From: an uncultured Aurantimicrobium sp.
GTDB taxonomy: Bacteria; Actinomycetota; Actinomycetes; Actinomycetales; Microbacteriaceae
Direction: 5' to 3'
DNA: 48,398 bases
NCBI RefSeq assembly: GCF_936931525.1
Contig: NZ_CAKZII010000160.1
Location: 1-48,398, forward strand
The notes under the pieces were generated by a model. That model ran no database searches, was not told the origin of the DNA, and saw nothing but the letters and a program-made list of their open reading frames with translations. Of this stretch, positions 1 through 48,398 are shown in pieces (within the stretch, counting starts at the first letter, position 1; every line of letters begins with the position of its first letter). The translations under genes and the position numbers were made by a program.

Positions 1-49
1 TATGGTGAATGTCGTTGCCAGCTATGGAAGGCGATAAGGCGCAGAAAAC

Positions 50-83
50 AAATAAGGCCCCCACATCAGTGGAGGCCTTATTT
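50..83 (-). terminator. Rho-independent terminator downstream of rpsT
   Basis: Hairpin aaataaggcccccac-atca-gtggaggccttattt (one mismatch); T-rich tract follows on the minus strand; rpsT stop lies immediately upstream. Confidence 0.75.
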
Positions 84-94
84 ATAAAGTGTGC

Positions 95-355
95 TTAGAG
101 AGCAGCAACCTTTTTGGCAATTGCCGACTTGCGGTTTGCAGCATTGTTCTTGTGAAGAACACCCTTGCTTACTGCCTTGTCTAGCTTCTTACCAGCGGTC
201 TTCAAGGCTGTTTCAGCAGCTGCCTTGTCGCCAGTTGCTACTGCGGTGCGAGCTGCGCGGACAGCGGTCTTAACCTCTGACTTCACAGCCTTGTTGCGCT
301 CAGTTGCCTTTGCGTTGGTGCCAATTCGCTTGATCTGCGACTTAATGTTTGCCAC
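95..355 (-). CDS. rpsT: 30S ribosomal protein S20 (GTG start; ORF track extends to 373)
   Basis: [30 protein letters not shown]... typical S20. Confidence 0.95.
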
Positions 356-530
356 GTTAACCGTGTCTTTCACTCGATGTTTGTACGTTTGGATTGTGTC
401 GCACCAGAGGTAGAGGGCTCTTCGCGACGAATCGTGTAGGTGGGACTACACGTAAGCCAAGAACCAACACTACCAGTAAGAATGCCAGTTGCTAAAACTG
501 TGTCGCAGTTCGTGGGAGACTAGAGGTTCT

Positions 531-2378
531 ATGTCTCCTCGCGCCACGAACCCACTGCAGCCTGCGTCAACAGAACCAGCGAAGATCCGTAACTTCTGCA
601 TCATCGCTCACATTGACCACGGTAAGTCGACCCTTGCCGACCGTATGCTCCAGATCACGGGAATTGTGGACGATCGCTCTATGCGCGCGCAGTATCTCGA
701 CCGTATGGATATTGAGCGCGAGCGCGGTATTACCATCAAGAGCCAGGCAGTACGTATGCCGTGGGAGCTCAATGGTGAAACATTCGCTTTGAACATGATT
801 GACACTCCTGGACACGTTGACTTCACCTATGAGGTCAGCCGTTCGTTGGCTGCATGTGAAGGAGCAATCCTCCTCGTAGACGCAGCTCAGGGTATTGAAG
901 CGCAGACTTTAGCGAATCTTTATCTTGCTATGGAGAATGACCTCACCATCATTCCTGTGCTGAATAAGATTGACCTTCCAGCTGCAGATCCCGACAAATA
1001 TGCCAAAGAATTGGCTGATCTCATCGGTGGTAAACCTGAAGATGTTCTTCGAGTTTCGGGCAAGACAGGCATGGGTGTTGCAGAACTTCTTGACCTGGTT
1101 GTCGACAAGATTCCTGCCCCTGTTGGAAATGCAGATGCTCCCGCTCGCGCCATGATTTTCGACTCTGTCTATGACGCATACCGCGGTGTCATCACCTATG
1201 TCAGGGTCATTGATGGTTCCCTCAAGCCACGTCAGCGTATTCAAATGATGAGCACGAAGGCTGCTCACGAACTCATTGAAATTGGTGTGAGCTCACCTGA
1301 ACCCATTCCTTCGCAAGGTTTGGGTGTTGGTGAGGTGGGTTACCTCATCACTGGTGTGAAAGATGTTCGCCAGTCCAAGGTCGGTGACACGGTTACTGAC
1401 TTTGCCAAGCCGGCAACAGAAGCCCTTCCTGGCTATACAGATCCCAAAGCAATGGTCTTCTCTGGTCTTTATCCGATTGATGGTTCTGACTATCCAGTCC
1501 TTCGTGAAGCACTCGACAAGTTAAAGCTTTCTGATGCTTCGTTGAACTATGAGCCAGAGACCTCAGTTGCTCTTGGATTTGGCTTCCGCTGTGGCTTCCT
1601 GGGGCTTCTGCATCTTGAAATCATCACAGAGCGTTTAGAGCGTGAGTTCGGACTAGATCTCATAGCGACTGCTCCCTCCGTGCCCTATGAAGTCACCACT
1701 GAGGACAAGAAGACGGTTACCGTCACAAACCCAAGCGAATACCCTTCAGGCAAGATCACACGAGTATCAGAGCCTTTAGTTCGTGCAGGAATTTTGACAC
1801 CCAAAGATTATGTCGGCACCATCATGGAGCTGTGTCAGAGTCGGCGTGGAAATCTACTCGGCATGGAGTACTTCGGTGAAGACCGTGTTGAGATGAAGTA
1901 CGAGATTCCTTTGGGCGAGATTGTCTTTGACTTCTTTGACCACCTCAAGAGCCGCACCCAGGGTTACGCCTCTCTTGACTATGAAGAAGCTGGTGAACAA
2001 GATTCTGACCTCGTGAAGGTCGACATTCTTCTTCAAGGTGAGCAGGTAGATGCATTCAGCGCCATTGTTCACAAGGACAAGGCATACGCCTACGGTCTGA
2101 TGATGACGGAACGTCTCAAGAAACTGATTCCTCGCCAACAGTTTGAGGTTCCCATTCAGGCAGCTATTGGTGCTCGCATTATTGCCCGTGAAACTATTTC
2201 GGCGATTCGTAAGGATGTTCTGGCCAAGTGCTACGGCGGTGACATCACTCGTAAGCGCAAACTTCTGGAAAAGCAGAAGGAAGGTAAAAAGCGCATGAAG
2301 ATGGTCGGCCGCGTTGAAGTTCCTCAAGAGGCATTCATCGCCGCGCTTCAGGGTGATGAAGAAGTGAAGAAGAAATAA
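531..2378 (+). CDS. lepA: Elongation factor 4 (LepA)
   Basis: [38 protein letters not shown], full-length LepA; ATG at 531 preceded by agagg. Confidence 0.97.
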
Positions 2379-3041
2379 ATGTCTGATTCTCAACGTCGCT
2401 CTAACTTCAGTGGCGATCGTGCTGTGAGTTATGGTTCTGTCGGTGCTACCCAAGCAGCAGATGTCTTGGTTTTCCCACCAGCTGGTTTCCGTTCATACCA
2501 GGATGAGTTCCGCATTGGCAGCGGGCAAGAGCGTTTTGATACCGCCACCGCAGCGCTGATGACCTGGGGAGTACCTCGTGGTTCACATCTCGAAGTAGTT
2601 TCAGTCAACGAAGCGCATTCGGAGGGATATAACGGTCTGATATTTAATGAATTCGGCGCTCCCATTCCACCAACTGCGGATGCCCTTGATCAACTGTTTG
2701 CGCCAGATGGCACTCCATATCTTTCAGCAGGTACAACCATCGAATTGGCCAAGTTGTGGACCCCTCAGGAGATCACCACGAGCCATCGTGTGATTTATGT
2801 CGTGCGTGAAGAGCGACGCATGGGGTACGCGTTAGGCACACTCGACCTTGCTCCTGTAATCGGAGAAGAGTTCTTTAGTGTCGAATGGCGCGAGGACGAT
2901 TCGGTGTGGTGCGTTGTTCGAAGCGTTACGTCGATTGCAGAAGGTCGCAAGTACACATATCTGGCTCCTTTCATTCGCCTTCGTCAATGGCTGCAACGTC
3001 GCCAGTACGTCCGTTCACTTCTTCCTGCGCGAACCGTCTAG
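2379..3041 (+). CDS. DUF1990 family protein
   Basis: DUF1990-like sequence; directly abuts lepA and precedes hemW. Confidence 0.65.
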   Translation: MSDSQRRSNFSGDRAVSYGSVGATQAADVLVFPPAGFRSYQDEFRIGSGQERFDTATAALMTWGVPRGSHLEVVSVNEAHSEGYNGLIFNEFGAPIPPTADALDQLFAPDGTPYLSAGTTIELAKLWTPQEITTSHRVIYVVREERRMGYALGTLDLAPVIGEEFFSVEWREDDSVWCVVRSVTSIAEGRKYTYLAPFIRLRQWLQRRQYVRSLLPARTV

Positions 3042-3044
3042 CTC

Positions 3045-4262
3045 ATGGCAGGACCGCTTCCTGAAGGCAATGAGATGCCAGTTGACGGTTCACTTCCTGC
3101 TGGCGTGAACCTTGGAGCCGAAAATCGCACAATGAGTGCGTATATCCACATTCCTTTCTGTCGAGTTCGCTGTGGTTACTGTGATTTCAACACCTATACG
3201 GCCACCGAGCTACGCGGGTCTTCTCAAGCTACCTACATCGATGATTTAGCTCGAGAGATTGAGCTTTCGGGACACGTATTAGAGCGCGCAGGTGTTCCAA
3301 AGCGTCCTCTGTCCTCTGTTTTCTTCGGGGGAGGAACGCCTACTCTCTTACCAGCCCACGATCTCATTCGTGCCCTAGAGCTCGTACAAAGGCAGCACGG
3401 AATTGTTCCCGGAGCAGAAATCACTACCGAAGCTAACCCAGACACGATTACACCTGAATATGTCAATGCACTAGCTCAAGCAGGTTTCACCCGGATAAGC
3501 CTTGGTATGCAATCTGCTGTTCCTTCAGTTTTGGCCACTCTTGATCGCACCCATAACCCTGCTTCTGTAGCAACATCAGTACAGGCAGCCCATGATGCAG
3601 GACTGGAAGTCAGCATTGACTTGATTTATGGCACGCCTGGAGAGTCTGTGGAACAGTGGCGCGAATCTCTAGAAACAGCTATTTCTTTGAATACTGGCCA
3701 TATCTCCGCTTACGCCCTCATCGTTGAGGAAGGCACTGCCCTTGAGCGACGTATTCGACGAGGCGAGCTCCCTGAGCCAGATGACGATCTCGAAGCCGAT
3801 ATGTATGAACTTGCAGAAGACTTGCTCTCAAAAGCCGGATTCAACTGGTACGAGGTGAGTAACTGGTCAAAATCAGAAGCACAAAGATCCGAACACAACC
3901 TCACCTATTGGCAGGGAAATGACTGGTGGGGGTATGGGCCAGGAGCTCATTCGCACATCGGTGGAACAAGGTTCTGGAACGTGAAACATCCAGCTGCGTA
4001 CGCCCAGCGTCTTGCGGAGGGACATTCGCCTGCAGCTGGTTGGGAAACACCCGACAGCCAGTCACGAGAGCTTGAAAGCATTCTCTTGGGTAGCCGTATC
4101 CGCGAAGGAATAAGCACTGAAGGGCTTGCACCTGAAGCAGTCGCCGGACTCATTGCTGATGGTCTCATTGACGGTCCACAAGCCATACACTCAAGGCTTG
4201 TTTTGACGGTCAAAGGCCGTCTGAGAGCTGATGAAGTAGTGCGACGCCTAACCTTCTTCTAA
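3045..4262 (+). CDS. hemW: Radical SAM family heme chaperone HemW
   Basis: AYIHIPFCRVRCGYCDFNTY radical SAM motif, FFGGGTPTLL. Confidence 0.93.
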   Translation: MAGPLPEGNEMPVDGSLPAGVNLGAENRTMSAYIHIPFCRVRCGYCDFNTYTATELRGSSQATYIDDLAREIELSGHVLERAGVPKRPLSSVFFGGGTPTLLPAHDLIRALELVQRQHGIVPGAEITTEANPDTITPEYVNALAQAGFTRISLGMQSAVPSVLATLDRTHNPASVATSVQAAHDAGLEVSIDLIYGTPGESVEQWRESLETAISLNTGHISAYALIVEEGTALERRIRRGELPEPDDDLEADMYELAEDLLSKAGFNWYEVSNWSKSEAQRSEHNLTYWQGNDWWGYGPGAHSHIGGTRFWNVKHPAAYAQRLAEGHSPAAGWETPDSQSRELESILLGSRIREGISTEGLAPEAVAGLIADGLIDGPQAIHSRLVLTVKGRLRADEVVRRLTFF

Positions 4263-4287
4263 CTGGGCAATGTTGCACTGGTGGCGG

Positions 4288-4293
4288 TAGTAT
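4288..4293 (+). promoter_or_regulatory. Candidate -10 box (TAGTAT) of hrcA promoter overlapping CIRCE
   Basis: TAnnnT hexamer directly abutting and overlapping the CIRCE element. Confidence 0.4.
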
Positions 4294-4319
4294 TAGCACT
4301 CAGAATGGTCGAGTGCCAG
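4293..4319 (+). promoter_or_regulatory. CIRCE element (HrcA operator)
   Basis: TTAGCACTC-N9-GAGTGCCAG (consensus TTAGCACTC-N9-GAGTGCTAA) just upstream of hrcA. Confidence 0.93.
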
Positions 4320-4340
4320 CGATGAAAGAAGGAGGATTGC

Positions 4341-5360
4341 ATGGTTTCTCAACGCGGTCTAGAAGTCCTTCGAGCTATCGTTCAGGATTATGTTTCTTCG
4401 CGAGAACCGGTCGGTTCTAAAGCGATTGTCGATCGCCACCAATTTGGTGTTTCTGCCGCAACTATTCGCAATGACATGGCACTTCTGGAAGAAGAAGAGC
4501 TTATTGTTGCTCCACACACCTCGAGTGGTCGTGTTCCAACAGATAAGGGATACCGTCTTTTCGTTGACCATCTCGCAGAGGTCAAGCACATCAGTTCTTC
4601 GCAAAAGCAAGCAATTGATCATTTTCTTGATGAATCTGTCGACTTTGATGAACTGCTGGGGCGCACGGTTCGTTTACTTTCACAGCTGACCAATCAGGTC
4701 GCCATTGTTCAATACCCCACACTCGGTGCCACGCGCGTTCGCCACATTGAACTTGTTTCGTTAGGCAACCGACGTGCTTTGTGCATTGTGATCACTGACA
4801 ATGGCCGCGTAGAACAACGACTCCTTGATTTGGACTCAGATCTGTCCGAAGAGGAATTAGCCGAACTCCGAGCCAGCATTAATGCTCAAGTCGCAGGGAA
4901 ACTTCTTTCTGAACTCGCAGATTCCGTTGGCTCTTTGAGCAAAACGGTTTCTCCTCAGCTTTCTTCGGCTACAAGTCATATTGCCACTGCGCTCAGTGAG
5001 AGTATTCAAGCAAACCGTCAACAAAAGCTCGTCATGGCGGGCACAGCAAACCTTGTTCGCACTGAAGACGATTTCCACGGAAGTATCTACCCTGTTCTCG
5101 ATGCAATTGAAGAACAAGTCATCCTGCTCAAGCTTCTTTCAGAAATGAAGGCAGATGCTCATGAAGTTGCCGTGAGTATTGGCCGTGAACACGGTAACTC
5201 GAGTCTCGAGCAAACAAGTTTGCTTGCAACGGGATATACCTCTGCTGGAGAGTCCGCAACCCTGGGTCTTCTTGGACCTACTCGGATGGATTATTCCAAC
5301 AACATAGCTTCTATCCGGGCAGTTGCCCGGTACCTCACCCGCGTCCTGGACGCACAGTAA
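4341..5360 (+). CDS. hrcA: Heat-inducible transcription repressor HrcA
   Basis: RGLEVLRAIVQDYVSSREPVGSKAI, HrcA family; SD aaggagg; CIRCE upstream. Confidence 0.96.
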   Translation: MVSQRGLEVLRAIVQDYVSSREPVGSKAIVDRHQFGVSAATIRNDMALLEEEELIVAPHTSSGRVPTDKGYRLFVDHLAEVKHISSSQKQAIDHFLDESVDFDELLGRTVRLLSQLTNQVAIVQYPTLGATRVRHIELVSLGNRRALCIVITDNGRVEQRLLDLDSDLSEEELAELRASINAQVAGKLLSELADSVGSLSKTVSPQLSSATSHIATALSESIQANRQQKLVMAGTANLVRTEDDFHGSIYPVLDAIEEQVILLKLLSEMKADAHEVAVSIGREHGNSSLEQTSLLATGYTSAGESATLGLLGPTRMDYSNNIASIRAVARYLTRVLDAQ

Positions 5361-5378
5361 TTTTTCGACCCAAAGGAG

Positions 5379-6485
5379 ATGGCCTTCGTGGCTGATCATT
5401 ACGACGTACTCGGTGTCTCACGTGAAGCGAGCCCTGAAGAAATCAAGAAGGCTTATCGACGCCTCGCACGAGAACTTCACCCCGATGTTAATCCTGATGC
5501 AACTGCTCAGGAAAAGTTCAAGCTAGTCACACATGCCTATGAAGTGCTGAGTGACCCAGTTCAGCGTCAGCAATACGACCTAGGCCCACAAGCTGGCTTC
5601 GGTGGTGGCGGTTTTAGCGACTTCGGAGATATTTTCTCCACCTTCTTTGGTGGTGGACAACAACGTGGTCCCCGTTCCCGTATGGAGCGCGGTCAGGACG
5701 CGTTGCTGCGTGTTGAAGTTGACCTTGCTGATGTCATCTTTGGCGTCCACAAAGACATCGATATCGATACTGCAGTCGTCTGTGAAACCTGCTCAGGATC
5801 TTGCTGTCAGCCAGGCACTTCACTTGCTACCTGCGATATCTGTGGCGGTTCCGGAACAATCCAGCGTGCTGTTCGTTCTCTTCTCGGTAACGTCATGACG
5901 TCAAACCCATGTGGGAGCTGCCGTGGATATGGAACAACTATTCCTGCGCCGTGCAGTTCATGCCAGGGACAGGGGCGTGTTCGCGCAACCCGCTCCATCC
6001 CTCTTGATATTCCTGCTGGTGTGGACACGGGTGTCCGTCTTCACATGACTCAAGCTGGTGAAGCAGGACAAGCCGGTGGCGTCAATGGTGACCTCTACTT
6101 CGAAATTAAGGTCAACAACAACGAAATCTTTAGCCGCGATAACGATGATTTGTTGTGCACTCTAGAAATTCAGATGACGGATGCCATTCTTGGGACCAAG
6201 GTCATTGTTCCTGCGCTCGATGGTGATGTATCTGTAGAGATCAAGCCAGGTACTCAAGGCTCAGAAGTTCTCACTGTCAAGGACAGAGGAATTACTCGAC
6301 TGCGCGGAAATGGCCGTGGAGACCTCAAGGTGGGTATCCATATCGTTACGCCAACAAAACTCAGTGGCAAAGAAAAAGAACTGATTGAAAACTTCGCCAA
6401 GGGACGTAAACAGCCTTCTCCACAGTTGGCACACTTCCAGCAGGGTATGTTCTCCAAACTTCGAGACCGTTTCTTCAACGTATAA
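5379..6485 (+). CDS. dnaJ: Molecular chaperone DnaJ (GTG at 5388 is an alternative start)
   Basis: J domain [35 protein letters not shown] region, zinc motifs; adjacent to hrcA. Confidence 0.95.
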
Positions 6486-6487
6486 AC

Positions 6488-7216
6488 ATGGCTCACTTTT
6501 ATCTTCTTGAATCTTTGGAATCCACTTCTGTGGGTTCTGTTGTCGTGCTCGACGGTTCAGAAGGAAGGCACGCCGCCACCGTTTCACGGGTGAGAGTGGG
6601 GGAGAGCTTTGCTTTAGGCAATGGGCGAGGATTGATGGTCACTGCTGAAGTAACTGCGACAACCAAAGACACTGTTGAGCTCCGAGTTGTATCAGTTGAG
6701 CAACATCAAGAATCATCCCCAAAGATCTATCTTGTTCAAGCTTTGGCGAAAACAGACCGTGATGAACGAGCTGTTGAGGCGGCAACGGAACTTGGTATTG
6801 ATGTCGTCATCCCGTGGGCAGCAGACCGCAGCATTTCTAAATGGGAAGGTCCCAAAATTGAAAAGGGACTCTCGCGCTGGAGTGCCATAGTTCGTGAAGC
6901 GTCAAAACAATCCATCCGTGCCTTTGTTCCTCAGGTCGACCAGCACCTCAAAACTACACAGCTCATTTCTGAACTCTCGGGGGTTCACCTTCTTGTTCTT
7001 GATCCCACGGGTTCAGTACCCCTGAGCGCGGTTGTCTTAGATTCTCGTGACATTGCTCTTGTTGTGGGACCTGAAGGCGGACTTTCTGAATCTGAGCTTC
7101 TACGCTTTTCTGAATCAGGAGCGACAATCGTGTCGTTGGGGCATAACATTCTTCGCACGTCTACCGCAGGACCAGCAGCACTGGCCATTCTCAACTCCAA
7201 GCTAGGCCGTTGTTAA
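6488..7216 (+). CDS. rsmE: 16S rRNA (uracil(1498)-N(3))-methyltransferase
   Basis: LVVGPEGGLSESEL, LGHNILRTSTAG motifs of the RsmE family. Confidence 0.92.
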   Translation: MAHFYLLESLESTSVGSVVVLDGSEGRHAATVSRVRVGESFALGNGRGLMVTAEVTATTKDTVELRVVSVEQHQESSPKIYLVQALAKTDRDERAVEAATELGIDVVIPWAADRSISKWEGPKIEKGLSRWSAIVREASKQSIRAFVPQVDQHLKTTQLISELSGVHLLVLDPTGSVPLSAVVLDSRDIALVVGPEGGLSESELLRFSESGATIVSLGHNILRTSTAGPAALAILNSKLGRC

Positions 7217-7219
7217 GCT
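7214..7219 (+). promoter_or_regulatory. Candidate -10 (TAAGCT) for leaderless HIT gene, overlapping the rsmE stop codon
   Basis: TAAGCT-agtcat-ATG; TAnnnT 6 nt before start codon. Confidence 0.45.
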
Positions 7220-7225
7220 AGTCAT

Positions 7226-7576
7226 ATGACAAACGCAGCAGAATCTATCTTCACCAAGATCATCAACAGGGATATTCCTGCAGAGATCTTGTTTGAAAAC
7301 GACCGCGTTATTGCCATTAGGGATATTGCACCCCAAGCACCAGTTCATTTGCTTGTCATCCCCAAGGTCTCTGACTACTCAAACGTGACTGAGCTTGCTG
7401 CGGGAGATCCCGAATTGCTTGCAGAAATTGTGGCTACTGCGCACAACCTGGCAACCCTGCATGCGAACGGTGAATACCGTCTTGTGTTCAACACCGGTGA
7501 AACTGTAGGGCAAACCGTCTTCCACGTTCACGCCCACGTTCTATCTGGTGGTCTACTGGAGAGCTCACTTGCCTAA
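7226..7576 (+). CDS. Histidine triad (HIT) family protein
   Basis: IFTKIINRDIPAEILFENDRV; C-terminal HVHAHVLSGG HIT motif. Confidence 0.93.
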   Translation: MTNAAESIFTKIINRDIPAEILFENDRVIAIRDIAPQAPVHLLVIPKVSDYSNVTELAAGDPELLAEIVATAHNLATLHANGEYRLVFNTGETVGQTVFHVHAHVLSGGLLESSLA

Positions 7577-8597
7577 TTCTGCGGCGAATAATGACGTCAT
7601 CATTATCGACGGAATTGAAATGGTGCGTTTGCTTGGTGCCCAGGATCGTCTCTTAACCAATCTGGAACATCAGTATCCACTCGTGGACGTTCATGTTCGC
7701 GGAAATGAAATTCGTTTGCTTCCCAAAGTCGCTTCAGAAGAAGCGCAAGCGCAAGTTATCGGTGCAAAAGCATTGATGGAAGAACTACTTGCGATGGTGC
7801 GTAACGGACAGGATTTGGCTCCAGCAGATGTAGCAGAGTCCAAGCACATTCAAGATGCTCATCCTCACACCTCACCTTCTGCCGTTCTTGGAGAGGACAT
7901 TCTTTCTACGCGCGGAAAGACACTCCGCCCCAAAACAGTTGGCCAACAGGAATACGTTCGTGCCATTGACGACCACACCATTACTTTCGGTATTGGACCA
8001 GCTGGTACTGGTAAAACCTATTTAGCAATGGCAAAGGCCGTTCAGGCATTGCAACGCAAAGAAGTTGAACGCATCATCCTCACGAGGCCTGCTGTCGAGG
8101 CGGGCGAACGTCTTGGCTTCTTACCTGGAACACTCACAGACAAGATTGATCCCTACTTACGGCCCCTTTTCGACGCGCTGAACGAAATGTTAGACCCAGA
8201 AGTCGTACCCAAATTGATGGCAGTAGGAACGATAGAAGTAGCTCCTTTGGCCTATATGCGTGGTCGTACCCTGAACAATTCCTTCATCATCTTGGACGAA
8301 GCTCAGAACACAACTCCAGAGCAAATGAAAATGTTCCTGACTAGATTGGGTTTTGATTCCAAGATGGTCATTACCGGTGACATAACTCAGGTCGATTTGC
8401 CCTCTACCGCAAGTGGTTTACGCCTTGTCACTGGGATCTTGGACGACATTGAAGACATCCATTTTGCTCGACTAACAAGTGCAGACGTAGTGCGTCATTC
8501 CCTAGTTGGACGCATCGTTGATGCTTACAGTGAATACGATGAAAAAACTCTGGCAGCACGTCACCGCCGTGAGAACGCCAAGGAGAATTCCCGATGA
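7569..8597 (+). CDS. PhoH family protein (probable TTG start overlapping HIT stop; ORF track starts 7548)
   Basis: ITFGIGPAGTGKTYLAMAKAV, ILTRPAVEAGERLGFLPG, ILDEAQNTTPEQMKMFLTR. Confidence 0.93.
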   Translation: MPNSAANNDVIIIDGIEMVRLLGAQDRLLTNLEHQYPLVDVHVRGNEIRLLPKVASEEAQAQVIGAKALMEELLAMVRNGQDLAPADVAESKHIQDAHPHTSPSAVLGEDILSTRGKTLRPKTVGQQEYVRAIDDHTITFGIGPAGTGKTYLAMAKAVQALQRKEVERIILTRPAVEAGERLGFLPGTLTDKIDPYLRPLFDALNEMLDPEVVPKLMAVGTIEVAPLAYMRGRTLNNSFIILDEAQNTTPEQMKMFLTRLGFDSKMVITGDITQVDLPSTASGLRLVTGILDDIEDIHFARLTSADVVRHSLVGRIVDAYSEYDEKTLAARHRRENAKENSR

Positions 8598-9064
8598 GTA
8601 TTGAAGTAAATAACGAATCCACCTATGACATCGACGAAGCTGCGCTTCAGCGTCTAGCTACGTATTGCTTAGATGCCATGCGGGTTCATCCTGATGCTGA
8701 GATCGCACTGGTTCTGGTGGATGAGGCAGCCATGGAGCAACTTCACGTTCAGTGGATGGGGGAGCCTGGCCCTACTGATGTGTTGAGTTTCCCCATGGAC
8801 GAACTTCGTCCTGGAAACGACGACATCATCACTCCTCCAGGAGTCTTAGGTGATGTTGTTCTGTGTCCTCAAGTGGCAGAAGTTCAAGCTGAAGGTGCTG
8901 GCCACTCCACCATGGATGAATTGCTCTATTTGACTGCTCACGGCATTCTTCACTTGTTGGGCTTTGATCATGCAGAACCTGAAGAAGAAAAAGAAATGTT
9001 CAGTCTTCAAAGAGACCTCATCGTTGGTTACACCATGAGCGAAAAGCAGCGCGATACACAGTGA
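8594..9064 (+). CDS. ybeY: rRNA maturation RNase YbeY
   Basis: HGILHLLGFDHAEPEEEKEM zinc-binding HGxLHLxGyDH motif. Confidence 0.94.
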   Translation: MSIEVNNESTYDIDEAALQRLATYCLDAMRVHPDAEIALVLVDEAAMEQLHVQWMGEPGPTDVLSFPMDELRPGNDDIITPPGVLGDVVLCPQVAEVQAEGAGHSTMDELLYLTAHGILHLLGFDHAEPEEEKEMFSLQRDLIVGYTMSEKQRDTQ

Positions 9065-10356
9065 CCATTTTCCTCACCGTCGTCGGACTTCTCCTACTGA
9101 TTAGTTTCGGTGGTCTGATGGCTGCCAGCGAGTCAGCCATGGGTGTGCTTTCCACTGACGACATACGCGACCAAGCTCAAGGCAAACGGTCACAGCGATC
9201 ACTTATTGCCCTCGCTAATGATTTGGGACCGCACCGAACAGTTACCACCTTTGTCCGAATTCTTGCGGAAACAGCAGCTGCAGTTCTTGTGACTTTGCAA
9301 CTTGTTACTGCGGGACTGCCTTACTGGGCCGCCCTTCTGCTCGCAATATTCATCATGTCCGTGGCGAGCTTTGTTCTTGCTGGCTCAAGTCCTCGCTCTG
9401 TGGGTCGCGCGCACCCGGAAGCAGTCTTGAACATCTCTGCACCGCTCATCCACTTATTCCGTGTCATCCTTGGCCCTTTGGCAAACTTTCTTGTCACCAT
9501 GGGCGACAAAGTCACCCCAGGTCGTCCGGGTAACACCTCGTTTGCTTCAGAAGATCAACTGCTGAGTATGGTGGACGAAGCTGTGAAGCATGACGTCATT
9601 GAGAGCGAAGAGCGAGAACTGATTCACTCCATTTTTGAATGGGGAGAGACGATCGCACGTGAAGTTATGGTTCCCCGAACAGACATGGTGACCGTTGATG
9701 CGGATGCGTCACTTGATGTTGCTACCAAAATCTTCCTGGATTCTGGCTATTCCCGTATACCCGTCATCGCTGATGACGTCGATGAAATCGTGGGCGTGCT
9801 CAATCTCCGTGATGTGTCGAGAAAGTCTTTTGAAAACCCTGCTGAGTTTTCAACTCTGTCTGCTCAAGATCTTGCTCGACCAGCCATGTTCGTTCCGGAG
9901 TCGAAGAAAGCTGATGACACTCTGAAACAAATGCAGGCACAACATACGCATCTAGCCCTTGTTGTTGACGAACACGGTGGTATTGCGGGGCTCGTCACTC
10001 TGGAAGATCTCATTGAAGAACTTGTTGGAGATATTGCTGACGAACATGATCGTGGTGCGCCAGAAGTAGAAATGCTGAGTGACCAGCGATATCGCGTCGC
10101 CACTCGTTTGCCTCTGGATGAACTCGGCGAACTATTTGGCCTTGAACTCGATGATGAAGATGTTGATTCGGTTGGCGGATTATTAGCTAAAGAACTTGGT
10201 CGATTGCCCGAAGTGGGGGACAAAGTGACAGTCAGTGGCTTGATTATCGAAGCTGACCGAAGCGGGTCCCATCGGAAACGTGTCACTCGTGCAATTGTGG
10301 AAGCAGATCAAGACTTGATTGATGCTCGTCAGGCTTTTACGGAAGAGGAAAACTAA
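9061..10356 (+). CDS. CNNM/CorC (HlyC/CorC) family transporter, CBS-pair protein
   Basis: N-terminal TM region, EREL.HSIFEWGETIAREVMVPRTDM, HLALVVDEHGGIAGLVTLEDLIEELVGDI. Confidence 0.92.
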   Translation: MTIFLTVVGLLLLISFGGLMAASESAMGVLSTDDIRDQAQGKRSQRSLIALANDLGPHRTVTTFVRILAETAAAVLVTLQLVTAGLPYWAALLLAIFIMSVASFVLAGSSPRSVGRAHPEAVLNISAPLIHLFRVILGPLANFLVTMGDKVTPGRPGNTSFASEDQLLSMVDEAVKHDVIESEERELIHSIFEWGETIAREVMVPRTDMVTVDADASLDVATKIFLDSGYSRIPVIADDVDEIVGVLNLRDVSRKSFENPAEFSTLSAQDLARPAMFVPESKKADDTLKQMQAQHTHLALVVDEHGGIAGLVTLEDLIEELVGDIADEHDRGAPEVEMLSDQRYRVATRLPLDELGELFGLELDDEDVDSVGGLLAKELGRLPEVGDKVTVSGLIIEADRSGSHRKRVTRAIVEADQDLIDARQAFTEEEN

Positions 10357-11288
10357 TGGCCCGTCCGTCTAAAGCTGAAAAGCGTGGAGATTCGCCTGAG
10401 AATCAGCCGCGTTCAGGATTTGTTTCTCTCGTTGGTCGCCCTAACGTTGGCAAGTCCACACTCACCAATGCCTTGGTAGGTGAGAAGGTTGCCATTACCT
10501 CCTCGAAGCCACAAACCACTCGTCATGCGATTCGAGGAATCACTAATCGTCCAACTGGTCAATTGATATTGGTGGACACCCCGGGAATTCACCGACCTCG
10601 AACGCTGTTGGGCGAACGCTTAAACGCTCTCGTGTCAGCCACATTGGGCGATGTCGATGTAATTGGGATGTGCTTTCCCGCTGATGAACCGGTCGGTCCG
10701 GGTGATCGATTTATCAACGAGCAATTAGATAAATATCCTCGTGCTGTGAAGGTAGCTGTCATCACCAAGACAGATGTTTCCTCGAAGAAAGCGATTGCCA
10801 CTAGGCTCCTGGAAGTCCAAGAACTTCGTGACTGGGCAACAATCATCCCAGTTTCGGCTGTGGGAGATGATCAAATTGATCTTTTGGCTGACGAACTGAT
10901 CAAGCTCCTTCCCGAAGGTGTAGCTCTTTATCCTCTTGAGCAAAATACAGATGAAGACCTTGAGAAACGTATCTCTGAACTCATTCGTGAAACCATCCTT
11001 GAAGGCGTCCACGAGGAACTTCCTCACTCTCTCGCTGTCACACTCGATGACATGATTCAGCGCGAAGACAAAGAACTTCTTGAAATTTATGCCAACGTCT
11101 TTGTCGAGCGTGATAGCCAAAAGGGAATCATTATCGGAAATGGCGGCGAGCGTCTCAAGGACATTGGTCAACGCTCTCGTGCAGCAATCGAACCGCTTGT
11201 TGGACAAAAGGTGTTCTTGAGCCTTCGTGTGAAGGTTGCAAAAGACTGGCAACGAGACCCCAAACTGCTTCAGCGATTGGGCTTCTAG
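10356..11288 (+). CDS. era: GTPase Era
   Basis: GFVSLVGRPNVGKSTLTNALVGEKVAITSSKPQTTRH; C-terminal KH domain IIIGNGGERLKDIG. Confidence 0.96.
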   Translation: MARPSKAEKRGDSPENQPRSGFVSLVGRPNVGKSTLTNALVGEKVAITSSKPQTTRHAIRGITNRPTGQLILVDTPGIHRPRTLLGERLNALVSATLGDVDVIGMCFPADEPVGPGDRFINEQLDKYPRAVKVAVITKTDVSSKKAIATRLLEVQELRDWATIIPVSAVGDDQIDLLADELIKLLPEGVALYPLEQNTDEDLEKRISELIRETILEGVHEELPHSLAVTLDDMIQREDKELLEIYANVFVERDSQKGIIIGNGGERLKDIGQRSRAAIEPLVGQKVFLSLRVKVAKDWQRDPKLLQRLGF

Positions 11289-11305
11289 TAGCTCAGTGCT
11301 AGCCT
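11277..11305 (+). promoter_or_regulatory. Candidate leu leader promoter: TTGGGC-17 nt-TAGCCT
   Basis: -35-like TTGGGC (11277-11282), 17-nt spacer, -10 TAGCCT (11300-11305), 6 nt to ATG at 11312. Confidence 0.5.
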
Positions 11306-11311
11306 AGAAAT

Positions 11312-11362
11312 ATGTCCTTTGGTCTGCTTCTTCTTAGCTGCCGCGACGAGTCCACTAAATAG
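11312..11362 (+). CDS. Leucine leader peptide MSFGLLLLSCRDESTK* (putative leuA attenuator peptide)
   Basis: 16-codon ORF with four consecutive Leu codons (CTG CTT CTT CTT) upstream of leuA; stop falls in the loop of a perfect 11-bp hairpin. Confidence 0.8.
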   Translation: MSFGLLLLSCRDESTK

Positions 11363-11378
11363 GCCTCACTCGTCGCGG
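11341..11378 (+). promoter_or_regulatory. leuA leader hairpin (attenuator/anti-sequestor)
   Basis: CCGCGACGAGT (11341-11351) is an exact reverse complement of ACTCGTCGCGG (11368-11378); 16-nt loop; no U-tract follows. Confidence 0.75.
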
Positions 11379-11395
11379 AGACGCCCGTTGGCTGA

Positions 11396-13147
<1,752 letters not shown>

Positions 13148-14020
13148 CTACTTTCCGTCGAGAATGGCATCTTCGATGTCTTCCTCTGTGGGCCTTGCCT
13201 TGCGTTTCGATGCAGCGGCGGCAAGCTTGGCTTGGCCTGCCTCGGTTTCAGAGTTTCGAATTCGAAGTTCATTTCGAACAGCCCATGCCAGGCCAATGAA
13301 GGCCAAAATTCCGAACATGATCCATTGGAATGCATAGCTGAGATGCGCGCCTTCGTCGACTGACGGCTTGAGAGCCGTCAGGGGAGCTTTGTCGATAGGT
13401 GCTGGAGTTTCTGTCGCGAGTAAACCATAAGCACCCGTGTAGGTAGGGGAGCCTAAGACTTCTTCAATGAGAGGAAGCTCAATCGTCGCTACTTGTCCTT
13501 CAGACATTCCACGGCCAGGAATGCTGGGCTCGCTCGCCTTGAGACGTGCAATAACGGTTACTTCCCCAGTAGGTGGTGCAGGCAATACGTAAGAATCTTC
13601 AGGATTTACATTGGCTGGAAGCCAGCCGCGGTCGATGATAAAGATGTTGCCGTCATCGGTGAGTAATGGAGTGAGCACTTCCACTCCGGCTACTTGTTCA
13701 CGAGGGCGACTGCGGACGATGAGTTGTTCGTCAGCTAAGTACGTACCCGTCACTTCTACTGGAATCCACTTATCGTTCTCATCAAATGAGCCGAGTTGAG
13801 GGAGTGCTTGTTCTAAGGGAACGGCAGACGAGTTGTAGTTGGCAAGTACGCGATCAATTTCCTGGCGTGCTTCATCTCTCCGGGCAAACTGCCATGTGGA
13901 CAGAGCAACACAGGCCCCAGCAAAGATAGCGGTGAGCAGCAAATAGCTCAACCAACGCTTTGTGAACGCAATGCGATACCAGGGAACGTGTTCAGCGTTG
14001 TTGTGAGGTTCAGGGGTCAA
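13148..14020 (-). CDS. SURF1 family cytochrome oxidase biogenesis protein
   Basis: N-terminal TM WLSYLLLTAIFAGACVALSTWQFARRDEA; IIDRGWLP motif; C-terminal TM. Confidence 0.88.
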   Translation of the reverse strand: MTPEPHNNAEHVPWYRIAFTKRWLSYLLLTAIFAGACVALSTWQFARRDEARQEIDRVLANYNSSAVPLEQALPQLGSFDENDKWIPVEVTGTYLADEQLIVRSRPREQVAGVEVLTPLLTDDGNIFIIDRGWLPANVNPEDSYVLPAPPTGEVTVIARLKASEPSIPGRGMSEGQVATIELPLIEEVLGSPTYTGAYGLLATETPAPIDKAPLTALKPSVDEGAHLSYAFQWIMFGILAFIGLAWAVRNELRIRNSETEAGQAKLAAAASKRKARPTEEDIEDAILDGK

Positions 14021-14292
14021 CGCGGAGTCTCTTGATACAAAACGATGGTGGCAGGACGCTCGACTGTTCCCTGCTTAGGAGCCATTTTTACGTTGGCGAC
14101 AATCATGGCGAAGTAGGGCAAGACAATGGCGCCAGTCGCACAAATAACGAGCCACCAACCAGAGACAAACAGCATGGCAATGATGCACGCCATGCGAATA
14201 CCCATAGCAATGGAGTATTTGATCATGCGGATACGCCGCTCATCAATTGGTGCGAGCGGAAGCGATGTTGCTGACTGAAGTTGTTTCTTCAT
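14017..14292 (-). CDS. DUF3099 domain-containing membrane protein
   Basis: Short two-TM protein with RRIRMIKYSIAMGIRMACI; overlaps SURF1 start by 4 nt. Confidence 0.75.
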   Translation of the reverse strand: MKKQLQSATSLPLAPIDERRIRMIKYSIAMGIRMACIIAMLFVSGWWLVICATGAIVLPYFAMIVANVKMAPKQGTVERPATIVLYQETPR

Positions 14293-14373
14293 TGTCGGCG
14301 TTGTCCCAACGGTTGATGTCGTGTTACTAGCCTACGGCTAAGCTAGCTTTCATTGCATCCGACTGGAGGAATT

Positions 14374-15081
14374 GTGACCGTTCGTACCGTGCTTATCACT
14401 GGTGGAAACCGTGGCATTGGTTATGCCCTTGCAGAAGAGTTCATTGCACAGGGCCACCGTGTGGCCGTGACAGCTCGTTCTGGAGAAGGCCCAGCAGGAT
14501 CTCTCACTGTTCGAGCTGACGTAACAGACGGTGCTTCCCTAGATGCTGCGTATGCAGAAGTTGAGTCACAACTCGGCCCCGTTGAAGTTCTCGTTGCCAA
14601 TGCAGGCATTACCAAGGACACTCTCGTGATGCGGATGACAGATGAAGAGTTTGATTCTGTTGTTGACACGAATCTTGGCGGAACATTCAAAGTAGTCAAG
14701 CGTGCAGTCAAGGGAATGCTGAAAGCTCGCTTCGGACGTATTGTGTTGATTTCTTCAGTTGTCGGCCTTTATGGTTCTGCAGGCCAAGTGAATTACTCTT
14801 CTTCAAAGAGTGCCCTTGTGGGAATGGCTCGTTCTCTCACACGTGAACTAGGTGCCCGTGGAATCACAGCGAACGTTGTCGCACCAGGTTTCATCGAAAC
14901 CGATATGACAGCTGCTCTTCCAGAAGATCAGCAGGAGCAATACCGCAAAAACATTCCTGCAGGTCGATTCGCCCAGCCTTCCGAGGTTGCGAAAGTTTGT
15001 GCGTGGCTTGCTTCAGATGATGCTGGATATATTTCCGGTGCTGTTATCCCAGTTGATGGCGGATTGGGCATGGGGCATTAG
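14374..15081 (+). CDS. fabG: Short-chain dehydrogenase, beta-ketoacyl-ACP reductase-like (FabG)
   Basis: VLITGGNRGIGYALAEEF, VANAGIT, YSSSKSALVGMARSL; GTG at 14374 with ggagga SD (ORF track extends to 14353). Confidence 0.88.
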   Translation: MTVRTVLITGGNRGIGYALAEEFIAQGHRVAVTARSGEGPAGSLTVRADVTDGASLDAAYAEVESQLGPVEVLVANAGITKDTLVMRMTDEEFDSVVDTNLGGTFKVVKRAVKGMLKARFGRIVLISSVVGLYGSAGQVNYSSSKSALVGMARSLTRELGARGITANVVAPGFIETDMTAALPEDQQEQYRKNIPAGRFAQPSEVAKVCAWLASDDAGYISGAVIPVDGGLGMGH

Positions 15082-15746
15082 AGCCCAAACAGCTCCAACG
15101 CTTTACTCAGATCCCTCTCATTGAGGGCGATATCTGCTTGTTCTTGAACAATCGGTTTTGCGCAGAATGCGATACCTAAACCAGCAACGCCCATCATGGT
15201 GAGATCATTTGCTCCATCTCCAATTGCCACTGTGTGTGACAGGGGAGTGTTAGTGAGGTTTGCCCATTCGATCAAAGTATCTGCTTTGGTTTGGGCATCA
15301 ACGATGGCACCAAGCACTTTTCCTGTCAGTTGACCGTCTCGAATTTCAAGTCGGTTTGCCTTCCAGAAATCCAAACCCAAAGACTCAGCAAGCGGGTCGA
15401 GGAGTTCATGAAAACCACCGCTTACAACTCCCACATGGCCGCCATGTGCTTTGACGGTTGAAATCAACTCTGCTGCCCCAGCAGTAACGGTGATTTGTGA
15501 GCGAACTGTATCGAACACGCTCTCAGGCAGACCTGCAAGAGTCGCTACCCGTTCCTTGAGACTTTCGGCGAAGTCAAGTTCACCGCGCATGGCTCGTTCG
15601 GTAACTGCGGCAACTAACTCGAGAGAGCCTGCTTGTGCCGCAATAAGTTCTATTGCTTCGTTTTCAATCAGGGTTGAGTCAACGTCGAGTACTACGAGAA
15701 AGCGCTTCGAATCCGTATTGGCACTGTCATTACGGATTTCGGTCAT
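15078..15746 (-). CDS. serB: Phosphoserine phosphatase
   Basis: [65 protein letters not shown]. Confidence 0.94.
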
Positions 15747-16981
15747 GGCGCTACTCGTACTCCCTTACCCACAACAGTGATACCTGATTCAGTCACGGTA
15801 AATCCACGTGCGCGGTCTCGATCATGATCAACACCAATTTTGGCGCCATCTTCGACTACTACTTCTTTATCCAGAATAGCCCGGCGAATTTCGACATCAG
15901 CGCCAACCGTGACGTGATCAAAAACGATGGAATCGTGAACACTTGCTCCAGAATTCACTTCACACCAGGGGCCAAGAACACTTCGTTCAATATGGGCTCC
16001 GGATAGTAGGGAACCTAGAGAAACAACGGAATCAATAGTGGCTCCCACGCGGCCGCGGGCATCCCGAACGAACTTTGCCGGTGGTGAGTTGACCTGCATG
16101 GAATAGATAGGCCAGTCGGTGTTGTAGAGGTTGAAGACAGGCAGAGTGGAAATCAGATCCATGTGAGCATCAAAGAAGCTGTCAATACTTCCGACGTCTC
16201 TCCAGTAATACTTATCGCGGTCTGTCGAGCCAGGAACATCATTGCGATTGAAGTCATAAACTCCTGCTTCGTCTTTGGCAACGAAGTAAGGAATGATGTC
16301 ACCGCCCATATCGTGGCTTGAATCAGCTAATTCGCCATCAGCCTCAACGGCAGCAATGAGGGCGTCAGCGTCAAAGACATAGTTACCCATTGAAACCAAG
16401 ACTTCATCTGGAGTATCAGGCAATCCAACAGCATCCGTTGGCTTTTCGCGGAAGCGGCCAATCTTTGTGACATCTTTGCTGTCGACTTCGATAACGCCGA
16501 ATTGATCTGCCAGGCGAATGGGTTGGCGGATTGCTGCAACCGTCGCTTTTTTGCCGGATTCAATGTGAGCCTGAATCATCTGGTCAAAGTCCATACGGTA
16601 AACGTGATCGGCACCCACCACAACGACGATGTCGGGCTTCTCGTCACGAATGAGGTTCAAGCTTTGAAGGATGGCATCGGCACTGCCGGAGAACCAACGC
16701 TTGCCAAGTCTTTGTTGAGCAGGAACAGATGCGACATAGGAGCCTAAAAGGCCAGACATACGCCATGTTTGCGATACGTGACGGTCGAGTGAGTGAGATT
16801 TGTACTGAGTGAGGACAACAATCTGACGGAGGCCAGAGTTGATCAAGTTCGATATAGCGAAGTCAACCAAACGGTACTGGCCACCAAAGGGCACAGCAGG
16901 TTTTGCGCGGTCTTCTGTCAGGGGCATGAGGCGTTTGCCCTCGCCACCAGCGAGAACAATTCCGAAAACCTTCTTTGGCAT
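15743..16981 (-). CDS. glgC: Glucose-1-phosphate adenylyltransferase
   Basis: [44 protein letters not shown]. Confidence 0.97.
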
Positions 16982-16987
16982 GTCTCA

Positions 16988-16993
16988 ACAGTA
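16988..16993 (-). promoter_or_regulatory. Candidate -10 (TACTGT) of leaderless glgC
   Basis: minus strand TACTGT-tgagac-ATG. Confidence 0.5.
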
Positions 16994-16995
16994 GG

Positions 16996-17061
16996 ACACT
17001 CATGTAACAGATATGCAACGTAATGCAAAAGATTACGTGTGGGCATATGAACTCTGAGTGT
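16996..17061. promoter_or_regulatory. Nested dyad-symmetric element in glgC/glgA divergent intergenic region
   Basis: Three nested inverted repeats: ACACTCA/TGAGTGT, ATATGC/GCATAT, ACGTAAT/ATTACGT (7-nt centre). Confidence 0.6.
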
Positions 17062-17063
17062 TA

Positions 17064-17069
17064 TAGCGT
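17064..17069 (+). promoter_or_regulatory. Candidate -10 (TAGCGT) of leaderless glgA
   Basis: TAGCGT-tcttcac-ATG. Confidence 0.45.
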
Positions 17070-17076
17070 TCTTCAC

Positions 17077-18261
17077 ATGCGCGTTGATTTATTGACCAAG
17101 GAATATCCGCCTGAGATTTATGGCGGTGCAGGCGTACATGTCGCTGAGCTCGTGAAAGCACTTCGTACTTCTCTCGATGTCCAGGTTCGCTGTTTTGGTG
17201 CTCAACGCGAAGAAGCCGATGTCACCAGTTACTCCGTGCCTTCAGATTTGGTTGCCGCAAACCCTGCACTCCAAACCATTGGAGTAAATCTCCTCATGGC
17301 CAATGACACAGCTGGGGCTGACCTTGTTCACTCGCACACCTGGTACGCCAATGAAGCTGGGCGAGTTTCGCAACTACTTCACGGTATTCCTCATGTCATC
17401 ACTGCTCACAGTCTTGAGCCTCTTCGTCCATGGAAAGCGGAACAACTTGGTGGTGGGTATCGACTTTCAAGTCAGATAGAGAAATCCGCTTATGAGGCAG
17501 CTGATGCTGTTATTGCTGTGAGTGCCGGCATGCGCCAAGACATTTTGCGCAGCTATCCCGATATCGACCCTGACAAGGTCCATGTCGTTCACAACGGCAT
17601 TGATGTTGATGCATGGGCTCCTACCTCGAATCCTCAATTGCTGGAGAAATGGGGAATTGACTCTTCCCGCCCCTCTGTTGTCTTTGTCGGACGAATCACA
17701 CGCCAAAAAGGTTTGCCTTATCTCTTGGAGGCTGCAGGAAGGCTCCCTGACGAGGTTCAGCTGATTCTGTGCGCTGGAGCTCCAGATACTCCTGAAATCA
17801 AGGCTGAGGTTGAATCAAAGGTCGCTGAACTTCAGCAACAACGTGACGGTGTTGTGTGGATCTCCGACCACCTCCCTCGCCACGAACTCGCAGCAATTTT
17901 GAGCTCAGCCACCACGTTTGTGTGCCCCTCAATTTATGAACCACTTGGAATCGTAAATCTTGAAGCAATGGCATGTGGCATACCTGTTGTGGGTACAGCG
18001 ACGGGTGGTATTCCTGAAGTTGTAGATGACGGCGTAACGGGTTGGCTCGTTCCCATTGAACAGCTTCAAGATGGCACTGGAACTCCCTTGCACCCTGAAC
18101 AATATGTCTCAGATCTCGCTGACGCCATGCGAAACGCGGTTTCGGACCCTGAACGAGCGAAACAAATGGGAGTAGCCGCGCGCGAACGTGCACGCATTCA
18201 CTTCGACTGGATGGCAATTGCAGAGCAAACACGGGCGATTTACAACCTTGTGAAGCGCTAA
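17077..18261 (+). CDS. glgA: Glycogen synthase (GlgA, GT4-type)
   Basis: MRVDLLTKEYPPEIYGGAGVHVAEL; E-x7-E glycosyltransferase motif; divergent from glgC; ATG at 17077 rather than 17023. Confidence 0.95.
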   Translation: MRVDLLTKEYPPEIYGGAGVHVAELVKALRTSLDVQVRCFGAQREEADVTSYSVPSDLVAANPALQTIGVNLLMANDTAGADLVHSHTWYANEAGRVSQLLHGIPHVITAHSLEPLRPWKAEQLGGGYRLSSQIEKSAYEAADAVIAVSAGMRQDILRSYPDIDPDKVHVVHNGIDVDAWAPTSNPQLLEKWGIDSSRPSVVFVGRITRQKGLPYLLEAAGRLPDEVQLILCAGAPDTPEIKAEVESKVAELQQQRDGVVWISDHLPRHELAAILSSATTFVCPSIYEPLGIVNLEAMACGIPVVGTATGGIPEVVDDGVTGWLVPIEQLQDGTGTPLHPEQYVSDLADAMRNAVSDPERAKQMGVAARERARIHFDWMAIAEQTRAIYNLVKR

Positions 18262-18268
18262 CTCTCGT

Positions 18269-18274
18269 TAGCAT
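18269..18274 (+). promoter_or_regulatory. Candidate -10 (TAGCAT) of leaderless ABC ATPase gene
   Basis: TAGCAT-tgagga-ATG. Confidence 0.4.
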
Positions 18275-18280
18275 TGAGGA

Positions 18281-19066
18281 ATGGTTCAGGTTCTTCGATT
18301 TTCAAACACTTCTCTCGTTCGTGGTGGCAACACTGTCGTGAACAACCTGAACTGGGAGGTAACCAGCGATCAGCGTTGGATTATTCTCGGTGCGAACGGT
18401 GCGGGAAAAACTTCTCTGCTTGATATGGCAGCTGGATGGGATATCCCTTCAGCTGGCCAGGTTTCAGTTCTTGACGAAGATCTTGCAACTGCAGATCCAG
18501 AGTGGCTTCGTCCTCGAGTTGGTTATGCCTCTTCGAGTATGTCCAAGCGCATTCCTCCCACAGACACAGTTTCAGATGCCGTGATCACTGCAGCTTATGC
18601 AGCTGCAGAGCGACGCGGAGAACAATTCGAAGAACTCGATATTCGCCGCGCACGACGTGTTCTTGCCGAATGGCGTCTTGAAGAACTGTCAGATCGCACT
18701 GTTGATTCTCTTTCAGAAGGTGAAGCAAAGCGTCTACAAATTGCGCGCTCGATCATGACTGACCCTGAGCTGCTTCTCCTTGATGAGCCCACAGCAGGAC
18801 TCGATTTAGGTTCCCGTGAAGAAATTATGCAGATGTTGGGATTCTTTGCAGGAAACCCTTCTGCGCCCGCCATTGTGATGGTTACGCACCATGTTGAAGA
18901 GATTCCTCGTGGATTCACCCACGTTCTTCTTGTCAAAGACGGGGGAGCGGCGTATGCCGGACCAATCGCGTCAACTTTGACTAGTGAGAACCTGACTGAC
19001 GTCTTTGGGGTGACGGTCACGGTGTACAACAACGATGGTCGCTACTCTGCACAAGCAACTCTCTAA
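18281..19066 (+). CDS. ABC transporter ATP-binding protein
   Basis: Walker A LGANGAGKTSLL, signature LSEGEAKRLQIAR, Walker B LLLLDEPTAGLD; no TM region. Confidence 0.93.
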   Translation: MVQVLRFSNTSLVRGGNTVVNNLNWEVTSDQRWIILGANGAGKTSLLDMAAGWDIPSAGQVSVLDEDLATADPEWLRPRVGYASSSMSKRIPPTDTVSDAVITAAYAAAERRGEQFEELDIRRARRVLAEWRLEELSDRTVDSLSEGEAKRLQIARSIMTDPELLLLDEPTAGLDLGSREEIMQMLGFFAGNPSAPAIVMVTHHVEEIPRGFTHVLLVKDGGAAYAGPIASTLTSENLTDVFGVTVTVYNNDGRYSAQATL

Positions 19067-19087
19067 GTTTCTGATAACATTGTGAGT

Positions 19088-19114
19088 CGGCCTGGTTCGT
19101 AAGGCGAATGGCCG
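19088..19114 (+). promoter_or_regulatory. Hairpin in rpmE2 5' UTR (candidate ribosomal-protein leader)
   Basis: CGGCC-tgg-TTCG-taagg-CGAA-t-GGCCG stacked stems 58 nt upstream of rpmE2 start. Confidence 0.35.
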
Positions 19115-19171
19115 CAAGCTTTTGTTCCTCACACCATGTGTTGAGCAACCTCCCTATTGAAGGAAAACCTG

Positions 19172-19423
19172 ATGAAGTCTGACATTCACCCCGAGTACGC
19201 ACCCGTCGTCTTTCACGACCTTGCTTCGGGCGAGTCGTTCCTGACCCGTTCCACTCTCACCAGCTCAAAGACCACTACGTGGACTGACGGCAACGAGTAC
19301 CCCATCATTGACGTTGAAATCTCAAACGCTTCTCACCCGTTCTACACCGGTAAGCAGCGCATCATGGACTCCGCTGGTCGTGTTGAGAAGTTCAACAAGC
19401 GCTTTGCTGGTTTCGGTCAGTAA
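19172..19423 (+). CDS. rpmE2: 50S ribosomal protein L31 type B (lacks CxxC zinc motif)
   Basis: [78 protein letters not shown]. Confidence 0.95.
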
Positions 19424-19437
19424 GTTCTCTAGACATC

Positions 19438-19469
19438 AAGAAAGCCCGGTCATTGACCGGGCTTTCTTC
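19438..19469. terminator. Bidirectional Rho-independent terminator between rpmE2 and the exonuclease gene
   Basis: aagaaagcccggtca/tgaccgggctttctt near-perfect 15-bp stem with T/A tracts between convergent genes. Confidence 0.9.
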
Positions 19470-19484
19470 GTTAAGTTGTAGGTT

Positions 19485-20186
19485 CTAGCGCACAGGCCAA
19501 AGACCGTCTCCTGGGTAGACCGGTAGATTCTGACTTCTGCGCCAGGTGGCGTAGCTTTCTGCTTGTTCCTTCGCCCACACCACTTGTAGATCGTGAAGTT
19601 CAGAAGCTGGGTATGCAAGGTCAGCAGCATACTTCTTGCCGATAGCTTGAGCTACACGGCCAGCTGCAATCGCATCTGCTGCAGCATCGTGTGCGTCCGT
19701 AAGCTCTACACCGTAGTGAGCAGCTGCTGCTTCGAGAGTTCTCTTGCCCTTGCGATACTTATCTACTTGCTTATCAATGATGAGTGGGTCGATCACGGGT
19801 GAGGGTAACTCAAGGGGGTCAAAGCCGTAACGCTTTGCTTCTCGATCCAAAATCGTGAAGTCATAAGCTGCGTTGTAAGCAACCACGCCAATTCCTTCAC
19901 CCAAGAAGCCTTGAAGCTTGGTCAATATTTCGAAGATGCTGTCTGCCGCAGGAGCACCCTCCGCTCTCATCCGCTCAGTCGTGATGCCATGAACAGCTGT
20001 TGCTTGCTCGGGAATATCTATCCCACAGTTGATGAGCCAGTTAGTTGTGTCTTCAACTTCGCCATAGGGATTCAACACACTGATGTTCGCAGAGACGATA
20101 CGAGTAGTCTCGGGAGCAATGCCGGTTGTTTCGGTATCAAAAACAGCAATAACGTTGGCCCATTCGGGCAGTCCTGTGTTGGTCAC
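19485..20186 (-). CDS. DNA polymerase III epsilon-like 3'-5' exonuclease
   Basis: VIAVFDTETTGIAPETTRIV ExoI, VVAYNAAYDFTIL ExoII, DAHDAAADAIAAGRV ExoIII. Confidence 0.92.
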   Translation of the reverse strand: MTNTGLPEWANVIAVFDTETTGIAPETTRIVSANISVLNPYGEVEDTTNWLINCGIDIPEQATAVHGITTERMRAEGAPAADSIFEILTKLQGFLGEGIGVVAYNAAYDFTILDREAKRYGFDPLELPSPVIDPLIIDKQVDKYRKGKRTLEAAAAHYGVELTDAHDAAADAIAAGRVAQAIGKKYAADLAYPASELHDLQVVWAKEQAESYATWRRSQNLPVYPGDGLWPVR

Positions 20187-20193
20187 GTAACTT

Positions 20194-20199
20194 ACTCTA
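20194..20199 (-). promoter_or_regulatory. Candidate -10 (TAGAGT) of leaderless exonuclease gene
   Basis: minus strand TAGAGT-aagttac-GTG. Confidence 0.45.
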
Positions 20200-20241
20200 G
20201 GTTCTAGCCCCGAGATGAGCCGGGTAGGGACTCGGTGCGCC

Positions 20242-20247
20242 TACACT
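20242..20247 (+). promoter_or_regulatory. Candidate -10 (TACACT) of leaderless hydrolase gene
   Basis: TACACT-tgaggca-ATG. Confidence 0.45.
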
Positions 20248-20254
20248 TGAGGCA

Positions 20255-21151
20255 ATGCCTGCTCACTCTCCTTATGCTCAGAAACTCTCTGTAATCCCAA
20301 CAGAAGAGTCATCTGTGGTTGTTGATGGAAAGCGCACACATTATTGGGAATATGGAAACAAGAATTCGCCCCTCCAGCTGGTCATGATTCATGGCTTTAG
20401 AGGCGATCATCACGGGTTAGAACCCATCGTGGCTGAATTGGGGTCTGACGTTCACGTGATCATTCCTGACCTGCCAGGCTTTGGTATTTCTCAAGCGCTC
20501 CCGTCACCGGCAGACATCAGTTCATATTCCACGTGGCTCAGCCACTTTCTCAGTGCTTTGCACGCTAACGATGCTGTGATTCTTGGACACTCATTTGGCT
20601 CCATTGTTGTTGGAGCTGCGCTTTCTGATGGTTTACCCAATAAGAAAGCGATCTTGATTAATCCGATTGCAGCGAATGCACTCAAAGGTCCACGCGGAAT
20701 AATGACGCGTTTAGCAGTTCTCTACTACAAAGCTGCAGCAGCACTTCCATCAGGTGCGGGCTATGCCTTGCTCAAAAACAAAACTATTGTTCGGGTGATG
20801 AGTGAAACTATGGCGAAGACGAAGGACCCCAACCTTCGCCAGTGGATACATGAGCAGCATGATCAGTATTTCTCGCTCTTTGAGTCACGTGATTCTGTTC
20901 TTGAAGCCTTTGAGACATCTGTATCTAATGATGTTTCACAGTTCGCTCCCGGAATCCATCAAGAACTCATGATGCTCGTTGCAGACAAAGATGACATCAC
21001 TGCGTTACCCGAACAAAAACTATTAGCTTCTCGCATTCCTGGAACCCGTTTAGAAATTGTGGAAGGCGTGGGACATCTCGTCCACTACGAAGCTCCTGAT
21101 TTTGCAGCTCAACACATTAGAGATTTCCTGGGTCTCACGGCAGCAGCATGA
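20255..21151 (+). CDS. Alpha/beta hydrolase
   Basis: MIHGFRGDHHGLEPIVAEL, DLPGFG, ILGHSFGSIV nucleophile elbow, GVGHLVHYEAPD. Confidence 0.88.
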   Translation: MPAHSPYAQKLSVIPTEESSVVVDGKRTHYWEYGNKNSPLQLVMIHGFRGDHHGLEPIVAELGSDVHVIIPDLPGFGISQALPSPADISSYSTWLSHFLSALHANDAVILGHSFGSIVVGAALSDGLPNKKAILINPIAANALKGPRGIMTRLAVLYYKAAAALPSGAGYALLKNKTIVRVMSETMAKTKDPNLRQWIHEQHDQYFSLFESRDSVLEAFETSVSNDVSQFAPGIHQELMMLVADKDDITALPEQKLLASRIPGTRLEIVEGVGHLVHYEAPDFAAQHIRDFLGLTAAA

Positions 21152-22233
21152 AAATAGCTTTCGATTGCCGCTACGTTCGCACTGATCATCACGATGGTAT
21201 TTCCCGGTTCAGCGCACGTTTGGTTGAACAAATGGCCCCTCTCGTTACAGAACGAGGAGATGAGCTTCTCATGCTGATCAGCGATGAGAAACAACTAGCG
21301 TTTCTGCCTGAGCTGCCTTTCACTGTCGTGAGTTCGCCTACGAGCCCGCGCGAACCTTTTGTTGCTAGTCAGATCAATAAATTAGAACCTGACATTGTGT
21401 TCAGTCCTATGCAGACCATTGGTGCTCGTGGGAGAAAATACAAGCTTGTCCTCACCGTTCATGACTTGATTTACTACAGCCATCCAACTCCTCCAAGGCA
21501 GTTCTCGTGGCCGATCCGTTTGCTCTGGCGGCTCTATCACACCGCGTGGTGGCCTCAGAAGATGCTGTTAGCTCATAGCGATGCAGTAGTCGCGGTTTCA
21601 GAAACAACCAAGAAACTCATTGTGGAGAACAAGCTCACGACAAAGCCAGTCTTTGTTGTTCACAACGCTGCAGATCAACCTTCTGCTGAAATCGTGATCA
21701 GCTCACCTTCAAAGAGATCTCGTTCCATTGTGTATATGGGTTCCTTTATGCCGTACAAAAATGTTGAAACTTTAGTTAAGGCTGTTGCTCTTCTTCCCGA
21801 TTTCACTCTTCATCTCACAAGCCGAATCTCAGAACAGGACCGTCAGCGTCTTTCAGCTCTCGCACCTGAAGCTCAGATTCACTTCCATAACGGCACAACG
21901 GACGAGGATTATTTCGACCTCTTGTCACATGCAACAGCTTTGGTGAGCGCTTCACGAGATGAAGGTTTTGGAATCCCGCTTGTTGAAGCAATGAGCATTG
22001 GAACGCCGATTGTGGTGTCAGATATTTCGATCTTTCACGAAATTGGGGGAGAGGCTGCACTCTTTGCTCCAGCAGATTCCCCTGAAGCTTTTGCGGAAAG
22101 AATCACTTCGCTCACTGAGCCACACACGTGGCAAGACATCTCTGAGAAGAGCGTAAAACAGGCAGCCCATTTCAGCTGGAAGAAATCCGCCGGCGAGCTA
22201 CTCGATGTCCTCGTAAAGGTTTCCCGCACCTAA
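21148..22233 (+). CDS. Glycosyltransferase family 4 protein
   Basis: MKIAFDCRYVRTDHHDGISRF, VVAVSETTKKLI, VSASRDEGFGIPLVEAMSIGTPIVVSD. Confidence 0.9.
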   Translation: MKIAFDCRYVRTDHHDGISRFSARLVEQMAPLVTERGDELLMLISDEKQLAFLPELPFTVVSSPTSPREPFVASQINKLEPDIVFSPMQTIGARGRKYKLVLTVHDLIYYSHPTPPRQFSWPIRLLWRLYHTAWWPQKMLLAHSDAVVAVSETTKKLIVENKLTTKPVFVVHNAADQPSAEIVISSPSKRSRSIVYMGSFMPYKNVETLVKAVALLPDFTLHLTSRISEQDRQRLSALAPEAQIHFHNGTTDEDYFDLLSHATALVSASRDEGFGIPLVEAMSIGTPIVVSDISIFHEIGGEAALFAPADSPEAFAERITSLTEPHTWQDISEKSVKQAAHFSWKKSAGELLDVLVKVSRT

Positions 22234-23064
22234 GCTCAGCGCAAGGGAACTCAACACATCACTTGTGCCGGCTTCCAGCTTGATGGAAGCCTTTTTGTCA
22301 CCCTTGGTTTCTCCACGATTCACGATGATGATGGGCATACGCTGCCGTTTTGCCTGGTCAAGAAGCCGAATTCCTGAATTTACCGCTAGAGAAGAACCGG
22401 CAATGAGCAGAACATTCGCTCTTTTGATCAAACTCGAGGCGGCGGTAAAAACCTTAGGTGGAACAAACTCACCAAAAAAGACCACATCGGGCTTGAGCAT
22501 TCCACCGCATACGGTGCACTCAGGTACTTGAACTGAACTGTAATCGGTCACATCCACATCACCGTCTGGCGCCAAAACAATATTGCTTAATTCATCAAGC
22601 CAAGGATTGAGTTCGCTGAGTTTGGACTCAACGCCGGATCGGTCGAATTGTTGGCCACATTCCAAACAGACCACGCGGTCCAAGCTCCCGTGTAGATCAA
22701 CTACGTGAGAACTTCCTGCTCGACGGTGGAGCCCATCAACATTCTGGCTGATTACACCTTCGATGATTCCAGCTTGTTCCATCGCAGCGAGGGCAAGGTG
22801 GCCTTGATTGGGTTGTGCATCAGAGAATGATTTCCAACCCACGTGGGCACCTGCCCAATAGCGTTGGCGAAAAGAGTGTCCTGAAAGGAAATCTCCAATA
22901 TTCATTGGAGTACGTTTAGACGCTCCCTTGCCGCGATAGTCAGGGATGCCTGAGTCAGTCGAGACTCCTGCTCCCGTCAATACAGCAACACGGCGACCAG
23001 CAATGAGCTCCACCAAGGACTCAATGCCCTCGACATGAGTGTTGTGCTCCAGAATTGCGGCCAT
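22198..23064 (-). CDS. Sir2 family NAD-dependent protein deacetylase (ORF track extends to 23094)
   Basis: VAVLTGAGVSTDSGIPDYRG, SQNVDGLHRRAGS, CxxC zinc ligands CLECG/CTVCG. Confidence 0.92.
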   Translation of the reverse strand: MAAILEHNTHVEGIESLVELIAGRRVAVLTGAGVSTDSGIPDYRGKGASKRTPMNIGDFLSGHSFRQRYWAGAHVGWKSFSDAQPNQGHLALAAMEQAGIIEGVISQNVDGLHRRAGSSHVVDLHGSLDRVVCLECGQQFDRSGVESKLSELNPWLDELSNIVLAPDGDVDVTDYSSVQVPECTVCGGMLKPDVVFFGEFVPPKVFTAASSLIKRANVLLIAGSSLAVNSGIRLLDQAKRQRMPIIIVNRGETKGDKKASIKLEAGTSDVLSSLALSLGAGNLYEDIE

Positions 23065-23071
23065 GGCCGCA

Positions 23072-23077
23072 AGCCTA
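23072..23077 (-). promoter_or_regulatory. Candidate -10 (TAGGCT) of leaderless Sir2 gene
   Basis: minus strand TAGGCT-tgcggcc-ATG. Confidence 0.4.
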
Positions 23078-23125
23078 AAACACTTGCGTTTCATTCATGT
23101 TTCGAGTTACTGCCAAACTGAGTGC

Positions 23126-23932
23126 ATGGCTTCTGTTGTGCACATCACTGATCTATCCCACAACGGACTCCAAGATTATGTCGGTTTGACTGATGTTGCG
23201 CTTCGAAAGGTTTCTGAACCAGAACGTGGCCTCTACATAGCCGAGTCAAGCAAAGTCATTCAACGTGCAATACATGCAGGACATGTGCCACGTTCAGTTT
23301 TACTGCAAGAGCAATGGTTAGAAGATATAGAGCCACTCGTTTCATCTTTCGATGACTGTGTCATTTATGTCGGCTCCAGTGAGCTCCTTCAGGCCCTCAC
23401 CGGCTTTGAGATGCACCGAGGTGCCCTGGCATCCATGCATCGCCCAGAGTTACCTTCCGTCTCGGATCTGTTGGAAGATGCGAAAAGGATTGTTGTCCTC
23501 GAGGACATCGTTGATCACACAAATGTAGGTGCGATTTTCCGGGCTGTGGCAGGTCTTGGAGCAGATGCTGTGCTGATAACTCCTCGCTGTGCTGACCCTC
23601 TCTATCGCCGTTCAGTGAGAGTTTCCATGGGTACTGTTTTGCAGGTTCCGTGGACACGTTTACCGGAATGGCCAGAAGCCAGAAATCTTCTTCATGAAGC
23701 AGGATTCCATATTGCTGCCATGGCTCTGGCGGATGATGCTGTTTCCCTTCGCGACTTTGCACTTCATCAACCAGAGAAGATTGCTCTTGTATTCGGGTCC
23801 GAGGGAGATGGGTTAAGTCATCAAGCACTTGAGGCGTGCGACACAGTCGTAACCATTCCCATGCTTCATGGGGTCGACTCTCTCAACGTCGCTTCAGCTA
23901 GCGCAGTGGCTTTATATGCACTTACCGACTAG
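23126..23932 (+). CDS. TrmH family (SpoU) RNA methyltransferase
   Basis: IVVLEDIVDHTNVGAIFRAVAGLGADAVLI, LVFGSEGDGLS, IPMLHGVDSLNVASASAVALY. Confidence 0.94.
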   Translation: MASVVHITDLSHNGLQDYVGLTDVALRKVSEPERGLYIAESSKVIQRAIHAGHVPRSVLLQEQWLEDIEPLVSSFDDCVIYVGSSELLQALTGFEMHRGALASMHRPELPSVSDLLEDAKRIVVLEDIVDHTNVGAIFRAVAGLGADAVLITPRCADPLYRRSVRVSMGTVLQVPWTRLPEWPEARNLLHEAGFHIAAMALADDAVSLRDFALHQPEKIALVFGSEGDGLSHQALEACDTVVTIPMLHGVDSLNVASASAVALYALTD

Positions 23933-23975
23933 TCGGCACTGCAAGTTCGTAATTCTTTCTTAGTATTGGTTCATC

Positions 23976-25766
23976 ATGACCGGTGAACAGACGCATATTG
24001 GCTCGTTCGCCGCAGAACATCTTTCTCCCGCATACCCTGCCCGTGCCCCTTGGGGCACAGCTGAAAACCTCCGAGCCTGGCAAACAGAGGCCCTTGATGC
24101 CTATTTCCAGAACGAGCCCAAAGATTTTCTTGCCGCTGCAACTCCAGGTGCTGGCAAGACGACCTTTGCACTTCGTTTAGCTACAGAGCTTTTGCGCCGA
24201 AGAACTATTGATCGCATTACCGTAGTCACACCCACTGAGCATCTCAAAACGCAATGGGCAGATGCTGCACACAAAGTTGGTATTCGCCTGAATCCACATT
24301 TCAGCAATGCTCACAAACGTCACAGCAAGCAATTCCACGGTGTTGCCGTGACGTATGCGCAAATAGCGATGAAGGCCCACATCCACCAGGAGCTCACGGA
24401 TTCAGCGCGAACACTGGTGATCATGGATGAAGTACACCATGGAGGCGATGCACTGAGCTGGGGTGACGCATTACGTGTAGCTTTCAGTCGCGCAGAACGA
24501 CGTCTTTCGCTTACAGGCACACCGTTCCGCAGTGATACTGCTCCCATCCCTTTCGTCAGCTACCTCCCTGACCGTGATGGTGTCTTAGTTTCACAAACAG
24601 ATTATGACTATGGCTACGGACGAGCTCTTCAAGATGGTGTTGTTCGCCCGGTCATGTTTATGGTTTATGCCGGTTCGATGCGTTGGCGAACCAGGGCCGG
24701 CGATGAAATGGAAGCTCGGCTAGGTCAAGACAACACTAAGGACGTCACCTCTCAAGCGTGGCGTGCTGCTCTCGATCCAGGCGGGGACTGGATTCCTCAG
24801 GTTATGCAGGCAGCAAATAATCGCCTCACTGAAGTTCGCCAGTCGATTCCTGATGCTGCAGGTCTTGTCATTGCAACCGACCAAGATGACGCCAGAGCAT
24901 ATGCACAAGTGCTGTTAGAGCTCACCGGAGAAGAACCTACGGTTGTGTTGAGCGATGAAGCCGGCGGTGGTCAGAAGATTGACACGTTCTCAGCGGGAAC
25001 TTCACGCTGGATGGTTGCCGTCCGCATGGTTTCTGAAGGTGTTGATGTTCCACGGCTTGCTGTTGGCGTTTATGCAACCAGTGCAGCAACACCCTTGTAT
25101 TTCGCTCAAGCTATCGGTCGTTTTGTCCGCGCACGACGTCGCGGCGAGACGGCGACGGTGTTCTTGCCTAACGTTCCTCAACTGATGCAGTTGGCAGGTG
25201 AACTTGAACTTCAACGTGATCATGCCCTTGAGCGTCGCGTAAAGCCAGGCGAGAGCGAGTATCCAGAGATGGATGCGTTTGAAGAATCTCAGCGGGCAGA
25301 ATCTGCTTCCGACACGTTAGAAGCGGATCTGGGGGAGTATGCCTTCCTCGGTTCTGATGCGAACTTCGACATGGTGATGTACCAAGGTGAAGAATTTGGT
25401 GGATACGCAGAACCTGGTTCACCAGAAGAACATGACTTCATCGGAATTCCTGGGATTTTGGAACCTGACCAAATTTCAGAACTTCTTCGACACCGGCAAC
25501 GTCGGCAAACTCAACGTGGTGTTGGTAGATCCAGTGATGTCGCGGTCAACAAAAGCATCCCATTACACAGAAGCTTGAAAGAGCAGCGAGCACTTCTGAA
25601 TTCCTTAGTTGCTTTATGGAGCAAGCAAACGTCTACACCTCACGGCATCATTCATACTGAACTGCGTCAAACATGTGGTGGTCCAGCCGTTGCTCAGGCC
25701 ACAGTTGCCCAACTTCAGTCCCGAATTGATCTCATGCGTCGTCGGATTTCATCACCTGTCAAATAG
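23976..25766 (+). CDS. SF2 DEAD/DEAH-box helicase (type III restriction Res-like)
   Basis: AATPGAGKTTFALRLA motif I, VIMDEVHHGGD motif II, LTGTPFRSD motif III, FAQAIGRFVRARR motif VI. Confidence 0.9.
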   Translation: MTGEQTHIGSFAAEHLSPAYPARAPWGTAENLRAWQTEALDAYFQNEPKDFLAAATPGAGKTTFALRLATELLRRRTIDRITVVTPTEHLKTQWADAAHKVGIRLNPHFSNAHKRHSKQFHGVAVTYAQIAMKAHIHQELTDSARTLVIMDEVHHGGDALSWGDALRVAFSRAERRLSLTGTPFRSDTAPIPFVSYLPDRDGVLVSQTDYDYGYGRALQDGVVRPVMFMVYAGSMRWRTRAGDEMEARLGQDNTKDVTSQAWRAALDPGGDWIPQVMQAANNRLTEVRQSIPDAAGLVIATDQDDARAYAQVLLELTGEEPTVVLSDEAGGGQKIDTFSAGTSRWMVAVRMVSEGVDVPRLAVGVYATSAATPLYFAQAIGRFVRARRRGETATVFLPNVPQLMQLAGELELQRDHALERRVKPGESEYPEMDAFEESQRAESASDTLEADLGEYAFLGSDANFDMVMYQGEEFGGYAEPGSPEEHDFIGIPGILEPDQISELLRHRQRRQTQRGVGRSSDVAVNKSIPLHRSLKEQRALLNSLVALWSKQTSTPHGIIHTELRQTCGGPAVAQATVAQLQSRIDLMRRRISSPVK

Positions 25767-25840
25767 CAATATCTTCTACTTTTTCTTGCGACACACCCAA
25801 TATGTAGTGGTTCAATAACTACTTGAAGGTTGTGCAGCAG

Positions 25841-25846
25841 TACTAT
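25841..25846 (+). promoter_or_regulatory. Candidate -10 (TACTAT) of leaderless LRV-repeat gene
   Basis: TACTAT-tttctac-ATG(25854). Confidence 0.45.
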
Positions 25847-25853
25847 TTTCTAC

Positions 25854-26312
25854 ATGTCTTGCATCAGATTTAACACACCAGCACAACGTGCACAGCTCGA
25901 TGCTCTCAAAGCAGATAAGAAGCTGAACGAGACTGCTGTGGCTAAATTCCTCGGTCCAGAGTTTGGTGAGAGCAAAATTAATCGTCTCCGCACCATGGCC
26001 GTGGACAAAAACCCAAAAATCCGTGAAAGCGTCGCCCTGAGCTATCACGTTCCTGAAGACGTGATGTGGGCTTTAGCCAAGGACAAAAACGAAGGTGTCA
26101 GGATCTGCGTTGCGCGAAACGAAACCACTCCGTGTGACATCTTGCGCCACCTTGCTACGGACAAGAGTGAACAAGTTCGAAGCTGGGTAGCAGTGAACTT
26201 TTTTGTCCCCCAAGACACAATGGAAATTCTTGCTTCCGACAAAAGCGAATCTGTGCGCAAGCTAGTTGCGTGGAAGGCAGATTTAGCTCAGCAAGAATTA
26301 GTCTCGGCCTAG
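25854..26312 (+). CDS. Variant leucine-rich-repeat/HEAT-like repeat protein
   Basis: Three tandem 26-residue units (L/M)A.DK....R..VA......P.D....  plus partial fourth; ATG 25854 preferred over 25830. Confidence 0.7.
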   Translation: MSCIRFNTPAQRAQLDALKADKKLNETAVAKFLGPEFGESKINRLRTMAVDKNPKIRESVALSYHVPEDVMWALAKDKNEGVRICVARNETTPCDILRHLATDKSEQVRSWVAVNFFVPQDTMEILASDKSESVRKLVAWKADLAQQELVSA

Positions 26313-26326
26313 CAAGTCAAACAAAG

Positions 26327-26352
26327 AAGCCCCGGTCTATTGACCGGGGCTT
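26327..26352. terminator. Rho-independent terminator between LRV-repeat gene and tRNA-Leu
   Basis: aagccccggtc-tatt-gaccggggctttt; between convergent genes. Confidence 0.88.
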
Positions 26353-26359
26353 TTCTCTG

Positions 26360-26442
26360 TGCGCGAAGGGGGACTTGAACCCCCACGTCCTTACGGACAC
26401 TAGCACCTCAAGCTAGCGCGTCTGCCATTCCGCCACCCGCGC
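26360..26442 (-). tRNA. tRNA-Leu (anticodon GAG)
   Basis: Minus strand GCGCGGGTGGCGGAATGGCAGACGCGCTAGCTTGAGGTGCTAG...GGGGGTTCAAGTCCCCCTTCGCGC-A; class II variable arm; anticodon loop TTGAGGT; CCA not encoded. Confidence 0.96.
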
Positions 26443-26535
26443 AGGTGATGGTGTTTTACCACCGAGAGACAACATTAGCACGAAGAAATATGCTCCATGT
26501 TCACGTGGCGTTGAGTCGGCTCTCCATTTGCTCGT

Positions 26536-26541
26536 TAGTGT
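26536..26541 (+). promoter_or_regulatory. Candidate -10 (TAGTGT) of leaderless uppP
   Basis: TAGTGT-catgttt-ATG(26549). Confidence 0.4.
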
Positions 26542-26548
26542 CATGTTT

Positions 26549-27373
26549 ATGGGATTTTTCGAGGCACTTTTTCTTGGGTTTGTTCAGGGACTAACTGAAT
26601 TTATTCCCGTTTCAAGCTCGGCACATCTCAGAATCATCGGAGAATTTCTTCCCAACGGGGGAGACCCAGGAGCCACGTTTACGGCTATTACTCAGCTGGG
26701 CACAGAAACCGCTGTTGTTGTGTATTTCTGGCGTGACCTTGTTCGAATCGTGAAACATTGGTTCTTAGCATTGGTCAGGAAGTTGCCCCGAAATGATCCG
26801 GATGCACGAATGGGCTGGCTCATCATTGTGGGATCGCTCCCCATCGTTGTTCTGGGATTAGTCTTCCAAGACGAAATCGAGACGACGCTTCGTTCGTTGT
26901 GGATCGTCGCAACGATGTTGATTGTCTTCGGCATTTTGTTAGGCATTGCAGATGTTGTCGGAAAGAAAACGAAAAACCTGCAACAGCTCACGGTAGGCCG
27001 CGGAATAGTCTTTGGTTTCGCACAGGCTTTAGCTTTGATTCCAGGTGTATCTCGCTCCGGTGGCACCATCACAGCCGGACTCTTTATGGGATTCAACAGA
27101 ACGTCTGCAGCCCGTTATTCGTTCTTACTCGCACTGCCTGCAGTGTTCGGTAGTGGTCTTTACCAACTGGCCAAGAGTTTCAACGAACCACAAGTGTTTA
27201 CAGGGATAGAGACTCTAGCTGCCACAGTGGTGGCGTTTATCGTTGGCATTGGAGTTATTGCATTCCTAATGAACTGGCTTGGAAAGCACAGTTTTTGGCC
27301 ATTTGTTGTCTATCGCTTAGCTCTTGGTGGAACTCTGTTGGCTCTCCTGGCAACCGGAGTAATCCAAGGCTAA
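26549..27373 (+). CDS. uppP: Undecaprenyl-diphosphate phosphatase
   Basis: [46 protein letters not shown] track starts 26528. Confidence 0.95.
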
Positions 27374-28290
27374 ACGCCTTTAGGGGGTTCTGTACCTTCG
27401 CCGGGTTTGTCGGTGGAGCGCAGGAATCTTTCAAACTCTTGTGCCAGTGATTCTCCAGTTGCCTCTGGCGAATCAACCATGTCTCGGGCTTGCTCGAGCT
27501 GAGCAATGTAAGACGACATATCTTCGTCTTCAGCCGCGAGCTTATTGATGTTTTCTTCCCACTCCGCTGCTTCGGAGACAAGCTCACCACGTGGAATGAC
27601 GACGTCCACAATCTCTTCGAGTTTGTCAATGAGCGCAAGAGTTGCTTTAGGGCTCGGTCCTTGGTGGACATAGTGAGGAACAGAAGCCCAGATGGCAACA
27701 GTTGGAATATCTGCTTCCTCGGCTGCTGCTGCAATGACACTCAAAATACCTACAGGGCCTTCATAAGTACTTCGCTCGACATCGAGTGCGTGACGAACAT
27801 CAGCATTTTCGCTAGAAACAAAGGTAGAAATCGGCCTCGTGTGTGGGACGTCAGCCAGCATTGAACCCAACAAGACAATGGCAGAGATGTCTGCAGCCAG
27901 TGCGATATCCAGAATTTCGTTCGTAAAAGTCAACCAATTGCGGCTTGGTTCTACTCCCTGAAGGAGATAAATGTTGTTCGCATTGGCACCTGTTACATCG
28001 AGTATTAGATCTTCCGAGACACTCTCATCAAGATCGGCTGGAACCATCGGGGCATAGAGAATCGAAGTTGGCCAGGTAAGCGACCTGTTTCCGTCATCAT
28101 CGAAACCGATCGTAGGTCGATTGAATTGGAAGTCGTAATACGTTTCTGGGTCAACGGTATGAAGCGCAATAACATCAAGCTGTTCCTGAAGAGTCGTTAC
28201 AGCTGAGCTTGCTGCCTCTCCGGCATCATTCCAGCCTTCAAATGCGACAACAAGAAGTCGTCCTCGGAATGGATTACGTGCTGTGCTCAC
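27370..28290 (-). CDS. PAC2 family protein
   Basis: [38 protein letters not shown] typical of actinobacterial PAC2 proteins. Confidence 0.88.
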
Positions 28291-28344
28291 TGTGGGGAAC
28301 CCCGTTCTACTTCGCTTTCAAGAATACTCAGGTCTGCCGACAAG

Positions 28345-28350
28345 TAGTCT
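28345..28350 (+). promoter_or_regulatory. Candidate -10 (TAGTCT) of leaderless HAD gene
   Basis: TAGTCT-tgttca-GTG(28357). Confidence 0.45.
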
Positions 28351-28356
28351 TGTTCA

Positions 28357-29049
28357 GTGAGCAGTAACGAAACCTCTTTATCCATCAAGCCCGAAGCGAT
28401 TCTCTGGGACATGGACGGCACCATTGTCGATACCGAAGATTATTGGATCGTTGCTGAACTAGAACTGGTCCAACTTTTTGGTGGTTCCTGGACTCACGAA
28501 GATGGCATCAAAGTCATTGGACAAGGTTTGCCCGAAACGGCAGCAATCATGCAACAACATGGAGTAAATCTCTCCATCGACGAGATCATTCAGGCTCTCA
28601 CTAACCGTGTCCTTGAACAACTTGAGGTTGCTGTTCCTTGGCGGCCTGGCGCTGTTGAACTGATGCATCAGTTTCAAGCCATAGGTATTCCTCAAGCAAT
28701 GGTCACTATGTCTATTGAGAGAATGGCTCGGGCAGTGATCGCGATGATTCCCGGGCAGCCACTGACAGAAGTTGTGGCCGGTGATAATGTCCTCAAATCC
28801 AAACCAGATCCAGAGGCATATCTTTTAGGCTCAAGCAAGTTGAATGTAGATATTTCGCGATGTGTAGCGTTCGAGGATTCACCGTCAGGATGCAGGGCAG
28901 CCTATAGTTCCGGCGCAGTCACCTTTGGTGTCACAAATCTTGTCTCTCTTGAAGGAATTTCCACAGACATCACACTCGACACACTTGCTGGTGTCTCGGC
29001 TGAACAAGTATTTGACATATTCGCAGCAAAACGAGGACTGAATTCATGA
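28357..29049 (+). CDS. HAD family hydrolase (phosphoglucomutase-like phosphatase)
   Basis: ILWDMDGTIVDTEDYW, KPDPEAYLLG, AFEDSPSGCRAAYSSG. Confidence 0.92.
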   Translation: MSSNETSLSIKPEAILWDMDGTIVDTEDYWIVAELELVQLFGGSWTHEDGIKVIGQGLPETAAIMQQHGVNLSIDEIIQALTNRVLEQLEVAVPWRPGAVELMHQFQAIGIPQAMVTMSIERMARAVIAMIPGQPLTEVVAGDNVLKSKPDPEAYLLGSSKLNVDISRCVAFEDSPSGCRAAYSSGAVTFGVTNLVSLEGISTDITLDTLAGVSAEQVFDIFAAKRGLNS

Positions 29050-30056
29050 CACACGCAAACACTCCTCGCTACATGCCTGGACCATTTCGAGCAGGGGATA
29101 GGTGCCAACTCACCGACCCCAAGGGCAAAATCAATACAGTTTCACTCAAGCACGGAGACGAATTCCATACACACCGAGGTGTAGTAAAGCACGAAGACAT
29201 CATTGGTTTGCCTGATGCTTCTGTCGTGCTGAACAGCTCTGGCGTCGAGTATTTGGTCATGCGACCACTTCTGGTCGACTTTGTCATGTCCATGCCTCGT
29301 GGTGCTGCAATTATTTATCCCAAAGAAGCTCAGGCGATTTTGGGGCAAGCAGACATATTTCCCGGTGCACGAGTTGTAGAAGCAGGCGTAGGTTCAGGTG
29401 CACTTTCCTTGTGGCTGCTTCGCGCTATCGGTCCTCAAGGTTTCTTGTATTCCTTCGAGCGTCGAGAAGAATTTGCGGAGATTGCTCGAGCAAATGTTTC
29501 CACTTTCCACGGTTACACTCCTGAAAACTGGTCAGTTACGGTTGGAGACCTTCAAGACGCCTTACCCATGACCGTAAAGCCAGGTGAAGCCGACCGTGTC
29601 GTTCTCGACATGCTTGCGCCCTGGGAATGTGTCGACATGGCTGCAGATGCTCTCGTACCTGGTGGAGTAGTGCTGATGTATGTCGCCACAGTCACGCAAC
29701 TTTCGAGAGTTGTCGAGGCCTTGCGAGAAACCGGTCAGTTCTCTCACCCACAGTCCAGTGAAACCATCGTTCGTGGTTGGCATGTCGAAGGACTAGCAGT
29801 TCGTCCTGAACATCGAATGATTGGCCACACCGCCTTTTTGGTGACAGCCCGAAAATTAGCTCCTGGAACAGTTCTTCCCGATCTGAAGAGACGAGCTTCC
29901 AAGAGCGATTTCAGCGCGGAAGATCTCGAAGCGTGGACCCCCGGCGTCTTGGGCGGCAGAGAAATAAGCCCAAAGAGCCTCCGTAAGCGTGTGCGATCAG
30001 CTACCGAAAGTGCAGAACTTTCACAGGCTTCAGACAGCTCGTCGCCAGCTGAATAA
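29046..30056 (+). CDS. trmI: tRNA (adenine-N1)-methyltransferase TrmI
   Basis: VSLKHGDEFHTHRGVVKHEDIIG, PGARVVEAGVGSGALSLWLLRAIGPQG. Confidence 0.92.
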   Translation: MTHANTPRYMPGPFRAGDRCQLTDPKGKINTVSLKHGDEFHTHRGVVKHEDIIGLPDASVVLNSSGVEYLVMRPLLVDFVMSMPRGAAIIYPKEAQAILGQADIFPGARVVEAGVGSGALSLWLLRAIGPQGFLYSFERREEFAEIARANVSTFHGYTPENWSVTVGDLQDALPMTVKPGEADRVVLDMLAPWECVDMAADALVPGGVVLMYVATVTQLSRVVEALRETGQFSHPQSSETIVRGWHVEGLAVRPEHRMIGHTAFLVTARKLAPGTVLPDLKRRASKSDFSAEDLEAWTPGVLGGREISPKSLRKRVRSATESAELSQASDSSSPAE

Positions 30057-30123
30057 CCCCGGGGACACATAGGCTAGAAACTGCGTGAGGAACATTCCTC
30101 ACAATGATTTTTTGCGAGGAATT

Positions 30124-31068
30124 GTGCGTCGGAGTTCAGCCCTTATTGTCAGCATCGCTCTGATTGCAGGTTTATCTGCTTGTAGCACTGCGACTTCAGA
30201 TCCATCATGCACGCCACTTGCTGAATCTGGCTCTGCTGTGGACAAGGTCAAAGTCAGTGGTGGTTTCGGTGAGCTGCCTACCGCTGAGTTCCCCACACCT
30301 CTCACTACCTCTAAGACAGAGCGAAAGATTCTCGTCAAAGGTGACGGTGCTCCAGCTTTACCGGGTGGAGCTGTCACTCTTGACTTCACGATTTACAACG
30401 GAGAAACCGGTGACATTCTTGGGCAGACCAAGTATGACGGAACAGATCTTCAGACGTCCTCGTTGGACGACAACAGCTTGATCCATGGTTTGGTCGCAAC
30501 CATTCAATGTGCTCCGGCAGGCAGCCAAATAGTTTCAGTCATTGCGCCCACTGATCTTCTTGACCAAAATGGTGCACCTGTTGGGGACTTGGGCAAAGAC
30601 ACCAGCTTGGTTGTCGTTGCAGATCTTGTTTCTACAAGCCTTGCCCGCGCAAATGGTAAAGATCAACCCGCTCAAGATGGCTTCCCTGCGGTCGTTCTTG
30701 ACGCTGATGGTGTCCCTGGAATCACAGTTCCTAGCTCTCAAGCTCCTACAGATCTTAAAGTAGAAGTACTCAAGAAGGGCGATGGTCCTGTCGTTCAAGC
30801 TGGCTCGTCTGTAACCGTGCATTACACCGGTGTTCTATGGAGTGACGGCACTGTATTCGACTCAAGCTGGTCTCGAAAGACCCCAGCAACGTTCAGCCTC
30901 AACGGTGTCGTTCCAGGTTTCGCTCAAGCACTTGAAGGACAAACCGTGGGGTCGCAGATTGTGGCCATAATTCCGCCTGATTTGGGTTACGGAAACCAAG
31001 ACAATGGAACGATTCCTTCAGGTTCAACTCTTGTCTTTGTTATCGACATCCTTGGTACTACCCCTTAG
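30124..31068 (+). CDS. FKBP-type peptidyl-prolyl isomerase, lipoprotein (ORF track starts 30085)
   Basis: Lipobox LSAC; FKBP domain VTVHYTGVLWSDGTVFDSSW...IPPDLGYG; GTG 30124 preceded by gagga. Confidence 0.88.
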   Translation: MRRSSALIVSIALIAGLSACSTATSDPSCTPLAESGSAVDKVKVSGGFGELPTAEFPTPLTTSKTERKILVKGDGAPALPGGAVTLDFTIYNGETGDILGQTKYDGTDLQTSSLDDNSLIHGLVATIQCAPAGSQIVSVIAPTDLLDQNGAPVGDLGKDTSLVVVADLVSTSLARANGKDQPAQDGFPAVVLDADGVPGITVPSSQAPTDLKVEVLKKGDGPVVQAGSSVTVHYTGVLWSDGTVFDSSWSRKTPATFSLNGVVPGFAQALEGQTVGSQIVAIIPPDLGYGNQDNGTIPSGSTLVFVIDILGTTP

Positions 31069-31079
31069 GTCGAGTAATC

Positions 31080-32075
31080 ATGTCGCGCAGTGAGATCAGA
31101 GTTAAGAAAGAAGACCGGTTATTCAGTCTTATTCTTGCTTTGGTGTCCTCTCGTGAAGGATTGACCAAGACAGAAATTTTGAAGACTGTTCGTGGTTACA
31201 GCGACATTTTTGACTACAGCGGCAATACGGCTTTGGACAAGATGTTCGAGCGCGATAAAGACGAGATACGTTCCATGGGCGTCATCATCGACACTTTGGA
31301 GCTACCTGAAGAAGAGGGTCAAACCCACAACATTCGGTATTCCATTTCACGTCAGAACTATGACTTTCCAGAAGGCCTTACTTTCACTTCTGATGAACTC
31401 ACACTGCTCAACGTAGCTGCAACGGCATGGCGCGAGGCATCTCTCTCCAATGATTCTCGACACGCACTGACCAAGATCAAGTCGTTAGGTGTTTCTGCCA
31501 ATGACCCCTTGATTGGTGTTGCTCCTCACATCAGAACAAATGATCGTGCCTTCGCAACAATTGAAGATGCTTTAGAGAATGAGCTCATTCTCACATTCAG
31601 CTACCTCAAACCAGGCCAGAGCAAACCTGAACAACGAACAGCATCCCCGCTAGCAGTTCTGAACTGGGGAGGTCTTTGGTACGTCCTAGCTTTCGATATG
31701 GACGTACAAGCAGAACGCACTTTCCTTCTCAAGCGCATTATTTCTGCCCCCACTCGAATACCGCAGAAAACACACCCTCGTTCTCCTGAAAACTATGCGC
31801 AGCGCCTTCGGAATGAACTTGAAGACATAACTCGAAAGAACCAAGCGTCTATCTCTGTTCGTTCCGGTTCGGATGCTCAACTACGTCTTTCCGCCAAATA
31901 TGGGCAAGCTCGGCATGAAACAGTTCTGACTTTTGGATATTCAGATCTTGAACTTCTGGCAGACGAGCTCATACTTTTCGGTGACCAAATCACCGTGATT
32001 TCACCTCCTGCACTCGTAGATTCTTTACGCTCTCGGTTGGAACTCATCTCTTCTCACCACAGAGGAGATAACTGA
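31080..32075 (+). CDS. pafB: WYL domain transcriptional regulator PafB
   Basis: HTH N-terminus, WYL region GGLWYVLAFDMDVQAERTFLLKRI; paired with pafC. Confidence 0.9.
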   Translation: MSRSEIRVKKEDRLFSLILALVSSREGLTKTEILKTVRGYSDIFDYSGNTALDKMFERDKDEIRSMGVIIDTLELPEEEGQTHNIRYSISRQNYDFPEGLTFTSDELTLLNVAATAWREASLSNDSRHALTKIKSLGVSANDPLIGVAPHIRTNDRAFATIEDALENELILTFSYLKPGQSKPEQRTASPLAVLNWGGLWYVLAFDMDVQAERTFLLKRIISAPTRIPQKTHPRSPENYAQRLRNELEDITRKNQASISVRSGSDAQLRLSAKYGQARHETVLTFGYSDLELLADELILFGDQITVISPPALVDSLRSRLELISSHHRGDN

Positions 32076-33046
32076 TGGCTTCTCAACCGCGACTTGAGGC
32101 AGCAGATCGCGTCACCCTGTTGATGTCTTTTGTTCCTTACCTCATAGAGCAAGGAGCTATTCCTGTGTCTCAACTGGCTCAACACTTCGACATCACAGCT
32201 GGCCAGGTAGAAGAACTTGTTCAACTTTTGGCCATGTCGGGAGTTCCTGGAGATGACGGTTATTACCAACATCAAGATCTTTTCGATATCAATTGGGATC
32301 TCTTTGAAGAGCACAAGGTAGTTGAACTCTGGCAGCACGTTGCAGTTGACGCTACTCCTCGATTTTCGGCCCGTGAAGCGGCCGCATTACTTGCTGGTCT
32401 TCAATATATTTCTGGAATTGTGCCTGAACGAGACAAGGGCATCATTGACAGACTTGTAGCCAAGATTTCCTCTGGGGCTTCTGCTTTGCCCGAAAATCTG
32501 TTGATTACACCAGCAGCTGTTCCTGTGGATCTCGATGTCATTCGTGATGCTGTGTCTTCAGGTTTGAGCGTCCATTTTGTGTATCAAAATGCTTCAGGTG
32601 AAAAGAACCCTCGGACGGTAGATCCTCTACGCCTCGATCTTGTGGGGGAGTCCTGGTACCTGCGTGGGTGGTGTCATGATCGTTCGGCTCTGAGAACATT
32701 TCGATTAGACCGAATTTCTGAGCTCTCAATTTCACACGATTCGATCGTCACCCAGCTGACTGCTTCAGATTTATCTGATGAACTTTTTGACATCAAAGAA
32801 ACTGATATCCGTGTTCGGTTCGCTATAGAAGAATCTGCACTCTCTCTTCTTTCGGCCTACCACCCCGTTGTTATTGGTTCTCACGGAACTGAGACGCTGG
32901 AAGTTGAAGTAGCTTTTAGCGATCTTGCGAGTGTTCCAATATTCGTTGCACAGATTCCAGGTTCGATTTCTGTACTGTCCCCAGCTGAGGCAATTTCAGC
33001 TGTGAGCTTATGGGCTAAGCAGGCACTACAGAGCTATAACGCCTAA
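32075..33046 (+). CDS. pafC: WYL domain transcriptional regulator PafC
   Basis: WYL core GESWYLRGWCHDRSALRTFRLDRI; overlaps pafB stop. Confidence 0.9.
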   Translation: MASQPRLEAADRVTLLMSFVPYLIEQGAIPVSQLAQHFDITAGQVEELVQLLAMSGVPGDDGYYQHQDLFDINWDLFEEHKVVELWQHVAVDATPRFSAREAAALLAGLQYISGIVPERDKGIIDRLVAKISSGASALPENLLITPAAVPVDLDVIRDAVSSGLSVHFVYQNASGEKNPRTVDPLRLDLVGESWYLRGWCHDRSALRTFRLDRISELSISHDSIVTQLTASDLSDELFDIKETDIRVRFAIEESALSLLSAYHPVVIGSHGTETLEVEVAFSDLASVPIFVAQIPGSISVLSPAEAISAVSLWAKQALQSYNA

Positions 33047-33088
33047 ACTAAAGACAACACCTTCGCACCAATTCATAAGGAAGTACAG

Positions 33089-33298
33089 ATGCTAGGAAAT
33101 CTCTCCGGTTGGCACTTGCTCATCATCATTGCCATCATTCTGTTGTTGTTCGGTGCACCCAAACTTCCAGGTCTTGCTCGTTCACTCGGACAGTCCATGC
33201 GTATCTTCAAGAGCGAAGTTAAGCAGATGAAGGAAGATGGTCAGACTCCATCTGACTCCAGCTCCACCGACTCAAGCGACTCTTCAAAGTCCGCTTAG
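33089..33298 (+). CDS. tatA: Sec-independent translocase subunit TatA
   Basis: [37 protein letters not shown]. Confidence 0.96.
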
Positions 33299-33304
33299 TA
33301 GCCC

Positions 33305-34129
33305 ATGGCGGCACGGCAGACAAAAGCCTCCCGGCGTGAAGGAAAGATGTCCTTGGGTGGACATCTTGTAGAACTTCGCAAAAGGCTGTATTTCTCTGCC
33401 CTTTTCATCGTCATTGGTGCTGTTCTAGGTTGGTTTTCTGCTGATTTCCTTCTCGCTCAGCTACGTGAACCCATTTTTCTCGTTGCCTCTGAACAAGGTC
33501 GAGTAGCAACTCTGAACTATGACGGCATAACCAGTGCCTTTGATCTCAAGCTACAGATTGCTTTTACGGTCGGCATTGTTATCTCGAGTCCATTCTGGCT
33601 TTACCAAATTTGGGCATTCTTTATGCCTGGCCTGACCAAACGTGAAATCAAATACACATTGGGATTCATGTTCAGTGCAATTCCTTTATTCCTCGCAGGC
33701 TGCGCAGCAGGCTGGTATGTCTATCCTCATATCGTTGCCTTGATGACAAGCTTTGCGCCCAGTGATGATGCCACCATCATTACCGCCAAAACGTATTTCG
33801 ATTTTGTGCTCAAATTAGTTCTCGTCGTGGGTGTGGCATTTGTGTTGCCAGTCTTTCTCGTCTTGTTCAATTTTGCAGGCCTCTTATCTGCACAGAGCAT
33901 TATCAAGTCCTGGCGAATTGCCGTTCTGGTGATAACTCTCTTTACGGCAATTGCCACTCCCGCGGCAGATGTCCTCTCGATGTTCTTGCTCGCGATTCCT
34001 ATGGTTCTGCTCTATTTCTTAGCTGCAGGTATTGCCTGGCTCCATGACCGACGTACTGTCAAGAAGTCCAACGTGTATTCAGATAACGAAGCCAGTGTTC
34101 TGCCGCCATCAGAAACGTTCTCGGCGTAG
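33305..34129 (+). CDS. tatC: Twin-arginine translocase subunit TatC
   Basis: MSLGGHLVELRKRLYFSALF, multi-TM TatC. Confidence 0.96.
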   Translation: MAARQTKASRREGKMSLGGHLVELRKRLYFSALFIVIGAVLGWFSADFLLAQLREPIFLVASEQGRVATLNYDGITSAFDLKLQIAFTVGIVISSPFWLYQIWAFFMPGLTKREIKYTLGFMFSAIPLFLAGCAAGWYVYPHIVALMTSFAPSDDATIITAKTYFDFVLKLVLVVGVAFVLPVFLVLFNFAGLLSAQSIIKSWRIAVLVITLFTAIATPAADVLSMFLLAIPMVLLYFLAAGIAWLHDRRTVKKSNVYSDNEASVLPPSETFSA

Positions 34130-34132
34130 CCG

Positions 34133-36577
34133 ATGACTGAGTTATCTGCTGCTGAACGCTTCGCCCTGGCTCAAGCCCGCACGAAGACACCCCTCGTTAA
34201 CGCATTTCGCGAAAAGCGGTCTTTTGATTTAGATCCCTTCCAGATAGCAGCAGCTAATGTTCTGGAAGCTGGAAATAGCGTTCTCGTTGCAGCGCCAACA
34301 GGAGCTGGTAAGACCGTTGTTGCTGAATTCGCTGTCTTCTTGGCGATGAGCACTTCAGCAGACAAGTTGTTTTACACAACGCCCATGAAAGCGTTGTCTA
34401 ATCAGAAATACAATGAATTTGTTGAAGAGTGGGGTGCCGAAAATGTAGGCATTCTCACGGGTGACACCAATATCAATTCAGGTGCACGCATCGTTGTGAT
34501 GACCACTGAAGTCCTTCGCAACATGCTTTATGCAGACAGTGACCTACTCAAGGATCTGCGTTTCGTCGTGATGGACGAGATTCACTACCTCGCTGACCGC
34601 TTCCGAGGTGCAGTGTGGGAAGAAGTCATCATCCACTTACCTCAGCACGTACGACTGGTTGGCTTGAGCGCCACAGTCTCAAATGCTGAAGAATTTGGTG
34701 ACTGGCTTCAAGCAGTCCGAGGTGACACTGACATCATTGTTTCTGAGGACAGGCCTGTACCGCTTGATCAGCATGTTTTGGTTGGTAACAAGTTCATAGA
34801 CCTCTTCGACGGTTCGACAGCTGCAGCAGAACACCGTGTAAATCCAGAGCTCCTCAGACTCGCTCACTCCAATCAACGTGCTCCTCATATGCGTTCAGCC
34901 GGACGAAACGCACATCGTGGCGGTCGGAACAACCGTCCGCAATACGCACAAAACCAACCCATGCAAGGACGCATGGAACGAGCAGACATCATTGAACTGC
35001 TTTCTGAAAAGAACTTGCTTCCCGCAATTTCCTTCATCTTCAGCCGTGCTGGCTGTGACCAAGCCGTTTCGCAAGTGTTGAGATCTGGCATCAGGCTGAC
35101 TGATCCTGAAGAGCGCGAAATCATCCGTGAAATCGCTGAAGACAGATGTAGTGCCATCGCCGATGAAGACCTGGGTGTGCTCGGGTATTGGGATTGGCTT
35201 GACGGCCTCGAACGTGGAGTGGCCGCTCACCATGCAGGCCTGTTGCCGGCGTTCAAAGAAGTAGTCGAAGAACTGTTCCAAAAGAAGTTAGTCAAGGTTG
35301 TTTTCGCAACAGAAACACTTGCGTTGGGCATCAATATGCCGGCACGTACTGTTGTGTTAGAGAAGTTAGAAAAATTCAATGGCGAGGCACGAGTGCCGCT
35401 CACACCAGGTGAATACACGCAACTCACGGGAAGAGCTGGGCGTCGCGGCATCGATGTCGAAGGTCATTCACTCATTCAATGGGCGAACAATCTAGACCCA
35501 CAAACAGTTGCCTCTCTTGCGAGCAGACGAACTTACCCGCTGAATTCAAGTTTCAGGCCGACATACAACATGGCCATCAACTTGATTGAACAATTTGGCC
35601 GGAACCGAACCAGAGAAATCTTAGAAAGTAGTTTCGCTCAGTTCCAAGCCGACAGAGCTGTTGTTGATCTTGCTCGCAAAGTCAAACAACAAGAAGAGAC
35701 TTTGGCAGGTTATGCAGAGCCGATGACCTGTCATCTGGGCGATTTTGCAGATTACGCTACTCTGCGACGCACACTCACAGATGTAGAAAAGCAAACCGAA
35801 TCTGGCTCACGTGCAGCTAAAGAAAAACGAAGTGCCGAACTGAATTCTTTGCGTAAGCAAATGAAAAGTCATTCCTGTCACCACTGTCCTGACCGAGAGA
35901 ATCATGCGCGTTGGGCTGAAAGATGGTGGCGTCTCAAGAGAGAAACAGACAAGCTCGTCCAGCAGATCAATACACGTACAGGGGCGGTCGCTCGAATCTT
36001 TGACAGGGTCTGTGACGTTCTCGTGGACATGGACTATCTCATGAAAGATCCCCAGGGCACAGAATTCTCTCTCACCCCCAAGGGGGAGTCGCTGGGCAAG
36101 ATCTACGGTGAGCGTGACCTGTTGATCGCTGAAAGTATTCGTCTTCAATTATGGGACCAACTCGATGCACCAGGACTGGCGGCTATGGCATGTGCCATCG
36201 TCTTCGAACCACGTCGAGAAGAAGGTCTCGTGAATGAAAGATACCTTCCACGTGGAAAATTTATTGACGCCCTTCATGAAACTCAAAACCTCTGGTCAGA
36301 CCTCGAAGAGTTAGAGAATTATCACAAGTTGCCGGGCACTAACCCCCTCGCTACTGGGCTTTCATTGGCTATGTACAAATGGGCAAAGGGGTCTCGTTTG
36401 GATGACGTTCTCTTTGATGCAGATATGCCTGCAGGTGATTTTGTTCGGTGGTCAAAGCAGACCATTGATTTACTCGACCAACTAGCTCAGGTCACAACTG
36501 GTGAGCTACAGAAGACCGCTCGATTAGCTCTTGATCAGGTACGCCGTGGCATTGTTGCCTATTCGACGGTGATCTAA
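34133..36577 (+). CDS. DEAD/DEAH-box RNA helicase (HelY/Ski2-like)
   Basis: APTGAGKTVVAEFAVFLAMS, VMDEIHYLADRFRG, LGINMPARTVVLEKLEKFNGE, QLTGRAGRRGID. Confidence 0.94.
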   Translation: MTELSAAERFALAQARTKTPLVNAFREKRSFDLDPFQIAAANVLEAGNSVLVAAPTGAGKTVVAEFAVFLAMSTSADKLFYTTPMKALSNQKYNEFVEEWGAENVGILTGDTNINSGARIVVMTTEVLRNMLYADSDLLKDLRFVVMDEIHYLADRFRGAVWEEVIIHLPQHVRLVGLSATVSNAEEFGDWLQAVRGDTDIIVSEDRPVPLDQHVLVGNKFIDLFDGSTAAAEHRVNPELLRLAHSNQRAPHMRSAGRNAHRGGRNNRPQYAQNQPMQGRMERADIIELLSEKNLLPAISFIFSRAGCDQAVSQVLRSGIRLTDPEEREIIREIAEDRCSAIADEDLGVLGYWDWLDGLERGVAAHHAGLLPAFKEVVEELFQKKLVKVVFATETLALGINMPARTVVLEKLEKFNGEARVPLTPGEYTQLTGRAGRRGIDVEGHSLIQWANNLDPQTVASLASRRTYPLNSSFRPTYNMAINLIEQFGRNRTREILESSFAQFQADRAVVDLARKVKQQEETLAGYAEPMTCHLGDFADYATLRRTLTDVEKQTESGSRAAKEKRSAELNSLRKQMKSHSCHHCPDRENHARWAERWWRLKRETDKLVQQINTRTGAVARIFDRVCDVLVDMDYLMKDPQGTEFSLTPKGESLGKIYGERDLLIAESIRLQLWDQLDAPGLAAMACAIVFEPRREEGLVNERYLPRGKFIDALHETQNLWSDLEELENYHKLPGTNPLATGLSLAMYKWAKGSRLDDVLFDADMPAGDFVRWSKQTIDLLDQLAQVTTGELQKTARLALDQVRRGIVAYSTVI

Positions 36578-38062
36578 ATGAAGAAACTCACATTCTGGCT
36601 TTCACTCCCGCTGGCAGTCATTTCTGGTTTTGCCTTGCAGGGCGCTTTTCCTGCTACCAATTTCTGGCCCTTAGCTTTTGTTGGTGTTTTTCTCCTGTTG
36701 TGGGCTTTGCTTGGTCGTGGCTTCTGGACAGGTTTCATCATTGGGACTGTTGCGGGAGCGACGTTCTGGTTGTCGTTGATCAATTGGTTGACCTTGTATC
36801 TCGGGCCAGTACCGTGGCTAGCGTTGGGCATTTTGCAGGCCATATTCTTTGGTTTCGGTGCTGCACTCATTGGTTTGGCAATAAATAGAGGGCCCCTGCG
36901 ATGGCCTTCACGTTGGGGTCGACTTGGCATCCTGAGCATCGTGATTGCGTCCATATGGACTTTGCGTGAAAGCATCACGAGTGTGTGGCCTTATGGGGGG
37001 TTCTCGTGGGGCAAATTGGCTCAGTCGCAGTCTGAAAGCCCGCTCTCTCATGACGTAGCGTGGGTCGGTACAGCGGGTTTAAGCTTCATCGTCGCTTTGT
37101 CGGCAACCTTGGTTTTCCAAGTTTTGCGTGAAAAGAAGCGGTCACTTCTGGTCGTTCCCATCTTGTTTTTTGTGGTTGCTATTGCTGTTCCCCCTGTTGA
37201 AATATCAATCTCAGGAACAACTAATGTCTTGGCCGTCCAAGGGAATTCCAAAGCAGGGTTGTTTGATCACGGGCAACCAGGAGACATTCTTCAAGATCAC
37301 GTCACTGGCTCGCTACCTTATGCCGGGGAAGACATTGACATGGTTGTCTGGCCAGAAAATGCTAGTGATGTTGACCCACTTCAGTCCGAGCTTGCTGCGT
37401 TGATGCTGACGACCGTGTCAAAGAAATTAGACGCTCCGATTGTGGCGGGCACGATTACAAACACGAAGGCTGGGGAATATTTCAATTCCTCTTTAGTGTG
37501 GTCGAACGGGCTCGACGCTCAATACGACAAAATTCACCCCGTGCCATTTGCTGAATACATGCCAAATCGAGAGTTGTGGCGGACCTTCCAGCCCGATCTT
37601 GTTGATCTCGTTACCCGTGATTATTCCTTTGGCAAACGTCCCAATGTTGTGGATATCAACGGTGTTTTAGCAGGTGTGGCCATCTGTTTTGACATCACTG
37701 ATGATCAACAGGCATACCAAATGATTGATGGGGGAGCACAGATTATCCTTGCTCAAACCAACAACGCAGATTTTGGCAAAACGTCAGAGAATTTGCAGCA
37801 ATTGGCCATTGCACGATTGAGGGCAATCGAGACTGGGCGTTCTGTTGTCAACATCTCAACAGTAGGTACGTCAGCAATCATCTCTCCCTCAGGCGAAACC
37901 TTAGATTCCATTCCTGCCTACCAACCTGGCGCAATGCTGGATGCTGTTCCTTTGAGCTCCTCCGTCACACCGGCAATGCAGTTTGGACGCGTCATTGAAT
38001 GGTCCATTGGTGCTATTGCACTTGTCGGTTTGTTGCTCATTCTGTTGCGCAGAAAGCCCTAG
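36578..38062 (+). CDS. lnt: Apolipoprotein N-acyltransferase
   Basis: N-terminal multi-TM plus nitrilase-fold domain VWPENASDVDPL, GVAICFDITDDQ. Confidence 0.92.
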   Translation: MKKLTFWLSLPLAVISGFALQGAFPATNFWPLAFVGVFLLLWALLGRGFWTGFIIGTVAGATFWLSLINWLTLYLGPVPWLALGILQAIFFGFGAALIGLAINRGPLRWPSRWGRLGILSIVIASIWTLRESITSVWPYGGFSWGKLAQSQSESPLSHDVAWVGTAGLSFIVALSATLVFQVLREKKRSLLVVPILFFVVAIAVPPVEISISGTTNVLAVQGNSKAGLFDHGQPGDILQDHVTGSLPYAGEDIDMVVWPENASDVDPLQSELAALMLTTVSKKLDAPIVAGTITNTKAGEYFNSSLVWSNGLDAQYDKIHPVPFAEYMPNRELWRTFQPDLVDLVTRDYSFGKRPNVVDINGVLAGVAICFDITDDQQAYQMIDGGAQIILAQTNNADFGKTSENLQQLAIARLRAIETGRSVVNISTVGTSAIISPSGETLDSIPAYQPGAMLDAVPLSSSVTPAMQFGRVIEWSIGAIALVGLLLILLRRKP

Positions 38063-38098
38063 AATTGAAGCTCAAATGCTTACGAAACTGGAGTGAAG

Positions 38099-41000
38099 AT
38101 GGGTAAGGAAAACGATTCTTTCGTCCACCTTCACGTTCACTCCGAGTATTCAATGCTTGATGGCGCGGCTCGAGTCAAACCACTGATTAATGCTGCAGTT
38201 GAGGCAGGAATGCCTGCCATTGCGATTACCGACCATGGCAACATGTTTGGCGCTTACGATTTTTGGAATACAGCTACGGACGCTGGTATCAAACCGATCA
38301 TTGGTACCGAGGCATATCTCACGCCGGGAACTCATCGTTCTGACAAGACACGTATTCGCTGGAACAACGGTGGCGATGATGATGTCTCTGGTGGTGGTGC
38401 TTATACGCACATGACTTTGCTTTCTTCATCGACAGAAGGCATGCACAATCTCTTCAAAATGTCTTCTTTGGCGTCCCTTGAGGGTTATTACTTCAAGCCT
38501 CGTATGGACCGTGATCTTCTCAACACATACGGAAAAGGACTTATCGCCACCACTGGCTGTCCAGGTGGAGAAATTCAGACGCGTTTACGTATCGGGCAAT
38601 ACGCCGAAGCTCGAGCCGCAGCGGCAGAATTTCGTGACATCTTTGGCGCAGAGAACTTCTTTGTCGAGATTATGGACCACGGTCTAGATATCGAGCGTCG
38701 AGTCGTTACAGACCTGATCAAGCTTTCAAAAGATCTCGGTTTACCGCTCGTTGCTACCAACGATTTGCACTACACACATGCTCACGATGCAGACGCACAT
38801 GCTGCGTTGTTGTGTGTCCAGTCGGGATCAACCCTCGACGATCCAAACCGCTTCAAGTTTGAATCGAATGAGTTTTACCTCAAGTCAGCTGCGGAGATGC
38901 GCCGCTTGTTCGCGGACTATCCAGAAGCCTGTGACAACACCCTCCTGATCGCAGAACGCTGTGAAACGAGTTTCGAAAAGCGCGATCTCATGCCCAGATT
39001 CCCGGTTCCAGAGGGTGAAACCGAAGCTTCATGGTTTGAGAAAGAAGTTGAAGCGGGGCTGAAGCGGAGGTTCCCTCAAGGTGTTTCTGATGCCCATAAG
39101 GCACAAGCCAAATATGAAGTAGACGTCATTATCCAGATGGGCTTCCCCGGATACTTCTTAGTGGTTTCAGACTTCATTGCATGGGCTCGCCAACAAGGAA
39201 TCCGAGTAGGACCAGGGCGTGGATCAGCTGCTGGTTCGCTTGCTTCTTATGCAATGGGAATCACAGAGCTTGACCCCCTGCACCACGGACTAATTTTTGA
39301 GCGCTTCCTGAACCCTGAACGTGTGTCGATGCCCGATGTGGATGTTGACTTCGATGATCGTCGTCGTGGTGAGGTCATTCGATATGTGACCGAGAAGTAC
39401 GGCAGTGACCGTGTTGCACAAATTGTGACCTACGGAACAATCAAAGCTAAGCAAGCATTGAAAGATTCTTCTCGAGTCCTTGGTATGCCCTACTCGGTGG
39501 GGGAGAAGCTCACTAAAGCCATGCCTCCCTCGATTATGGGCAAGGACATCACCTTGACCGAAATCATGGACCCACAGGCCCCTCGCTATAAAGAAGCTGC
39601 TGATTTCCGTTCTGTTCTTGCATCAGATGTTGATGCACAAACAGTGTTCAATACTGCTCAAGGTATTGAAAACTTGAAGCGTCAATGGGGTGTTCACGCC
39701 GCTGGCGTGATCATGTCAGCAGAACCGCTCATGGATGTCATCCCCATCATGAAGCGCGAAGATGACGGCGCCATCATTACACAGTTTGATCAGCCGCCTT
39801 GTGAGTCTTTAGGTCTTCTCAAAATGGACTTCCTGGGCCTGAGAAACCTGACTGTTATTCAAGATGCCCTCGTGAACATTCAAAACAACCGTGGCATCAC
39901 GGTTGAACCTGAACTCTTGGATTTAGATTCCGATCCGGCTACGTACGAATTGCTCTCACGCGGAGACACCCTCGGTGTATTCCAGCTTGATGGCGGCCCC
40001 ATGCGTGCACTTCTTCGGCAACTAAAACCCACAAACTTCGAAGACATCTCTGCAGTTATTGCTCTTTATCGTCCTGGCCCTATGGGTATGAACTCGCACA
40101 CTAACTACGCACTGCGTAAAAATGGTCTGCAGGAGATTGAACCCATTCACCCAGAACTGGAAGAACCTTTATCTGAGATCTTGGGCACAACCTACGGTCT
40201 GATTGTGTATCAAGAACAAGTTATGGCTGTTGCGCAGAAGGTTGCAGGATTCACCCTGGGGCAAGCGGACGTTTTACGTCGCGCTATGGGTAAAAAGAAG
40301 AAATCAGAACTGGATAAGCAATTCGCAGATTTTGAAGCAGGAATGCTCTCAAACGGTTATTCAGCACCTGCGGTGAAAATCCTGTGGGATACCCTGATGC
40401 CCTTCGCAGACTACGCCTTCAATAAGGCACACTCTGCTGGTTATGGTGTCCTCAGCTACTGGACTGCGTACCTCAAAGCCAATTTCCCTGCTGAATACAT
40501 GGCTGCATTGCTCACCTCTGTTGGCGATTCAAAAGACAAGCTAGGAATCTATCTTTCTGAGTGCCGTCGTATGGGACTCAATGTACTTGCCCCCGATGTC
40601 AATGAATCAGATGGCGTGTTCTCTGCCGTTGGCCAAGATATTCGCTTTGGTATGGGAGCTATTCGTAATGTCGGCTTTGGCGTTGTCGAGCACATCAAAG
40701 CATCCCGTGCCGATAAGGGACGTTTCGACTCCTTCCATGACTTCTTGAAGAAGGTTCCAGTTCAAGTTGCCAACAAGAAGACTTTGGAATCTCTCATCAA
40801 AGCTGGCGCTTTTGATGCGATGGGAAACACGCGTCGTGCTCTCGTAGAAATACACGAAGATGCTGTGGAATCTGCCGTCAGCCTCAAACGTAATGAAGCA
40901 TTAGGTCAGGTAGATCTCTTCGGTGACATGTTTGAATTCGCTGAAGAGCATTCTCAGGTTCCTGACCGACCTGAATTCACAAAGCGAGACAAATTAGCTT

Positions 41001-41614
41001 TCGAGCGTGAAATGCTCGGTCTTTATGTCTCGGATCATCCTTTGGCGGGATTAGAACTGCAATTGGCTAAACATGCCACCGTGACGATCAACGACCTCAC
41101 CACAAGCGATTCCACAATGGACGGTGACATTGTCGTACTCGCTGGGCTGGTGACAGAAGTTCAACGACGTATTGCCAAAAAGTCAGGAAACGCTTACGGC
41201 ATTATCAAACTTGAAGACTTTGGCGGCGAGATGGACATCATGCTGCTGGGGCGTACTTATCAAGAGTTTGGTCCCATGCTCGAAACCGACCTAGTTCTTG
41301 CGGTGAAAGGTCGTGTCAACGTCCGTGATGACGGTTTGAATATTCAGGCCATGAGCATGTTTGTTCCCGATGTTGGAACAGTAGTGGGGCAGCAGGGACC
41401 ACTCAATCTTGTTCTTCCAGAAGTTCGTGCTACTTCAGCAACAGTTGCAGAGCTCTCCGCTGTGCTTAAACGTCACCCAGGAGACAGCGAAGTACGACTG
41501 AGACTGACGCGAGGTGCCACTGCCCGAGTTTTTGAGTTGCCTACAAAGGTAAATATTTCTGCAGATCTCTATGGTGAGCTGAAATCCCTCCTCGGTCCAG
41601 GATGCCTGGGCTAG
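38099..41614 (+). CDS. dnaE: DNA polymerase III subunit alpha (ATG 38099 preferred over 38093)
   Basis: SFVHLHVHSEYSMLDGAARV PHP domain, RVGPGRGSAAGSLASYAMGIT, PDVDVDFDDRRRGEVI; SD ggag. Confidence 0.97.
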   Translation: MGKENDSFVHLHVHSEYSMLDGAARVKPLINAAVEAGMPAIAITDHGNMFGAYDFWNTATDAGIKPIIGTEAYLTPGTHRSDKTRIRWNNGGDDDVSGGGAYTHMTLLSSSTEGMHNLFKMSSLASLEGYYFKPRMDRDLLNTYGKGLIATTGCPGGEIQTRLRIGQYAEARAAAAEFRDIFGAENFFVEIMDHGLDIERRVVTDLIKLSKDLGLPLVATNDLHYTHAHDADAHAALLCVQSGSTLDDPNRFKFESNEFYLKSAAEMRRLFADYPEACDNTLLIAERCETSFEKRDLMPRFPVPEGETEASWFEKEVEAGLKRRFPQGVSDAHKAQAKYEVDVIIQMGFPGYFLVVSDFIAWARQQGIRVGPGRGSAAGSLASYAMGITELDPLHHGLIFERFLNPERVSMPDVDVDFDDRRRGEVIRYVTEKYGSDRVAQIVTYGTIKAKQALKDSSRVLGMPYSVGEKLTKAMPPSIMGKDITLTEIMDPQAPRYKEAADFRSVLASDVDAQTVFNTAQGIENLKRQWGVHAAGVIMSAEPLMDVIPIMKREDDGAIITQFDQPPCESLGLLKMDFLGLRNLTVIQDALVNIQNNRGITVEPELLDLDSDPATYELLSRGDTLGVFQLDGGPMRALLRQLKPTNFEDISAVIALYRPGPMGMNSHTNYALRKNGLQEIEPIHPELEEPLSEILGTTYGLIVYQEQVMAVAQKVAGFTLGQADVLRRAMGKKKKSELDKQFADFEAGMLSNGYSAPAVKILWDTLMPFADYAFNKAHSAGYGVLSYWTAYLKANFPAEYMAALLTSVGDSKDKLGIYLSECRRMGLNVLAPDVNESDGVFSAVGQDIRFGMGAIRNVGFGVVEHIKASRADKGRFDSFHDFLKKVPVQVANKKTLESLIKAGAFDAMGNTRRALVEIHEDAVESAVSLKRNEALGQVDLFGDMFEFAEEHSQVPDRPEFTKRDKLAFEREMLGLYVSDHPLAGLELQLAKHATVTINDLTTSDSTMDGDIVVLAGLVTEVQRRIAKKSGNAYGIIKLEDFGGEMDIMLLGRTYQEFGPMLETDLVLAVKGRVNVRDDGLNIQAMSMFVPDVGTVVGQQGPLNLVLPEVRATSATVAELSAVLKRHPGDSEVRLRLTRGATARVFELPTKVNISADLYGELKSLLGPGCLG

Positions 41615-41636
41615 CGGAATTAGACTGGACATCAAG

Positions 41637-42953
41637 ATGATTCGTACACTCGACCTTCGTGGTTCACGCCCGTCACGGGCACAACTGCTTGAGCTCATTC
41701 CACGCACAGAGATTGACGTGGATGTTGCTATTGAGGTTGCTGAGTCGTTGATTTCAGCTGTTCGCACAACAGGATCTTCTGCTCTTAAAGAGCAAGCTTT
41801 ACGTCTAGATAACGTCTCGGATTACGAAATTCGGGTTCCGCAATCTCACATTGACGAGGCTGTTACTGCGCTTTCACCTGCATTGCGTGCATCCCTAGAA
41901 ACCGCTATCGAGCGTGTGCGTCAGGGCTCAGCTGCGCAAGTTCCTCCTGCTGTTCACACCGAGGTAGCCCCGGGTGCTCGCATCACTCAGCGTTGGCAGC
42001 CAGTTGAACGAGTAGGTCTCTATGTTCCTGGTGGCAAAGCCGTATATCCCTCCAGCGTGATTATGAACGTTGTTCCTGCTCAGGTTGCAGGGGTTGGTTC
42101 GATAGCTCTTGCTTCGCCTCCCCAGGCTCAATTCGGTGGAAGAATTCACCCCACAATCCTCGCTGCTGCCGGTTTGTTGGGAGTTTCTGAGGTCTATGCC
42201 ATGGGCGGGGCAGGTGCAATTGGTGCCTTTGCATATGGCGTGGAAGAACTGGATCTTGTTCCCGTCAATGTTGTAACAGGCCCAGGTAACGTTTATGTCG
42301 CCGCTGCAAAGCGTTTGGTTCGTGGTCGTGTCGGGATTGATTCAGAAGCAGGACCTACAGAAATCCTTGTTATCGCTGATTCCAGTGCCCGTGCCGAGTT
42401 TGTAGCAGCAGACCTGATATCTCAAGCTGAGCACGATGAAATGGCCTCAGCCGTCCTCGTGACAGATTCGCTTGAACTAGCAGAACAAGTTCGTGCAGAG
42501 GTTGAGCGCCAAGCCCTCTCAACTGCACACTCTGAGCGTGTTCGTACAGCTTTGACTGGGCCCCAATCTGCTCTTGTTTTGGTAGATGACTTATCTGTCG
42601 CTGTCGATTTCTCTAATGCTTATGGCCCCGAGCATCTCGAAATCCATGCACGCTCCAGTCACGAGCTCGTATCTCAGATCACTAATGCTGGGGCCATTTT
42701 CGTTGGCGATTACACCCCTGTCAGCCTGGGAGATTATTCAGCAGGTTCGAATCACGTGCTTCCTACCGCAGGACAAGCACTCTTTGCCTCTGGTTTAGGT
42801 GCATATACTTTCCTGCGACCTCAACAAATCATTGAGTATTCGAAGGATGCACTCGGTGTTGTGTCCTCCGGTATTCGTCTGCTCGCAGACGACGAAGATC
42901 TTCCCGCTCACGGTGATGCCGTAGATATCCGCTTCAAGTCAGAGGACAATTAG
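41637..42953 (+). CDS. hisD: Histidinol dehydrogenase
   Basis: [44 protein letters not shown]. Confidence 0.97.
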
Positions 42954-42957
42954 TCAA

Positions 42958-43422
42958 ATGTATTGCCCCTTTTGCCGACACTCTGATTCTCGAGTGATTG
43001 ATTCCCGTACAAGTGACGATGGCCTCTCAATTCGCCGCCGCCGTCAGTGCCCAGAATGCAATGGTCGTTTCTCCACTCTAGAAACAGCGTCACTCTCAGT
43101 AATCAAGCGTTCTGGTGTGGTTGAGTCCTTCAGTAGAGAAAAGGTCGTTGCGGGTGTTCGTAAGGCATGTCAAGGCCGTCCCGTCACAGATGCAGACTTA
43201 GCTGTCCTCGCACAAAAAGTAGAAGAGACCATTCGCGCTACGGGTGCTTCTCAAATTGAGGCTAATGAGATTGGCTTAGCCATTCTTCCTTCTCTCAGAG
43301 AGCTCGATGAGGTTGCTTACTTGCGTTTTGCCAGCGTTTACCAAGCTTTTGATTCTTTAGAGGATTTCGAAGTTGCCGTTCAAACTCTTCGTTCGGAACG
43401 CCAGAACGGTCAGGCTGAGTAG
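42958..43422 (+). CDS. nrdR: Transcriptional repressor NrdR
   Basis: [40 protein letters not shown]. Confidence 0.97.
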
Positions 43423-43424
43423 TA

Positions 43425-44486
43425 GTGGCAACACATAACGGGAATCACTCGTTCTACAACCTCATATTCAAAGGATTCTTCAAGTTCATTGATCCTGAAG
43501 AAGCTCACCATTTAGGCGCAACTGTCATCAAAATGGCGGGTTTGCCTGGTATTCGAAATATGAAGCACGCCTTTAGCAAGCCCGTGCCAGAACTTCACGT
43601 TCAAGCACTTGGACTTCACTTTGATTCACCGTTCGGTATGGCAGCTGGTTTTGATAAAGACGTCACTATGGTTTCAGGTCTATATGCCCTCGGTTTTGGC
43701 CATGTTGAAGTGGGAACACTCACCGCTCATGCTCAACCCGGTAACCCCAAACCACGCCTTTTCCGCCTAATTCCTGATCGCGCTCTCATCAATCGGATGG
43801 GATTTAATAACGGGGGAGCCCAGGCAGCAGTTCCTCGGTTACAGAAACTTCGCACCCTCAAGCACCGCCCCGTTATTGGTGTTAATATTGGAAAATCACG
43901 CATAACCGAGGTTGAAAATGCAACAGCGGATTACCTCATTAGCACGAAGCTGCTCGCTCCATTGGCTGACTACCTCGTAGTGAATGTCAGTTCTCCCAAC
44001 ACACCGGGGCTTCGTGGATTGCAAGAGATCACCCAGCTCAAACCTTTACTCAAAGCAGTCAAAGAAGAAGCAGGTAACACACCACTTCTCGTGAAAATTG
44101 CTCCTGATCTCTCTGGCGACGAGATTGCTGAGATAGCCAAGCTTGCTGTTTCGCTCAAACTCGACGGCATTATCGCCACAAACACCACAATCAGTCGAGA
44201 TGGCCTTGTCTCAGATTCTGCAAAAGTTGAATCTATTGGCGCTGGCGGTCTCTCGGGAGCACCGTTATCTCAACGCTCTCTTGAAGTCTTGAAGCAGATT
44301 CGTTCCATTGTTCCCGCCGACATGTGCATCATCTCAGTTGGCGGAATTGAGACGGCTGAACAAGTCCAGGAACGATTGGACGCTGGCGCAACCCTCGTCC
44401 AGGGCTATTCAGCATTTGTTTACAACGGCCCGTTGTGGGCAATAAAACTCAACCGTGGTTTGAGGAAACTCGCTAACCAGCGTTAA
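43425..44486 (+). CDS. pyrD: Quinone-dependent dihydroorotate dehydrogenase
   Basis: NRMGFNNGGAQA, VNVSSPNTPGLRGLQ, LVQGYSAFVYNGP. Confidence 0.96.
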   Translation: MATHNGNHSFYNLIFKGFFKFIDPEEAHHLGATVIKMAGLPGIRNMKHAFSKPVPELHVQALGLHFDSPFGMAAGFDKDVTMVSGLYALGFGHVEVGTLTAHAQPGNPKPRLFRLIPDRALINRMGFNNGGAQAAVPRLQKLRTLKHRPVIGVNIGKSRITEVENATADYLISTKLLAPLADYLVVNVSSPNTPGLRGLQEITQLKPLLKAVKEEAGNTPLLVKIAPDLSGDEIAEIAKLAVSLKLDGIIATNTTISRDGLVSDSAKVESIGAGGLSGAPLSQRSLEVLKQIRSIVPADMCIISVGGIETAEQVQERLDAGATLVQGYSAFVYNGPLWAIKLNRGLRKLANQR

Positions 44487-44489
44487 GAA

Positions 44490-45056
44490 CTAGCTGGGGT
44501 ATTGGCGACGTGCTACCTGAGGCTTAGGTAGACGTAGTGGGCGCATCTGAAGGCTGCGCATTCCCGCGTACCAACGAACACCCTTGTCGACCGAACCAAA
44601 CTTCGCAGTGATGCGCTTACGCAGCTGAACGCCAAGAATCATGACGTCGGTCAGTGCGATGAAGAAGAAAGCCCACAAAACCAGGAAAGAGCTTTCCTGG
44701 ACAGGAAGGCTGGGAATAAAGGTCATGATGATCACGAGGAACATGAAGGGAACCATCAGTTCGCCAACGTTGTAACGGGCATCGACAAAATCACGAGCAA
44801 ACTTCTTCTGAGGACCACGGTCACGCATGGGGAGGTAACGCTCGTCTCCAGCAGCAAGTCCAATTCGCTGCTTATTGCGCTGCTCATTCATGCGGGCACG
44901 TTCCATACGAGCTGCTTCCTTGCGGTCGCTGGGAACGAGAGGTCGCTTATTTGCAGCTTCTCTTTCTTTGCGACTAGGGGTTGCGTGACCTTTGCCAGCA
45001 CCGTTTTCATCAACGGTTGAGTCTGCAGTGATGTTTTCTTCAGAGTTCTTAGCCAC
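44490..45056 (-). CDS. DUF3043 domain-containing protein (GTG start; ORF track extends to 45086)
   Basis: RKEREAANKRPLVPSDRKEAARMERARMNEQRNKQRIGLAAGDERYLPMRDRGPQKKFARDFVDARYN; SD aaagga. Confidence 0.9.
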   Translation of the reverse strand: MAKNSEENITADSTVDENGAGKGHATPSRKEREAANKRPLVPSDRKEAARMERARMNEQRNKQRIGLAAGDERYLPMRDRGPQKKFARDFVDARYNVGELMVPFMFLVIIMTFIPSLPVQESSFLVLWAFFFIALTDVMILGVQLRKRITAKFGSVDKGVRWYAGMRSLQMRPLRLPKPQVARRQYPS

Positions 45057-45085
45057 GATGTTCCTTTGTTTGAAAGCTTCGACCA

Positions 45086-45091
45086 TAAGAT
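45086..45091 (+). promoter_or_regulatory. Candidate -10 (TAAGAT) of leaderless dipeptidase gene
   Basis: TAAGAT-taccggc-ATG(45099). Confidence 0.45.
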
Positions 45092-45098
45092 TACCGGC

Positions 45099-46481
45099 AT
45101 GACTGCTTCAATTTCTGACGTTCGTGCAATGGTGTCACAAGCTTTTCCGCAATCAATGCACGATCTCACACAATTGGTCCGTATCCCATCGGTTTCCTGG
45201 TCTTCTTTTGATCCATCACAGGTGGTGAAGAGTGCTGAACAAGTTGCTGAGTTGGCTCGTGGAACAAATTTGTTTGACACAGTTCACATCCAGAGAGCGA
45301 TGAAGTCAGATAGCGACGAATTGGGACAGCCCGCTGTTGTTGCGAGACGTCAAGCAGCACATGGAAAGCCAACGATTCTGCTTTACGCCCACCATGACGT
45401 TCAACCTCCTGGTGACCTTGCGGTGTGGGAGAGCGAACCATTTGAACCAATTGAGAAAGACGGACGTCTTTTTGGTCGTGGTGCAGCAGATGACAAGGCG
45501 GGCATCATGGCTCACATTTCAGCTCTTCGTCTTCTTCCGGAACTTGTTGAGAATGTTGATTTGGGGATTGTTCTCTTTGTTGAAGGAGAAGAAGAATTTG
45601 GTTCCCCGTCATTTGAGAACTTCTTGAAAGATCATCACGCCTTGCTCGAGGCAGACGTCATTGTTGTTGCCGACTCAGGGAACTGGGATCTTGAAACGCC
45701 AGCACTCACTACTACGTTGCGGGGGAATGCCACGTTCAAACTCACGGTGCGAACTTTGGATCATGCATTGCATTCCGGCATGTTTGGTGGTGCTGTGCCA
45801 GATGCCTTTATGGCTTTTGCCAAGCTGACCTCTTCGTTCTATTCCGAAACTGGCTCAGTTCAGGTTGAGGGACTTACTCACTCAGTTGCCCAGATACCTG
45901 AGTATGAAGATGACCAGATGAGACTCGAAAGTGGTGTCCTAGACGCAGTCTCTCTTATCGGTGATGGACATGTGCTTGAACGACTGTGGTCGCAGCCTTC
46001 GATCACGGTTACAGGCATGGACATCCCAGATGTCGCCAATGCTTCAAACACATTGCTCCCCAGTGTTTCTTCGCGCATTAGCGTCAGGGTTGCACCAGGT
46101 CAATCAGCTTCAGATGCTTTTGAAGCTGTTCGTCAGCACATTCTCAAGCACGTTCCATATGGAGCTCAGGTTGATTTTGAAGACATCAATTTAGGTGAAT
46201 CGTTCTCTACAGACACAAGTGGTTGGGCGGCACAATCGATTTCCCACTCTCTTACTTCTGCCTGGGGGAAAGATGTCGTTGAGATGGGTGTGGGCGGATC
46301 CATTCCCTTTATTTCCAGCTTTGTGTCTGCTTTTCCAACTGCACAAGTTTTAGTCACGGGAGTTGAAGATCCCGATTCTCGAGCACACAGCCCGAATGAG
46401 TCTCTGCATATTGAGTCTTTTGAACGAGCTATCGTTGCGGAACTTCTATTCCTCGCGGAATGCAATTCTCGTGAACTTTGA
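45099..46481 (+). CDS. M20 family dipeptidase
   Basis: ILLYAHHDVQPPGDLAVWESEPF, GRGAADDKAGIMAHI, VEGEEEFGSPS. Confidence 0.94.
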   Translation: MTASISDVRAMVSQAFPQSMHDLTQLVRIPSVSWSSFDPSQVVKSAEQVAELARGTNLFDTVHIQRAMKSDSDELGQPAVVARRQAAHGKPTILLYAHHDVQPPGDLAVWESEPFEPIEKDGRLFGRGAADDKAGIMAHISALRLLPELVENVDLGIVLFVEGEEEFGSPSFENFLKDHHALLEADVIVVADSGNWDLETPALTTTLRGNATFKLTVRTLDHALHSGMFGGAVPDAFMAFAKLTSSFYSETGSVQVEGLTHSVAQIPEYEDDQMRLESGVLDAVSLIGDGHVLERLWSQPSITVTGMDIPDVANASNTLLPSVSSRISVRVAPGQSASDAFEAVRQHILKHVPYGAQVDFEDINLGESFSTDTSGWAAQSISHSLTSAWGKDVVEMGVGGSIPFISSFVSAFPTAQVLVTGVEDPDSRAHSPNESLHIESFERAIVAELLFLAECNSREL

Positions 46482-46557
46482 GTTCTCAGGAATAATGCAG
46501 GCAACATTCACCTTGTCCTTTTAGAATAGAAACACCCCAGACAAACCCTTCCAAGGA

Positions 46558-46920
46558 GTGGAAATGACTGAAACGACAACCGCTGAGACCAAAGCACACG
46601 GCGTTGGTCTCACCGATGCTGCTGCTCAGAAAGTTCGCGCACTCCTGGAACAGGAAGGTCGCGATGATCTTCGACTACGAATTGCCGTGCAACCAGGCGG
46701 ATGTTCGGGTCTGATTTACCAGCTGTACTTCGATGAGCGCACTATGGACGCCGATGCGGTTGTTGATTTTGGGGGAGTAGGTGTTGTTGTTGACAAGATG
46801 AGCGTTCCTTATCTCGATGGCGCAACTATCGACTTTGAAGACACCATCCAGAAGCAGGGTTTCACCATTGATAACCCCAATGCTGAAGGAAGCTGTGCCT
46901 GTGGAGACTCTTTCCACTAA
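46558..46920 (+). CDS. erpA: Iron-sulfur cluster insertion protein, A-type (ATG 46564 also possible)
   Basis: LRIAVQPGGCSGLIYQLYFDE...NPNAEGSCACGDSF three-Cys A-type motif. Confidence 0.93.
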   Translation: MEMTETTTAETKAHGVGLTDAAAQKVRALLEQEGRDDLRLRIAVQPGGCSGLIYQLYFDERTMDADAVVDFGGVGVVVDKMSVPYLDGATIDFEDTIQKQGFTIDNPNAEGSCACGDSFH

Positions 46921-46929
46921 CGAACTTCC

Positions 46930-46952
46930 TTTTCGCTTCTGAGGAGCGAAAA
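46930..46952 (+). terminator. Possible weak terminator/hairpin after erpA
   Basis: ttttcgct-tctgagg-agcgaaaa 8-bp stem; no good U-tract downstream. Confidence 0.35.
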
Positions 46953-47055
46953 TCCAGCACGTTGCTACACATTCACAGCCCTTTCTGAGGGTAGAGTTGA
47001 AATGTTCGGGACAGATATGTTTCGAATTTGAACAAGTGTTTGTGAAAGGCCAATA

Positions 47056-47946
47056 GTGCGTTCTACACGTCGAATCCGATGGGCTGCGATTCCAATTGCA
47101 GCAACGCTCGTACTTGCCCTGTCGGCATGTACCGATCAGGAGCTCGCGGGTTACATGCCCGGCTTCGTATCAGGGGCTGCTCCGGTTACAAACCACACTC
47201 AGCTCATTACTGACTTCTGGGTGAACAGCTGGATTGTTCTTCTGGCAATCGGATTCATTGCTTGGGGCCTCATGCTCTGGTCGATGGTTGTCTACCGCCG
47301 CCGCAAGACCGACACCGGACTTCCTGTTCAATTGCGCTACAACATGCCAATCGAAATTCTTTTCACTGTCATCCCTTTGATCCTCATCATTGGTCTTTTT
47401 GCTCTCACTGCACGCGATGAAGCAGTCATTGAGCAGCGTTTTGATAATCCTGATGTCACAATTCAAGCTTTTGGAAAGCAGTGGGCTTGGGACTTCAACT
47501 ACACCGATGAAGATGTCTACTATTCAGGCATCCAGGTTCAGCCTGATCTTTCAGAAGGAGCTGAACAAGGTTCGGTTCTTGAATCTTCAATCCCGACTCT
47601 TTACTTGCCTGTTGGCAAAAAGGTTGAAATTCAGCTCAACGCTCGCGACGTTATCCACTCTTTCTGGGTCATCGACTTTCTCTACAAGAAGGACATGATT
47701 CCAGGTAAGACAAATGTGATGTCGATCATTCCTGAGCGCGAAGGTACCTACGCAGGAAAGTGTGCTGAGCTCTGTGGTGAATTCCACTCTCAAATGCTTT
47801 TCCAAGTGAAGGTTGTTTCCCAAGAGGAATATGACGCTTACATCGAGAGCTTGCGTGAGCAGGGCTTTGAAGGTCAGCTCGGAACCGAGTATGACCGTAA
47901 CAAGAACCAAGCGAATGTTGTTGCATCCGCTACCGAGTCGAAGTAG
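47056..47946 (+). CDS. ctaC: Cytochrome c oxidase subunit II
   Basis: Lipobox LSAC, FGKQWAWDFNY, DVIHSFWV, GKCAELCGEFHSQM CuA motif. Confidence 0.96.
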   Translation: MRSTRRIRWAAIPIAATLVLALSACTDQELAGYMPGFVSGAAPVTNHTQLITDFWVNSWIVLLAIGFIAWGLMLWSMVVYRRRKTDTGLPVQLRYNMPIEILFTVIPLILIIGLFALTARDEAVIEQRFDNPDVTIQAFGKQWAWDFNYTDEDVYYSGIQVQPDLSEGAEQGSVLESSIPTLYLPVGKKVEIQLNARDVIHSFWVIDFLYKKDMIPGKTNVMSIIPEREGTYAGKCAELCGEFHSQMLFQVKVVSQEEYDAYIESLREQGFEGQLGTEYDRNKNQANVVASATESK

Positions 47947-47958
47947 TAGGGAAAAGCG

Positions 47959-48398
47959 ATGAGTGCAACTCTTACTCCCACCCCTGTTGTAACCACAACA
48001 AGCAAGCCTCAGACTGTTGGCGTCACACGCCCAGTGTCTAAGGGAAACATTGTTGTCAAGTGGTTGACCTCGACTGACCACAAGGTCATCGGTCACATGT
48101 ACAACATCACAGCCATTTTGTACTTTCTTCTTGGTGGAGTGATGGCTCTGATCATCCGTGCTCAGCTCTTTGCTCCAGGTCTCAACGTTTTGCAGACAAA
48201 AGAGCAGTACAACCAGATGTTCACCATGCACGGAACCATCATGCTCTTGCTGGTGGCAACACCTCTGTTTGCGGGTTTTGCTAATGCAATTCTCCCAATT
48301 CAACTTGGTGCTCCAGACGTAGCATTCCCGCGTTTGAACATGCTTTCTTTCTGGTTCTACTTCTTCGGTGCATTGATTACTGTTGGTGGATTCCTCAC
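47959..48398 (+). CDS. ctaD: Cytochrome c oxidase subunit I, 5' part (truncated by window end)
   Basis: [43 protein letters not shown]...[48 protein letters not shown]. Confidence 0.95.

Follow-up and report, generated by a model that had tools for sequence, protein, structure and literature searches.

The window, by which we mean the whole 48,398-nucleotide stretch of DNA that was analysed, belongs to an Aurantimicrobium genome of the family Microbacteriaceae, and its trmI product shares 98% identity with that of Aurantimicrobium minutum MWH-Bo1. All genes from the one encoding a PAC2-family protein through the one encoding a HelY-like helicase are intact (Table 1). We found the order reported in the preliminary description, with a HAD-like hydrolase gene and trmI followed by an FKBP lipoprotein gene, pafB, pafC, tatA and tatC, and in the open reading frames of the window only 28 bp separate the trmI stop from the FKBP start. 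The FKBP product carries a lipobox-like LIAGLSAC. Between trmI and FKBP, neither the open reading frames nor the family profiles revealed pup, dop, pafA, arc or prcBA, which agrees with the earlier statement that the PAC2 gene and both flanks remain and the pupylation genes do not. The WCX domain scores above the Pfam cut-off in PafB and is not listed for PafC. Elsewhere in the window, positions 23976-25766 encode a ResIII/DEAD helicase that weakly resembles a restriction protein of a phosphorothioation system, adjoined by a small open reading frame of repeated segments (25830-26312); the helicase precedes a bacA-like gene in many Microbacteriaceae, and the Cryobacterium loci showed none.

Table 1. 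Features of the window from the PAC2-family gene to the helicase gene.
Feature	Positions	Strand	Evidence	Context
PAC2-family protein gene	27370..28290	-	PF09754, 182 bits	Retained left flank
HAD-like hydrolase gene	28357..29049	+	PF13419, 75 bits	Retained left flank
trmI (tRNA m1A58 methyltransferase)	29046..30056	+	PF14801, PF08704	Last gene before the closed junction
28-bp junction	30057..30084		From ORF ends	Site of arc-dop-prcB-prcA-pafA in other families
FKBP-type peptidyl-prolyl isomerase lipoprotein gene	30085..31068	+	PF00254, 87 bits	Right flank of the lost block
pafB	31080..32075	+	WYL and WCX; PDB 6sj9/7p5x PafB, E=9e-27 / 4e-26	
pafC	32075..33046	+	HTH_PafC 96.7 bits, WYL 78.5 bits; PDB 6sj9, E=5e-34	
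tatA (69 aa)	33089..33298	+	Translated sequence	Same place in relatives
tatC	33305..34129	+	TIGR00945, 156 bits, above cut-off	
HelY-like DEAD/DSHCT helicase gene	34133..36577	+	PF00270, PF08148	Conserved right flank

Pathway genes in the host genome and across the order

We searched the whole host genome, an assembly of 1.83 Mb in 189 contigs that is 98.75% complete, for pup, dop, pafA, mpa/arc and prcBA, the check by which the preliminary description proposed to detect relocation, and found none of them. There were no matches to the profile of the Pup ligase PafA and the depupylase Dop (Pup_ligase, PF03136), to Pup (PF05639) or to the 20S proteasome subunits (Proteasome, PF00227), and the best match to Arc/Mpa (TIGR03689), which was confined to the shared AAA core, scored 159 bits where the cut-off is 505. 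The Pup_ligase, Pup and Proteasome profiles likewise had no matches in near-complete genomes of the same genus.

When the search was extended to the family and the order, Pup-ligase homologues (PF03136) were present in none of 300 Microbacteriaceae genomes (85 genera, many genomes of 3-4.6 Mb) and in 268 of the 297 genomes sampled across the order, counts that draw on related genomes and stand for few independent events. Every other family sampled within the order contained them, and 28 of the 29 negatives were assigned either to the Microbacteriaceae or to family f4, where they are small genomes (0.8-1.8 Mb). Pup (PF05639) exceeded its cut-off in 0/300 Microbacteriaceae genomes, and no Proteasome (PF00227) match occurred in the 268 good ones, one weak match of 48 residues being seen in an 87% complete genome. 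Arc/Mpa (TIGR03689) passed its cut-off in 22 of 23 genomes searched from other families and in no Microbacteriaceae. Outside the order, Corynebacterium glutamicum carries Pup-ligase homologues. The PF03136-negative small genomes of f4 (G302, G350, G469, G492, G535 and G573) apparently reflect a second, separate Pup-ligase loss within the order.

The site of the missing block

In a locus of family f2 of the same order (L022), we observed the arrangement trmI-arc-dop-prcB-prcA-pafA-FKBP-X-pafB-pafC-tatA-tatC, where X is an unnamed gene. The proteasome ATPase, depupylase Dop, proteasome beta, proteasome alpha and Pup ligase of this locus all exceed curated cut-offs; the identification covered arc, dop, prcB, prcA and pafA, with the small pup gene outside that set. 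A similar pathway block lies between trmI and FKBP in families f7 and f9, and in f3 the block at this position is without prcBA. The preliminary description had expected the missing genes between trmI and pafB/pafC. Relatives do hold the block in that interval, but the junction that closed is trmI/FKBP and not trmI/pafB, because FKBP separates pafA from pafB in intact relatives, its orthologue lying directly 3' of pafA in L022. Since the block is held at trmI/FKBP in related families, this junction is the site of loss. In comparison with the Pup-proteasome locus of relatives, the window has the flanks in the same order (PAC2, HAD and trmI; FKBP, then pafB to the helicase) and differs in that all pathway genes are absent from both locus and genome. 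The suggested deletion of the block is therefore supported, given that related families have it exactly there and the host genome is without pathway genes anywhere.

Among 80 named Microbacteriaceae loci, 79 span the junction and one ends at a contig edge, and FKBP directly follows trmI in all 79 readable ones, including those of Leifsonia, Clavibacter, Cryobacterium, Plantibacter and Microbacterium. Wherever the trmI-FKBP distance was measurable it was at most 100 bp (one locus showed a frame artefact). The possibility raised earlier, that relatives never had the genes at this site, is true of the Microbacteriaceae and false of the order. Additionally, the FKBP-pafB interval of pupylation-positive families contains a conserved gene (L022:11861-13093, also in L021 and L027) whose product, of about 400 aa, has no Pfam or NCBIfam match; Microbacteriaceae lack this gene.

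Retention of PafBC and the recA promoter

PafC was found in 294 of 300 Microbacteriaceae genomes. In the window, PafB and PafC are encoded by adjacent genes, have WYL domains and a PafC-type HTH, and match PafBC structures in the PDB. In Arthrobacter aurescens the PafB recognition helix exposes Arg44 and Arg48 (PMC6789036); Arg48 is kept in the window, and position 44 is Lys there and Arg in the other Microbacteriaceae read. In mycobacteria, ssDNA activates PafBC, which guides the housekeeping RNA polymerase towards its own promoters (PMC11804915), and the LexA-independent damage promoters of mycobacteria follow the pattern tTGTCRgtg-N8-TannnT (PMC5656591). Upstream of the host recA, by approximately 140 nt, we found the RecA-NDp motif ATGTCAGTGGCTCCTCCTACGGT, and a PafBC-type motif is present at 21 of 23 Microbacteriaceae recA promoters, the host included, where a call required at least 10 of 12 specified positions, a level that shuffled upstream sequences rarely reach. 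In two Microbacteriaceae genomes with PafC (G009 and G010) the recA motif is weak or not found. The claim that PafBC was retained as a regulator of the DNA-damage response finds support in this retention and in the motif at the recA promoter.

Within Aurantimicrobium, three genomes also carry the motif upstream of the gene for a UvrD-like helicase, with its end 6 nt from the start codon, a spacing as for a leaderless transcript, and four genomes have it again upstream of dnaB; in individual species it precedes a DnaQ-like exonuclease gene and others. Two genomes (L176 and L180) have a PafBC-type motif 32 nt before the gene of a conserved NYN-domain protein. Genome-wide, the motif is not enriched in the genus (29 occurrences versus 31 for a reversed-pattern control), and the evidence for a regulon is thus the conserved placement of the motif, chiefly at recA. 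Taken with the retained genes, this placement suggests that PafBC probably still activates recA in Microbacteriaceae.

A few members of the family depart from this arrangement. In a genome of 0.93 Mb (L267 of G015), the FKBP-tatA interval has lost both pafB and pafC, and this is the only true pafBC deletion without a recA motif. In genus g6 (L254, L255, L256 and L258; genomes of 1.3-1.9 Mb), pafB and pafC apparently form a single fused and strongly diverged open reading frame of about 710-755 aa, the usual place of tatA before tatC yielded no tatA, and in L256 FKBP went undetected at the locus. A simple equation of PafC loss with loss of the recA motif was considered and rejected, because PafBC in g6 is fused and diverged and G197 has PafBC without the motif.

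Changes at the ssDNA-sensing residues

In Mycobacterium smegmatis PafB, mutation of R181, of Y196, of the R211/R214 pair or of the R181/R204/R208 triple abolishes ssDNA binding (PMC11804915). Using M. smegmatis numbering, we compared these residues between 24 pupylation-positive genomes of ten families and 76 Microbacteriaceae PafB proteins. Position 211 is Arg in 23 and Lys in one of the pupylation-positive set, whereas it is Leu, Met or Val in 76/76 Microbacteriaceae. Tyr196 is present in 24/24 of the former and in only 4 of the 76 Microbacteriaceae (lost in 72), and position 204 is Arg in 23 and Lys in one of the former, with Arg in 17/76 Microbacteriaceae (lost in 59). Residues R181, R208 and R214 are retained by nearly all. 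The window PafB keeps R181, Y196, R208 and R214, with R204 replaced by Val and R211 by Leu. Conservation across the pupylation-positive set marks 50 PafB columns. Microbacteriaceae have lost six of them, three of which are sensing residues from the tested set of six (chance approximately 0.018). In the PafB tree, the Microbacteriaceae and the pupylation-positive proteins are split by one branch with 100/100 support. The damage-sensing site changed on the branch on which pupylation was lost.

In PafC, position 194 changes from Ala or Ser to Arg (Arg in 50 of 73 Microbacteriaceae versus 0 of 23 others), the acidic position 188 (E188) becomes Arg in 63/73 Microbacteriaceae, and the paired arginines of the groove are mostly kept. 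It is conceivable, though we regard it as tentative, that PafC rather than PafB acts as the ssDNA sensor in Microbacteriaceae, or that the ligand differs; the PafB and PafC changes may also all be the drift of one lineage. The net charge of the PafB segment does not fall (2.9 versus 3.1), and that of PafC rises (0.0 versus 1.35, a comparison that takes no account of relatedness). A shift of net charge from PafB to PafC was rejected, the PafB segment being unchanged, as was a wholesale swap of WYL quality between the two, since both subunits have good WYL scores.

Discussion

These results are best read as the very probable outcome of a single event, in which the block was lost once on the Microbacteriaceae branch and PafBC was kept, still activating DNA-damage genes. 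One loss is the most parsimonious account of the taxonomy and synteny, from which we infer it. The entire set of Pup-proteasome genes (arc, dop, pup, prcBA and pafA) would have been lost from the trmI-FKBP interval on the branch leading to the Microbacteriaceae, and the Aurantimicrobium junction would be the inherited scar of this ancient loss. The retained PafBC would direct the housekeeping RNA polymerase to promoters that fit NTGTCRGWG-N8-TANNNT, recA above all.

The preliminary description had attributed the deletion to genome streamlining, and a recent loss of this kind in the freshwater Aurantimicrobium lineage would fit the small size of the host genome and its relatives (1.6-1.8 Mb) and the observation that the members of family f4 without pupylation have the smaller genomes of that family (0.8-1.8 Mb). 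For the Microbacteriaceae it is refuted by the absence of Pup-ligase genes from all 300 genomes, and the same junction is present in Leifsonia, Clavibacter, Cryobacterium, Plantibacter and Microbacterium; because both extend throughout the family, in genomes of up to 4.6 Mb, the loss must be older than the small Aurantimicrobium genome, and we consider a recent streamlining event very unlikely. That the pathway was instead moved elsewhere in the genome is more improbable still. Although a fragmented assembly such as that of the host could miss a single small gene, the Pup-ligase, Pup and proteasome profiles all failed to match, and near-complete same-genus genomes concur, so that relocation is excluded within the limits of the assembly.

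The inverse history, in which the Microbacteriaceae never had the pathway and other families gained it separately, draws on the view that proteasome genes reached Actinobacteria by horizontal transfer (PMC8223512), but several families of the order carry the block at one and the same trmI/FKBP site, Pup-ligase homologues occur in C. glutamicum of another order, and one loss is far likelier than separate gains at one site, which leaves this history little credence. Somewhat less remote, though still improbable, is that PafBC has become non-functional or an unrelated regulator since the pathway was lost. Its PafB sensing residues are altered, and the genomes in which pafBC is deleted (G015) or fused and strongly diverged (g6) are without a clear recA motif, G203 having one marginal site; against decay stand the near-universal retention of PafC and the conservation of the PafC WYL site, of PafB Arg181, Arg208 and Arg214 and of the recA motif.

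The loss of the block with retention of PafBC can be set beside known systems. Like the PafBC of M. smegmatis and A. aurescens (PDB 7p5x, 9fnd and 6sj9), that of the host genome has adjacent pafB and pafC, the PafC HTH, WYL domains in both subunits, the PafB recognition-helix core MFERDK and a recA motif. It differs from them in having no linkage to pafA, in the substitutions Arg211 to Leu and Arg204 to Val of the window PafB, in the loss of Tyr196 in most Microbacteriaceae PafB, though not the window's, and in the Arg often gained at PafC position 194. In Actinobacteria such as C. glutamicum and Micrococcus luteus, prcBA was lost and pupylation kept (PMC8223512), a likewise secondary loss within the same locus; unlike those species, which lost the proteasome subunits only, the Microbacteriaceae are without tagging, detagging, unfoldase and proteasome. 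A 2013 review noted only that two of four genomes in an older survey had no proteasome proteins (PMC4255298), and beyond this hint we found nothing relevant in the literature searched on the loss of pupylation or the proteasome in Microbacteriaceae.

The Microbacteriaceae are a large family that includes plant pathogens, soil bacteria and freshwater bacteria, and the absence of the whole pathway corrects the published view of the locus as universal in Actinobacteria. Without pupylation, other proteases would have to remove repair proteins after the damage response, and the family is a natural test of PafBC without the proteasome partner that is thought to end the response. Furthermore, the paired change at mapped ssDNA-sensing residues provides a specific prediction that can be tested with purified proteins.
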